Shown here: positions 1-64,000 of the stretch, piece by piece | How the letters are laid out: every line of letters starts with the position of its first letter | Position numbering within the stretch: the stretch's first letter is position 1 | Assembly (NCBI GenBank): GCA_947561715.1 | Contig: OX387199.1 | Span: 18,791,001 to 18,855,000, forward strand | Direction of reading: 5' to 3' | Length of the DNA: 64,000 bases | Origin: Ascidia mentula | Lineage: Eukaryota > Chordata > Ascidiacea > Phlebobranchia > Ascidiidae | Position numbers and translations under genes: made by a program | The notes under the pieces: model-generated | The model's input: the letters and a program-made list of their open reading frames with translations, nothing else | Databases searched by the model: none | What the model was told of the DNA's origin: nothing

Positions 1-3
1 TGA

Positions 4-126
4 GCAAACAAAAACAACAACACGAATGAAACACATCACGTGACTGTAGCTGACTCGGAGGTCTACGACAGTGACGTCATCATTTCAGATATGACAGACA
101 GCAGAGAGGACCTAGGTGTTGAAGAG
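4..126 (+). CDS. Candidate 5' coding exon (partial) of the pseudokinase gene
   Basis: One frame is open from base 4 to base 126 and ends at a plausible donor (GAG then GTAAAA at 127). The C-terminal part reads as an acidic stretch (TDSREDLGVEE). The true left border is not clear: an acceptor could lie at about 49 or 87, or the exon could begin outside the window. It ends in phase 0, which fits the phase-0 start at 807. A further tiny candidate with a methionine lies at about 694-714 before GTGAGG. I do not recognise the peptide, and its membership of the downstream gene is inferred only from order and phase. Confidence 0.3.
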
Positions 127-806
127 GTAAAATGGTCTGCAAGCTATCTTCTACGTTAAGTGATGGTTTATGGAGCTGGATATAAAGTGTTTCCGGAATT
201 AATGCGACGTTCTCACATGTGACGTTTTGCAAATGCTGGGCATGTGACTATCGCCGAAAAGCGGAACTGTTCCGATCTGGTGCGCAAGGTTCACACATTG
301 TGACATATAACATTAGGTGCTTCAGTTAAGAAGAAAGCGCAGCAGACTTGGTAATTTTTTGCCTCAATGCTTTTCAATAAGGATGTTGGGTGTGTACATC
401 AAAGCATCATATTTATCAAAAACGGTTTCCTAACATCAGGTTTATCGTTACATCAGGTGCATGGCTCAGGCCAAAGTAAAAGTACAATCGTAGCTTTTTC
501 GAAAAGTGTTGTTTTCTCTTCCAATTGCACGTGTTTTTCAGTAATATTGATGTTGGAAGAATAGCCCTAAAAAGTGATTGCTATTTGGATGTCAATGCAG
601 TCGATAGATTGATAAATACAACATTTTTTATAATTCTTCGTGAAAGCTGATTCTTCATAAAACTCATATTCTTCACAACATTTAAAGATCACGTGATCAT
701 GGATCGAATGTTAGAGGTGAGGAATACGCTTAGAACGAGTTACTATTATTGAGTTTAAAGGTTATTGTGGAAGAAACGTTAGACAAAAACAAACGACATG
801 GTTTAG

Positions 807-3800
807 ATAAAGCGCTTCAATGCCAAGTGTATTTGGTGCGTTCCCTCGGATGCGGCTCCTCGTAACCTTGCGTTTTGCGACAAGTTGAAGCTGTGTTTTG
901 ATGACGTGCTTGAATACGTGGTGGTCAAGTTCGTCTCACTTCCGAGAAGCGAAGCAGAAGAAGAGCTGGAAGAAAAGTAAGACGTCACGTTTATAACTAT
1001 AAGCACCACAGGTAGTTTCGCTTTATTCCGTATCGTGATATAGCACTTTGCAGTGGTGAAAGTAATCCGGGACGTTACAACCGTTCCAACGACTGGTATG
1101 TCCTAAATAGTTATGAGAAACTGTAATTTAGTAAATTTATTTACAAATTTGAAAAATTCCACCTAGAATTCAAAAACAGAATTGTTTATTTTTGCGTGTT
1201 AATTTTATTATTCCGGTGGGAAATATGTTTCACCTAAACCACTAGTATTTTAACTTTCTAGACTGTTGGAAGATATTTCCACCTTGCAAAAATTCAGCCA
1301 CGACCGAATCGCTAAAGTGTTCGGATATACGAAGTGGAGCAACACCATGGGCATCCTCACAGAGTATTTACCCAGAGGAAACCTACAAAAACTTCTCATA
1401 GACGAGGAAACGGTTATCGATGACGTCGTACTGCTGAGTTTTGCCGCCGATGTGGCCGACGGACTATCGTTCCTCCACAACAATACGAGTTACATAGAAC
1501 TTTCCAAATGTAACCTTACGCCAAAGCGTATCTTAGTAACCGATGATTTTCGGTGTAATCGATTGTTGTGGTGAAATAATGAGGAACCATGCGTCGAACC
1601 ACACACCTTTTACAGCCCCGGAGAGACTGAAAAATCCCCAACTTGCCGCAGACAGAAAGGAAGACGTGTTTAGCTACGGTGTGACATTATACGTCATGGT
1701 AGGTCGCCGGATGCTCTCCAATACTCAAAGTCACGAGGGACAAATGTTCTCACTCCCGAAATGGGGTTGGGATATATTGCAATATACACAGCCCTCGGCC
1801 ATACGAAACATGCTACGTGCGAACATGGAGAGCTGCTGTAACGAAATACCAGAGCTGCGGCCCGAAATTGTGAAAGTAAAACTAGGTTTTCAACGCATGT
1901 TGATGTAGCAAGGCAAACTAGCACGGCAAAAGGCAACCTTGAAGCTCCAAGAAAAGTTGCCTTGCACAGAATTACCGTTACTTCCAGCTAACTCATGGCT
2001 TCCTCTCAACACATTTAACATCTATGAAGTTGAACAGCAACAAATAACAGGTGCGCGCGTTACCTTTACAATTCAAGCACCGAAACAAATTTTTCATTAA
2101 TCCCAGATGAGACTTTTCCAAAGAGCGCCCACGTTCAAGCCCAAGCCTCACACGTTGCTGATGGTAAGACGAAGTCTCATCATGTTTCGCGCACCGAGTG
2201 CGAAAATTGATGTAAAAGCTGGGCTTTAATCGATCATTTTTACTTACACATAACAGCAGAAGGGAGCTCTTCATTGAACTAATTTGATATTTTCAAATCT
2301 CCACCTGTGCCAATACATTCTGCATGCTATATTTGCGAAACTTATTTTGGGTGGATGCTATTGTGCAGTAAAACAATATATTTGTCAAGGCATTATATCA
2401 ATTTTGCCGAGACGTCGTTTACAACTACCTTTGTTTGAAGTATTCTTTTATGAAAGTAAAAGTATGTTTTCATGTCAGGTGCAGCATGGCCTAGATCTTA
2501 CTCCGGGTCCCCAGCCAGCATTTCATTCCCAACCAAACGTGCAACAACTTCGTACAATGGTAACACAAAACGTTTTTAACCACGCACGCAGAGACTTAAA
2601 GCGTGTAATCACTTTAGAAACTTGTCGTTGTTGCGGAATATCTACATTTGTCAGTCATAAAAGAACGACACACTTGGCGTTGTCTGGAACAAAATAAATT
2701 AAATAAAAATAATTTCTGGCATACACTTTCAAATATATTGCAAACATAATATTTGATACTCATGAAATGTGTTCGTTCTGGCAGACGATACAATTCCATT
2801 TAGTAAATATTCCGAACGGACCTGTGCGAGTTCCCAATCTACTTACCTGGGCAGTGGCGGTATGTATTAGAACCATATAAAAATTGTTGAAATTGTTGAC
2901 AAAGTCATATTGTGTTTTACAGATGAAACAGAGCCTGAAAGCACAGTTTATCGAACCGATAGTAGAGCTTACCCGCTATCACGAAGCACCAGCTTCACTA
3001 CGAACCGGACATACGGTAACATATCAGAAGAATTGATGTTCGAATGTTATAGCTATATTGGTCAACAATTTCTTCCTAAGTTCATAATACTCCATAACCT
3101 GCTGCTGCATTCTTTTGCTTTATATCGGTGCTTTAAATAAAACGATCTTGAAGACAAAACAATTTTCAATCACAACGCACGGGAGAAATAAATTATCATG
3201 GAATTCTGTATAGATGTGGTTGCAAAATAAGAGCAATCTGCTTTATATACTCGTACATATAATGTATGGAATACTTGGGGTCATGAGTTCGAACCTCACC
3301 AGGAACGTGTGTTTTTGTATCACGAGGTTAATTAGGATTAGATTTCATTTTTTTGTTTTTATCAGAAATGGACGATCCTGACTACGGAATTTATGAGGAT
3401 TATGCTTCTGCTGAGTACGCCGAAGTCGGTAAGGTGTTTCCACGTTGCGTTTTGTTTGTAATGTGGTTAAAAAACACTGAACCGGCATATAAAACTACTG
3501 CATAGTTTGGCAAGTAATTGAAACTTGATATTAGCAAGCAACGACAAGACGTTTACTTGGTTAATCCTATAGTTTGCAACTTGTGACAGAATCTAGGCAG
3601 ATATCGGTTTTTTGAGATAGGAATTTGATTGTTAGAAACAAAATGTTTCAAAGTCAGCTATTATATTCTACTACATGATGCTAAAATACAAGGAAATATC
3701 GCATCAACACTCGGTGTATGAAAGATGGCGAATCGGCATTCCACCTTAGCAGCTGCTATATAAAAACACGTTAATTGTATCATAATCACATAGCGGTCAC

Positions 3801-6502
3801 GGTTTTGAACGTGCTTATTAAATTAATTTTTATTGCTCTTTGAATTTTAATTGCATCAAAGAACATTGGCAGCATTACAAAGCATTTCGGATCGATGTCA
3901 AACTGAAAGCTATTTAAACTACGCTGGGGTCAACTTTAAATGTACTTTGTGTGGTTCCAAATTGCCGTTTAACTTTTGCATTTCCCTTGCAGATGAGACG
4001 ATACCAATGGTTGTAGATCATAAAAGTGCAACAACGTCAAGACCAGCCTTGCGTGGTAAACTAACCTTGTGGTAAAATAGGGTTAAGGGTAAAGTTTCAA
4101 AGTTTCTGGATCACAAAACTGCCAGAAGCGCGGGAAATTTTTATAGGTTTCTCCAAACAAAGTGATATTGCAAGAAATACGTTTTCTATTACTCGTAAAG
4201 CAACATACTGTTGTGTAATTGTATCATTATGTGTCCTTTAGTTGACCTAACAAAACGGCGCTTTAGATTCGCCATGCAATCAGCGTGTCTGGCAATGCGA
4301 CATACGCCTGTGGATTTACTGCACACCTCAGTGGCTAATAATTGCGTTCCTGGCGTTATTTGCGTGTTGGCTTTGCCTATAAAACCTGCGCACCGTTTTG
4401 TACCAATACACTTGAACTGTTTGTGACTGAAGAATACAACACATACCAAAGCATTTTGTCTCACACAATAACCATTAATGTGTTTTTTTTAATGATTTGT
4501 CGTCTTGTCCTGCAACGACGCGAAGAGTTAATACGCAGATTTTTAAAAGTCGTTTCTGTACGTTTGTTTCATCAAAAAACAACGGTGATAATAATTGTTC
4601 AAAGTGGTTTACATTTGCTACTCAGAAGCACAGTTAGAAGCGTTGTCCCGGACAGTTGACCAACCGAACACTGCAGCTGTTGATTCCAGAAACGTTCCAC
4701 CGGTTAGAAACTTTGAACACTATGGGCTGTTTCAAGGAAACGTTACCAATTTGAAGAAAAAATTCGAATCTAAACAAGGTTGCATTTTGTATTGACAAAC
4801 TAAACGTTAAATATTATTTGAATATTTTTGACATCAGGTGAAAAAGAAAGACCTCTTCCTTCAACACCTAGGTAAGTTGGAAGTTTTACTTGCTTTAAGT
4901 TTTAAAATTTAAATCTTTATTTAAATTTAATATAAAACACAACTTAATTACGGTTGTCTTTTAGGAGAACTCCAATAACAAGCAACGGTCAACAGACAAA
5001 TAAAAAGCTATCTAAGGTATGGCACGAAACTGTAGTCATAGTTTATGGTAACTTTTACCATTGTTAGTTATGGCGATCCGATAAAGAATTTTAATTTTTC
5101 TATGTGTTCCTATTAGTACTTACTTTTTTAAATGCAGGAAACAACGAAGTCCTTTTCTGCAAAGATAGGTGAGCAGGATGTGGTTTTGTATCATTTGTAA
5201 TAGGGTACACATAAGTTTGGCAGCTTGTGAGTGTATTTTTGCAACGGTTTGCGTGTTTTAGTTTATTTTTGTGACAAAAACTATGCGTTTCTGTAGACAA
5301 ACAGGAAAGCTTTACTGGTAAAGTCAAACCAGGTGTTCGCGTTTTTGATCACGTGGCCGATGAAAGAATGAATGTTGAAACAAGAAACCATGGCAAAAAC
5401 ACCGATAAAGGTAAAAAAACAAAAATTCTTGTGGGTTACTGCAAGGATTTGGCTTTGAAATTGCTGTTACTCTTGCATTTCCAGGACATTTGTACGCTTC
5501 ATCGAGTAAGGGAGGAAAATACAAAACGAGACTAAAATTGTTTTTCAAAAACAACGGTATAAAATGGAATATTTACTTGAACGTTGTTAAAATTATTTTT
5601 TTCTTTCAGATAAAGGATTATATGAGAAATTATCGTCACAAAGCTCTCTACAAATTCGCACGAAGGCAAAGGAGTTTTGTAAGATAGGAAACTTCGAAGA
5701 GACAAAGCATTATGCCAAACTTATTGCCGACAAAATTTGCAACAAAGAATCTTCTTGCCAACTTCTACTGAGCTTTGCAAAGCAATCCCGATTGAGCCAA
5801 AAAGCGTTTGACTGCGCTATTTTTTCGATGGTGGCATCGATATGCTTCCAACAGTTGCACGATCCAAATGCTAAGATTAATGGACTGCATGCTTGTGCCG
5901 AGGAACTTTATGTTTTGGGCAAAGTTCTGATCAGCAAAAGTTTTAAAACTGTTGTATCTGACGTCATACTTCGTTGGGCGGTTCATTGCAAGCTGTGCGC
6001 TGAGAGGACAACCCCGTGCAATGAAGATAGGCAGCAACTTATGGTGTTTAAATGTGGATTGTGTGTTGGACGCATTGAACACTCACTTCGACAGTACAGC
6101 CGAGCAGAAATCACCTTAAAAGATCTGATTAGTCAAGCTCCACCAAGAGTAAAGCAATTGAGTGTGACGGCCACTTGCTGGCAGCTACTGGGAGAGGTTT
6201 ACATGGAGATGCACACGGAAAGATACAATGCTGCATTTCTAAGTGACATGAAACGTGATTCCCATGACTATAGTGTTCCTGCAATCGCGGAATTTACTCA
6301 CGTAAACTTTCTGAAACTTGCAAAGAAAATGATCGAGAATGCAAAAGGTGCGATAGATTCGTGCGTGGATCTATCAGAAGTTGAAAAACCGCAATGGCAA
6401 AAACGGTGCAATAAAAAAATGAAACAAGTAGAGATAGCAGCCAGGCAGCTCCTTGGTGGCAAATACCTTCACGAGGGCAGTAGCAGTGGAGATGAATATT
6501 AA
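807..6502 (+). CDS. Multi-exon pseudokinase protein with small phase-1 exons and a helical C-terminal domain
   Basis: Exons read from splice sites: 807-976, 1262-1885, 1988-2050, 2107-2163, 2479-2559, 2923-3015, 3366-3428, 3993-4055, 4626-4778, 4838-4871, 4965-5016, 5138-5168, 5297-5410, 5485-5556, 5610-6502. Phases agree at every junction, giving about 850 residues. The first two exons encode a protein-kinase fold: VVVK (lysine codon 927-929), a Glu-rich helix, an APE-like TAPERL at about 1612, and EDVFSYG. The HRD loop reads KCNLTPKR (1506-1529), so the catalytic Asp and Asn are replaced; the DFG site reads DCC. A pseudokinase is therefore likely. The middle is low complexity. The last exon (297 codons) is helical and Cys-rich, possibly TPR-like, and ends SSSGDEY. 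Oddities: the frame shifts at about 1557 inside the kinase domain, and a TAG at 1906 is avoided only if 1886-1987 is an intron. No known orthologue is recognised; the N-terminus is missing. Confidence 0.7.
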
Positions 6503-6563
6503 CTTTGTGTGTCATTGTTTGAAATTGCTTTGGTGGATTTTGTGTAATATTATATAGCCTATT

Positions 6564-6810
6564 GTATTTACTCGATTAGAAGCCGTCCTCGATTGTAAGC
6601 CGCGTGCGATGGTAAAAAATAAATTCCCGGTGTCAAATAATTAACCACAACCTTAAAATTTCCCACTAGTTTCCACCGACTAGCAATCACTGTGCTATAA
6701 ATATTAAAAGTACAAGTTTTGTTATGAAATCTGTGGCTCGAAAATTTTTATGCTGGCAGATAAATGACACACAAAAATCTTGTAAGCCGCGTCTTCAATT
6801 GAATATGTAC
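6564..6810. mobile_element. Possible MITE-like repeat with imperfect terminal inverted repeats
   Basis: The left end (GTATTTACTCGATTAGAAGC) and the reverse complement of the right end (GTACATATTCAATTGAAGAC) resemble each other over about 24 bases. GTAAGCCGCG occurs inside both ends. No target-site duplication is clear and no ORF lies inside. It sits just 3' of the pseudokinase gene. A chance similarity is possible. Confidence 0.3.
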
Positions 6811-8171
6811 GGTGTGACTTGACTTGTGTTGCTGTTACAGCGAGAACTTAAGTTGTTTATGTATTTTCCCGCCACTTGTTTTTGTAGCATCTAGCACCTG
6901 TGACGTAATAATGTATTTACTTGAGAAATGTACAAGCTGATGGCCACGTTTTTGCTTGGTGCTATGTGCTGTATTTAGACAGGTGAACCAGAAGTTCCGT
7001 GCGTCGTTTAAATCCTGTTATTTGTGTGTCGCAAACTAACTTGGTTTTAGCAGTCATATGTAGCTTGTCTATTGTAACATTTTGTTTGGGATGAGTACGT
7101 CACTGGTTTATGAACATTGGGAACCACTGATTAAATTAAATTTGCTGATTTAATTATGGTTCCACCTACTTATATTATATATAATTCCTATTATGCTGTC
7201 AGCTATATCATTTCTAGAGCATTGGCTCTTTTATAGCCATTTGTCGCACATGATGAAGCATGTACCGAAAACACGTGCGTTAATATTTCTTTCAAATTGT
7301 CCGAACCCCAATGAGTTCGTATGTTTCAATTGTGCAATGTGTATGATACCGATGTGAAAGTTGGGTTGTTGACAATTCTACAAAACGTAAGACCCAATGA
7401 CCGTTGAAACAACGCGGGAAAAAAAGTGTGGAAGTTGACACGTCAGGTAGTGCGAATTTCACACTGTAACTCTCAACTGTTCTTACTTTTTGCACATTTT
7501 CGAGTCACGTGCGAAGTTGCCTATGTTTTTGTAAGATAGTGTTTATAAAAGTATATCACAACTGCTGTGCGGAATAGAAGCCACATTGGTTACGCCACAA
7601 AAGGCTTTGACAAAGGTCAGTGTTGTGCGTAAGTCAGTTGTACGGAACCCAGTTGAACAAATATACGTTGAACAGTTTGTACGTCTGCCAAGAAACTGCT
7701 TTGCGTGTTCTTTAACTCAGGCCAGCTATGGGCCTACTAAATTTGAACACGCATTTGACAAGTCGGGAGAAAAAAGGGGGTGTGGTCGACGAGGATGCCA
7801 GAAGTTCTGCAGGAAAGCCTTACTCCGTCTGCAGCCTTCGGTCCGTCTGTTATCCTAATGTGTGAAGAATTTAGTTAGGAACCATGCGTGTGGTGCTACA
7901 GTGCATGAAAGAGAGGCGTAGATTTGTTTTAATTTAAAATATATAGTTTACATACATCAATCATTCTCACTGGTAGTCTTAGCACTGCAATTGTGACGAA
8001 ATTAAGCAACACTCATTCAACCACGCCTAAAAAAATATGTTTTCTATTTTACAAATGCTTTTTTTATGAACCGGTTCTCCACTGTTCGGTTCATTTGTGT
8101 GAAGGTCGTGTTTGCGTAGCGTGGTGCCGGTAATTGTGGAAAAGTTTTGCGATTTTGGGCACTCTTCTTGC
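6811..8171. other. Intergenic region and likely AMD1 promoter side
   Basis: AT-rich sequence between the pseudokinase gene and AMD1. I see no exon with a sensible frame and splice sites and no clear repeat. Part of it must hold the AMD1 promoter, but I cannot place a TATA box or start site. Confidence 0.5.
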
Positions 8172-8231
8172 ATGTGGAGTACTTCAACACACAAAGATTT
8201 ACGTATGGAAATGGGTTTTGACGTCAGCTGA
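8172..8231 (+). promoter_or_regulatory. Upstream ORF in the AMD1 leader, ending FDVS-stop
   Basis: Three ATGs in one frame (8172, 8205, 8211) all end at the TGA at 8229-8231. The innermost gives a six-codon peptide, M-G-F-D-V-S. Vertebrate AMD1 mRNA has a six-codon upstream ORF (MAGDIS) whose nascent peptide stalls the ribosome when polyamines are high, so that enzyme synthesis falls. Length, position 5' of AMD1 and the Asp-aliphatic-Ser-stop ending match. The main ATG at 8392 is 160 bases downstream. A polyamine-sensing role is inferred. It would be lost if the leader were removed by cis- or trans-splicing. Confidence 0.55.
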
Positions 8232-8391
8232 TAGCGGGCATTTTAACTGGAATTCCGAACATTTTTACTTTTCTTCTGCATTCCATTTGCAAATCTCTTT
8301 TTCGAGACCGATATTTCAACAAAAGTGACGCAAACAAAAGAGAAAAACATTTTGAAAAGAGTGAGATTGAAAACTTGGGTCTTCACTCACC

Positions 8392-11300
8392 ATGGATATG
8401 AATGAAAACTTCTTTGAAGGGGTTGAAAAACTCCTTGAAATCTGGTTTGAAAGATCTGACGAAGCAGTCGGGTCTGGAGATGCAAGAACAGTTCCTAGGT
8501 AATTCATTCTACAGTGATAACTAGAAAAAGAGAAATAGAGCCAAGATCTAAACCAGGGGTCCAATAATATTGTTTGTGCAACCCACAAAAAATTGTGATG
8601 TCTCTCCAGTCTGCAGTATATAGCAGTTTCTGCTAAATAATGACAAAACATCTTTCATGCTTGGCATTTAATGTTTTATATTTTGACGTTCGCGTTCCCA
8701 AAAAATTTCTAAAAACAGCTAGTGTCATACTAACCAACTTTTGACTGATTTTTGGCAACCTGTGTGGGTTGAAAACTGAGTCACTTTATTACATTTTTTT
8801 TAACCTACCGTTTGCAGACCCCAGAACTAAAGCACATAAACAATCTTTGTAGCCATGAGACTGTGGCACTCTGCTAGCTTTTACACTAGCAGACCCATAG
8901 GCCTACACTTTGTGGTACTGTTCAGTAAATGTCTATCGTTACCCAACAACAGATGAACCACCATGGAGTGGGTACACCCTGCCTGCAGATCTCAAAGATT
9001 ATTATAGCTTTTTTTTGCACATAAATGTTTGTAGCATTTTACAATATTGACATGGACTGTATGAATAATTATTGATGTTTGAATGTGTTTTAAGGAAAAC
9101 GTGGGAAACTGTTTTAGACGTGGTCCGCTGTAAAATACTTGATGAAATATATGATGACAGCCAGACTGCTTACTTGTTAAGGTAAAGAGAAGGTTGTTTA
9201 CCCAAATGTGCGCAATATATTATAGATATATACAAATTGCATCTGTGGTCATTAGTTTCTGACATATACGTGTGTTTTTTAGTGAATCAAGTATGTTTGT
9301 GTCCAAGAGGCGAGTGATTTTGAAGACATGTGGCACCACTCTTTGTCTTCAGGCTCTGCCATTGATTGTCAAAGTCCTCAAACAAGAGTGTGGATTGGAC
9401 AAAATTGCTGTAAGAAACATTTTTAGTGGTGTTCAAACAGATCTCACTGTGTAAATTGCTCAATTGCAGGATTGCTTCTACTCAAGAAAGAACTTTATGA
9501 AGCCTGAGCATCAACCTCATCCATACAAAACCTTTCAAGATGAAATTGTTTATCTAAACAAAGTTCTGTCCGGTAAATTTAATTTTATGACATTATCTCT
9601 CTTAAATTTATGATCACTGTATATAATGCTAAGTTCATACCTAGGATAGTTTATCGTAGCATGGTACATATATACTAGTTTTTTTGCGGAATGTGTCATG
9701 TTTGCTTTTACCATGGTGTTGATCAACCATTATTAAACAATGTATAAATAGACCCAAAAAAAATGTCTGAGCACTTTTATAATGCAATTAATTTCTTAAT
9801 GCTTACTTATTTTTGAGTGCTGTTTTATTGTGCATTCAATGATGTTTTTGGTTTGGTTGCCATCTCAACCTGTGCTGTTCACACAGCTTGCAAACAACTA
9901 AATAATTTTGTTCCCAAGTTTTTTTTTTCAACAGTACACATGCTTTGTGCATAGTTTGCGAAAATGCATTTCCGTGCAAATTGAACAATTAATGAATTTG
10001 GCATGGAAGCCCATTTTGATACGTTTTGATTTTCTTTGTGTTTTGCCTTTAGACATACAAGTAGTAAAAGGAAACCAGCTTGCTCGTGCCTGCCATACAT
10101 ATTTTCCAGGTACACATGCTTCCCATTAAACAGTTTCCTAACCATGTCATTTCTGTGTGAGGTGCTGATTTAACTTCTCACATACTTACCATTGATTGAT
10201 GAGCATGCATGATATTTTCGCTGATGTTATAATTTACGCTTGTTACTGCATAATTGTTTTATACTTTTTAAATAATGTTGGTAACATTGACATCATAGGC
10301 GCCGAACACGGGATGCCGGGTATGCCTCGCATACCCGGACGAAAATCTCGGGTATGCCGCATACCCGAAAATCTGACCAACGTTCGTCATGCTGCTGTTG
10401 TGGAGTTTCTCTTTGTCGTTTGAAAAAGGCCCTTTGTTTAATATTCAATGCGGTCTTACCGCACATAAACATGCGTTCATTTGGAAAAGTACTTTGCGTA
10501 GCGTGAAGTTTGTAAACAACAAGCCTTAACATAGTCTCACGCCCCACCCTTTCTAGCGCCAAGAAAGATATTTTGCATTTTATGACGTCATAAAATGACA
10601 TAATATAATTTGGCATACCCGAAAAATTTTTAAAGTCGGCGCCTATGATTGACATTACTAGTGATAGTAGAGTTTACTCAGTAGCAGGTTGGTTAGTTGA
10701 TTTAAAAAAATTATATATATTTTATTTTATATTTTTTTATTTCAAAAATTGTAATTAATTTTATAACTTGTTTAATCAGATGCAATGAAACTAATACTAA
10801 AAGTGATTGCAATTGTTACATCACAGGGAGTGCTTCTTACTGTTTGGGTCGCCTTGATGGTGACTGTTGGTTTCTCTACACTCTGAACCACATCGGCAAC
10901 CTGGGACTGATTGGGGTCAATGAACCAGACCAGACCCTGGAAATATTGATGACTGATCTGGACCGGGACGTCATGTCCAAATTCTTTTTGCTCGATAAAA
11001 ATGGCCAAGAACAGGATGGAAATTTTGTCACTGAGGTGTGTTTGGTTTTATTTTGTTGTTATTTTGCTGTTAAGTTAACCACCACATTGGATTGATTTGG
11101 TAACTTTCTGTTCTGCTTAAATTATGTGCAAAGACTTTGAGAAAAATGTTTCATTACAATTTTTGCGGGCAAATATCAAAGTAGTATTTTTTGATCATAA
11201 AAGCTTTTTGTCAATCCTTGTTAAATACAGGACAAGGTACTTTTTTCTTGGTAAAGAAAATTTTCCACAAAAGATTTCCTTACAACATGTTAATTTCTTT

Positions 11301-13917
11301 TATTTCAGGTGACTGGAATTAAAGACATCATACCAAACTCAAAAATTAATGCAAAGATGTTTGATCCTTGTGGCTATTCCATGAATGCTTTGTTGCCTGA
11401 GGTTTGTTTGGTACTTATTCAGTTTTTTAGTACTGTTTGTAATTCATAATAGAAATTAAAGCTGCTTAACCCTGTTACAGTTAATAATATGAATATGTAC
11501 AGTTGTATCATAGTGTGTTTCCTGCCAAAGCATTATTGTGAAAATCTATATATATATAATTTACATCAGGTTATGAGTAAGTAAAATTAATTTTATTAAA
11601 CGTCGTGTGTCAAAAACAGTTGGTTGATTTTACAAAGGAGGAATTCGTCATTTCAATTAGTGTGGTTTCCTCTAAACCATTAATTTGTCATTTTTGAAAA
11701 TATTTGTGACATGGGTGGTGCCAGCGAAAGCAGGAGTAACTGAGTAAAACATCAAATTGAAATGATTAAAAGCAATATGTTTACAAAAATTTCTAGTTTA
11801 AATGTTTCCCAATTGATGTCTTAATTTGATATTACATTACAACCTGGCAGCTCTGTTTTAACATCGTGCTTTAATGTTTTTTGCTTTTCTATGTTAATAA
11901 GCAACTCACTTATACCAGTTTCTTTGTGTAGGCTGTAATTGTAGACCACTAAAATCACAATTTAAACCATTAAAATAAATACTAGGGGTCGGGGGCTTGT
12001 TAGTTGGCCTGTCAGGTCCGTTTATTGTCTGCATCAGGTGGTACAACCCAAATATAATCATTAGTTCCTCAACTAAGCAATAATCAAAGTTCAAATTCAT
12101 CATTAATTATTGAACCCACCTTCGGAAAAGAAAATTGGGCAAATTCTTGTCCTCTCATTTACAAAAGAATGCACAGCATACAGATTATAAAAAATGACGC
12201 GTGTTATCTGCAACAACGTGACGGGTGCATGCATCGTTGTGTGTTCCCACGGGTGTGACTAAAACTTGACTAAAAAATGCCATTGTTTTCAAGAACCAAG
12301 AAGGAAATGTGGCATTGCTCTTTAACTCATGGGACGAAACTTTTTTCCCTTGAAATTTTAGGTGCGAAAAACTTTTGCTCGAATATATTTTATGTTTACG
12401 ACGGTATTTTGTAAATCTCGATCACAACTAGTGGTATTGCAATTGCTTCACTTTGCATACACTTGTTACTGCAAATTTTCGCTAGTTGCACAATCTGGTG
12501 AGCTTCGAAAGTGTCACATTGTTTATAGTTCTTAATCGTGTGGGAAACTATGTCAGTGGTCGACTGACTTCCTGTTAACACTGCATGTTTAATATCTGAG
12601 AACATTTGTTATTGCTTTATTGCTGTGCATTAGGCACGGAATTTAATGTGTGTCATGATTTCATTATTTCCTTAGGCATTGTATATTTTATGCCATGAAG
12701 AGGTCCACAAACTATAAAATACCAATATTTTTAAATACAGATCCTTAACAGCAAAAAAGTCTTAATTATTTTAATACTGTCATTTCAAGTGCACCAGTGA
12801 TAATATAATGTTTAAACAATATGTTGCCATTATCACAAAATCAGCATGCAAAAGTGCAATTGTGCAAGTGTCTATTTACTTGATTAATAACCAAACTGTT
12901 AACTTGGTTCCAGGGACAGTATTGGACGATACACATAACACCAGAAGAGGAATTTTCCTACGTTAGTTTCGAGACCAACCTGAAGGTGGAAAGTTACAAC
13001 TCGATCATACAGCATGTGGTCAACCTGTTTAAACCAGGCAGATTTACGATGACCCTGTTTGTCAATAAGGTGTGGATACAGAAAAAAATTTATATATTTT
13101 GTATTTAAACCAAACGAAGAAGGGAAAATATGTGCACAATTTTTTTGCATTGGTCTTTGACAGTTTTAAACAAAAAACTATTAAAATCCTCATGATGTCA
13201 TACTAGTTTGCTACACGTCACAGTGAATAACATATTACTAATGGTTGCCATCAATTGTATTGGTCATCCAGCGAAAGCAAAATTGCACAGATGTGAAGTT
13301 TGTGTTGCATCAAATCAGTTACTTTGTCCTAAACAAAAACTATGTACACAAAATTCAACACTACTTGTAACTTGATAAGGTTTGTTACCTAAAGCTGTCA
13401 CTGTTTATGTCTGTTTAAAAATAAGACTTTAAACCCATCAATAACCAACATTCCAAGTTTAATGTTATTTAAAGTATTTAAAATTTTGTTGTATTTGTGA
13501 TGAAACAAAAAATATTTATCTAAATTATATGTTGCACAAAGCAAGAAATGATATGATATGCACACAATTTAAGTTTTTTTTTTAACTTGGTGTATAATAC
13601 AAGTTTGTTACCACAGTTCAGTGCAACTTTTCAAATAACTATGGTATAACTTATTCTACTCAGTAAAAAATACGAATACCAAAATTTTTTAATGTGAACC
13701 TATAAAACGGCAGCAAAGCCCAAGTGAAAATGTATGATTGTAATAATTTTTGACCCTTAACCAGGAATCTAATCTTGACCGGTCGGAATGGGACAAACCA
13801 GGTGGTCCGAGAGTTGAAGGATTCCAGCATTTCGATATCCAAACTGCCCACCTCCAAGATTACTGTCTTTTCTATACCAGCTACGCAAGGAAACAACGTC
13901 TTGTTCACGATTTATAA
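8392..13917 (+). CDS. AMD1: S-adenosylmethionine decarboxylase proenzyme
   Basis: Makes decarboxylated S-adenosylmethionine, the aminopropyl donor for spermidine and spermine, in the cytosol. Eight exons: 8392-8498, 9095-9181, 9283-9409, 9470-9572, 10827-11035, 11309-11401, 12914-13069, 13765-13917. All phases agree and give 344 residues, close to the vertebrate length. Visible family residues: Glu9 and Glu12 in [10 protein letters not shown]; the self-cleavage site SE/SS at 65-68, where the serine becomes the pyruvoyl group; Cys81 in KTCGTT; the PCGYSMN serine; and the histidine in [17 protein letters not shown]. The start lies in a strong context (CACCATGG); a second ATG follows two codons later. 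Introns 1 and 4 carry MITEs. The upstream ORF suggests translational control by polyamines. The gene looks intact. Confidence 0.97.
8554..8824. mobile_element. hAT-like MITE in AMD1 intron 1
   Basis: Ends are CAGGGGTC on the left and GACCCCAG on the right, inverted with one mismatch. They are flanked by ATCTAAAC and AACTAAAG, a degenerate 8-bp target-site duplication like that of hAT elements. At 271 bp with no transposase frame it would be non-autonomous. Confidence 0.55.
10294..10647. mobile_element. hAT-like MITE in AMD1 intron 4, perfect 8-bp target duplication
   Basis: The element begins CATAGGCGCCGA and ends with the inverted copy. It is flanked on both sides by ATTGACAT (10286-10293 and 10648-10655). 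An 8-bp duplication indicates the hAT superfamily. Inside the left end, GGGTATGC and GCATACCC alternate and can form nested hairpins; GCATACCC recurs near the right end. A 120-codon minus-strand frame spans nearly the whole element but resembles no transposase I know. An intact target duplication suggests a fairly recent insertion. Confidence 0.75.
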
Positions 13918-15730
13918 TTGTGTAAATAGGGATAAATGTGAAAGTTTTGTACAAAGTATTTTGGTGGTTTGTCTTCTATTGCAAGGTGTGCAGTTTACCT
14001 TTTTAGTGTGGCATGTGTCTTTTGTTCTGCAGTTTTTTACAACACAAGTGTAAAAATGTTCTTGTAAGTTCCGTGCGATTTTAAAGTGTTGCACAAGGTG
14101 GTTTAGATTTAAAGAAATTCTTGATCTGTCACTTATGTGAATATTAGAAGGATTTTTTGCACATTCTTAATGTTGAAACATTTTACACAATTTGCAACAA
14201 GACAACAATGTGTATGCCTAAAATTCAGATATAACAAGTGTTTTGAGTTGTACTTTTAGTGTAACATTGTGTTTACCTTCATGATTCCTTCCTGTTGGCG
14301 TTCATACTTTGAAAACACATGACATCTGGGTTGTGTTCATCCCATTGTCACATTAAGAAGATGACTTTGGTATTAGATTTGTAAATATATGTGCTAATAT
14401 GCATGTAAACGTGTACAAAGTGTTATGTAAGTGGCACATGTGGTTCTCACGAACCCGTGCAAAACGACGAAACCAACTCAAGGGGCACCGGTCATTGTTT
14501 CCTGGTGATGTGGTGTCCTATGTATTTGTACAGCTGTTCTGTTCGTTTCTTTGTTTTTTCCATGTTAGCGTACAAGTTGTCTTTTTGCCGGGCGTGTAAA
14601 TAAAAGTTTTGCCAAACATTCAGGGCTTGTTGGAGGACGTCTTGTTTATCTGGGCAAAGCGTGAAGGTAAAATTTTTTGTCCGCCAGACGGCGCTGTGAT
14701 CCCACTGACTGGTGGATATCCGGTCGTTGGCAAATTCGAACAAAAGAAGAGTACAAAATCAAGTCTGGGATTAATTGGATTGTGAAAACAATTGAATTAT
14801 TGTGAACTTTTGTCTATAAATAGAAACAAAACAAGTTGTTCTACACCGTGATTCTGAAAATGGCATTTCGCGTCTTTATTTTGGCTGCAAGCATAGGCAG
14901 ATCTCCGAGGGCACAATAGCACATATCTTAACACTAAAAACAACGCTACAGTGGCGGACAGAAGGGCAATCTTACAAATTTCTTTGTTTGTCACATTAGC
15001 TTGGTATAGTATGGCACACAAAATCGGTTTAGCTCGCAAAATCGCCTCTGAACCATGAAAGATCCATCCGGTATTGCTTGAAAGGAAATGAATAATATTC
15101 AGTTGCTATGCGTCACAAAAGTCATGTTGCCACAGAAACTGCTAAAAATTGCAATACACAAACCTAATTTTTGAATTATGAAGTGTTGCCAAGCCGCATG
15201 GCTGCCACTGGTCTTCGCCTGTTGGATTCAACTGGTAACCTACTGGCACCCATGTAGCATTCCCGGGCTATATGTTATTTCAGATGCAATTTTCTTCATG
15301 GAAACTCGAATGTATTAAATTTACAATGATAGAAAAATGTATTAAACGTTAAAATATATCATATACAGCAGCTTTAATGCTAAAATGCACTCAACGCAAT
15401 TGTATACTCCTTTAGAAAACGATAGTTTCGTTACGTCATAGCCATGTGGCAGGCTAGATAAACGTTGATGGTTTCCAGGTTAAAGCTTCCTTGTGCGCAT
15501 TTTCCGCAGAGCATTTGCTGTGCATTAGACCAGCTGCAATATCACAGGCAGCGCTTACGCGTTCAGCTTTGCAAATTAAACAAGGGCACTGCGTACAATA
15601 ATAAATATTCATTTTTATAACAGAATATTGCAAAGAATTTAACTACTTTACAGTCGTACTACATAGCATAGCGTGCTTTCGTCAACGTCAAGGGCTGCTC
15701 CAGTAGGAATCAAACTCTTGAATACCGAAG
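13918..15730. other. AMD1 3' UTR and spacer before the micropeptide gene
   Basis: The first 690 bases are probably the AMD1 3' UTR, up to the AATAAA at 14599. The rest is a spacer that should hold the 5' end of the micropeptide gene. A pyrimidine-rich acceptor-like ACTTTACAG ends at about 15653 and a CAGCTG E-box lies at 15531-15536. A 50-codon frame from 15178 is not supported by anything else. Confidence 0.5.
14599..14604 (+). terminator. AATAAA poly(A) signal, probably for AMD1
   Basis: A canonical AATAAA about 680 bases after the AMD1 stop codon. No earlier copy was noticed in the interval. The cleavage site cannot be read from the sequence. Confidence 0.5.
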
Positions 15731-15853
15731 ATGACGTCATCTCAGAAAACGGATGCTGGATCTAACTTAAGAATCAAAGATCTGGCAATCAACTTTGGGA
15801 TCATCATTCTTCTTCTAGTTCTTCTTTATGTCGCCATCAGCCTTATTCAGTGA
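15731..15853 (+). CDS. 40-residue single-pass membrane micropeptide, SERCA-regulin-like (sarcolamban/sarcolipin/phospholamban type)
   Basis: A complete ORF of 40 residues. An in-frame TGA sits 12 bases before the ATG and an AATAAA follows the stop by 23 bases. Residues 1-17 are polar and basic near the membrane (RIKD at 14-17). Residues 18-39 are one hydrophobic helix beginning LAINFGIII. Phospholamban carries L-F-I-N-F at the same point, sarcolipin L-F-L-N-F, and insect sarcolambans L-F-T-T-F-G-I, all followed by an aliphatic helix to the C-terminus. These peptides sit in the sarco/endoplasmic reticulum membrane and tune the SERCA calcium pump. The match in length, topology and motif is seen; the function is inferred. 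The coding part is one exon, as in the known genes. TGACGTCA overlaps the start codon. Another small membrane protein remains possible. Confidence 0.6.
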   Translation: MTSSQKTDAGSNLRIKDLAINFGIIILLLVLLYVAISLIQ

Positions 15854-15876
15854 CGCAACACAGATGTTTGTTGCAG

Positions 15877-15882
15877 AATAAA
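15877..15882 (+). terminator. AATAAA poly(A) signal after the micropeptide ORF
   Basis: AATAAA lies 23 bases after the TGA of the 40-residue ORF, implying a very short 3' UTR. Its position supports the ORF as the end of a real transcript. Confidence 0.45.
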
Positions 15883-17643
15883 GGAACCAACTTGCATGCT
15901 GAATGTGTTTCTTTCATTTGTAAAATATGTTTTTCTTTGCACATACGTTTATATTTTTCGTTTCAATTATGTTTTGATGTTTGAATAATATCTACAGTAT
16001 AAGTGGTACATATCATGTTTGGTCTCTGTGTTTTTTTCATGTTGTCTCGCCAAGTTTTTATGATTCTAACCTGGATAATCAGACAGACAGTACTTTCACA
16101 AATGTTAAAATTCTTTTGTAACAGCCAATGTAGTCGGCTACTGAATATAACATTATGTTAGTAGGTTTTTACTGGAAATTAAAACCCCATTTTCGAAAAT
16201 TTGCAAAGAACGCACAGCGCTAATAAACAACTTGATCTCACCACTGTACCCTTACTCTTTGCTATATTTTTAAATTGGGTGTGCTTACAAGGCTCATACA
16301 GTGACATAACTTAGGTTGTTTTTAACAAGGAAAATATTAATTTGCATCGTTAAGTCGCGCGTGTACTGTATAGTATTGCAGGATGTGGGAGTGGCTCACA
16401 ACGGACATAACGGTATATAACGGTTCGTTTAGGACGCGTCCTGCCTGTTCAGTACAAAGAGTAGGCTCGATATTACAAGTCGATGTGTTGCTGGGTGTTA
16501 ATCACATCACTTTTATTAATTTCTTGAAACATTCGGACGCTCGGTTTGAATTTTCTGTGGGTAAAAACTGTTGAGCTATTTTGATGTAGGTTTGCAACCG
16601 GGAATTGAATTATTGCTAGTTGTTTATGCTGTATATGATTATGGCTTTGTTCAACAAGAATGTTCGTCGTTATGGTGACGCCCCTTTATTGTATGTTTCA
16701 TATTTACGCGAAAATATTGTGAAATGTTGGTATTGGTTAATGCAACATAGGTATGGACAGTGGAATTGAGACTTACGAAACCAACTATAATAATCAATTA
16801 ATAGCACTAATAAACGAACATAAGCTGCTATCTTTACTCCTTGGTGTTTTGTTCTGAAACTAGCAACAACAATAACACCCTTTGCCCTCGTTTGACACCA
16901 GGGGGGCGTCGCGCAGCCAACATTCTGAACAACTTCCGCAATAGGCAGCTGGTTTAAGCCGGTATAGTGCGGGTATTGAACCCTCCCAGAGCGTATTGTG
17001 TCAGGAACAGTGAAGTTTACGTGCTTGGAAACATTTTGTGACCATACGCCTTGTGACAGCAATTCAATGGCGTGAGTTTGAAAACTAACATGAAGACTTC
17101 GTAAATTTCTGATTGCTTCAAATTTAACGTTCAGACAGGCATTGAAATGTTGTCTTTGATTTGAACATTATCAAACACCGGCTCAACGGTTTAGAACAGT
17201 TGAAATTACATCAGTAAAGGCGTGTTTGGACGCTTTAGCGCTAGTCTGAATCCGCTTACTTTTGTTCGGGCGAAAAGAAAGACCGCGTTTCGGGGTCAGT
17301 CAAGCACAACATTACTCTCCCATCATTTGTCAAGTGAGTTTTCTTTTGTTGGTTCGCTTGTCTATCAGTAGTTGTGTTACCTGTTGGTTAAGGGGCGACT
17401 CCATATGTAGAATACCGTTGTTTGAATTGCACAGTGACGGTTCGCGTGTTTTTACAACAAGCTTTATACGCCTCCTTGCACTGCCATATATTTGCCGGCG
17501 CGCAGAGGGAAATAGCGTTTGTGTGTGTTTCCTCGATACGAACCGCCGGCTTAAATCCGATTTATCCATGCGTTAAAGTATTTCTTGTGCTCGAGCGATA
17601 GATGCCCACGCCTTTTTCCTGTGCCAGAACCAAATTGTTTCAT

Positions 17644-17706
17644 TATAAAACGTGGTCTCCAACTGCGGGCGGACGCGTATAGTTTGAGCTCAGATATTTC
17701 AACAGT
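17644..17706 (+). promoter_or_regulatory. Possible core promoter with noncoding first exon
   Basis: TATAAAA at 17644-17650 is followed about 60 bases later by a consensus donor GTAAGT at 17705. This is the layout expected for a short untranslated first exon. The downstream plus-strand gene (PLAC8) is 6 kb away, so the assignment is open. Confidence 0.3.
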
Positions 17707-19244
17707 AAGTGTATGAATGATCGTTTAGTTTGTGTTTGCTCTGCGTAATGGAACATAAGCTTGCCATGTGAATAGTTACGATTTAACACTTGATAAGCAT
17801 AAACTTAAAGGTTTGGAACCGAAAATTTTTCTGTATGTGATTAATTTAGCCAAAGCTTGCACTTTTAAAACATATAGGAAATAAATTTCCCCCCACGGTT
17901 ATCAAAATCGAAAGTTGGAGCAGTTTATTAAAAATTACTGCCCTCAGTTTACCATCAGGCCTATTTGTGTAACACCGTGTGCAGCAGTTTGCGTGCACCC
18001 TGCCCTGAACTCTATGTTGCGTTTGTTTATGGGGTTTTCAAAACTTTTGCACGTACACTTTCAACTTCGGATCAAAAAACATTTGTGCATCGAGGAAGTT
18101 GAGACCGCTCGGAAGCGAATGTGAGATTCTGCTCAAATTATTAAAGGCAAATTGAGCTTGAGTCAAAAATCTTCCGTACTGCCTCAAGGCATTTTCTCAA
18201 GTGGACGACAACTGGGTACTATGCTTCGTGTCTGCGACGAAGGCCTTCCTGCAGTTTGCAAAAACTTGCAGAGATGTTTAGGTTGTGGCGCAAAGAAGGA
18301 CAGAAAGATGTTTATGATATATTTCGCCAATTTTTCAGACGGTATAAATGTTAAGACCATCAAAACTTGAAGCATGTCTTGCTTTAAGCGTATCATTATA
18401 ACAAGCAGGTCGTTTAATGGACCAAACGAAAGGTGTACTTCGATATATCGTCTCGATGTGCGTCCTGTCAGCGCGAGGAAACGCTAGTCAGCGTACATAC
18501 GTTGCATACGTGTTTCCTACTAGTACAGCGCTATTGTCTATCTGCAGGCACACAAAATCGGCCGTTGTCACGTCACAACGAGCAATTGTTTGTCTTTAGA
18601 AAACGGCAACAATAGATCCATGGGAAAACAAGACAACGTGTTTGTTTCAGTAATTACAATGTTAGGAGGAGAAAAAAAATAAGATGAAACAGACTACGTG
18701 TATCTTAGGAGTTCGTTATGTTCAAAAGGTTTGCAGTTGCCCTGGGGGATATCACCAGACATTCCATTCACGACCTGCTGCAGTGGTTTGTGTAGTTTTA
18801 AGATGAAAACAATTGCAATATGCATCTTTTGTTTGCACAACAGGTTGGTCAAGGCAAACCACAGGTAATTTGATAATATCCTTTAGATCAGTTTGTCGAC
18901 TGGAATGTAGGGATAACGCTTGTGTTCTTGTTTGTTATTGAGGATATTGAATTTTGAAGAATAATGTCAAGGTGGCGCTTTCTTAGCAACAAGAAATGTG
19001 GTTGTTATTGGCTGTGTGTTAAACGCGGAACAAAGGCGTGAAGGTAAACTGATCTACTATAAACATCTTTACGTTTCGTCATTGCAGGATTTCTGCTGTC
19101 TGTCTGTCTGACATGGAGTACGCCTTGCAACTAATTACTCTGGAATTCAAAACACGCACTACTCCATAACCGCCTCATGACGTCACTTTGGCCGGGCACG
19201 TTCCGTTATTCGCCACGCTTGAGTGGTTGCTGCGTGGAAGGGAA

Positions 19245-19250
19245 TATAAA
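19245..19250 (+). promoter_or_regulatory. Possible TATA box
   Basis: TATAAA in a GC-richer local context. About 265 bases downstream is a donor-like GTAAGG (about 19515). A Kozak-like ACCAATGG starts a 13-codon ORF between them. It could mark a first exon of PLAC8 or of an unseen noncoding gene. Confidence 0.25.
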
Positions 19251-22200
19251 CCGACGTATAGGGTCTAGGCAAGGGTGTGGCGAATTATGCCGACAGCGCT
19301 GTGAGAGAGACTGAACAGAGCTTGGGGTTTGTTAACTGTTTTCGAAGCGTGTGTCTGTCAGTTTGTTTTTCCTTTTGTTTTGCATTTTCGAAACTTTACC
19401 AATGGCAGTAGATCATGGCATGGGTGATTTTAGATGGTATTAATGAACTTTGTTCGGTTGTAGTGTGTGGACACTGACCTGTGCGCCGAAAACTGTCAGA
19501 AGATCAGAAAGTTAAGTAAGGGGTTGCGGAGTCAAATCACTGAGTTTCATGATTTACATAGAAAAGATGGCACTCTGCATTCAACAGAGTGCGTCCCGTG
19601 TCAATAATTTATGTCATCAAGTCGGTATTGAACGTCTGTTTCTCCAAAAATCCAAAACTTGACCTGTATCTTGATTTTTTCCGTTGTGTAAAGTGGTGTC
19701 AAGTTACTAATTAAAGTATAAACATCCATATTACGTTGAAATAACTTCTTATCGCGTAGATTCATTATGCGATTTCAAACTTTGTGAGTTTAGATTTCTC
19801 CTAACACGTGGGCGTTGTTCACTTCTAAGTATAGAAACAAAAGGGTGAAGGTTTTGAATTCTTTCGAAGCGGAAAACTCTATATTTTTCGATGTACCTCC
19901 GACATTTTTGTATGTAGGTGGGCGTAAGGAATTTTACTTGGAGCCGCCCACTATACTTCTACCATTTATTACAAGACGACTCATTCATCTTCACATCGCG
20001 TATCAACCGACCGTAGTGCAAGCTTGGTGTATAGTGTGGAAGTAACTATAAGGAAGTACTTTAACTTCACCCCTTGTTTGGTGTTAGATATTACTCCTGG
20101 AGAGAAACAATAGGTGCGAGTCAAAGAGCAGTTCCTTATGGATTTTTTCCCTTTCATTTAAATGAAGGCCATACCTTACAGGTAAAACCTGTTTCAGGTA
20201 AAAATTCAACAATGTGTTTGTCCGGTTGGGCACATGTTATCACGCTGATGAATAGCAAAGTCAAAAAATTTTACTGTGCTTGAGCTTTCATCCCACTTGC
20301 ACTAACGTAAAGCACTAAAGGTGTTTTCTCCTTAAACATACCTTTGGTTGGAGGTAATAAACGACGCTGAAACCAAATTACCGGATTTCGAGCATTATCA
20401 GATAAGCGCGGTATTACAATTGCACAGTCCAAGCCATGCAATTTATGACGGTATGCCAGTGTGTTGTAATACTGGTCTTTCTTTTTTGTTGGTACATTAG
20501 GTGTTGTGGTTTGTGGCATAACTTCGTAGTTTGTACAGTAAGACTTGGCGTGTTTCAACGTGAGTTGTGTGCAAGTTGTCTTAAAATACAATTATCATTT
20601 TTTGGCGCGAAGACCACGTTAAAGTATCTTATCTGATAAAAGCGTCGAGGAAAGGAAGTACTTGTTGATTCATATGATAAGCTAAGAGTCAAGGAATTCG
20701 AAGGTTGCGCGAAATACTTCGATTGAACCACAACAATTGCTACATTCTTTTTGGTTGTATTGTGGACTATTCAACAATGGAGTTGATAGTAATCACGAAT
20801 ACCTGGAAAGGCGCAATTTCAGAGCGTGAAATCTGTTGTCACGGGGGACGAAATCGCAGATGCGAATGCAAGAGTTTTTACTATGTCGTAACAATGGCCG
20901 TGATGCTATTTAAAGACCTAAAACAATTCCGTATCAATGGACAGGGGGCTGGGTCTGCAAACAGTCGAACGACCTCACGATTTTTGTCAAATATTTGGTT
21001 TTGGACGTGCTGTAAAGGATTCTTCTTAACGCCACGCCAATTGTTTGCCGTTCCGTGGTGGAACGTTGCCATGGTAACCGCCCGGAATCCATTTGTTCAA
21101 CTTTCGAGCTGGTTACTTTGTAGAATAGCAGATGTTTGCACTGGACACGTCAGTTCGGTGCGTTTCTAACGTATTTTTTGTAAAGCATGGAAGTTTGTGT
21201 GCCAAATGAGCGCATAGAGTTCAGTTTAACATCGAGTGTGGTTGCTCTAATAAGTAAAGTTCTAGGAATAGTTGCTGTTGCAAATCAATTAACTTAATTG
21301 TTAAGCGTGGCTTTTTGTATAAAAACCCATGTCGTTTGTCTTATAATGTCTTCGTTTAATATTTATATTTCGTCTACATATATATGCGGCAGCATCAGTA
21401 TCGTTTATTCAAATTTGTAAACGTTATCGAGCGAACCTGAACTTTCAGTTTGAAGGATTGGACAAGTTTTAAATTTTGCGATTCATGGGACCAGCTGTTT
21501 TGTACATTTTACCTCCTCCGGTACAAAGCAAGCATTTGAGCTTATGTCAAGAAGGATATCCCACTGCACTTGCCCAGAACAGCGCAACGACCATGACACG
21601 TTGCAAACTCTAACGCCTATCAATAACCACAAAATTGAGTGAAAAATTTATCACGGCATCCTGGTAACGCTGTCAGTGGTCGATGACACAGATGCCTGTA
21701 CAGTGGTGACGCTTGCCAGGAAACCCAGGCTACTCACGTCCGGATAAAACTACCAACCTTCGTACAAAGGTTTTTAGTGTCCGTTTATGATCTTTATACG
21801 GTCGAGCACCAATCGGATGTGGGCGTTTCTGCTTGGTGTTATTCAGCCGTCGAGATTTCGTGTGTGGTAAATTTGTATAACCGAGCACACCACAGCAGCC
21901 ACAGTATTATGAATGGGGGATGTTTGCTGCTTTGTTTTTTGAACGTTATTTAAATTTTAATTCTCCCGCAACGGGTTAGCATGTAAATGTTCGTCTACGT
22001 CACTGGTCGTATAGTGTCAGCAGGATGTTTGGAACTTTGTTATCAACACAGGATTAGGAAACTTAGGTATCGATGTGACATACGTATAAGTTATATATGC
22101 ATCTTAATCAAATCAAATTTAGGTGTGCGATGCTACTTAACCGCATTTAATGGCAATATTATTTAGAGACACTATGTGGTAAAGTATAGTAAAGCAGTCT

Positions 22201-23417
22201 GTAGTCAGTTAGTGATAATATTTTTATTTAGAATAGCGACAGCCAACGTCTCCGTCAAGCAAACAGAATCATGTGCGTTTGTTTGCAACACGCCAATGTG
22301 ACACAATTGTACCACATAGCAGGCATGCTTACAACATGGTAGCCAATTACATTGCCCTCACTTGTGATAATTAATTTACTGTTGGGTAACTTCGTTCCCG
22401 ATTTGTATCAATTTTATATGCGTGTATGAAACAGTGTCACACGTATTCACAACCTACTTAATGACTCAATTAACTGTGAAAATATGGTACAAATCCCGCG
22501 ACTAACCGTATGATCAGTTTGTAATGATTTTTGCAATTATACAAACTACATATTGTTTGTGCGTAGGTTGAGGCGTTATGTTGATACAGGATATAGCGAA
22601 CAGTAATTAGCCACGTAGACACAACCCAACGTAAGTTGTGTTCCAACCAAAAAGTCATTTTTATTTCATTGCTTAACACGTGGCAGAGGACGAGCTTTTT
22701 CGTACCTCACGTCATCCATGCCCTTTCCATCTTTAAACGGTTGACTTAATTCACAAAACGCTTCTCTCCCGAACGTTGAAATTATGAGGTGGAGGGGGTT
22801 TAGGCTTCAGTAGACTTGAACACGAAAACGTGTACGTGTGGAATTTGTTGGTTCAACTGCGTTCCGCTCACCCGGTTTTGTGAATATCAAGCTGATGTTT
22901 CAAACATTTTGTATCTTAAATTTGATTTTAACCTGTCAGTTGAACTTTAAATTACGTTTTTGTGTTGAAACTTGCAACGCTATACCCATTATGAACACTA
23001 CGACCTCATAATACATCACAATGAAAGCGAACAAATTTATTGAAACACATTATATGGGAATGCAATTCCAGCATTAACTCACGTTAGTTTCGCACCAAAA
23101 ACCAGTTTGTGACCAAGCTGGTCAGGAATTGGTCAACTACCCAACCAACGTATGCTACCAAATTGTGTGACAAGGATTAAATAGTGGAGGGTTTCCTTTT
23201 TAACTGCGATTTTTTTGTTCGTTTTGCTCTTTGACCCCTTCAAACTGTCTCGATTTACAATGCAGGAAATTGGGTGGATTAAGTTCCACATCCATTGAAA
23301 AAGGATTTGGTTCGGCCGCACTGCTTTATTACGCGGTTTCGACTGTTTCCGTATTTTTGTTTCGACAAAGTTTTGTGGCTGCGAGCTTAGTAGCTCATTA
23401 ATGAGTGGGAGCTAGCA

Positions 23418-23520
23418 GCATTAGGTGCGAGGCATTAGGTGCGAAACATTAAGTGCGAAACATTAAGTACGAAGCGTTAAGTGCGAAACATTAAGTGCGA
23501 AGCATTAAGTGCGAAGCATT
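23418..23520. repeat. 14-bp tandem repeat, about seven copies
   Basis: The unit is close to ACATTAAGTGCGAA, with variants starting GCATT and with AGG for AAG. Seven full units and a five-base remainder are seen. It lies about 270 bases upstream of the PLAC8 start codon. Confidence 0.85.
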
Positions 23521-23785
23521 TGACATTTTCTATAGAGACGGTAGTTCAAAAGAGCAAAAAGAGTGAATGCAATTTAATTGTGACTTTTAAATGTCAACGA
23601 CGATAACGTTTCATGATATATATATATATATAGCTCTTTGCAGTTTTGCAATACAACAGCTGTTTTTTGCACTAAATTTACTCTGACAATGATTAACAGT
23701 AATGCTTATTTTCAAAGAATCCTGTAGTCTCGAATAACCACAGTTTGTGAACTTGTTAAAACAACTGAATATATTTTTCAACACG

Positions 23786-25927
23786 ATGGCTTGGAAACAA
23801 GGACTCTTCGGCTGCTTCGGAAATATGGGGCTTTGCGTGTTGGCTTTCTGTGCGGCCCCACTTGCTATTGGAAAGAATGCTGAAGCCGTCGGCGAGGCGA
23901 GCTCTGTGCTGTGGGTAATCGCTGTTGAGGTCGCTCCTTGTATAGCTGGGGCCTTGCTCAGGGGGCTTGTCCGCAAGAAGAAGGTTAGTATCACAATCTT
24001 AATAGCAATTTTATTCGTAGGGACATAACAAACAAAACAAATTCAAAACAAACAGTAAAGCCCATCTAACTACTTACAATCGAAACGTCTGAGAAATAAA
24101 TTTCTTCAGTTTGTTACATGGACTTTACTTTTTTTTTGTAAATTTAATTCGTTATCGTGAGAGGTGTTCGGTCGCTTCGCAACGTGGCTAGAGCTAATGA
24201 CGATTGTACGTGTAACTTCACTTGCGAGTAAGTGAGGATCTGGCATGCCGAGAATCTAATATGTGTGGAATGACCTCGAAGTAGATCCGTTAAAAAAATG
24301 GCACTTTCAATTAACGAAACAAGTGCTTTGGTATTATCATTTGCTCGGTGTTATTTATTGCGTGCTGTTATTCAGAAAATACCAACATGGGGTTAATTTA
24401 TGATATAGAGGACCTTTACCAGCGAGCTGAACTTTAAAACTCATTAGGCCAAACACGGAATGTGCTCTCATCGTTTCGCGTTGTGATTTAAAAGCGTGGT
24501 TTGTGACCCTCTGCCCTTTTGTGAATCTCGCCATTATATCCGACTCTCAAGGGGAAAGTTGTGACGCAATTAGATTAACTACGGACAACTGCATTGTTTT
24601 GCTTTAAACGGTCACAACATATTTCTGTTGCGACGGCCGTTGCCTTCCTTATATACACCCTGCTCATCCCATGGACCATGCAAACAAATTTTTTTATTAA
24701 TGACAGTCAAATTTGTAAAGTCAACGACAAAAAAGATTTTTATGAGCAAAGTGGAGTTAATAATATGATTTCTGTGAGATGCAGACAAATGGCCGCTGTT
24801 TCGACGAACAAGGTCTCATCAGTGCAGCTTTTTGTGACTTTTCTAGACGACTTTGTCGACCAAACGGCCAGGCCTCGTAGGTCGAAACAGTGGCAATCTG
24901 TATGCAGCTCACAAAATATAAAGCTATTTTAAGCAATGTAAACGCCCAAGCAAAGACTTCCACCTATATAGTCACCACAAAGTGGAAGTCTTTGCTTGGC
25001 CGTTTGGTCAGCAAAGTCGTCTTTTAGTCACACCAGCTGCACTGATGAGACCTTTTAGGTCGGAACAGTGGCCATCTGTCTGCAGCTTATACACATTTAA
25101 AGCTATTTGTATAAACGCCAATTTCGTTACAACGTTGCCAAATACAATTACATCACATCTAGTGTGCGGAAATTGTGCAGTGAAAGGTCAAAGCGAGTGA
25201 AACATGTGACACGCTGAAGTTGCACCCATCGTATTTCACTAAACGCTGAAGCAAAACCCGTGAAATGAGTTATGGGCACACGTCATTGGTCGCTCGAGCA
25301 CCGCCCCTACGTCTATGTTTAACAATAACAATATCTCAGAGCCATTGCCTTCCGCGTGGCATTCGTAATGAATGGTGACTTTGCGCCGCCTTTGCGAACA
25401 TCCCAATAAAGAAAGAGTGGTTTGATTTCTACTGTGGCTCAAAAATTTCTATCAGGGGTGACACTTAACTCAATGTTTGAGTATGTAGTAATTATTTCCC
25501 ACATTTAATTCTCATCTACCTTATAATATTTTTATTTGATCTCTACACTTTGCTAGTAATTGTATAATGTAAACATTACTGGTTAACTATAATTATTTGC
25601 CAGAAGGGCCCTGTATACAAAACAATCATTGTATTCTTATGCAATTAATTAAACTTACAATGGTTATTAAAGTAATACTGTCATTTGTCCCTACACGCTT
25701 TCCTTGGGTTTCGCTGCCTAAATATCGATTTAAAAAAAAACGCAAATGAACTGTTTTTTGTTTCAATGCTGCAGGGTATAGAGGGTTCGTTCACTACAGA
25801 TGTGTTGATCTGGTTGTGTGTGCCCTGCTGCGCCCTCTGTCAGGAAGTGGCGGAAACTGGGAGTATGGACTATCTCCAACAGCCCGAGATGCAGGCGATG
25901 CAGCGCGAGGTCACCAACACATCTTAA
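23786..25927 (+). CDS. PLAC8-family (cornifelin-like) cysteine-motif protein
   Basis: Two exons, 23786-23983 and 25775-25927, joined in phase 0, give 116 residues, the usual family length. Family landmarks are in order: an N-terminal W-x-x-G-L-F-x-C (residues 3-10), the GKNAEAVGE segment (29-37), LLRG-x-x-RKKKGIEGS across the splice (57-71), and the core CVPCCALCQE (81-90). PLAC8 proteins are small, often membrane-associated, and linked to immune and epithelial functions, metal handling and cell size; the role here is unknown. Several cysteines usual in the middle of the family are absent (CAAPLAIG, VEVAPCIAG), so metal or acyl binding may differ. The start ATG at 23786 is chosen because the frame upstream has only a GTG. 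The intron carries hammerhead repeats. Confidence 0.88.
24777..24829 (-). ncRNA. Type I hammerhead ribozyme motif, copy 1 (canonical core)
   Basis: Read on the minus strand: stem I strand AGCTGCA (24823-24829), core CTGATGA (24816-24822), a short stem II closed by GAC/GTC, core GAAA (24799-24802), short stem III CAG/TTG, cleavage triplet GTC, then TGCATCT returning to stem I with one mismatch. All conserved core bases are present. Stem II is weak (3 bp). It lies in the PLAC8 intron, antisense to PLAC8. Confidence 0.75.
24871..24910 (+). ncRNA. 3' half of a hammerhead ribozyme motif (degenerate copy)
   Basis: It contains the right arm of stem II (AGGTC), core GAAA (24884-24887), stem III CAG/CTG with loop TGGCAAT, cleavage triplet GTA, and the stem I strand TGCAGCTC. 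The CTGATGA half is missing. It marks the 5' edge of the repeat unit ending in copy 2. Confidence 0.6.
24903..25080 (+). mobile_element. Retrozyme-like repeat unit between two hammerhead cleavage sites
   Basis: The distance from the cleavage point of the half motif (after 24902) to that of copy 2 (after 25080) is 178 bases, the size of small animal retrozymes. After 25080 the sequence resumes TGCAGCT, then TAAAGCTATTT and TAAACGCC, as at the start of the unit, so a second unit begins in tandem and breaks off at about 25120. Inside is a perfect inverted repeat of AAGCAAAGACTTCCAC with GTGGAAGTCTTTGCTT. The left flank 24777-24868 is an inverted relative of 25000-25087, so the locus is partly palindromic. 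It encodes no protein. Confidence 0.65.
25035..25087 (+). ncRNA. Type I hammerhead ribozyme motif, copy 2
   Basis: Stem I AGCTGCA (25035-25041) pairs perfectly over 7 bp with TGCAGCT (25081-25087). Core CTGATGA is at 25042-25048. Stem II GACCT/AGGTC is a perfect 5-bp hairpin. The second core block reads GGAA instead of GAAA (25062-25065). Stem III is CAG/CTG with loop TGGCCAT, and the cleavage triplet is GTC ending at 25080. The A-to-G change at core position 13 probably weakens or abolishes cleavage. Confidence 0.78.
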
Positions 25928-26966
25928 GAGCACCCCCAAATAACTCCGCAATGAACAAACTAACTATTGTTGCCTCACAATATATATTCTACTATAATAA
26001 CCCTAGTATGGCGACCCCCACACACGGGGAATTCCCTCTTTGATGCCTTTGTTCCCCCTTGAACTTGAACCGTCTTTGAACCAAGCCTTATTTCATGAAG
26101 ACCTCGTGACTCATGTCTCAAGGTCACTGCGTGCCCCCATGCGTGTTCTGGTTGCTTGAACGTTTTTCCTCGGCGCCAATAATCAAGTAAGAAAGCAATA
26201 TGTGTTCACAGGGGTTTCGATTTCAAACAAACATTGTTAACGCCTTGTATATAGTTGTGTGCATGTTGCTAGACACTTTCACGTCGTTATATACATGGTA
26301 AAGCAGGTTGCTTTCTATTTTTGTGGTATTAACTACCAACGCGTACTTAATGAGGTTTGGACGATTTCGCGCTCCACAGCGCCACCTCTCGGATTTGTTT
26401 GCCCTACCCGTAGCTTCAGTACTGATTAATGCACCATTGCGTAATGTACAACGTGCTAATTATTTACTAACACGCTATAATGTTACTGAGTCTTTGCATT
26501 TGAGTTTCATTGCATTGTAAACTTATTATTCGATCGACGTCCAAATTATTTGTCCCAAATCCTACTTAAAAGAGATTCTCCCACAATGTTGTCTGTTTTT
26601 GAAGTTAAACAGTTTATTACCAGGGTTAAAACTATAAGCTTTATTAGCTCGCTGCCCAGAAAAATTTACAGACGAAGTGTTGCTACAAAAAGGTGATACC
26701 ACCACTAAAACTTTTCTCTCTCCTTGAAAAGAAATTATTGCAATTTTGTGGAAGCTAAACTTTCACAGTGGGGAGAGGAGATGAAAGGGTCGTGAAAAAC
26801 TGTAGCTTGGTTTGAAATGTGAAGAAAACTTGTTTGCGAGTTTTCTGTTGAAAAACCCTTGTTAAAACTTTTATTGCCAAATTCGCATCGCTCACAATTT
26901 AACGCACGGCGTACGTTCGGCTCAAAAATAAATAAAAATAATCCAGGATTTCTTGCGCTTGGTCGG
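25928..26966. other. Spacer between the convergent PLAC8 and Rab32/38 genes
   Basis: It holds the 3' ends of both neighbours. I see no further coding exon. A clear AATAAA for PLAC8 was not found near its stop. Confidence 0.5.
26870..26875 (-). terminator. AATAAA poly(A) signal for Rab32/38
   Basis: TTTATT on the plus strand reads AATAAA on the minus strand, 92 bases after the Rab32/38 stop. It is the nearest canonical signal. Confidence 0.5.
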
Positions 26967-29334
26967 TCAACCGCAACAGTTACGCTTGGACTCATCCACG
27001 TGCATTCCGAGGTCGGTGATGTCTGGATCGCTCTCGTGCGGTGAATAATTTTTGTCGTTGACGAGGATTTGGTTGACAAGAAACTTCGCCGCTTCGTCAA
27101 TATTCACATTCGACTTAAACAAAAGAATTTTTAAACTTTGCTAATTTCTGTTCATCTTTCTTGAGAATTAGGTATATTGGGTTGCCACAAGATGTACCAA
27201 AAAATTGAATCGAGAAATTCTTTTCGCTGAAAATATAATGAACCCCGCTAATGAATTATTTTAACACGTGTATGGCCCTAAAGGTTGTTGGAATACTGAA
27301 TTTTAAGCATGCCGGGGCGTTCCCAACCCATGTAACAAAAATATATTAAAAAGCCTATTGTCTCAAAACATACTAGCGATATCTGGATGATTTTTTTGCT
27401 ATCGGAGGGTGTTTTATTAATTCGAAGAAAATTCACCTTTGCTGAGGTTTCAAACCAAGCGGCGAATCCTTTCTCTTTGCAATATTTGTCCATTTGATCC
27501 TTGTTTCTTGTCAAGCCTTCCTTCATTTCGTCACACTTGTTGCCTAGCAACACAGCAGGAATGCTTTTGCCATCTGGAAGCATCACCTGTGCGGAAGAAC
27601 GAGACAAGTTTTGTAAATTCGCATTAAAAAATACGGCAAGAAGTTTTGTATTTATGTGTAATAAACCATTAATTTGAAGTGTGAAGTTATTTGAACAAAC
27701 GTTTAATTAAAGAGCTCAACAATTTGATTTGTAATGCAAGCATTTCTCAGGCCCATGTTTTTATATGCAAAAGCAATTGTAAATATATTTTCATAATGCA
27801 TCTTTATAATTAATACAAGAAAACTTTAGGATTATAAACCAAAAGGTTTGTAGTTGTACTGCTTTGAAACAAAGGGCTTTGAAACGCTCACGTGACCGAT
27901 CCACATGAGAAATTTAAACAGAAACAAAGCGTTTCTTATGGTGGAACATCTGACATTAGTTGGACATTCTGATGATTGTTTCTCAAAATCACTTTATAGT
28001 GTTATATGGTACTGTTTCTATCAGACATTGTATATTTATGGGGAAAACCAAAAATCCTCTTTTTTAAGAACTGTTCTTCATACTTAAAAAGTCGAGTCTA
28101 TTTTATTTTAAACGACGTTTTGTCTGCCATCCGGCGTGATTCTTCAGGGTTTTGGCGTAAGAATTCACCGTCGGGTAAAATTAAACAGAAGGACTGTTTT
28201 TTTTTCCAAATTTTATTGCATGGGTGGAATATTCTATTATACCTTGCTATCAAGGTCGTTTTTCCATTTTGCAACAGCTTCAAATGTGGAAGCTCTCGTG
28301 ACGTCAAAGACCACAAAGGCACCAACGGCTTCTCTGTAGTAAACCCGGGTCATGTTGCCAAACCGCTCCTGACCTGGGGTTAAATAAACAAAGGTCTCAA
28401 CAGTTGTATGCAGGGTTACCAAAGGTCAAACACTGACAGGTGGAAAGCTTTTGTTTTACTGCTTTCCAAGAATGGAAAGTGACGCTCCAAGTCACTGATG
28501 CATGAACTGATGTTTCGAAATTTAGTGTATTTTATAATCATGCAACAACATAAATAAATTGTGTAAGCTGCAGACAGATGGCCACTGCTTCGACCTAAAT
28601 AGTCTCATCAGTGCAGCAGACGACTTTGCTGTCTAATCACCGTCATCCGTTAGGCACCAAGCCAAAACACTATGGCTAAGCAAAGCTCAACCAATATAAA
28701 TAAAGTTATGTTTTTCAAGTTTTGTTTTTTTATTTTGTTTTGCCGTTTTGTTTTATTTATTTTAACCGCGGCAAAACGGTTAAATCACCTGCTATGTCCC
28801 ACAGTTGTAGTCGAACCAATGTGTCGTCGTTCCAATGAATGACCTTGAGAGCAAAGTCAACGCCAATGGTCGCTCGATAATGTTGGGAAAATATTTGGTG
28901 CACGTATCTCTTTATCACACTGGTCTTTCCAACGCCTAAATCTCCAATAACCAAAACCTTGAAGTGAAAAATATCGTTTGTAATTCTGTCTCAAAAATAT
29001 TCTTCGTGCAAAAACCTTATTTTAAATTTGTATTTAAAACGATAATTCCAATGACACAGTTAGGGGGTAGATAAACTTTAAAGTAACGCATTCATATACG
29101 CAAAATGTTGCAGAAAGTCTGCAATAAAAACAAAGTTCATGTCAACTTGTAAGTAAATAAACGTAACGTACAATACAAATATTAGAAATGCTGTTTATCG
29201 TGAAGCTTTATTGGCTATATTTTGACTTTTTTGCAAATGTTAGTATTTAAAAGAGGTAATTATGTTAAAAGATTTCCATTTCACATAACGTTGCAGTCGC
29301 TCACCTTAAACAGATATTCCTTTTTTTCTTCCAT
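26967..29334 (-). CDS. Rab32/38: Rab32/Rab38 small GTPase
   Basis: Minus-strand exons in order: 29305-29334, 28789-28957, 28243-28373, 27437-27586, 26967-27113, all phase-consistent, giving 208 residues. GTPase motifs: GDLGVGKT (15-22), the effector region [24 protein letters not shown] (63-73), NKCD (126-129) and ETSAK (156-160). The IGVDFALKV and [16 protein letters not shown] segments identify the Rab32/38 subfamily, which directs traffic to lysosome-related organelles such as melanosomes; in ascidians it is associated with the pigment cells of the larval sense organs. The C-terminus ends CCG, a site for geranylgeranylation. The ten-codon first exon is typical of a Rab start. Introns are short; the third carries a hammerhead copy. 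No defect is seen. Confidence 0.95.
28567..28617 (-). ncRNA. Type I hammerhead ribozyme motif, copy 3 (in a Rab32/38 intron)
   Basis: Minus-strand order: stem I GCTGCA pairing with TGCAGC (6 bp), core CTGATGA (28605-28611), stem II GACT/GGTC with one wobble, core GAAG, stem III CAG/CTG with loop TGGCCAT, cleavage triplet GTC. Only the helix-closing A of GAAA is changed, to G, which can still wobble-pair. It is on the same strand as Rab32/38, so the intron RNA would contain it. Upstream it shares AGCAAAGTCGTC with copy 2. Confidence 0.72.
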
Positions 29335-31211
29335 TTTGAATTAAAAGATTTTCACGTAAACTGTACAGTGTAGTTAACCTAACAGCCTGCTTAAATACAA
29401 CGTTTTATTTGTGTTGTTTCAACAAATAAACCCTTTTCCAATCATTTTATATTGTTTTGCAGCCACGTCAAACCGATATGTCTTAACCTTGTCCAAGAAT
29501 TATGACTGTGCTCTGAAAACTAGCTTTATAAAGTTTATTTAGGCGATTCATATTAGAAGTAATATGACAAGCTACTCGCTTTGCTTAAATGTCAAATAAT
29601 TTGTTAATTGTTACTTTTTGTGTTTTTGGTGACAACCTGTCTGGATATTCAAAGTGGATATTTGTGACAGTTTGCTTTATACTCGTATACTCAGTGTTGA
29701 TTTACATCCTACTTTCACTGACCTTTGTGACTGTGGGACCAGCATAGAGATTGGCAAATAACGTAACATGAGGAGACATGCAATTCGCCAAAATCGATAA
29801 TTATGAAATCCCTGCTACCTTTTTGGTCATTAACTGGAATACATCAATATTTTTTGAAAACAAATTTTATGCCAGACCTGACTCTTGATTTCCGTCGGCG
29901 CCGCAAAACAAAAAAAATCACACACTTTTTGCCGTAATCCGTACAGAAAGGCTCTTTTGACAATAATATTTATAAATATTAACGTTTCTGTTGCTATGCA
30001 GCATGTTATGACTTATACTAAACCATATTATTGTCGAAAAGCCTCAAATAAGCTTAGATGGCAAATGCAAAATCCGCATCACCAAACAACAGTCGGCGAA
30101 TATTTGTCTGAAAACCAAATGTGTCAGTTGCTATGATTATGTTGCTTGTACAACGTAGTAACCATATGGACACTCTGATCTCATGACGTTTTTCACCCTG
30201 CCAGTCCATTCACTTAAATCAACGACAACCATCACGTGTTGTTGCATCTGCGTTTCGACACCAAGTCGACTCAAAGCTAAACTGTGATTGCTTGTGTAAA
30301 GTTCCTCACATTGCTGCAAGTACGATCTTGAACGAACAATGGCGCAAGTAACTGTGTTGGCGCAACTGCTTGTATTATTTGCACATGCACTTATAGCAGT
30401 GCCAAAATAATGCGCGAAAAAGTCAAAGATTAACTTGCCTCGTGACCGACACAAATCATTATGACGTCATAGAGCAGGATAGCTGTCGGAACGCATTTTG
30501 GAACTGACCCATTGTTAAGGCGATTGTTGCTTGTCAGCTTCAAAGTACAGACGGATACAGTTGGGATATTATGGTGTAATAGAATATTGCCTTTATAGCT
30601 GGGACTTATATTAGCGGGGATTTTCGCAGCTTTACGAGGATTAAACAGATGGGTAACTTCTGTTACAATCTTTGGGTTTTAAAATCGCTGTGACTTCCTT
30701 TTCATATGATGTCGTTGCTGTTTGTTTAACGAGGCTGACTAGTGTGGTTTTGCACATTTATAGCAGATGCGGTAAAAACAATCATTTACACCAGACCAAT
30801 AAACAACATGTGATTAAACCAATCTTTTCTGTCATTTGTTTCGTTGAAATTAAAATATAATCAGCTTTCGTTTTCTGTCTCGTAGTAAAAATTTCCCCTT
30901 ATATCTGTGTGTTTACCACAGGTTGTACTTCTATCCAAAACCACATAGGCTAACAGATTTGCCATTTTTAAGCATTAAAAAAGAAATCCTAATTATAAAA
31001 TTAATGGCAGTACAAGTTGCCCCCGAGTGTCTGATACATCTTCACGCGTTTCGCCAACAACCTGCCGTTACTGTTACCAAACAAAATTATAATACGTTTG
31101 TTTTTTGGTTAGATCGGTAGTATAATAATTTACCCAAACAATTTGCATCGATTACATTGCATTTTCCGCACATATAACTTATATGTAAAGCATTTATTTT
31201 ACAATAGAGCT
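29335..31211. other. Rab32/38 upstream region and spacer
   Basis: It should contain the Rab32/38 promoter, of interest for pigment-cell expression. No coding exon, clear TATA box or repeat was recognised. TGACGTCA occurs at about 30464. Confidence 0.5.
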
Positions 31212-31217
31212 TTTATT
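31212..31217 (-). terminator. AATAAA poly(A) signal for the TLC-like gene
   Basis: AATAAA on the minus strand 11 bases after the stop codon, implying a very short 3' UTR. Confidence 0.5.
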
Positions 31218-31228
31218 TCGTCGATTAA

Positions 31229-32254
31229 TCAGCAATTGTCTATTGAATAACCGCTCATCATGGACGTAAGTTTCCATGTGAAATCCCTGCCGGATTTAGC
31301 AGGGCAATCCAACTTCGCTTTGATGGTTAGGCCCACAAGGACCCACAGGGCCGTTCCAAGATGCAAGATAGCCGTTGCGACGTACGCAGTGTCGCGTATT
31401 AAGATTTCTGTGTTTAGAATCCACTTTAGCAGGTAAGAACCACACAGACATCGCACAAAAACGAAGGCAACGCAATGCAACAGGGAGAGATTCTGTTGCA
31501 AATTCGTGCTGGCGCGGTTTTCGCTTCTTAGTCCTCTCTCGCGTCTCCATGCGGCCACACCTATAGCCACAGCACTACCACAGTCTGAAACTTGGTTCCT
31601 AATACATTCCTCTGGCCTTACATGTCCTTTAGATTGCCTCGAAACCCGTAAAATCTGCAGAAGATTGCTGAAAATAAATGGCAACTCGTGAGCGACGAAA
31701 GCGGCCGTCAACAACCACCCGATTTCTGAGTTCTTGCCCAGTAGGTGATGCGCGAGAGCTTTTCGATGCGACTGAGTTGGCTTATTCCAGGACGATGAAG
31801 GGTGCAGATCCATTAACATCGGAATGACTGCATTACGCCATACAGACATCTCATTAGAAAGAGCCCTAAGGCTCAAGGCCACCATGGAGGTTGCCAGAAA
31901 GCCGTGGAAAAGGTTTCTTGTACTTGCCTGTTTTTCCAAACTTCCTTTTACTGTAAAACGATCTTGCAATTTCCAGTACATCTCATACAGCTGGTACCCA
32001 AGTGAACATAAGTACAGTGATGAATGGGCTTCAACGTCATGCTGGTCAGTGATATGCAAGAAGGCCGCCCAAGCCACAATCAGCACGGAATGTGTAAACG
32101 CCAAAACAATACGAATCAGATGATCGACCTGATTTTGAGTACCAGTCAACAGGCGTATTGTAAACGATGGAAGCTGGTGCACAATTGTCCAACAGGCAAC
32201 AGTCAAAACAGACTGGACCAGATTTTGATGCACCAGACAAATTAACAGAATCAT
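31229..32254 (-). CDS. Intronless multi-pass membrane protein, TLC-domain-like
   Basis: One uninterrupted frame of 341 residues beginning at ATG, with an in-frame stop 18 bases upstream, so the ORF looks complete. About seven hydrophobic segments are visible, near residues 3-27, 46-67, 78-92, 113-131, 176-200, 257-279 and 287-311. A block resembling the TLC fold (TRAM, LAG1, CLN8 family: lipid sensing or ceramide-related enzymes) reads: FTHSVLIVAWAAF, then SLGYQLYEMYWKL, then NLFHGF, then NEMSVWRN in place of the E-x-S-x-x-F-x-N-x-R motif. This is a pattern judgement, not a search, and the catalytic His pair of ceramide synthases is not seen. A single exon in an intron-rich neighbourhood may mean a retrocopy. 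The function is unknown. Confidence 0.7.
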   Translation of the reverse strand: MILLICLVHQNLVQSVLTVACWTIVHQLPSFTIRLLTGTQNQVDHLIRIVLAFTHSVLIVAWAAFLHITDQHDVEAHSSLYLCSLGYQLYEMYWKLQDRFTVKGSLEKQASTRNLFHGFLATSMVALSLRALSNEMSVWRNAVIPMLMDLHPSSSWNKPTQSHRKALAHHLLGKNSEIGWLLTAAFVAHELPFIFSNLLQILRVSRQSKGHVRPEECIRNQVSDCGSAVAIGVAAWRRERGLRSENRASTNLQQNLSLLHCVAFVFVRCLCGSYLLKWILNTEILIRDTAYVATAILHLGTALWVLVGLTIKAKLDCPAKSGRDFTWKLTSMMSGYSIDNC

Positions 32255-33806
32255 TGTGCTGGCTAAGATTTAACTGTTAACTAATCCGTAGTTAAAAACA
32301 ATCCTTTTGTCTACTTCAAAAAGATTTTATTACATCACAATGAAATTGTTGCGTCAACTATCCGCCGTAAGCAAGCAGTTTTGCATTGTTTACAAACACC
32401 ATACTTACATTTTACTACAGCCAAAAACGTGTAATTAGTCGCACATGGCAGCAAAGCCACAAACACAGGAACAGGATATGCAAGGATATGGCTCAGCTGC
32501 TGTCAACGATGGACAACAACACCTAACAATACCAAACACGTGGCTTGTGCGCCGCGGGTAGACTTCGAGATAAAAAAGAAATAAGCGAAACTAAAAGGAT
32601 ATATCCGGAGAAAGGGCAGGGCACGACTAAACACACTTCGCGCTTGTAACACCAAATTCCTGATGACGTAAATCATGGCCAAGGCGGTTGTTGCTGCTTG
32701 TTTTAGAGATGTGATCACTACATAACATTTATTTTTCCTTGGAACTGCTTAAAGGTAGATGACCTGTGAGGCTCAGTAAACCAGACTTATAACACTTTCA
32801 TAAGTGTTGCAAATTAAAACTTAGCCAAGAGTATTTCTGAACTTGAACTTTGCACATTGTTTGACTGCATTTTGTGGAAAAATATGTTCAGTCATAATCT
32901 TGCATTAATTGGGAAAATTTCGTTGTGTCCACATGTAATGACAGAATAACAATCGAGAAGGCTATCCGTTTTTACACACGATGTGGCAAGTCGGCACTCG
33001 GCAGCAACTAGTAAAAAATGCTTGCAGCACTGATAACTGAACACGCATCCAGCGCGTGATCAGGTTTATTGTCGGTCAAAAGACGTTCACGCCCCCTTCT
33101 ATAGCGAGAAAAACATTGCATATTTACTCCCGCGGGGTACAGGCATCGTGAAATAGTGGCGGCAATTGAAAAAAACTCTTGCGGAACGAAAAGAAACGAA
33201 TTTGTTGCTCGCCAGCCGCCGGACGAACAGAAAACCACAGAAAATAAACATTCCAGAAAAAAAGGAGAGCGGCGGAAAAGAGGAGACGCGCCCACTGATC
33301 GGATTGGTTGATGCCGAAAGAGTGAGATAATAAAAGAAACAAAAGTGGATTTAAGCGAGCGGATAGAGTGGTTGAAGCAAGCGCGTAAACAACTTCGCGA
33401 ACAGCATGGCCGTCGTTTCGGCTGCGGGCATGCACTAGAACGATTTGTTCGCGTTTTCTTTCGCTAATTACGCCACATTGCACTGAAACAAGTGATAATT
33501 TAGAGCAAAGTTTTTGGACAAGGCAACAGGTTAAGTAGCCAGTTGTTGGTTTCTAATCGATTGCATATTTGTGACCTAGCAGATCAAGGTTTTGATTGTT
33601 GTTGCTTGCTTGTAAAATACGTAGTAGTCGAGAATTGACAACGTATTTTTCTCATAATCTTTAGCATTCCCGCGTACTTGTTAATATTAGCTGTTAAGTG
33701 TACTTGTTTGCTCTGACGCTGAAGCCATTTGTGGTCATTTGCCGAAAGTCCGAACTTCGCTCACCCGTCGCAGAGAAATAACCACAGTTCAATCGAGTTC
33801 GAACAA
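32255..33806. other. Divergent promoter region between the TLC-like gene and headcase
   Basis: The two genes point away from each other, so both promoters should lie here. No further coding exon is supported. The last few hundred bases before 33807 are probably headcase 5' leader. Confidence 0.5.
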
Positions 33807-33851
33807 ATGCACCAGAAGAAAAATGCCGACAAAACGAAATCGAAAAGATAG
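33807..33851 (+). promoter_or_regulatory. Upstream ORF overlapping the headcase start codon
   Basis: An ATG at 33807 opens a 14-residue frame that stops at 33849-33851, overlapping the headcase ATG at 33823 in another frame. If translated it would lower headcase initiation. Its use depends on the transcript start. Confidence 0.4.
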
Positions 33852-36800
33852 CGAACGATCAACTGGCAGCTCTGGAACACCCAGTCTTACATCTGCACCA
33901 GATTTGTCATCAGGCAGTGGTATGCCACATGTTTTAAATGTGCTAATGTGTCATAGATATAGTAGGATACATAGTAAAATTGGTAAATTATGCTGTGCTG
34001 CAATCGGTATAATCAAGTTATAATTTTTGTTAATAGCATGTACTCAACAACTCCTTGTTAGAAAATAATACTACCTACCAATACTAATTCTTTTCCTTAA
34101 AATATCTTTGTAAAACCAACAACTTTACTTTTTGTAACAATAGAGTTATTGTATGCATACAATTCACTTGGTAATTCAAAAATGTTTAAATTCTCCAAAC
34201 AATTTATCAATGCCTAAACTTATCCTATCAGGAACTAGTAGCAGTAGTTCTGGTTCTGTGGATGGCGAGAGTGAGGAAATGACTTTAAAAACCTGCTGCT
34301 TTCCTAGTGGTTGTCCTCTTGGCGAAGACACATTGACTGAAGAAGCTGCTGTAAGTTGATTAAAGTGTAATATTCTAAAGGTGTCTACTTAGCTATTTAA
34401 TAGCCTCATTACTTGCTGAAAACCCACAAAACCAGGTGCGCTTTGTGTACTGTTGGAATCGTATCACCAAAAATTAGTGTTTTGCAAGTGAGCACCTTAT
34501 TGTGTTGCTGTTGGAATCTTATTAAAAATGTGTTGCTTTGCTTTTAATTGGGCTTAGTTAAATTGCCCAAAAGGGCTGAATAGTTCTACATTTAATTCAG
34601 GAAACTGTAACAGGAAAATATAATGTTGGTAGACTGTGAGATAACAATGAATTAGGCTTACCCATATGCTCGAGTATTCGAGTATTTAAAGCATTACACT
34701 GCTTTTCGGTTTATGCTTTTTGAATTTAACTTCATGGTGTTTTGTGTTGCAGATGGTCAAAGTCATATGCAATTATGATGCTTGTTCATCAGGTCAATTC
34801 ATGCATATGGAGTGTTTTGCCCACTGGGAGGAAGGCATTTTGGCACATCTACGTTCCCATGGTAAATAAGTTTTAAAATATAAATCTGTAAACAACAATT
34901 TTTTTAACCAAAAGGCAAAGTTTCGTTATAACATTAGTAGGCAATGCCGAGTCATATTGCAGCATTGCAGGTATGCATCACACTCTTGTAAAAGTTCATC
35001 ATTATATTTTGACTTGTCTGAATTAACTTTTGGTACCTTAGTTAATTTAGGGAACTGACTAATTTCGTGCCCTGCATTGTTATTGTATCCTAATTTTGGG
35101 ACCTGTGCGGGCAGACATTGGCGACCACGTGCTCACAGATCGGCGCGTGTGTACGTGATATCATGCTCGCGGTCTTTGCTTGTTCGTTTTCCTTGCGCAA
35201 TTTTAATGTTATTGCTATGCCTGGTACGTGTTCCAAGGAACGTTGCGATTATTGTGTCACACTTCTTTTTACGTCATAGGGTTGTTGCGCAACGTCATAA
35301 ATTACACTTCAATTGTATTTCAGTTTTTTAAGATCAAAATTGTTCTTGCCTCAACCTGTTTCAAATTGGCAACAAACGTGCAACGCTGTAATCGAAACGG
35401 CATTGAAGCCAATACAGGAAGTTCGGCAATTAAACGCCAACGCCAAAGTCAAACAGTATCGCGTGCTGTAAATTTGATGTCAGCAAACATCTGCACCTTT
35501 TATGTCCATTAGCATGCGAGGCAATGAACATTCGATGTAGGGTCGTGTTTTTTTGCACGTGTCACAGGAGGCACAACAATATGCCGCAATGTAAGATGAC
35601 GGTTCTGGTGACATACAATTTTGTCAACGTTTGCACCCTCGCAATCCCCCACCTATCCCAGCAAAAAAGGTCGATCTTTGTAAAGTACCTTTTCTGTAAA
35701 AGCCAATTTTAGCAGACCCTGAATTTGAACAGTTGCACTCAATCCAACCAATTCTTGTGTAACAAACCACTAAACTTAACCGATCAACATAAAAACTAGA
35801 TGTCCTAAGAGAATACAGTACTATATGTGTATTATAACCTCACAAGCAGCTATCATTAATTGCGGTCAGTTGCCGTGCATTTTTTTTTCAGCAACCGTCA
35901 CAAAGGTAAACAGCAGTGTGTGGAAAGCATGTCAGTGCTTTGCTTGCATAAATACTTGTGCGGTTTAACTCGCGTGTTGCAGTCGTTGTTGAGAACATGT
36001 GGAAAATCACTTTCTATGCAGTAAACAACATTACGTGAGCGCCCCCAGATCAACCGGTCCGTGTTTACACCGACCGGCCGGCCGGCCGGCCGGCCGGCAT
36101 GTCCTCAATTCAACCCCCCCAAAAAACGCCGATCCGCTAAACCCGAATGACATCATGACGTCACAACATGGCGAAAATTGCTTGTCACAGATTTTTTTAA
36201 ACTCGTTTGATCTTTGCTCGATCGATGTCGCTTCGCTGTCCCCTGTTGTTGTGAGGTTGTGTTTGATGATGGCCACCCTGTATTGGCGTTCGAGCACTAA
36301 TGCTTGATATTCTGTGCGAACCTGCTGGTGTTGCTGATATTCAATAGTGAATGTTTGTCAAGCAGGCAATTTGTAGCACTTTCTTTAAAGTGTTTATAGT
36401 TCTTGAGTACATTGTCCATGACATAATAACATAGGAAGTAATTTGTGCACCGAGTTGTTACCAATTATATCTCTGGACATTGCTCTTGCAAATTTCCCAA
36501 ATATGAGTGTATTTTAATTAGAAAACACATCAACGCAAATTAATTGAATTTGTTTTAAAAGTAATGTCTGTTTGTTTAGGTCGTGCCCGAAGTTGGTCCG
36601 AAAAGCAACGTCGTCAGAACCTTTGGACAAAGCGAGGATATGACCTTGCCTATAGAGCTTGTGTGTGCAAGTGTAAACACGGCCACCTTCGTAAAGATTT
36701 GGATTGGGTTCCTCAAGCTTCTGCAGGTAATTGAAAATAATATTTTAAATGTATCATATGCTCTTACCCATCACTGCAAGATGAGCTTGACTGTTATCGT

Positions 36801-39800
36801 TCATATAAATTAGGGTTAAAAGGTGTTGATCGTATTTCATGAATTATTTCCCTTAGCAGAAAGTCACACATTTCAAAATGATTGTTTATTATTATTTTCA
36901 TCCACACAATCAAACAGACTCCTGGGAAAGTTTTCAGATATCTTTCTCCAGTTTCACACCCGACACCGCTACTATGTGCAGTGCTAACTAACAATAATAG
37001 GACGATTCTTCTGTTGTAATGTACACTCTGTATTACGTCACAGGCTGTGAATGTGGTGATTGGTTTATTGTTCCCCAGTCAATTGTTTCTTCCATGGTTT
37101 GCTGTGTGTAGAAATTGACAAGTATCTTCAAGAGCTGGCCTTTTGTGTTATGTAGATACTAAACATGTATATTTCTGAGTGTGCACATGATACAAATGAC
37201 AAACTTAAATAGGATTGACACAGTGGGCCTAGAACATTCCATAAAAACATTTTTAAATAAAATTAGGTGTCTGTCTTCACAAAATAAGCAAATCCCTTGT
37301 TTGCAGGTTTAAATGCTGAAGGTGAGGTGGCCAATGCCAAGAAGAAAAATCGCAAGAAGCACAAAGATCTTCCTGCTCTTGGTGCAGCTAAATATGCAAA
37401 CATGGCCGGTAGAAGCAAGTCCAAGGCAATTCCTGACAGGTATGTAAACCATTTAATAACAATCATGTCAAACAATTTTGTTATTTAAAAAAACATGTAT
37501 ATACAGCTTTTTCATCCACCAGCTCCTAGCGGAGCTAAAATACACTGGCCAATAGAAAAATATAATTAATGTATTTCTTGCATAAGAAGTCAGCAATAAA
37601 CATTATGTCTTTTTTTGTTTACAGCAAAGATGCTCGAATCCGTCATAACTCGACAAATTCTGCTATTTCGATTGATCAGGGTTATAGTAGCAGCTCACCG
37701 AGCACCACCGAAATAAGCCCCTATCTTTTCTCACCTCCTTATCATCACCATTCTCGTCCCATGTTTAACTTCCACCCCACCCAAATACCCCCAAGTCGTT
37801 GCTCCAGCGGTTTCCATACACTTTCTACATCACCCTTACCTGAAATACCCGATGACATGATACTTCAGTCACCAGTGTCTACCGATAGAGGGTCGATTTT
37901 AGATGCGTTTTCACCCCCTCTCTCACCTGACACCCCCTCGTGCAGCAGCAATGGCCTTGCTAGAGATATAAACATGAATGACATATATCGAGCGTTCCCA
38001 AAGGCATCAGAAAACAACCGGCCTTGCACAGAGAGCGATATACAGGCTATGAGTCAACTGATTGACAATTTGTGGAGAAATGGTAAACAGACGAGCAATC
38101 AAAGAGCTGATGCCAATGCTACCCCTACCCCCTCTATACCTGTGCCACAAAATACTGATTATTTTCAACCCTACCCGGCAAACCAGGACCCATTTAACTC
38201 ATTCAGGGGGTGTGATCCAGGTAGTGCCCCTTTACCCACCTTTACCAACTCCCCCCGAGTTCGACATACATCTCTGCCATCCAATTACCAACTCAGTATT
38301 GGCTCTCTGCCCGGACAACCAACTCTGGACCGTTATCAGCAACTCAATGGCCCCACTGAACAAGAAGCATGGCGCAAAATGGTGACAGCATGTCATGGCA
38401 TGGCACCTCAAGATAATCCACTGCAACACAGAGAACAGAAAGATGTGGAGAAAAGGGAAATAAACAAGTACATCCTCAGTATGATGAATACTGAGATTAG
38501 TAAACCACAGGTAAGCTTTTAATTTGTGTTGTTTTGGCTGAGTATGTGAAGTTGTCTTCCAGCGCTCAAAGTCTGATTGTGTATTAATTGCTGGTTATGA
38601 GAAAGGATTAGCTTGTTCTCATGATTTTAATTGAGTACAGTCCAGAAATTGGGCAGTGTACATATGGTTTCCTGCTACTGTGCAACTTCAAAATTTCACT
38701 CATGTTAAATTGTTATTTTATATATTTTGCACACAGGTGATAACTATTCCAAATGACAAATATAACAGCAATGGGCACAGCCACACAGAAATACGTCTCG
38801 TTCCAATGAAATCCACAACATTCGCCAAGAGATATGATTTCTCTGCTTTCAAGGTATACACACGATTATTGACTTAACATTGGAAGCATATTTTTCCAAC
38901 AAAATTTATTTCATATGTGCAGAAAGTCCTTCCACGCCAACACATTAACCCATACAGAATTAAAATGGAGGGAGAAGGGTATGGAAGTGATGACCTCAGA
39001 AACTTAATTTTAGCCAGTCTCAGTATGGTTAACTGCTCCCAAGTATGTGTTTTACTTGTACATTTTTCCCTTTCAAATCTGATAAGGTTTAAGTTTTCCT
39101 AAATAGGCAATTACAAAACACAATTTGGTTGAAATGTACTTGCGATTTGTAAACACTTATTGCAACAATGGTGGTGTTCACAATAATTATCTCATTGCAT
39201 TTGTATTCAACGATTTCACCTAAAACTTTGCACATTCTCAATATAAACATTTGTCCGTTGAAATATTAACCGTCTGTTATTGGAGATTTATTGAGACAAT
39301 TTGAGTGGGTCGCTTACTCAAAAAACTAGTAAATTTGTGTGTAGTTTTCCAGGATTTTCCTAATTTACTATACCCTAGATTTGTAGTGAGCAAAGTTGTA
39401 TTTTCATAGATGAACTGCGTTGTCTGCGGAAGCGACCTTCCCATCTATGATCATTTCCCTCTAGTGGACGGAACAATGTTTCTTAGTCCGGAGTGCAACG
39501 AGCGCACTGAGAAGAAATGTTTCAAGGTATATTGTTAGCAACACCTCAACTGCTCTTTGATTAAAGTGTTGAATTGTACAGCATTGAAATTTGGTTGTCT
39601 TGTGGTCTTTGAAATGTTTCTTAGTTGAAAATATTGGTATTGCAAATTGCAATTTTATAGAGAAGCTTGGATTTCTAAAAATCATTAAAAAAAATGTTTG
39701 TCCAAAAAAAAAATTACTATTTGTGTTAAAATTCTTCCATGAAATTTATATATTTACAAAAGTCACAAATGTAAGATGGTGCTAAAAAAAGTTTCACTGA

Positions 39801-42800
39801 ATGCATATAACCACCAGTAATGAAATGCAAATGCCCTGTTTGCATATTCTGCAACCGTCTAGCAAACCAACACGTGTGAAATAACTCGCCAGTTGACCAA
39901 CAGCACAAATTCCACTCGATTCATCATTGAAATATCGCACCGGAAACTGGTGTCACACATCCACCGTCTCTGCAAAACTTTGCAGCAAAAATTAAATTGT
40001 GACGTCATAATGGTGATCATCAGCGAACAGAGGTAGCGTTACTTCGCTACAAACAAGACGTGATTGTTCGGTGTTGCCGCTTTAAAGCAACCGCGTTACA
40101 ACGGAAAGAAATAGTACTTGTTTGTGCGCAAGTGTTGCATTTGCTGTCTATACCGGATTTAAAGCATATGCATGACATATAAGTTATTTAATTATATTTT
40201 TGCCAATTACAGCAAAATCCAGTGTTAGGAAAATTATTTTCGTTTCGGTTCCGCCCACAAAACCAACAATAACATTCCGCAAGATGTGGCAATGCCGTAG
40301 AATCTGCCCTTAGTGAGGCAACAATACGAAGTTTATTACGTGTTCCACCAACAGGGTATTCCCCGAGTATTTCACCTGGGATATAACATGGGGATGGGGG
40401 TTGTGTTATAAGTGGAACCACTGAGCAAGCATGTTGACCCACGCCTACGCGTTAGTAATGTAAACCTCGATCGCATATTCTGTGCTTTGTTAGGAGGTTT
40501 TCAAAATACCCCAAGGCAGAGAAAAACATCAAAAGTAGTAATTATGTCTATTATAAAGTTGTCCATGCTGTAAACAACGCAATGTTTTTGGGTGACCACA
40601 CACAATAAATTAAACCTCTGCATGTCATGACAATTAAAACTACAAACGACTTCCAAAGCAAAACATTACATTTATTGAAAGGAAAACGTTGTAGTCACAT
40701 TTTAAGCACAAAATGCAAGTGCCATGTAAACTTACAGACTTCGTGGCCCAAATTGTATAAAATAATATCCATAACCAAGGCATCAATGTACACAGTATAG
40801 CGTGTGTTTGGTAAGTCCCGAGGCAGTGCAGTGACGTAATAATGTGCTATGTCGTTTTTCCTTCAGATCAAAGTGGAAGGCAAGCACGAGTTCGTTCACG
40901 CAGCTTGTATGAGATGCTTGGAAGGACTGCACACGATCGTTTGCAGAATGTGCGACTCCAGATGGGAGGGAACCCATCACCAACTTGGTAGGTGTAACTT
41001 TGCAAGTCCAATTACTGTCCACGAATCCCGTTCTTGAAGATTTTGTCGCGTAATTGATCACGTGATCAAGTTCTTCATGACCGCGCAGTTGATAACGTGA
41101 TCAAGTTCTTCATGAACGCGCAGTTGATCACGTGATCTAGTTCTTCATGACCGCGCAGTTGATCACGTGTTCAAGTTCTTCATGAACGCGCAGTTGATCA
41201 CGTGTTCAAGTTCTTCATGAACGCGAAGTTGACCACGTGATCAAGTTCTTAATGAACGCGCAGTTGATCACGTGGCCAAGTTCTTCAAGGGGTGCGCAAA
41301 AAAAATATTATTTAATTTTGGAATATTTTATTATGACATCACCAGTTTAAAAATTGTTTGGCACCGAAATCCCCCAAGTTTTTATTTCGCGCAAACGAAC
41401 CCGAACATCCTTCAAATTTAATTGAACACATTCTATGTTGGATCCGCTGTCACTGTTGGGATTTGGCAAAATATTGCAAGGTCAGCACAATTCAGTCGAA
41501 CGAAATGATCACATCTCAAACCTTAATGTACACCTGTCAAACGGACTTGCTTACTGCAACAAGCAATTCTGTTCCTCTAACGTCATTGCGGCTTTCTGAT
41601 TCAATTGAATGCTTGACGTGACCCGTATCGAATGTTGTGTTCTCTTAAGATGAATAGCTCGGTGTGGATCGGTTCAACGTATTGGCTCTAGTTTAGAGGA
41701 CGACATTTTAATGATTAATTTATGTGGTTATGAACGACCTCGACCTTATTTATCCACGTTACGCTTTGGCACATGGATTGAATTCATTCTATAAGTGCTT
41801 ACATATTACTACCCTGCACGATTGATGATCCGAAGTTATGTTAAAACCAAAGGATAACAGACTTTTTCATTTGTCAAAACAACAAACGTTGAAACTCAAT
41901 TCTCAAACAAATATGTCAAGAAAGTTATCCAAACTCCATATGAAGGCCCAACTACAAACTAAGCAGTTTACTTAATAGAAGTCAATAGGTTTTTGTGAGC
42001 AGTTAAAAATGTAGGAGTGTACTGTAGTTGGTTTGCTGCAGCGTAAGTTGCATTTAGGCGACCAGTACCATACCTTTTCAAACAAACAATCTGCTTTTCA
42101 TTCCGAAACTTTCAGCAGAAAGCATTAAGCCACAAAAAGACAATTTTCGCAGTGAAGTAAATTAAATGAAACCAACCAAGCAGCAAGTTGCTGTGAAGTA
42201 CACCGGATATAGTATGTTGTAACGCGGCAGTGTAATTCCAACTTCGTGGTATATGCCACATACAAGCTGGATAATTTCCAGCACGACTCAATAGCACGAA
42301 GTGCCATCTAAAGATACTCAAACAGCAGTGCTTCCTTATTTGGTCAAGCAAAGCCATTGCTGCACCCTTGCTGTAGTATGACGCCATAGTGGAGATTATG
42401 ACGCGATAATAACAAAACCACTTGTGGAATGCACGCGGTTTATATACAGATGTGTTCCATGCCGAACAGAGTTTTAATTGGCGGAATATAATTTAAACTT
42501 AATTGCTTCTAAAATTAAGAGTTTTTATCAGTGCCAACACACAAAAACTTTCGGAAAGATTTGATGTTAATATTCGACCCAACACCAATACCTTCAGCCA
42601 GCCAATAATCGTCTGAATCCCAATATTAAATAACGTCATTAATTCTCATAATGTCAGTGAAAAAAATCCCTGCTTTGTCCACAAACAACACTTTGTATTT
42701 TCGCTGTGGCGACAAATCTAACTTTTTTTTATCTTATTCTTGCATTAGTTTTAGTAGCGTTGGTTTAAAATCCATGCATAAACGAAAGCAAGATTCGGAG

Positions 42801-43786
42801 TACCGTCATTGAATTTGAATTAAATTACATTTCAAGGACGTCCCGGCTAATCATAAACTTGTTTTTGCTTCTCGGGATTGTTGCATTCAGTTTAGTGCCC
42901 AACGGATGACGGTGATTGTATAGTCACCATAAAGTGAAAGTCGGTGCCTGCCTCGTATTATGGGCATGTAGCTTGAATCATGCAAATGTTGCAACGCGTT
43001 CTTGAAGCAAAAAAAATCGTCTCTTTCGGAGCCATGTCTGTTTGACGAGCGTAAATGTGCGGACGCGGTTAACCAAACTATCAAAACCAATCGAGCCAGC
43101 GGAGCGACACGTAATATTTGCATTATCGTCTCGTGATGAAAATATTTACACGGCCTTGCCTCAAAGACTGTACGTAAATATTGACACCGGTTTGCGACAC
43201 AAACTCCTCTTGGCCACAACGTTGCAAAAACAGTCGAATACCTTGTGAAAAATCTACTGAGAAACAACTTTCAGATGTGTAAATTTCATCGAAAGAGTTT
43301 ACAAGAGAAAGAATATCAAACCGAAATATCCAAGGCTGCTTAATACGTACTAGTTCCATACATGAACACCCATGGGAAATTACTAAATAAAATGTTTCTC
43401 TAATCAAATTTGATGAAATAACTTAAAAGTTGCAAAAGTGCAATATTTAGCTCCCGTATGGCGTTTAAGTTTCAACAAATAATTTGTGCTTATCGTTGCA
43501 GGTACATTGTACATGTACGACATATTTGCAGCCAACCCTTGCTGCCAACGCCGTCTCTGCTGCAAGCACTGCGGTAAGACCAACACACTGTTCCTTCGCG
43601 ACCTCTGGTGTCTATTAAAACTTTATATTTCACTCACCAGGTGGCGTAGTGGTCGATATCCGCCAAGGCTTGAAGTTCTACAGCGATTACAGCAAGTCAC
43701 ACATGTGTCCTTCTTGTGGAAGGAGCAGCTACCACTTCGTACACCCTACCACCTCTTACCAACTAATGGGCCTCGTGCTCTCCTAG
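33823..43786 (+). CDS. HECA: Headcase homologue
   Basis: Twelve exons: 33823-33919, 34232-34350, 34753-34861, 36580-36726, 37307-37439, 37625-38510, 38737-38853, 38923-39042, 39410-39526, 40867-40987, 43502-43573, 43641-43786. Phases agree throughout and give 727 residues, between the human (shorter) and fly (longer) proteins. The N-terminal headcase block is clear: CCFPSGCPLGEDTLTEEAA, a CNYDACSSGQFMH segment, then ARSWSEKQRRQNLWTKRGYD and the CVCKCKHGHLRKD cluster. Exon 6 is a 295-residue Ser/Pro-rich region. The C-terminal half has paired CxxC motifs (CVVCGSD, CMRCLEG, CRMCDSRW, CCQRRLCCKHC, CPSCGR). In flies headcase restrains branching and keeps imaginal and stem cells quiescent; the vertebrate protein affects cell-cycle control. 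The molecular role is not settled. Intron 10 holds a minisatellite. Confidence 0.95.
36074..36098. repeat. (GGCC)n microsatellite
   Basis: Six repeats of the self-complementary tetramer in headcase intron 3, in an otherwise AT-rich intron. Confidence 0.9.
41054..41287. repeat. 35-bp minisatellite with a CACGTG palindrome
   Basis: Six full units and part of a seventh, starting at 41054, 41089, 41124, 41159, 41194, 41229 and 41264. Each unit begins with a variant of TTGATCACGTGATCAA and ends CATGAACGCGCAG. The array lies about 65 bases after headcase exon 10, inside intron 10. Confidence 0.95.
42901..42951 (+). repeat. Relic related to the hammerhead-bearing repeats
   Basis: The first 17 bases (AACGGATGACGGTGATT) occur on the minus strand beside hammerhead copy 3 (28635-28651). 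The following TATAGTCACCATAAAGTG resembles the interior of the retrozyme-like unit (24966-24990). No ribozyme core is visible here. Confidence 0.5.
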
Positions 43787-46140
43787 ACTCTTGACGTCAT
43801 CACATTGAGTGACGTCACGGCACTGCCGCTTCGCTGCTTCTGTTGTAAAGTTCACATCAGCTTCATGCCGTATTTTGTTGTCGCCTTAAAGTGGGTTTAG
43901 TTTGTTACTTGCAAGTGTAAATGATGACGTAGCATCTTTTGAAAACATCAATTCGACGCCTATGATTTTTGTGTGAAAAAATGAATTTGTTTTCCAACCA
44001 GCGCCTCCCCTAAGTTTCTCTCCGTTGCGCAAAACGTGTGAAAAAAGTTTCAGTTTGACAACGTTATGATTTTTCGGCCTAATCATGATTGTTGTTTTTC
44101 GTCACCGATGACGTCACGCTTTGTTGTAGAGCTCGAGTACATGCTTGTATATACGGTGTTTATCTTGGATGACGTCATTGTTGTGTATTTTTTTGTTGTC
44201 CAAGGTGCTTTCAACGGAGGTGTAATTGCTGTAAATTGACACACATCAGGGTAACACTTACGTCACAACCATTTTGTGACGTAACAAAACAGGTGCTGTA
44301 AGTGGCACCGTTTAAGTTGCGTTGTAAAAGTAACTGAAGACGCAACTTTTAGGTAATTCCCCCATAGCACAATTTTCCCGTTTTTTTCGTCGCTTTAGTG
44401 ACGCATCGTAACAATGCAGTTGTGTTGCTTGGTAACGGCGAGCTTGAAAATCGCTTTTCGATCTTGTACAGATGTATATTTAGTGGCCCCGCCAACTCAA
44501 AACGTTTGCTGATAGAATCAAATTAACTCGGATGAGGTTTCGACATTCCTATACACGCTCGTTGGCACTTGTATATTGAATTTACGGTGACGTGGCATGC
44601 TACAATTGGACGTTAGATTTGTAAACGCTTGCTTTTGTTGATAGGAAATAATGATGAATAAACCCTATAACAATACTTGTGTGTGGGTTTTTGCTTTTTC
44701 ATTGGTGTTGGGCACCAGCATTGGGGTTATTGTGCAAACTGTGAGACTGTAGGTTCAAATTCCGTCACCTTTTTGCAGCAAATGTTGTTGATAAGTATGG
44801 CTTTTAATTTAGGTAAGCAAATGTTCTGTGTATACGAAAACCGTTTCAATGTTGGCCAGCGCAAGTTCCTTTTCATATCATAGCCAAGACAACGGTGCTG
44901 AACTTAATTGGAAATCGCTCTTCCCACAAGTCACAAAAAGTTCAAATAACGTCAGAAGTCAGCCAGTCTGAATGATGGGTTCCTGGTGCAAATCAGGGTA
45001 ACTTGGGGTAAATTAAGTCCTTTTTGTTGTTGTTTACTTGGAAGTGCTGCAAACTGTTGTAACAGTCCTTGCTTAGTCCTTATTCGCAAGCCGAACAAAA
45101 ACTAGTACTACAATTGTATGAAACACAATGGTTAAAGTACTCAAAACACAAGTTTGTCTGCACTTGCATCACCAGTTAACAATATAAATAAAAAACAGCA
45201 TTATTTTCTTGACAAGGGGTTAAAAACAACAGCCTTGATAAGATTATTTTCCAACACAGCGGGCAAATATATTTTGCAAATGTTCAAATCAGTTGCAGTC
45301 ATGTTTCTTTACGTTGGGGCATTTTGCTGCCATTCCTTGACTAAAGTGGTCGATCAAATATGTTACAGGTTTAAACACATAATGCAAATTACCTTTTTTA
45401 GGTTAAATCAGCTTGCGGCTAATTCAACAGGATAAATTTATCCGTCAGTGGGCAGCAGAGATTTAAGTAAAACACTTGTATCAATGAAGCGGGCGATGGG
45501 TAACATCGGTTAAGCGCCCGATGCTATCGGTTTTTGGTGGTTTAATTTTGCTTCAACCTGTTCCTTTACTGACCCACGGCTGTTGGCTGCTAGTCTTCCA
45601 CTTACTACAGTACAAATAGCCTAATTAAATTTTCGAATACAGAAGAATAATTCGAAATTGTAATTGCAACTTTTATTTCCGTGTACTTCGCGCGTCATCA
45701 TTGGCAAATAAACAGCGTTAAAAGCGCGTTACCACCCGCTCTACACGTATTGTGACGCCACTGGTATCTTCACCAGTTTTTTGCCTGGTCAGTTGATTAA
45801 AGAAGGCGGAACCGCGTTGAGTAAAACTTAACGATGGAACGAAATGTCAAAAAAAAATCAAAATTTATAGCGGCACAAAATTGCACACCGTGGTGTATGG
45901 AACTTATGCAAAAAAACACAAGAAAAACTGCGAATTGCACCGAAAAAATTACTTTCCAGCGAGCAGCCATGTGGAACGTTTGTTTGAGGTTTCAATTGTT
46001 ACGACACAATCAAACAGAATATTTTGTCATTGCAAGTCTGTCGCAACAATTGCTTTGAAAGTAATTGTAATATGTCAAAAACAAAATCAATTTCGTCTTG
46101 CTGATGTCACTATTATGACGTCACTAGCGGCACCGCATTT
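43787..46140. other. Headcase 3' UTR and spacer before the convergent IRF-like gene
   Basis: The first 870 bases are probably the headcase 3' UTR and carry four TGACGTCA palindromes (43793, 43809, 44107, 44167) with further TACGTCA variants. After the AATAAA at 44657 I see no coding exon. A GGTTCAAATTCC box-B-like string at about 44752 has no convincing tRNA around it. Confidence 0.5.
44657..44662 (+). terminator. AATAAA poly(A) signal, probably for headcase
   Basis: First canonical AATAAA noticed downstream of the headcase stop, 870 bases away. Confidence 0.45.
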
Positions 46141-49100
46141 TCACGAAACTTGAATTGTTCCGTGACGTTGATGGGAAAGGAGGTGCGGTGACCGCTGGGG
46201 CGGCGACAGAGAGGCGGATCTGATTGCGTGATCCGGTGACGTGTTTGACGATGATTGGTCGGGAGAATAGTCCGCTGAATATCTAGTGACGTAGATGAGC
46301 GATGGAGGTGAGGATACAGATTGTCCCGGATATGACGTTGCAGGCACGTGTTCGACCAATGGAGGAGAATCGCTTTCATCACCAGAGGCGCAATGGAGTT
46401 TGGCGGGAGAACCGACTGCAAAAAGATAATGAACTTTAGTTTTGCAGCCAAAACAAATCGGATTTAAGTGTTTAGAAATCTTTGTGTGAGAGTGAATATA
46501 TCGTATGTTGATATGACGTCAGGATTTAGGTCGTAATTATTCTGTTCCATGGAGATTTCCGCAAAAGTCTCACAGTTGCTGTATTGTTAGTTTACAAGCT
46601 TTAGCGAATCGAGTGACGTATGTAGCAAAACTTTTAGCGATTGCATTAAACTAAAATAAAAACTACGTCACGACTTTTACCTGTTAGATCGAGTGGGGAG
46701 GAGGCCCGCTTTCTTTTGTTGTCTCGTCTGCAACAATCGTCGTCACGTGGTCTGACGTCACGCATTGGCGACACGGAACGAACCGAAGACCTCCTGCTCT
46801 CCACAGAAACCGGGGAACCCCGAAAAACGTCGTTAGATTCACTTGCTTGTGACGTCATACAGGCAAGTTGTTCTTTAAATTTGTCGTACGCCGCGCGTTT
46901 GTTCTCGACGCCTGACTGCAAAAAAGCGACATTGGTGAAATTCGGTTCGAATCTTCCGATAAGAACTGCAAGAAATATCAAAACAAACCTCACCTCAGAT
47001 AAAATGACGTCATTGTCGGCGTCTGACGTCACTTTTGCATCACGAGGTCTCATGTGAACTGCAAGGTTGCGGAGACCCTCCCCCATTCCTTCCAATACAG
47101 ACTTCATTCTTTCACGTTCCACTTCTAATTTTTCGCGGGCGTCGCGTTCCCGCGCATGCGCAGTACGGTAGTGAGCGAGTTCGCTCTCTAGCGACTCGAT
47201 GCGGCTTTGAGAGGCGGTGAATTGCGCGTACAGGTTGGAGTACTGAAAATAAAATATTACCGTTGAATATTTCGAAAAACATGATTTCTATGTTTTTGAC
47301 GAAAATGGACTGAGCAGTGTTTTAAGCAAATATATTAGCTTCATTATTGTAGTAAAATAATGCAGAATAATTTAAAAATTTCTACAAAGAAATGGCTGTG
47401 CGATAAATTTTAAAGCAAGAAACTGCTTGTAAGTCGCCGGACTTAGAAACGCCCACTGCTGCATCGCAAGAGGTGCAGATTGTATTGTTACTTTCAACAC
47501 AAAAACAGGTTTCCAGGAAACTTGTTAGAGCAGAAAAATTTAACCTAGAGGTAAGCGACCCTCGCACTACCTGAGATTATCGTTTTGATACCGCTAAAGC
47601 TCTTGTCCTGCGGGCGACCTCTTTTTCGCAGAAGTGTCGCGCTTACATAACTGAAAACCGAATGCGAAATTGCGATGAAGGTATATAGGCTTCGGTGGAG
47701 TTTATATACAGATGCTAAAGATTACCTCTGCAGGGGATCCGTCTCGGCCCAGAATCGAATGAATCTTGCGTAGTTCCATCTCTAACTCTTGAGCTTTACG
47801 CTGCAATTCCACAGGCTGTAAACAGATAAATTTCGGTTGGACTTATTTCGCTGTTGCTCGGTAAAATGGCGAACGATTCGGACGCCCAGGACGTTACTGT
47901 TCTTTCACAGCTCAACTTTAGCGTCAACAATCATTTATTGTTGTTCTTGAAATATGGTGCTTTAAATTTGAGTAAGCAATACATGCGATTTTGTGTTTGA
48001 AAGTTGTTGTTTATTTGTAGCAAGTTTAAACAAAATACTACAACGATAAAAATGTCGTGTTTCATTTTCTTGCCATCAAAATTAATTACCTTCAATGCCA
48101 ACAAAATGTACGAGTTTAATTTTAACCTCAAATGAACATGTAAATTTTCTCAAAACTAATGAGACACTAAATTTACGTTGTCAACAAATGTCAAATAACT
48201 TACGTTTCTTCGTAGACCGTCGGTGCTTGACTTGTTTTCAAGGACGTCCAATCGTTCAAATAGCTTTCGCTCATCCGACCTCAACTTGTCGTTTTCCTCT
48301 TCCAGTTTCCTTGCGAACGTCTGCAACAATTGTTTTTGACTTTTAAATAACGAGAAAGATAAGGAATTTATTCCCGCAACATTGTGTTTGACGTAACAGT
48401 GTTTGCACCTGTTTTCTGCACTCGGTAGCAACGGACCTCGCGGCGTTCTTGCGCACGACACAGGTTTCACGCGCTTTAGCGTCGAACGCAGGAACGCATC
48501 ATTGTTACGTATAGCGCGAAGTTCTTCTAACCGCAGCAAACGAAAGGTCGCGCGTTTCTGCCACTTTCACCGCCACAAGCCGTAAGTCGCAATCCAAAAA
48601 ACGGTGTTGTGAGCTCACAATCGGTTTTGTTAACGTCATAGAGTTATTGGAACTCACCAATTGTTCTTGGTATTTGTGCTCGGCGGCCAGGGCTTGTGCG
48701 GTCATCTGCTTCATGTGATCCACCACAGCGGAGGTGTTAGTGAATCCGAATGGGTGACGAAACCCAGCTGACGCCGAAAACCCTGGTGGGTTGGAAAATG
48801 GGGCGTGAAGACCGGGTAAAAGGGGGTAGCGGGAGTTGATTGCGCTCAAATTGCCGAGAGGTTGGTTGTGTTCGAAGGACAGAGCGTCGCTGGAAGTTTG
48901 CGGCAGAGGCAAAGCATGTGTGGACATCGGGGGTTTGAATGGGATGCCGGCGGGCTGCGAGAACCAAAATCCGGGTGCAGTAAGGTGGTTTGCTGTCGAT
49001 GTCAGCAGAGGTGTTGGTCTTGGAGGCGAAGTGCTGTTAAAGCGCTGTGGAGTGTTCTGCGACAATATGGAGAACAAGCATTGAGCACAAGGTTTTTAAA

Positions 49101-52056
49101 CAGTTGCATCAAATAAAAGTTGTTGTTTTTATGTTTACCTCTGATGAATTGTTTCTTTTGTATTGTGTGAAACCTTTGGCCCAACTGTCGTCCTTTCGGT
49201 CCAACAAGTTAAGAAATGGTGACGTCGGCGAAACGTTGTTTGATGATGTCATACGTTCTTGGTCTTGACTTTGGCTTCGTTTGTAGAGTCTCCGTCGAAT
49301 TTGGGAACCTAAATTTAGAGTTATGTTATTTCGTTAATTCCATTTGCGAAGTTTATGATACTAATGTTACAAGACCACTTCAAAAGACTCTGTTACAACT
49401 CGTTCTAATTATGGTTGAAAAATCACTCATTCAACCGCTTTCCGGGAAAAAGTGCCATAATAAAATTACAATCGTTGGAAAAAAATGCCTTCAACAAACC
49501 TTTGGTAATATTGGTTTAAACCACTTTTTATGATGAAATTATTGGTGGTAGTTTTGATGTGCAATCACCTTTTGCCCTATAGTTACCTTTATGCACAGGA
49601 GGAAGCAGCTGGTAGACTCGATACGGTTCACTGATGTCCAATCGGCTGCGATCTGGAAGCTCACGGATGTCCGGCATTTTGTTCAAAGCACACCTCAAGC
49701 GTGTTTTCCACACAATGGGTTCGGGCTTGTCAATCCCCTCCCTGTATCTGCCGCTGTGCTTGGCCCATGCCTGTAAAAAACGTAACTAGGTCACTAGGAG
49801 CACCGAAGAGCTGCTGTCAGAAGGTACTATAGGGGGTTAGAGAAGAAAAATGTATATAGGGCGTGCGTTCATTTCACATTAATAAGTTGCAGATATGCCG
49901 CAATGGTTTATGGGAAAATATAAGGAAAAAAATGGTTTTCTGATAAATTTTTGACGTCAGTTTGTCATATTTGTGTTCCAAATAGATATTTCTAGCAATG
50001 GAATAAATTATTCTAGCCACTGCAGAGAATAATTTCATTTAAAACTTACTAAAGCATTCCGCCATGTAACATAACCGCTATCATGTGTTGTAATACAAAC
50101 TACCACGCAAAGTACCCTATAAGCACATTATCACTATGAGCTGATGCTGGGAACTTTCCAAGACAGTTATATCTCTTGCACGCGACAAGACGTAAAACTT
50201 ATTGGGAGTTTTTCATTGTTTTGAGAAGTTCCCGCGCAAAGCGAAAGTGTTTTTGAAGATCCTTAAAAGCAACTGTATGATACTGGTTTGTAATGATAGT
50301 CCGCAAACGGTGGCGGTCGGTTAAAGCTGCTATTTCCGGGAAAGCGGAGCCCGATTATCTGTTTTCTGCCATTGAGAAAATGCCTCGGTCTGAGGCAATA
50401 ATGGCGGCGCGATATATTTAGAAGGAAATATCGTCCAGTTCCCGATTCGAAGTTACGATAAAGCGGGGATATCATTTGTCAAAAAAATCGCTGTGTTATC
50501 TTTTTCAAGCGAAAGTTACAGAATAACGATTTCGTCTGGGGGTATTTATATGCGTGGCGTCTTTCAGTAAATATAATTACTAGATTGTTTTGCATTTAGT
50601 TTAAATAGCCTTGCAAAGGATATACTGAATGTAATAACCTTTTCCATGTTGTTGAATAAACTTTATCAAATAGTTAAGAATGTCCGTAGGGCAACAGCCG
50701 CCATTTTAAGTACAGAGCGCCGAAAGCGCACAATCGACTCTTAGATATTTTTAAATTTTTTTAAATGTTTTGATCTAATTGACAAAAAAACTCAAGTCAA
50801 GTATTTTCCTAAATTCGGTGATTCCCTTATTTTGTGTCACGCACGTATGACGTCGTTCGATGCAGATAATTACGTCACATGCAAACGTCAGACGATTACG
50901 AGTGTCAAGCTTTTTTCAATTTGAAAAAATCCCTGAACGCAACTGAAAAGTCTCATTTGGGTCGTGAATGGAAAGTCACGTAAACACCCGTGTTCAGTAA
51001 CTCAAAAAAAACATTTCATTTGGAGAAAATTGATTTTGTTTTCGTGTTTTCGAATGGCGCAGTTATCGGAAATTTTATGTGTTTCAAATTCGTAACTCAT
51101 TTTCTAAATATTTTTTCAGCATTTTTACGCAAAACGTGTAAGATATCAAGACTCTTAACTAGCCTAAATTCTGTGTTACAATGGAATATATTTACAGATA
51201 ACAATTTTACTTGGTTTAAGAAAATTTTCTTTTCTTACCATAAAAATTTTTGAATCTTCTTCGAGATTGTAATCCTGTCTTCCCGCATGTTTCCATGGCA
51301 TCCGGAATATCGTCTTCTCGTCGTTTTCCCAAACAAGTCCGGGAATGGTTCCACTGTGACGCAATACCAGCGAATTAAACTCATGTTACGTCACAAGGTA
51401 GCAATACATAAAACTATGAAATATTACAAGGAAAGTTTTGTGCAATTTCTGCTTAAAATTTTCTTAATTATCATCGCATTTTTGGTGAAAAACAAGAAAT
51501 TGGTCGCAAAATATATTTTTGTTATAGTGGATTGCAACTATGTTATCGGTTCTTAAGCAACGGCCAACGGTTATTGTTCAAGAGCTTTAAAAAACAGGAT
51601 ATCGAAAGGACCCAATGAAGTCTATTTTCCTTTTGTGTTATAAATATGCAATAAATTAAGTTTAAATATACATGAAATAAGCATTCATTTTACGTTGAAT
51701 AAACTGTACGGAAAATATTACTTTTATCCCAACAAGACAACTTTAATCAATTCCTTTTCCGTTTGTGATGTCAATAACAACACAACACGTTTCATGTCAA
51801 GCAATTTAACAAGTATTATGAGATGCATACATATATGGCTACTGTTTCAAACTTCATCGGTGTAGCTTGGTGTGACCATGGATGATCTTGCCAGCCAAAA
51901 AAGTTATTGAAAGTATTGAAAGAAAGAGAAATGTATATTGACCAACCTGTGAATCATCTTGACGAGCCAAGTCCTCAACCTGTCCCTGTATTCTGGCGCA
52001 TAAATATCCGAGTCTGTACAGTCTTTTCCATTCATCTCTTCCCCTGTACCGCTCAT
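46141..52056 (-). CDS. IRF-like transcription factor: IRF DNA-binding domain plus coiled coil
   Basis: Minus-strand exons: 51947-52056, 51239-51353, 49587-49770, 49139-49308, 48658-49056, 48471-48557, 48204-48320, 47726-47815, 46994-47242, 46681-46915, 46141-46415. All phases agree; 676 residues. Residues 24-134 form an interferon regulatory factor DNA-binding domain with its five tryptophans (30, 45, 57, 77, 96) and the recognition segment RCALN (101-105) followed by MPDIRELPDRSR and YRVYQLLPP. Residues about 194-310 are Pro/Ser-rich. From about 310 to 480 the chain is charged and heptad-like (KLEEENDKLRSDERKLFERL; KLEVERERMKSVLEG), a coiled coil. The tail is Ser-rich with a KRKR cluster. 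No IRF-association (SMAD/FHA-like) domain is seen, so dimer formation may use the coiled coil. Exons 6-8 are short; exon 6 is the least certain. DNA binding is expected at GAAA-type elements. Confidence 0.88.
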
Positions 52057-55000
52057 GGTTTGTTCAATAAAATATTTGTTTAAAGGTTTGCCTAAATCCT
52101 GGGAAAACAGAAAAGTTTTTATATATGGTCAAGGTGACCTTGCGGTCATATAGCTACAAAAAAGTTAACGAGCAGATCATAAACAATAAACATTCCCAAC
52201 AGTTAGTTCGTTCCCGTAATGCAACAAAACTGATTTTAATTGCCTTCCACATTTTCTCCGATAGGCACTCGATGAATTAACAGTAAATTTTTTGCAGTTC
52301 TGTCTATTTATCCTCAAAATTCGAGATAGCCTTTTTCCTCCCTCTCTAGCCCCTTCTTCTTACGCCCTCTCTCGTCTGACCACGTACGCGCGAAGACTCG
52401 TGACTACAAAACTTTTCGTGGAAGTTATAACTTTTGGCCTACATGAAATGACGCATTACTTGACGGACTTTGGGGTCACAAGGGCCACACCCGGGTTTAA
52501 ATTTCGGGGTGGCTGAAAGTTAAAAGTATATGTGACCACCATACATATTTATTTGCTAGAAGAATCCGATGCGTGGAAAAATACGTAAAAATTACTTAAA
52601 AAATTAAAATGCTGTGGGATATTTGAAAGTGGTTTCTTCCTGAACACAAAATTACCGAAATTTTTCTGTTTTTTAACAGTGCCAGAAAATACAATCACCA
52701 AAATGTTCTTCAACGTTAATTACGAATTATGGCGCAATCGCACTTTCTTAAAAGGCCGAACGATTTCGAATGATGTTGGATGCTCGCAATAAGGCAGTCA
52801 CGTGAATTGTTAGGTGATTGTGGAGTCACTATGACGAGGCCAAACGCGAAACAAGACCTAATCGTTCAAAATTTGCAACAGAAACTTGATTTATTTCCAG
52901 ATGCGTGACTTGCAGAATTGTGGTTGGAATTTACAAGGGTCTGTCCCGACGGATTGGTTGTGACTTTGGGGAATTCCCTGCTCCGTTTACCGAAACAATA
53001 GATTTGAATAGGCTTGTTTGGTTAAAGTTCGCCAATGCAGTGCGTTTAGAAAAAAGGAAAGTCGTCACTGTTAAGTCGGTTAAAATCCACCAATGATGGT
53101 TTGTTTCCCATGGTATAGACGCACTGATACGCTGACAAATTTCTAGTTATTTTGTCGGATTGTTTTTCAAATTTTGTCAACTATGGGAGATGTCACTTGT
53201 TTGAGACGGAAGGCTGCATTTCGTCGAATCGATTGTCGCGTCACAATTAACCAGCGATTGATCGCGGGTGATGCATTTTTCCCTAGAACGTGCGCGACTT
53301 TTTCGCACAACCGAATTCGCGTCAGATCATTCGATAATTGAGATGATTGTGTTTTAGGGCGAGGTGGCGAGATCCCGAAATTCTATCGGCGGATTTTTAT
53401 TCATTGCTGCGGAGCGATATTCGAATGCGGATAAATATCAGTAGTTTGTGACGTGTCAATGCAGGGATGTTTGTAAATTGATTGACGGATCACTGTTGAT
53501 TGGGCAGCTAGTTGGTAAAACTACAGTTGGCCACGAAGCCTTGTGAAACCCTCACGATCTGTGCCTGCTGACATTCAAACGACGCAAAAACGTCACTAAC
53601 GAGCGTGGAAGCGACCTTTGCGGCGCACGTGCGCGCCAAGAATACCTGCAAGCGTTTACGTAAAACACAACACGCACAAGTGTATTCCTGCGCAAATTAT
53701 TTGCAGTGGTCTTCTTTCGTATGCAACTGTTAACGTTTGTGGGCGTTTTTGGCCTTTAATAGTTGCGATTCCGAGTAGATTCTCCTTTTTCAGTCCTATT
53801 TTTGTGCCGTTGCATTGCTTTAAGGCGGTAAACGAGTCGGAAATAGACTGTAGTCGTTATGTATTCGAACGCCCATGCACTTTACGCAAAAGGTCGCATT
53901 CAATTTGGTACACGTTTATATGCGGCATGAGACGTGATTTTATTAACTCTGCCCTTTCAATATCGCTCATGTGTACTTGCAAAAAGCACATGTTTGTTTA
54001 CACACCGATATATGCTCCTGTATACCGCTATACACATAATAGCGTAGATGTTTGGATATGAGCATATACCCACATGAAAATATCTTGCAATTTTGCAAAT
54101 AATAATAAACAGAACCAACGGTAGAAACGACGAGCGTATAAACAGACAAAGGTAAAATATAGGTATAAGCTGATGTTTTACCAAAAACTGTCAATCTTTA
54201 TTTTCCCATTAGCATTCTTCTTGACTCTATTTTAAACTACTAGAACGATGTCGCTTCTCCCTAACAGCTGACTGGTTAGTTTTTTGTACAACTCTTTTTC
54301 AACATGTGTACTTTCTGCCCAGGCTAACGAATGACGGCAAAAAATCTTTTCCCGGTTTTATCAACCAAACTCACGAGTTTATCACGCGACGGTGGCGCCG
54401 GAAATCCCGGACACGTGACTTTCGTCCAATCAGAATAGAGCGTGGGTGACAACTTGCGGTTTCGCGCTCAAAACCCACGCACAGTGGCAGGAAAAAACCT
54501 ATGATAAACTGTTCACCTGAAAATAATTTGATTTGCACCAAATTCCGCAGGACTTTTTTGTCGAACTTCGAGACTTCACAGTTATTGCAAGGGACGTGTT
54601 TATCGGTCGCACCCGAAACCGTTAATTTTATTCAAGTACCGAAGTCTCACCGAGAATCTAAACCTGTAAAACCAGTTCTGGTGCCGCCTGTGCAAGAAAG
54701 ATTTTTGTTTCATCGTTGGTGACTGACGTTTTACAACAGAGAAAATGTGTGCTTGTGTTTCACAACTAACTTCTCCTTCATTTGACCATTTCGCAATATT
54801 AAAACTATTTTTTTGACGTACAATCCTTCAACATATGCATGACATGAGCCAAAATGTGCCCTCCCAGTCACAATTACAGACGGTCTGCAGACGGACAGTT
54901 TGGGTCTGCATTCCGCCTGAGCAAATATTGTGAGGGAAACAGATGGAAAACCTGTTACAATCGAGCGTGACCGACGGAGTAGTGGGTGGCGTTGTATTTA

Positions 55001-58000
55001 TTTTTTTGGAAACACTTCAGTTGTTTGGAATTTCTGCTTTCGGAAATACTGTAAAATTAGGTTGAGAAATGTTTTTTTTTTGTATTTTTGCATTGTCGAA
55101 TTTTCTTTTAGGTTGTTGAAGCATCAAGGCTGTTATGAAACGTAAGTTTTCAAAAATGAACAACGACAACACTTTTTGCGGGTAGCAATCACAAGTATGA
55201 TTAATTAAAGATAATAATTTGACTTTGGCTTTCTTTTAATTCTTTAATCGATTTTGCGCCAAAAAAATTACCAACATTTTGCACTCCCCTTCATGTCCAC
55301 CGCCAACCATACGCATCTCACTGAAACTGCAGCGACCTCTCCGAACACGTGATCATCAAGATGCGAAAATTCCGCGGGACGCTTAAGTAGTGAATGACGC
55401 GATTTCGAGGTTTAGAGTTTTGCCCTGCAGTGTATTTGCGATAAAATGCCAGCCTTTAAGCTACACATTCGACTGGCGGCCGCATCCATAAACATGTGGG
55501 ACGCATGCACTCCACCCTGCTCACGTTTAGCATTTCCAGTGCGGTAGCGCACGATTACATAGGTAACGTTTCACTCTCACGTCTTCGTCACGCTGACAGA
55601 GAGTTTTCTATTCCGGTAAGGTCGTCTGCTGTACGTGCGGTTTTTAATCATGCTCATTTATATGTTGTCGTTTACATGCCGCACAGTGTGCAGTTTGTTC
55701 TGGGATTTTTTTTCTACGGTTAAAACACGATTTTACATGCTCTTGAAATTCGTGACATTTCTGTGAACAGAGTAACTCTTATTCAATTATTTGGGAAGAA
55801 CACATAGCTGATAGGATTTGTCGAGATTAAAAACTTTGTGGGTACGTTTGTGAGAAAATATCTTTTCATTTTCCCTCTATTTATTGTTCTCCTAAAATAA
55901 TTATTCTTTTGTACAAGTTATAGCATTTAAACTCACAAAGATGAAGCAAAAATGATAAAATAAATTTACAAGAACTTGTTTGTTCCGAGACTGTGAGACA
56001 AACTTCGAATAAAAAAACATTCTTTCCATTCAATATTGCGACGACACAAAACCATAAACGGTTTTCCTGCATTATTTCGTTGAAGAAAACAACGTCTAAT
56101 CGAGATCTACATTCTGCCACAATTAAGAAACCAAAGTACCAAGAAATTGTTAAAACTCATCAGCAAGGATAAAATATTGTTACGGAAGTTTGTTTCGCAC
56201 CAACGCCGCGTGCTTAAATGCAGTGACACTACAACATGCAAATGAGGTGCCATCAATGGCGCGGTTGTTTCGATTTCAAACCGTTGATCAACCGCAAAGT
56301 CACGGACAACCTCTTACACAGAAGCTAAAAGAAAGCGCATCACGTTCTCGAGCACGATCGCGCCCCGCCCAATCTAATTCCACGCCTCGATAAGCCGATA
56401 TTTTCTCGACGCCGTCACGCACCATCGCACGCGCTGTCATGCGCCGGACTATTCGAGACGCAGAGATTGCGCTTAGAGTCACGATATAATGCCGCAGTGG
56501 TTCGCAAAAATATCCATGTTTGTTGTGAATGAACTTTGGCCCCCACGAGCGTCCCATGCGCCTGATGCCTGCGGCGGTTCTTTGGTGTCAGGGATTAACC
56601 TGGCGTGGCCGATCCCTCCCTTCGTGACGGGGAGACAACTTTATCTCCTGCACGTTGTGCGAAAGTCCACCCAAAACCGACAAAAATCATTTAAAGTTTG
56701 GACTCTTGAGCATCACAATATATCACCCCATAATATTTGTCAAGGACGTTGCCGGATTGACGATATTTTCGAGAGTGGTTAAACACGACATTTCGCGTGT
56801 CCTACGCGTTTTTATTTGTGACGTAACAGTTGGTATTAAAGCAAGGGAAAAGTCGTTGACGCGATAGAAAGTGCGTATGTTGCAATATAAAATTTTCCCG
56901 GTTTTATGCAAATCGCAAGTAAGCAAATGCAACCGAAAAAATTCTAGCCTATAAATCGAGAACTATGTCAAATAAGGCCTTTGCTGCGTCATATTGGGGT
57001 AATGTAGGTTAATTAGGCTACACCGCGGGTCAGCTTAGGGCTGCTTAAAATTAGAAGCAGTCCCATGTGAGATTCATACGCACCCCGTCTACCGCCCGAT
57101 GCGTCATGTCACCAATGCGCCATACCCACTTGATTATTGCGTCACAAAGCAGCGAGCTGATTCACTCTGTGAAAAAGCGAAACTGGATATTGACAAATTA
57201 GGAGCGTGGCAAAAACGGTTGCAGGGGGATCTGCGTCAATCAGAAGGAAGTCGGCTCTTTTCGTTTTCCTTTTCGAAGAACCCATTGTTACGTCATATAG
57301 AAGTTACTTTCTGATTCTTGTGACCAAACATTGATATCCCAAGTGATGACACTTCTCCTTAATATTAATCTATTCCGATTATTTTTTTTGTATACATCTT
57401 TCGTGCCTTATTTTAACGTCACCATTTTAGGGGGAACGCAAGAAAAAACATATCCGTTCACTCCCCTCCTCCGCAAATAGAATCTACAAATTCAACCTCA
57501 TGGCATAAGATTTACTTCAGTTTCAGCGAAAATATATCCACTATATATCCATAAAGTACAAAACGCTTGAACAATGCACGTTCCTTGTAATATGTTTAAC
57601 AACCTTTTTCAATCACTTTGCTGCATTGCATAATCATAAACATTTACCGAATGTTTCCTCAAAAAAATTACCAAAAATTGACAACACCGAACAACAACAG
57701 TTCATAACTAACTCAACATCTAACTCCACCGCTTAAAACTTCCCTTACAAAGGGCTGAGAATGTCTGAAGCAAGCGACGGAAGGAATTGACTTGACGCCC
57801 TCTTCCTGGCGAGTCCCCTGCTCGTTAAGCAATGATTGACGCCGTGTAGGGAAACATGATATATACACTGAGGCTTTCTACACTCCCCAAGCAAGACTCA
57901 TTCGAAATGGCTCGCACGTTCCATTTGGGGGTACTTTATCTGATGAAAAGCACGAATATTACGTAACAACACTCTATTGTCTGACGAAAGACAATTTCTT

Positions 58001-61000
58001 GAAAACGCGTGTCGAGATTTCTACATTTTTAGAAGGTTTTTGTTTAGTTTTTCCTACTATTATTTCCGGAAGCCTCGAGGTTGACCAAACGTAGCTATAA
58101 TATTACTATTTCCGTTTTTGCGTCATTTCCGTTTTATTGTTAATTTGGCACACTTAAAATGGAATTATATTTTCATCATGAACAAAAAAATCTTCCTCTT
58201 ATGGAAGGGAGTTTATATTATCAAAATCCCTTGATAGCTTTATGGCCATGATAGTAGATAATTTTAACAACTTTTGTAACAATTTAAAAGTCGTTTGTTT
58301 CACAAGGTTTTCAATAATAATATATTTATATATATGATATACATGTATATTTCGACTGTGCTTGTAGCCTTGTAACCATTATCAGTATCGCTTAATCATA
58401 TAGAATCTTACGGAATGTGTATTACAAGATGAAGAACGCAAGCTTTAAATTGAAACAGGATGACAGCTTGCGCGTAAGGAGAAGGGCATTAAAGTAGCCG
58501 AGCAAGAATTATCTCCTTTTAATCTTGAAGCCGGTGCAAAGTAGGTTGGTTTTCGCGTGACAAGGTTTAACGCCGGGGCTTGCCAGGGAAATACTCTGCC
58601 CGACTCCACACGCAATCGCGTGACTTTGAAACGCAATATATGACCTTGAACTTGGTGGGTAATTACCAGAGTGCGATACTTAAAATCATACGGTCGCCCC
58701 AATCTGTCGCCAAATTATTAAAGTTTACAGTAGGTGAGGGCTAAGTTGAACGCCACTAAGTAGGCGCCTGCCTTAATTTGGGCCAAGTGCTGCGTGTTCA
58801 ACAGTAGCGCGGTGAAAATAAACAATGGGATAAGAAGTCGAATCGCCCGCGGCGGAAAGGCGAGCCTGTTCGAATATTCAACATCGTTGTTTGCCATTGT
58901 AAAAATCGCTCGCTTTCTCGGCACGATAATCGTATCGCTTAGTATTCGACAAACGATACCTGGCGGTGAGGTAACGCAAATCAGCATACATTAGCGCCAC
59001 TAAACAAGGCGTAAATTGGAGAAATTAGAGTTGACTGTGGTCATTGATAACCGCGGCAAACAAGTACTTGTTCTATTTTGACATGAAATTTAAAATTTAA
59101 ATCTTAGCAGTGAAATTATCGAAATTTGGAGAAACTACTGCCGCCAACAATAATGGGTGCGCCATATGGCAGTTTAAGTTGAATACAAGCCTCAAAATCC
59201 GCCTTTTTCTGCTTGAAAGAAATGGTATTTTGTGATTACACTAATTTCATATATTCCTTCACACGAGTTCGTGGCAAAACGCAAAAAAAAACACGAATAT
59301 TGCCAAAATAATTTAAAAACACAAATCAACGCACGATTAAGCGCTTCAACTTTAACCTAAAATATGTTCCTGGCGTCCGGAAAATAGGACCGCGAAAGAA
59401 TATAAACGAGGAACCGTTTTGGCAATCTCCTTCCGCTCCCAACACCACCTTTGCCTTGTGACGTAACAGTGAGCCATTACACGAGTGTTCGCGATGTTGC
59501 TAAAAGCGTTCTAACCGGAAGCAGCGTCACTGTCTATTGTTCGACAACAAACCACGCACTTCCTGTTTAGCTTTCTTCACCGAAATGGATTGCGCATGAC
59601 GCCATACGGGGAAGCACCCAGAGAGTTGACCATGTTGGGCAAATGGTATTTTTGTTTGTTGCGTCACAGAACGACGTTTGTGACAAGTCATTGCCAGATG
59701 AACAATGCCCGATAAATTTTATAGCCGACACGATACATTTAAATATGACAAGGGATTTTTATTTCCCATTCACTTTGGCTATGTATTATTGGACGAAAAA
59801 AACTTTCCAAAATTGGCGTCTCCATAACGTTTATCACGATATAAGCATATTTTTTTTTTATAAATGTTCCTCTAATAAGGAAATTCTTTTTTTGTCCAAT
59901 TATGATATTGTCAAATACTAGTCTTAAAAAACCTTTGATGTTGTATTTTAAAACTACACAGAAAATCGTTTCGTTAATTTTTCTGCCATTACAAAACCTG
60001 AAGCTTTGTACAGGATATATGTTAAATTGATGAACATTAAGATTGTGTCATAATCTATTGAAGTCTAATAAATATGAGAGTCAAATTCAGCTAACGTCAA
60101 TAAAATTTCATCCGGTGCTACAGAGTCAAATTAAAGGGTCGCCAGGTAAAACCACGAAAACAAAATCTGAGATACTATTTACTTACATACACACGATTAG
60201 GTAATCCCATAGAATTCAAAGAAGGTCGTACAAAGGCTTCGCAGCCAAGATGGATCAGCCACTTTTTCCTGACAAGTCGGAGCAAGATTTGAAAAATCAA
60301 GCTCCTGTGGTTTGAACTCACGACACTGGGCTAACCAGGCCAACGGCTCTACCAACTGAACTACAGAAGCTTAACGTGTTCATTGGGGTACATTGTGGCC
60401 AAGTTACACTAGCGCGCAACAGGAATAGGGGGAAAATGCATGTGCTGGATTTACATTGCAGTTAGATACACAACGCAACCACCTTTACCCGCATTGTGAC
60501 GGCATAACCAGTGCCGCGCGCATTCATTGTTACGTCATAAAGTCGTGGCGTCTGGGGGTTATTTTATTTGTAACTGTCACAAATGCGCGGTGCAAAAACC
60601 CGATTTTGCTTTGACATTTAAAGATGCCAGATTAGTGACGTAATTCCAAGTCAGTTTTAATTTTGTCACTTTCAGTTTGTAATGATGTAACGCCGTGCGC
60701 AAAATAAGGGGATTTGTAATTTTTGCGGTTTTTATTGCGCGAAATTACGTCAACACTTGTTTGACCTCTGGCACATTTCGTTGCACAGATTAATTTTTCA
60801 GCATTGTACCTACTTTGCCTGAGAATTAGACTTGGCGACTGTTTCGTTTTATTATATATATAATTCGTCCCAAGTAACCAAGCTATAGCTTAATACGCTG
60901 AAGAAATTCAAACGTAGAAACAGTGGCAACTCAGTGACATTTTGTCACCGATGTCAAATAAAGCGTTCAAATCAACATTATGTTAATTTTCGATTCGTAT

Positions 61001-64000
61001 TTGCAAACTCTTGGATTGGGAAGTGAAAATGTTTATTGTTTAGAACTTGTGCGTTTAATGTCAACAGCGATACGCCCTCGTTGCTAGGTTTGTTATATGT
61101 TCTATTGTTACAAGAAAGTGTGTTTCAAGTAAGATATTTTCTCACAGGTTTATTGGAGCCGCCGCTGCGACATGGGACAAACTCCATAAACTTTTACTTC
61201 AGTTGTAAAACATGTAGATATTTTTTACTTTTCCTTCGAATCATTGCTAATCGATTCCGTTATTTCTTGCTTAGTTTTCGGGATCGTGAAACTGCAAAAC
61301 GTTCGTGGAACCCATTTCCAACTACCACAGAAGGGTCGGCAAAATTACAACCTTGCAATTCGAACACGATTAAAGGAACTCTTCCTTGGTGTAAAAAGGC
61401 AACCACAAACAACCGAATTTATCCACAACGAGATCACGATCTGGTGAAAAACCAAATCGACCGCCGGAGAAAGCAAAACGCTGATTCACGCGGATCACAC
61501 AAGTATAGATTTTGTTGAGTCATTCGTCTGCCGGATTTGTGAATTTGAATTTGCGTTCTAAAAACTACTTCATTTATATATTGAACGCTACACCCATAGC
61601 TTAGAGGATTTATGGTGTAAATTGGACCGAAGGAACGACAGAGCTTGAATCTATGAAGGCGCTATTTGAACACTGTATATAAATGCCCTAATATTTGTGT
61701 CAATCGTGCAAACTAATAAAGATTTTTGGGCCCTTTTTGTCAGCGTATCAAACCGCATTTTTTAACGCTGTTCACTTCAGTTTATTAGTTTTGCGAAATT
61801 ATCGTGCTTTCCGCAACGACGAAAATATTTTTCAAATTTTGAATGAATGAATTAAAATGAATGGAATATTTGTTTCACCTTCATGCAATGTGAGTGGGCG
61901 ATGTTTATTGTCCGGACGGGTGTAAAGTTTAAATGCAAATCTCCAAACGTGAGGATCTTGTAGGAGGGGTAGCTATTTGGACGAGAGTGCTATATTTAGC
62001 CTTAAAACAACGGGCGGTTTTAAACTTCCATCGTGAAGTGAGGTCGTTACCAGATATAGAAGTAATTACATGCTGGAAAGGTGAGCAGTAGGATAGCCCG
62101 CAGCGCCGCCATCTTTGAGAAAGACGCCTCACGTATTTAACGCAATTAGCAGCTCGCACGCCGACTTGCCGGGCGGTTATTTCCATGTGATCCGCGGATG
62201 TCGCCGTTCGTGAAGGGGCTCCGTTATTTTAGATAGCGGTAGAAGGATTTTAAAGCGTCTTAAAAACAAATACGCGTGCCAAGTTGTCACGTGAAGGGAT
62301 TTCCGTCTTTGATTGGATACACGCCATGTATGTAGTGGTTAGTTAGAGCAGTAACCAGAACGCTTAGTAAAGGTTGGTCTCATTATCCTGTATATTGCAT
62401 TAAAAGCGTGATATTCTATACAGGTCAACGAACCTAGAAATTTGCATAAAATCTCGGCCGTCATACCATTGACTTCAGACCATCAAAGAAATCTAATTCA
62501 TGCTGACAATTTGTATGCAAATGTACCAATTGAACTCTTTTGAGAATCTTTGTTTATCGGTGTGGCAAAATGTATTTTAGGTCATTCATCGAGGGCATTG
62601 TTTCCATATGAACCAACCATATGTACTTTAAAGGCCTTTAAAAAAGGATTCCATGACTTTCACACAAAACAAAGAAGTGTTATTTTGAGGGGCAAATTTT
62701 TGCTGGTGGTTTATGTACAGATTGCCTGGTTATTTAATGTCTGGATAAGTTCCCGATAAATCCGCAGTAAAACATTTAAAATTAGCCCATAATATTTAAT
62801 GACTCTTTTCCTGCAATCAAATGCGCCAGAAGCTCAAAGTCGGAACTTAAAAAGATCAGGACATTCCCACTCCGAAAATACATGATATTTTGCGTCTTGC
62901 GTTAAACGACCGGATTTTGACGCACGAACGCAGCCGACGTAACCTAATTTAGCAGCGGTCTAGCAACTTACAAATTCGTTCAACTTGACCCAAATGTCAC
63001 CAAGATCCCGAAAAGCCATCGCCCTCCACAATATGGCGCCGATCCGGTTTTAATTACGACGTTGAATTTTTGTCCTAAAAAGCCGGAGGCGCGGATTCAA
63101 ATAATTACACGGTTCCTTCGAGGGGAAACACCTCGTGTGGTCACGTGAGAGCTTAGCGAGCGACCCTTGACTGTCCTTTTTCGATTGTGATCGCGCAACC
63201 ACGTAAGGTAAATATCGGTATCGAATTTCGGGCGTTAAAATTCTGGGAAGATTAAGAAACGTGCCCAAGCTTTCAATATCGAAGTTCGACTCAAGTCCGC
63301 ATCACGATTTGCTGCCACGGCACGGTTTGTCATGCCTTTGTTACGTCATAAAATGTCGCGTGCGCCTTTCCTAAGTAATGCGACCATTCCACACGAGTTT
63401 GATTAAATGATTGTATGCGCTTCCGAAATAATCGGAACAGAAATAAACCATAGCAAGGATGTTCGTTGCTCTCATCTCATTGTGAGGTCACAATCATTCG
63501 TCATAATGGGGGTGTGTTTCGTATGAATGTGGCGTTAAATCAACAATTCTTGTCGAATATCGACACTTCACAATTCGGCGGAAAGCACACCAAAGTTTTT
63601 GGGATAATTGGTTGATTTCTTCAGGCTCAAGCGCCCCACAAAGGGGCCAGATGGGGCTTAATTTGTCGCCGCCCCAAGCAGCGATCAGCGAACCACGTCC
63701 AACCCGAAAGCGGTTACCAGGGCGACGGAATGACAATGTCGCGATAAACCGGATGCGAAATCGTTGAAGCGAAATCAAAATTATTTTGCTCAACCGAATC
63801 GGTGTGATTATGACTGACACTCATCAATTTGTCCGGATTTGCTCAAGAATGGCGGTTTTTCACCACGGTTAGTGCAAAAGTGTAATAATATGAGCACGAA
63901 TCAATGTGAAAGAAACGAGAAAACAGAAACTTGCCTCCCCAGAAAGCGCGAAGTTGTTGTTACGTCACAATTGGCCGTGACGAAGTGTTCCATTATGTGA
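52057..64000. other. About 12 kb upstream of the IRF-like gene without a recognisable gene
   Basis: No frame shows a known family or a consistent splice chain. Fragments that could belong to promoters include a TATA box at about 59403 (GAATATAAACG), an AAGATGGCGGC YY1-like string on the minus strand at about 62105-62116, and TTACGTCA/TGACGTAA variants. Candidate short first exons cannot be tied to a gene. Part of this must be the IRF-like promoter. Confidence 0.5.
60301..60370 (-). tRNA. Decayed tRNA-like sequence (pseudo-tRNA or tRNA-derived repeat)
   Basis: On the minus strand an A-box (TAGTTCAGTTGGTAGAG) and a B-box (GAGTTCAAACC) are correctly spaced, and the ends GCTTCTG and CAGGAGC can pair. 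The anticodon arm fits only with a mismatch, with loop CTGGTTA suggesting GGT (Thr). The T stem cannot form without using acceptor bases. A functional tRNA is unlikely. Confidence 0.45.

What the first reader, a model, noticed from the sequence alone, without database searches (positions are those of the whole stretch)
24777..25120. Hammerhead ribozymes arranged as a retrozyme-like unit in the PLAC8 intron
Copy 2 (25035-25087) has a perfect 7-bp stem I, CTGATGA, a 5-bp stem II, a short stem III and a GTC cleavage triplet. Copy 1 on the other strand has the full canonical core. A half motif lies 178 bases 5' of copy 2 on the same strand, and the unit restarts after copy 2. Type I hammerheads with very short stem III flanking units of a few hundred bases define the small retrozymes known in some animals; such units circularise through ribozyme cleavage. 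The adjacent inverted copy suggests repeated insertion. The motif is seen; activity and mobility are inferred.
Basis: partly seen in the sequence, partly recalled or inferred. Interest (0 to 1): 0.9.

Follow-up and report, generated by a model that had tools for sequence, protein, structure and literature searches.

The report
Sea squirt retrozymes moved by Penelope
The spot holds two worn copies of a tiny jumping element that carries a self-cutting RNA, one of hundreds in a sea squirt genome, and the way these copies are inserted points to the enzyme of another mobile element, Penelope, as the thing that moves them.

Summary
The hammerhead motifs are real and belong to a large retrozyme-like family. 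A hammerhead pattern occurs 1,118 times in it, against 0 for the reversed control. The true unit is 283-286 bp in head-to-tail arrays, not 178 bp. The window holds two adjacent insertions in a PLAC8 intron: an old one (24742-24918) and a younger one (24930-25097); the 178-base spacing comes from their juxtaposition. Copy 2 reads GGAA where family copies read GAAA, so it is probably dead. Copy 1 has the core but weak stems.

The main result lies outside the window. Of 47 mapped insertions, 32 are head-to-head two-armed, and 29 of those 32 end at site A (median 15 nt past the predicted cut) on one side and site B (median 44) on the other, with AT-rich duplications of mostly 12-13 bp. A Penelope-like element (PLE) family of the same genome shows the same layout, and the two-site "tail" is a published PLE hallmark. 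This supports PLE machinery as the mover of animal retrozymes, argued in the papers I saw from shared hammerheads, tandem copies and co-occurrence. Cleavage, circular RNA and mobility are inferred.

The parts
24742..24870 (-). Insertion 1 (old), inverted arm: unit positions 202 through the hammerhead to 45; outer end at site B
   Evidence: Local alignment to a real array unit, 108 of 132 columns identical
24777..24829 (-). Hammerhead copy 1: CTGATGA and GAAA core present, stem I 6 of 7 bp, stem II 3 bp, stem III CAG/TTG
   Evidence: Sequence read directly; weak sub-threshold RAGATH-1 hammerhead match, 19.2 bits
24870..24918 (+).
   Evidence: 46 of 57 columns identical, unit 254 to about 24
24732..24743 (.). 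Possible decayed left target duplication of insertion 1 (AAAGATTTTTAT); partner AAAGCTATTTGTAT at 25100-25113
   Evidence: Read by eye; imperfect, with a 2-base gap; inference
24919..24929 (.). Left target duplication of insertion 2, TAAAGCTATTT
   Evidence: Exact 11-bp repeat of 25098-25108
24930..24963 (-). Insertion 2 (young), inverted arm: TAAGCAATGT (site B end, unit about 44-35, read by eye) joined to unit 210-187; with 24982-25005 it makes a 24-nt, 96% complementary hairpin
24964..25095 (+). Insertion 2, direct arm: unit 169 through the hammerhead to 15, ending at site A
   Evidence: 127 of 132 columns identical to a real array unit
25035..25087 (+). Hammerhead copy 2: full stems, CTGATGA, cleavage triplet GTC at 25078-25080, but GGAA for GAAA at 25062-25065
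   Evidence: GGAA variant 5 genome matches versus 1,533 GAAA
25098..25108 (.). Right target duplication of insertion 2, TAAAGCTATTT
23738..24028 (+). Open frame holding the upstream PLAC8 exon
   Evidence: PF04749 positions 1-73, E = 1.6e-07
25676..25927 (+). Open frame holding the downstream PLAC8 exon; the insertions lie in the inferred intron between
   Evidence: PF04749 positions 75-101, E = 8.4e-05

Best explanation
The window carries two dead or dying copies of an animal (non-LTR) retrozyme: a retroelement with a unit of about 284 nt, no long open frame and one type I hammerhead per unit. In this genome, which matches the ascidian Ascidia mentula, the family is moved by Penelope-type machinery. 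Proposed cycle: tandem copies are transcribed, the hammerhead cuts the RNA to unit length (inferred), and host ligase closes circles (inferred from published animal retrozymes). A PLE-type enzyme cuts an AT-rich target with a stagger of about 12-13 bp (shown by the duplications). The two target ends prime reverse transcription on the RNA at two fixed sites about 30 nt apart, just 3' of the ribozyme (end positions shown; priming inferred). The two cDNA arms are joined head to head (structure shown). Long arms give the tandem units. In the window, an old insertion was later followed by a young one at its right flank, re-using the same target stretch.
For: Repeat family: 135 and 80 matches with 40 of 2,060 and 40 of 1,409 candidate places scored. 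1,118 hammerhead pattern matches versus 0 reversed. Unit 283-286 bp in real arrays. In 47 insertions, 32 are two-armed and 29 of 32 have one A end and one B end (medians 15 and 44 over insertions with a duplication of 10 bp or more); 14 of 15 single-armed end at A and 1 at B. Duplications of 10 bp or more in 37 of 47 by script (36 if the palindromic case L033 is removed) versus 104 of 2,162 mismatched flank pairs; 81% AT. Copies in one insertion differ by 1.1 sites on average (26 pairs) versus 5.3 between insertions (1,249 pairs), 0 of 2,000 label shuffles as low. 121 GIY-YIG matches, open frames up to 892 aa (150 of 382 candidates scored); one such frame has RT and GIY-YIG domains. That PLE family shows head-to-head arms with one end at 327-336 and the other at 367-371 of the query in 6 of 6 two-armed places (two of them, L085 and L094, are alike through their flanks, so perhaps 5 events), and a 12-bp duplication in the one array checked. 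Published PLE hallmarks match: two RT start sites equal to a 30-40 bp tail, AT-rich targets, cutting and extension of both strands; inverted pLTRs with a 31-bp tail on one of them. Sites A and B lie on a predicted stem-loop, z = -1.99, 5 of 200 shuffles as good.
Against: No RNA data: cleavage, circles and transcription are not shown. No PLE locus held here shares sequence with the retrozyme end, so the partner PLE is not identified (30 GIY-YIG loci held of 121 matches). An uncleaved multimer could serve as template instead of a circle; the Anolis PLE works on unprocessed RNA in vitro, and there the RT start sites did not differ between the two target strands, unlike the A/B pairing here. In 5 of 11 multi-copy insertions some copy elsewhere is identical to a member, so the single-template argument is soft. 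3 of 32 two-armed insertions break the A/B rule. Stem covariation is not convincing. The minimum-energy fold of the intact motif is not the hammerhead. The stem-loop is not better than shuffled sequence in the second family (z = 0.56 and 0.12), and the corresponding PLE stretch has z = -0.91.
Confidence: 0.82

Rival explanations
1. The repeats are solo fragments (pLTR-like ends) of an autonomous PLE family that itself carries this hammerhead, not a separate retrozyme.
For: Insertion structure is PLE-like. Some PLE loci here carry minimal hammerhead-like motifs (10 of the 30 GIY-YIG loci by my stem scan). Two PLE loci (L068, L075) have a decayed stretch like this hammerhead about 500 bases past the GIY-YIG match.
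Against: Head-to-tail arrays of 283-286 bp without a long open frame. The hammerhead has a 3-bp stem III with a 7-nt loop, unlike the minimal PLE type. L068 and L075 are alike through their flanks, and the related PLE copy L071 stops matching before that stretch, so it looks like a separate piece.
Confidence: 0.1
2. A LINE-type (R2/L1-like) enzyme moves the family, and the inverted arms are ordinary twin priming.
For: 5' truncation, target duplications, 5' inversion.
Against: Two-armed forms dominate (32 of 47) and pair site A with site B in 29 of 32; both ends are internal to the repeated unit; [quoted passage not shown] LINE insertions of this genome were not examined.
Confidence: 0.07
3. 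A satellite or inverted-repeat DNA element (MITE-like) that happens to hold hammerhead-like sequence.
For: Short repeats without a long frame, with inverted arms and direct flanking repeats.
Against: Arm lengths and inner junctions vary between insertions, duplications vary from 10 to 16 bp, and the outer ends are the fixed part: the pattern of reverse transcription, not of a transposase.
Confidence: 0.02
4. Template is an uncleaved multimeric transcript; the ribozyme and circles play no part in mobility.
For: The Anolis PLE inserts from unprocessed RNA, and ribozyme mutants do not matter in vitro.
Against: Units within an insertion are near-identical; 5 of 14 single-armed A-ended insertions stop after about one lap (read; chance about 3e-4 under a uniform model chosen after seeing the data). 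An RNA starting near that site would look the same.
Confidence: 0.35

Closest known systems
Metazoan non-LTR retrozymes (Cervera and de la Pena 2020, PMC7229834; abstract, results parts 1-2 of 3 and discussion read)
   Same: Type I hammerhead, tandem units in the 150-450 bp range, GC below 50% (47.4% here), target duplications longer than 4 bp, co-existing PLEs.
   Different: New sequence family; the find terms tunicat, urochordat, ascidia and ciona gave 0 hits in that main text. The two-site, two-armed insertion structure is not mentioned in the parts I read; results part 3 and supplements were not read.
Penelope-like elements: Poseidon of Anolis (PMC11167929, abstract and main text read, methods and supplements not) and Penelopes of Adineta vaga (PMC3846280, passages seen)
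   Same: Two internal RT start sites or tail of about 30-40 bp, head-to-head inverted terminal copies, target duplication, AT-rich target, hammerhead near the end.
   Different: The present unit has no frame that could hold RT or endonuclease and is ten times shorter than the PLE unit of 2,870 bp seen here.
Hammerheads reported in a tunicate: 9 type I loci in Didemnum vexillum (PMC8704543, passages seen)
   Same: Type I hammerheads in an ascidian genome.
   Different: Reported as counts of model matches; no element, unit or insertion structure in the passages seen.

Membership tests
Metazoan non-LTR retrozyme | Type I hammerhead with canonical core in each unit | tested here: met
   Family copies: CTGATGA, GACCT/AGGTC, GAAA, CAG/CTG, GTC, AGCTGCA/TGCAGCT; full-length RF00163 match, but below cut-off; catalytic activity untested
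Metazoan non-LTR retrozyme | Same, for the window copies themselves | tested here: not met
   Copy 2 has GGAA; copy 1 has 3-bp stem II
Metazoan non-LTR retrozyme | Head-to-tail units of about 150-450 bp | tested here: met
   283-286 bp units; one array lists 6 same-strand hammerheads at C1:3332752-3334219
Metazoan non-LTR retrozyme | Non-coding | tested here: met
   No stop-free run above 94 codons over two real units in six frames
Metazoan non-LTR retrozyme | Target duplications longer than 4 bp | tested here: met
   10-16 bp in 37 of 47 by script, 36 without L033
Metazoan non-LTR retrozyme | Self-cleavage and linear plus circular unit-length RNA | not testable with these tools
   No RNA data and no assay
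PLE-type insertion | Two end sites separated by a tail of about 30-40 nt | tested here: met
   Median ends 15 and 44; PLE family of the same genome 327-336 and 367-371
PLE-type insertion | Head-to-head inverted terminal copies, tail on one side only | tested here: met
   29 of 32 two-armed insertions
PLE-type insertion | Endonuclease-bearing PLE in the genome | tested here: met
   121 GIY-YIG matches, open frames up to 892 aa; RT plus GIY-YIG in one frame; array units 99.9-100% identical where compared; activity not tested
Autonomous PLE | Telomerase-like RT and GIY-YIG endonuclease frame | tested here: not met
   No frame in the unit long enough
Plant LTR retrozyme | LTRs with type III hammerheads, 4-bp duplications | tested here: not met
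   Type I layout and 10-16 bp duplications; LTR signals not searched for

The most novel reading that the evidence does not exclude
Each two-armed insertion is the product of one circular RNA reverse-transcribed at the same time from both sides of a staggered break, primed at two fixed sites 30 nt apart beside the ribozyme and run round the circle in both arms: bipolar rolling-circle target-primed reverse transcription, shared by retrozymes and PLEs.
Probability: 0.4. Interest if true: 0.75.

Novelty: new member of a known kind. Interest (0 to 1): 0.55.

Why it matters
How animal retrozymes are inserted is an open question in the papers seen: PLEs were proposed because both carry hammerheads, occur in tandem and co-exist. 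Here the insertions themselves bear the two-site end signature that is reported as peculiar to PLEs, in a genome with near-identical PLE array units showing the same layout. That makes the hypothesis directly testable by comparing insertion ends in other retrozyme-bearing animals, and it gives a large natural set of young insertions for studying PLE priming and head-to-head joining. The window copies themselves are ordinary, decayed insertions.

Tried and rejected
Rejected: a 178-nt unit (two insertions). A functional inverted pair of ribozymes in the window (copies belong to different insertions; copy 2 core changed). A microRNA hairpin at 24940-25005 (sub-threshold matches to mir-5879 and others; the hairpin is the head-to-head arm junction). 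Covariation as proof of function (3 T-A versus 35 C-A and 31 T-G with 1,533 C-G). A PLE partner identified by shared end sequence (none among 30 GIY-YIG loci; the hits in L068, L075, L086 and L096 look like separate retrozyme pieces). An Rfam scan as a test (intact copies also fall below the cut-off; rang in no control). Viral contigs: 0 exact matches to one 30-base hammerhead. Two-armed cases that break the rule: L033 (by eye site A on both sides, with an exact 64-base inverted repeat of the flank), L047 (B plus position 270, no duplication found) and L051 (B plus position 267, target overlaps the element by about 7 bases).

Row choice: the 47 insertions come from 66 repeat loci (60 fetched by similarity to the window or to one array, 6 by coordinate); 19 loci lying on an insertion already used were dropped by coordinate, so the set leans to young copies. 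For the 10 insertions with a best flank repeat under 10 bp, ends are alignment ends. L001 (the window) counts once there although I read it as two insertions. In one search only copies covering unit 60-240 were used (51 copies, 34 insertions). In one search, L077 and L078 are one place, and L085 and L094 may be one duplicated insertion.

Full report
The observation. The window sequence at 24777-25120 does contain two hammerhead-like motifs and a half motif. Copy 2 (25035-25087, +) has a 7-bp stem I, CTGATGA, a 5-bp stem II, a 3-bp stem III and the GTC triplet as described, but its second core segment reads GGAA. Copy 1 (24829-24777, -) has both core segments and weaker stems. Rfam finds nothing at gathering level in the window, but an intact genomic copy scores only 20.8 bits against RF00163 with a cut-off of 34 while matching the whole model, so that test cannot decide. 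The minimum-energy fold of the intact motif is not the hammerhead; energy rules for single strands do not model its core, so I give this little weight.

Genome copies decide. A search of the genome with the window stretch gave 135 matches with 40 of 2,060 candidate places scored. A search with another part of the repeat gave 80 matches with 40 of 1,409 scored, 79 of 80 at 97-100% identity. A loose hammerhead pattern occurs 1,118 times and 0 times in the reversed control. A tighter core pattern with GAAA occurs 1,533 times, with GGAA 5 times including the window. The repeat unit is 283-286 bp, head to tail, with six same-strand hammerheads listed in one array. The unit has 47.4% GC and no long open frame. 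A second, distantly related family with spacing of about 290-295 bp is present, and a piece of a further divergent copy lies in L086.

The organism. COX1 lies on contig C79 (19,461 bases). Read with the ascidian code one frame is open, and AGA/AGG fall where I recall conserved glycines (GGFGNW); other codes were not tried. Contig lengths (27.92, 19.88, 23.17, 22.72, 22.34, 21.17 Mb) and the mitochondrial length agree with the Ascidia mentula assembly kaAscMent1.1 (27.92, 19.88, 23.17, 22.72, 22.35, 21.17 Mb; 19.46 kb). The held genome has 195.8 Mb in 79 contigs, the published one 197.0 Mb in 95 scaffolds, so a few small pieces differ. This is identification by assembly statistics, not by a sequence search.

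Anatomy of the window. Aligned to a real array unit, with position 1 the base after the predicted cut, the stretch resolves into two insertions. Insertion 1 (about 82% identical) has an inverted arm 24742-24870 ending at unit 45 and a direct arm 24870 to about 24918 ending near unit 15-24. Insertion 2 has the exact duplication TAAAGCTATTT (24919-24929 and 25098-25108), an inverted arm beginning with unit 44 (read by eye) and a direct arm 24964-25095 ending at unit 15, 127 of 132 identical. Both lie between two PLAC8 exons, copy 2 in the sense of the gene.

How insertions look elsewhere. I mapped 47 insertions. Target duplications of 10-16 bp were found in 37 by script (one of these, L033, is a palindromic flank rather than a duplication), versus 104 of 2,162 mismatched flank pairs; they are 81% AT. 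Thirty-two insertions are two-armed, arms pointing away from a variable inner junction. In 29 of 32 one outer end lies at site A (8-25, median 15) and the other at site B (36-55, median 44). Of 15 single-armed insertions 14 end at A and 1 at B. Three two-armed cases differ and are listed under rejected items. Both sites lie 3' of the predicted cut, so an arm that reaches from there into the ribozyme was copied from RNA unbroken at the cut site: a circle or an uncleaved multimer. Unit copies within one insertion differ by 1.1 sites on average against 5.3 between insertions, 0 of 2,000 shuffles as low, which fits one template per insertion, although in 5 of 11 multi-copy insertions an identical copy exists elsewhere.

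The PLE link. The genome holds many GIY-YIG matches (121, with 150 of 382 candidates scored) in frames up to 892 aa; one such frame has an RT domain before the GIY-YIG domain. A stem scan finds minimal hammerhead-like motifs in 10 of the 30 GIY-YIG loci held (no shuffled control was run). One array on C67 has 2,870-bp spacing, 99.9-100% identity where compared, a head-to-head layout, a 12-bp duplication and arm ends 44 bases apart. Across the loci of that family, 6 of 6 two-armed places have one end at 327-336 and one at 367-371 of the query (perhaps 5 events); duplications were checked only for the C67 array. Published work describes this for PLEs: reverse transcription starts at two internal sites that define the 30-40 bp tail, both target strands are cut and extended, AT-rich targets are favoured; and inverted pLTRs carry a 31-bp tail on one of them with a 9-bp duplication. 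In the Anolis assay the start sites did not differ between target strands, so the strict A/B pairing seen here is not explained by that work. In the retrozyme the tail is about 29 nt and both sites lie on one predicted stem-loop (z = -1.99). A short motif TTAT..GGCT..TTGC is found in the same place in the second family, but the stem-loop there is no better than shuffled sequence, and in the GIY-YIG loci held the motif occurs only in the retrozyme piece of L096.

Mechanism and its limits. Shown: family, unit, duplications, two arms, paired end sites, same layout in a PLE family. Inferred: transcription, self-cleavage, ligation to circles, priming by both target ends, joining of the arms. The circle is plausible (published animal retrozymes make circles) but an uncleaved multimer is a live rival, since the Anolis PLE uses unprocessed RNA in vitro.

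Novelty. A search of the held library for retrozyme, hammerhead and Ciona together gave 0 papers. Retrozyme with Penelope gave 14, of which I saw parts of three (PMC7229834, PMC7761336, PMC11722881). In those parts PLEs are proposed as movers from shared hammerheads, tandem copies and co-occurrence. Two wider searches held 839 and 217 papers, of which 20 each were listed. Type I hammerheads were already counted in another ascidian (9 loci in Didemnum vexillum). I did not find the two-site insertion signature described for retrozymes in what I read; supplements and papers outside the library were not seen. The element is a new family of a known kind, with new evidence on how the kind moves.

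Noticed in passing
G000:C67:6132528-6148416 (L079-L083, L097): Array of five PLE units (three in one direction, two in the other), 99.9-100% identical where compared, 2,870-bp spacing, flanked by AGAATCAATAAT: a very young multi-unit PLE insertion.
   Followed up: partly
L033 (C67:9118900-9120100): Retrozyme insertion with site A at both ends and an exact 64-base inverted repeat of the flanking host DNA: an aberrant fold-back insertion or an assembly effect.
   Followed up: partly
L004, positions 1305 and 1460: A host flank of about 60 bases is duplicated together with a retrozyme piece.
   Followed up: no
G000, e.g. C52:9186361/9186654 and C67:6002367/6002662/6002955: Second retrozyme family with units of about 293 bp and a longer stem III, also with inverted neighbours.
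   Followed up: partly
L013, L017, L028, L029, L064: Five single-armed insertions stop about one full lap after site A (L017 with an internal deletion), as if the polymerase met its own start on a circle.
   Followed up: partly
window 28757-28990 (-): Exon of a Ras-type small GTPase (PF08477, PF00071) near the PLAC8 gene.
   Followed up: no
window 24940-25005: Arm junction hairpin scores as a microRNA precursor below threshold (mir-5879, 33 bits against 97); such junctions could mislead microRNA annotation.
   Followed up: yes
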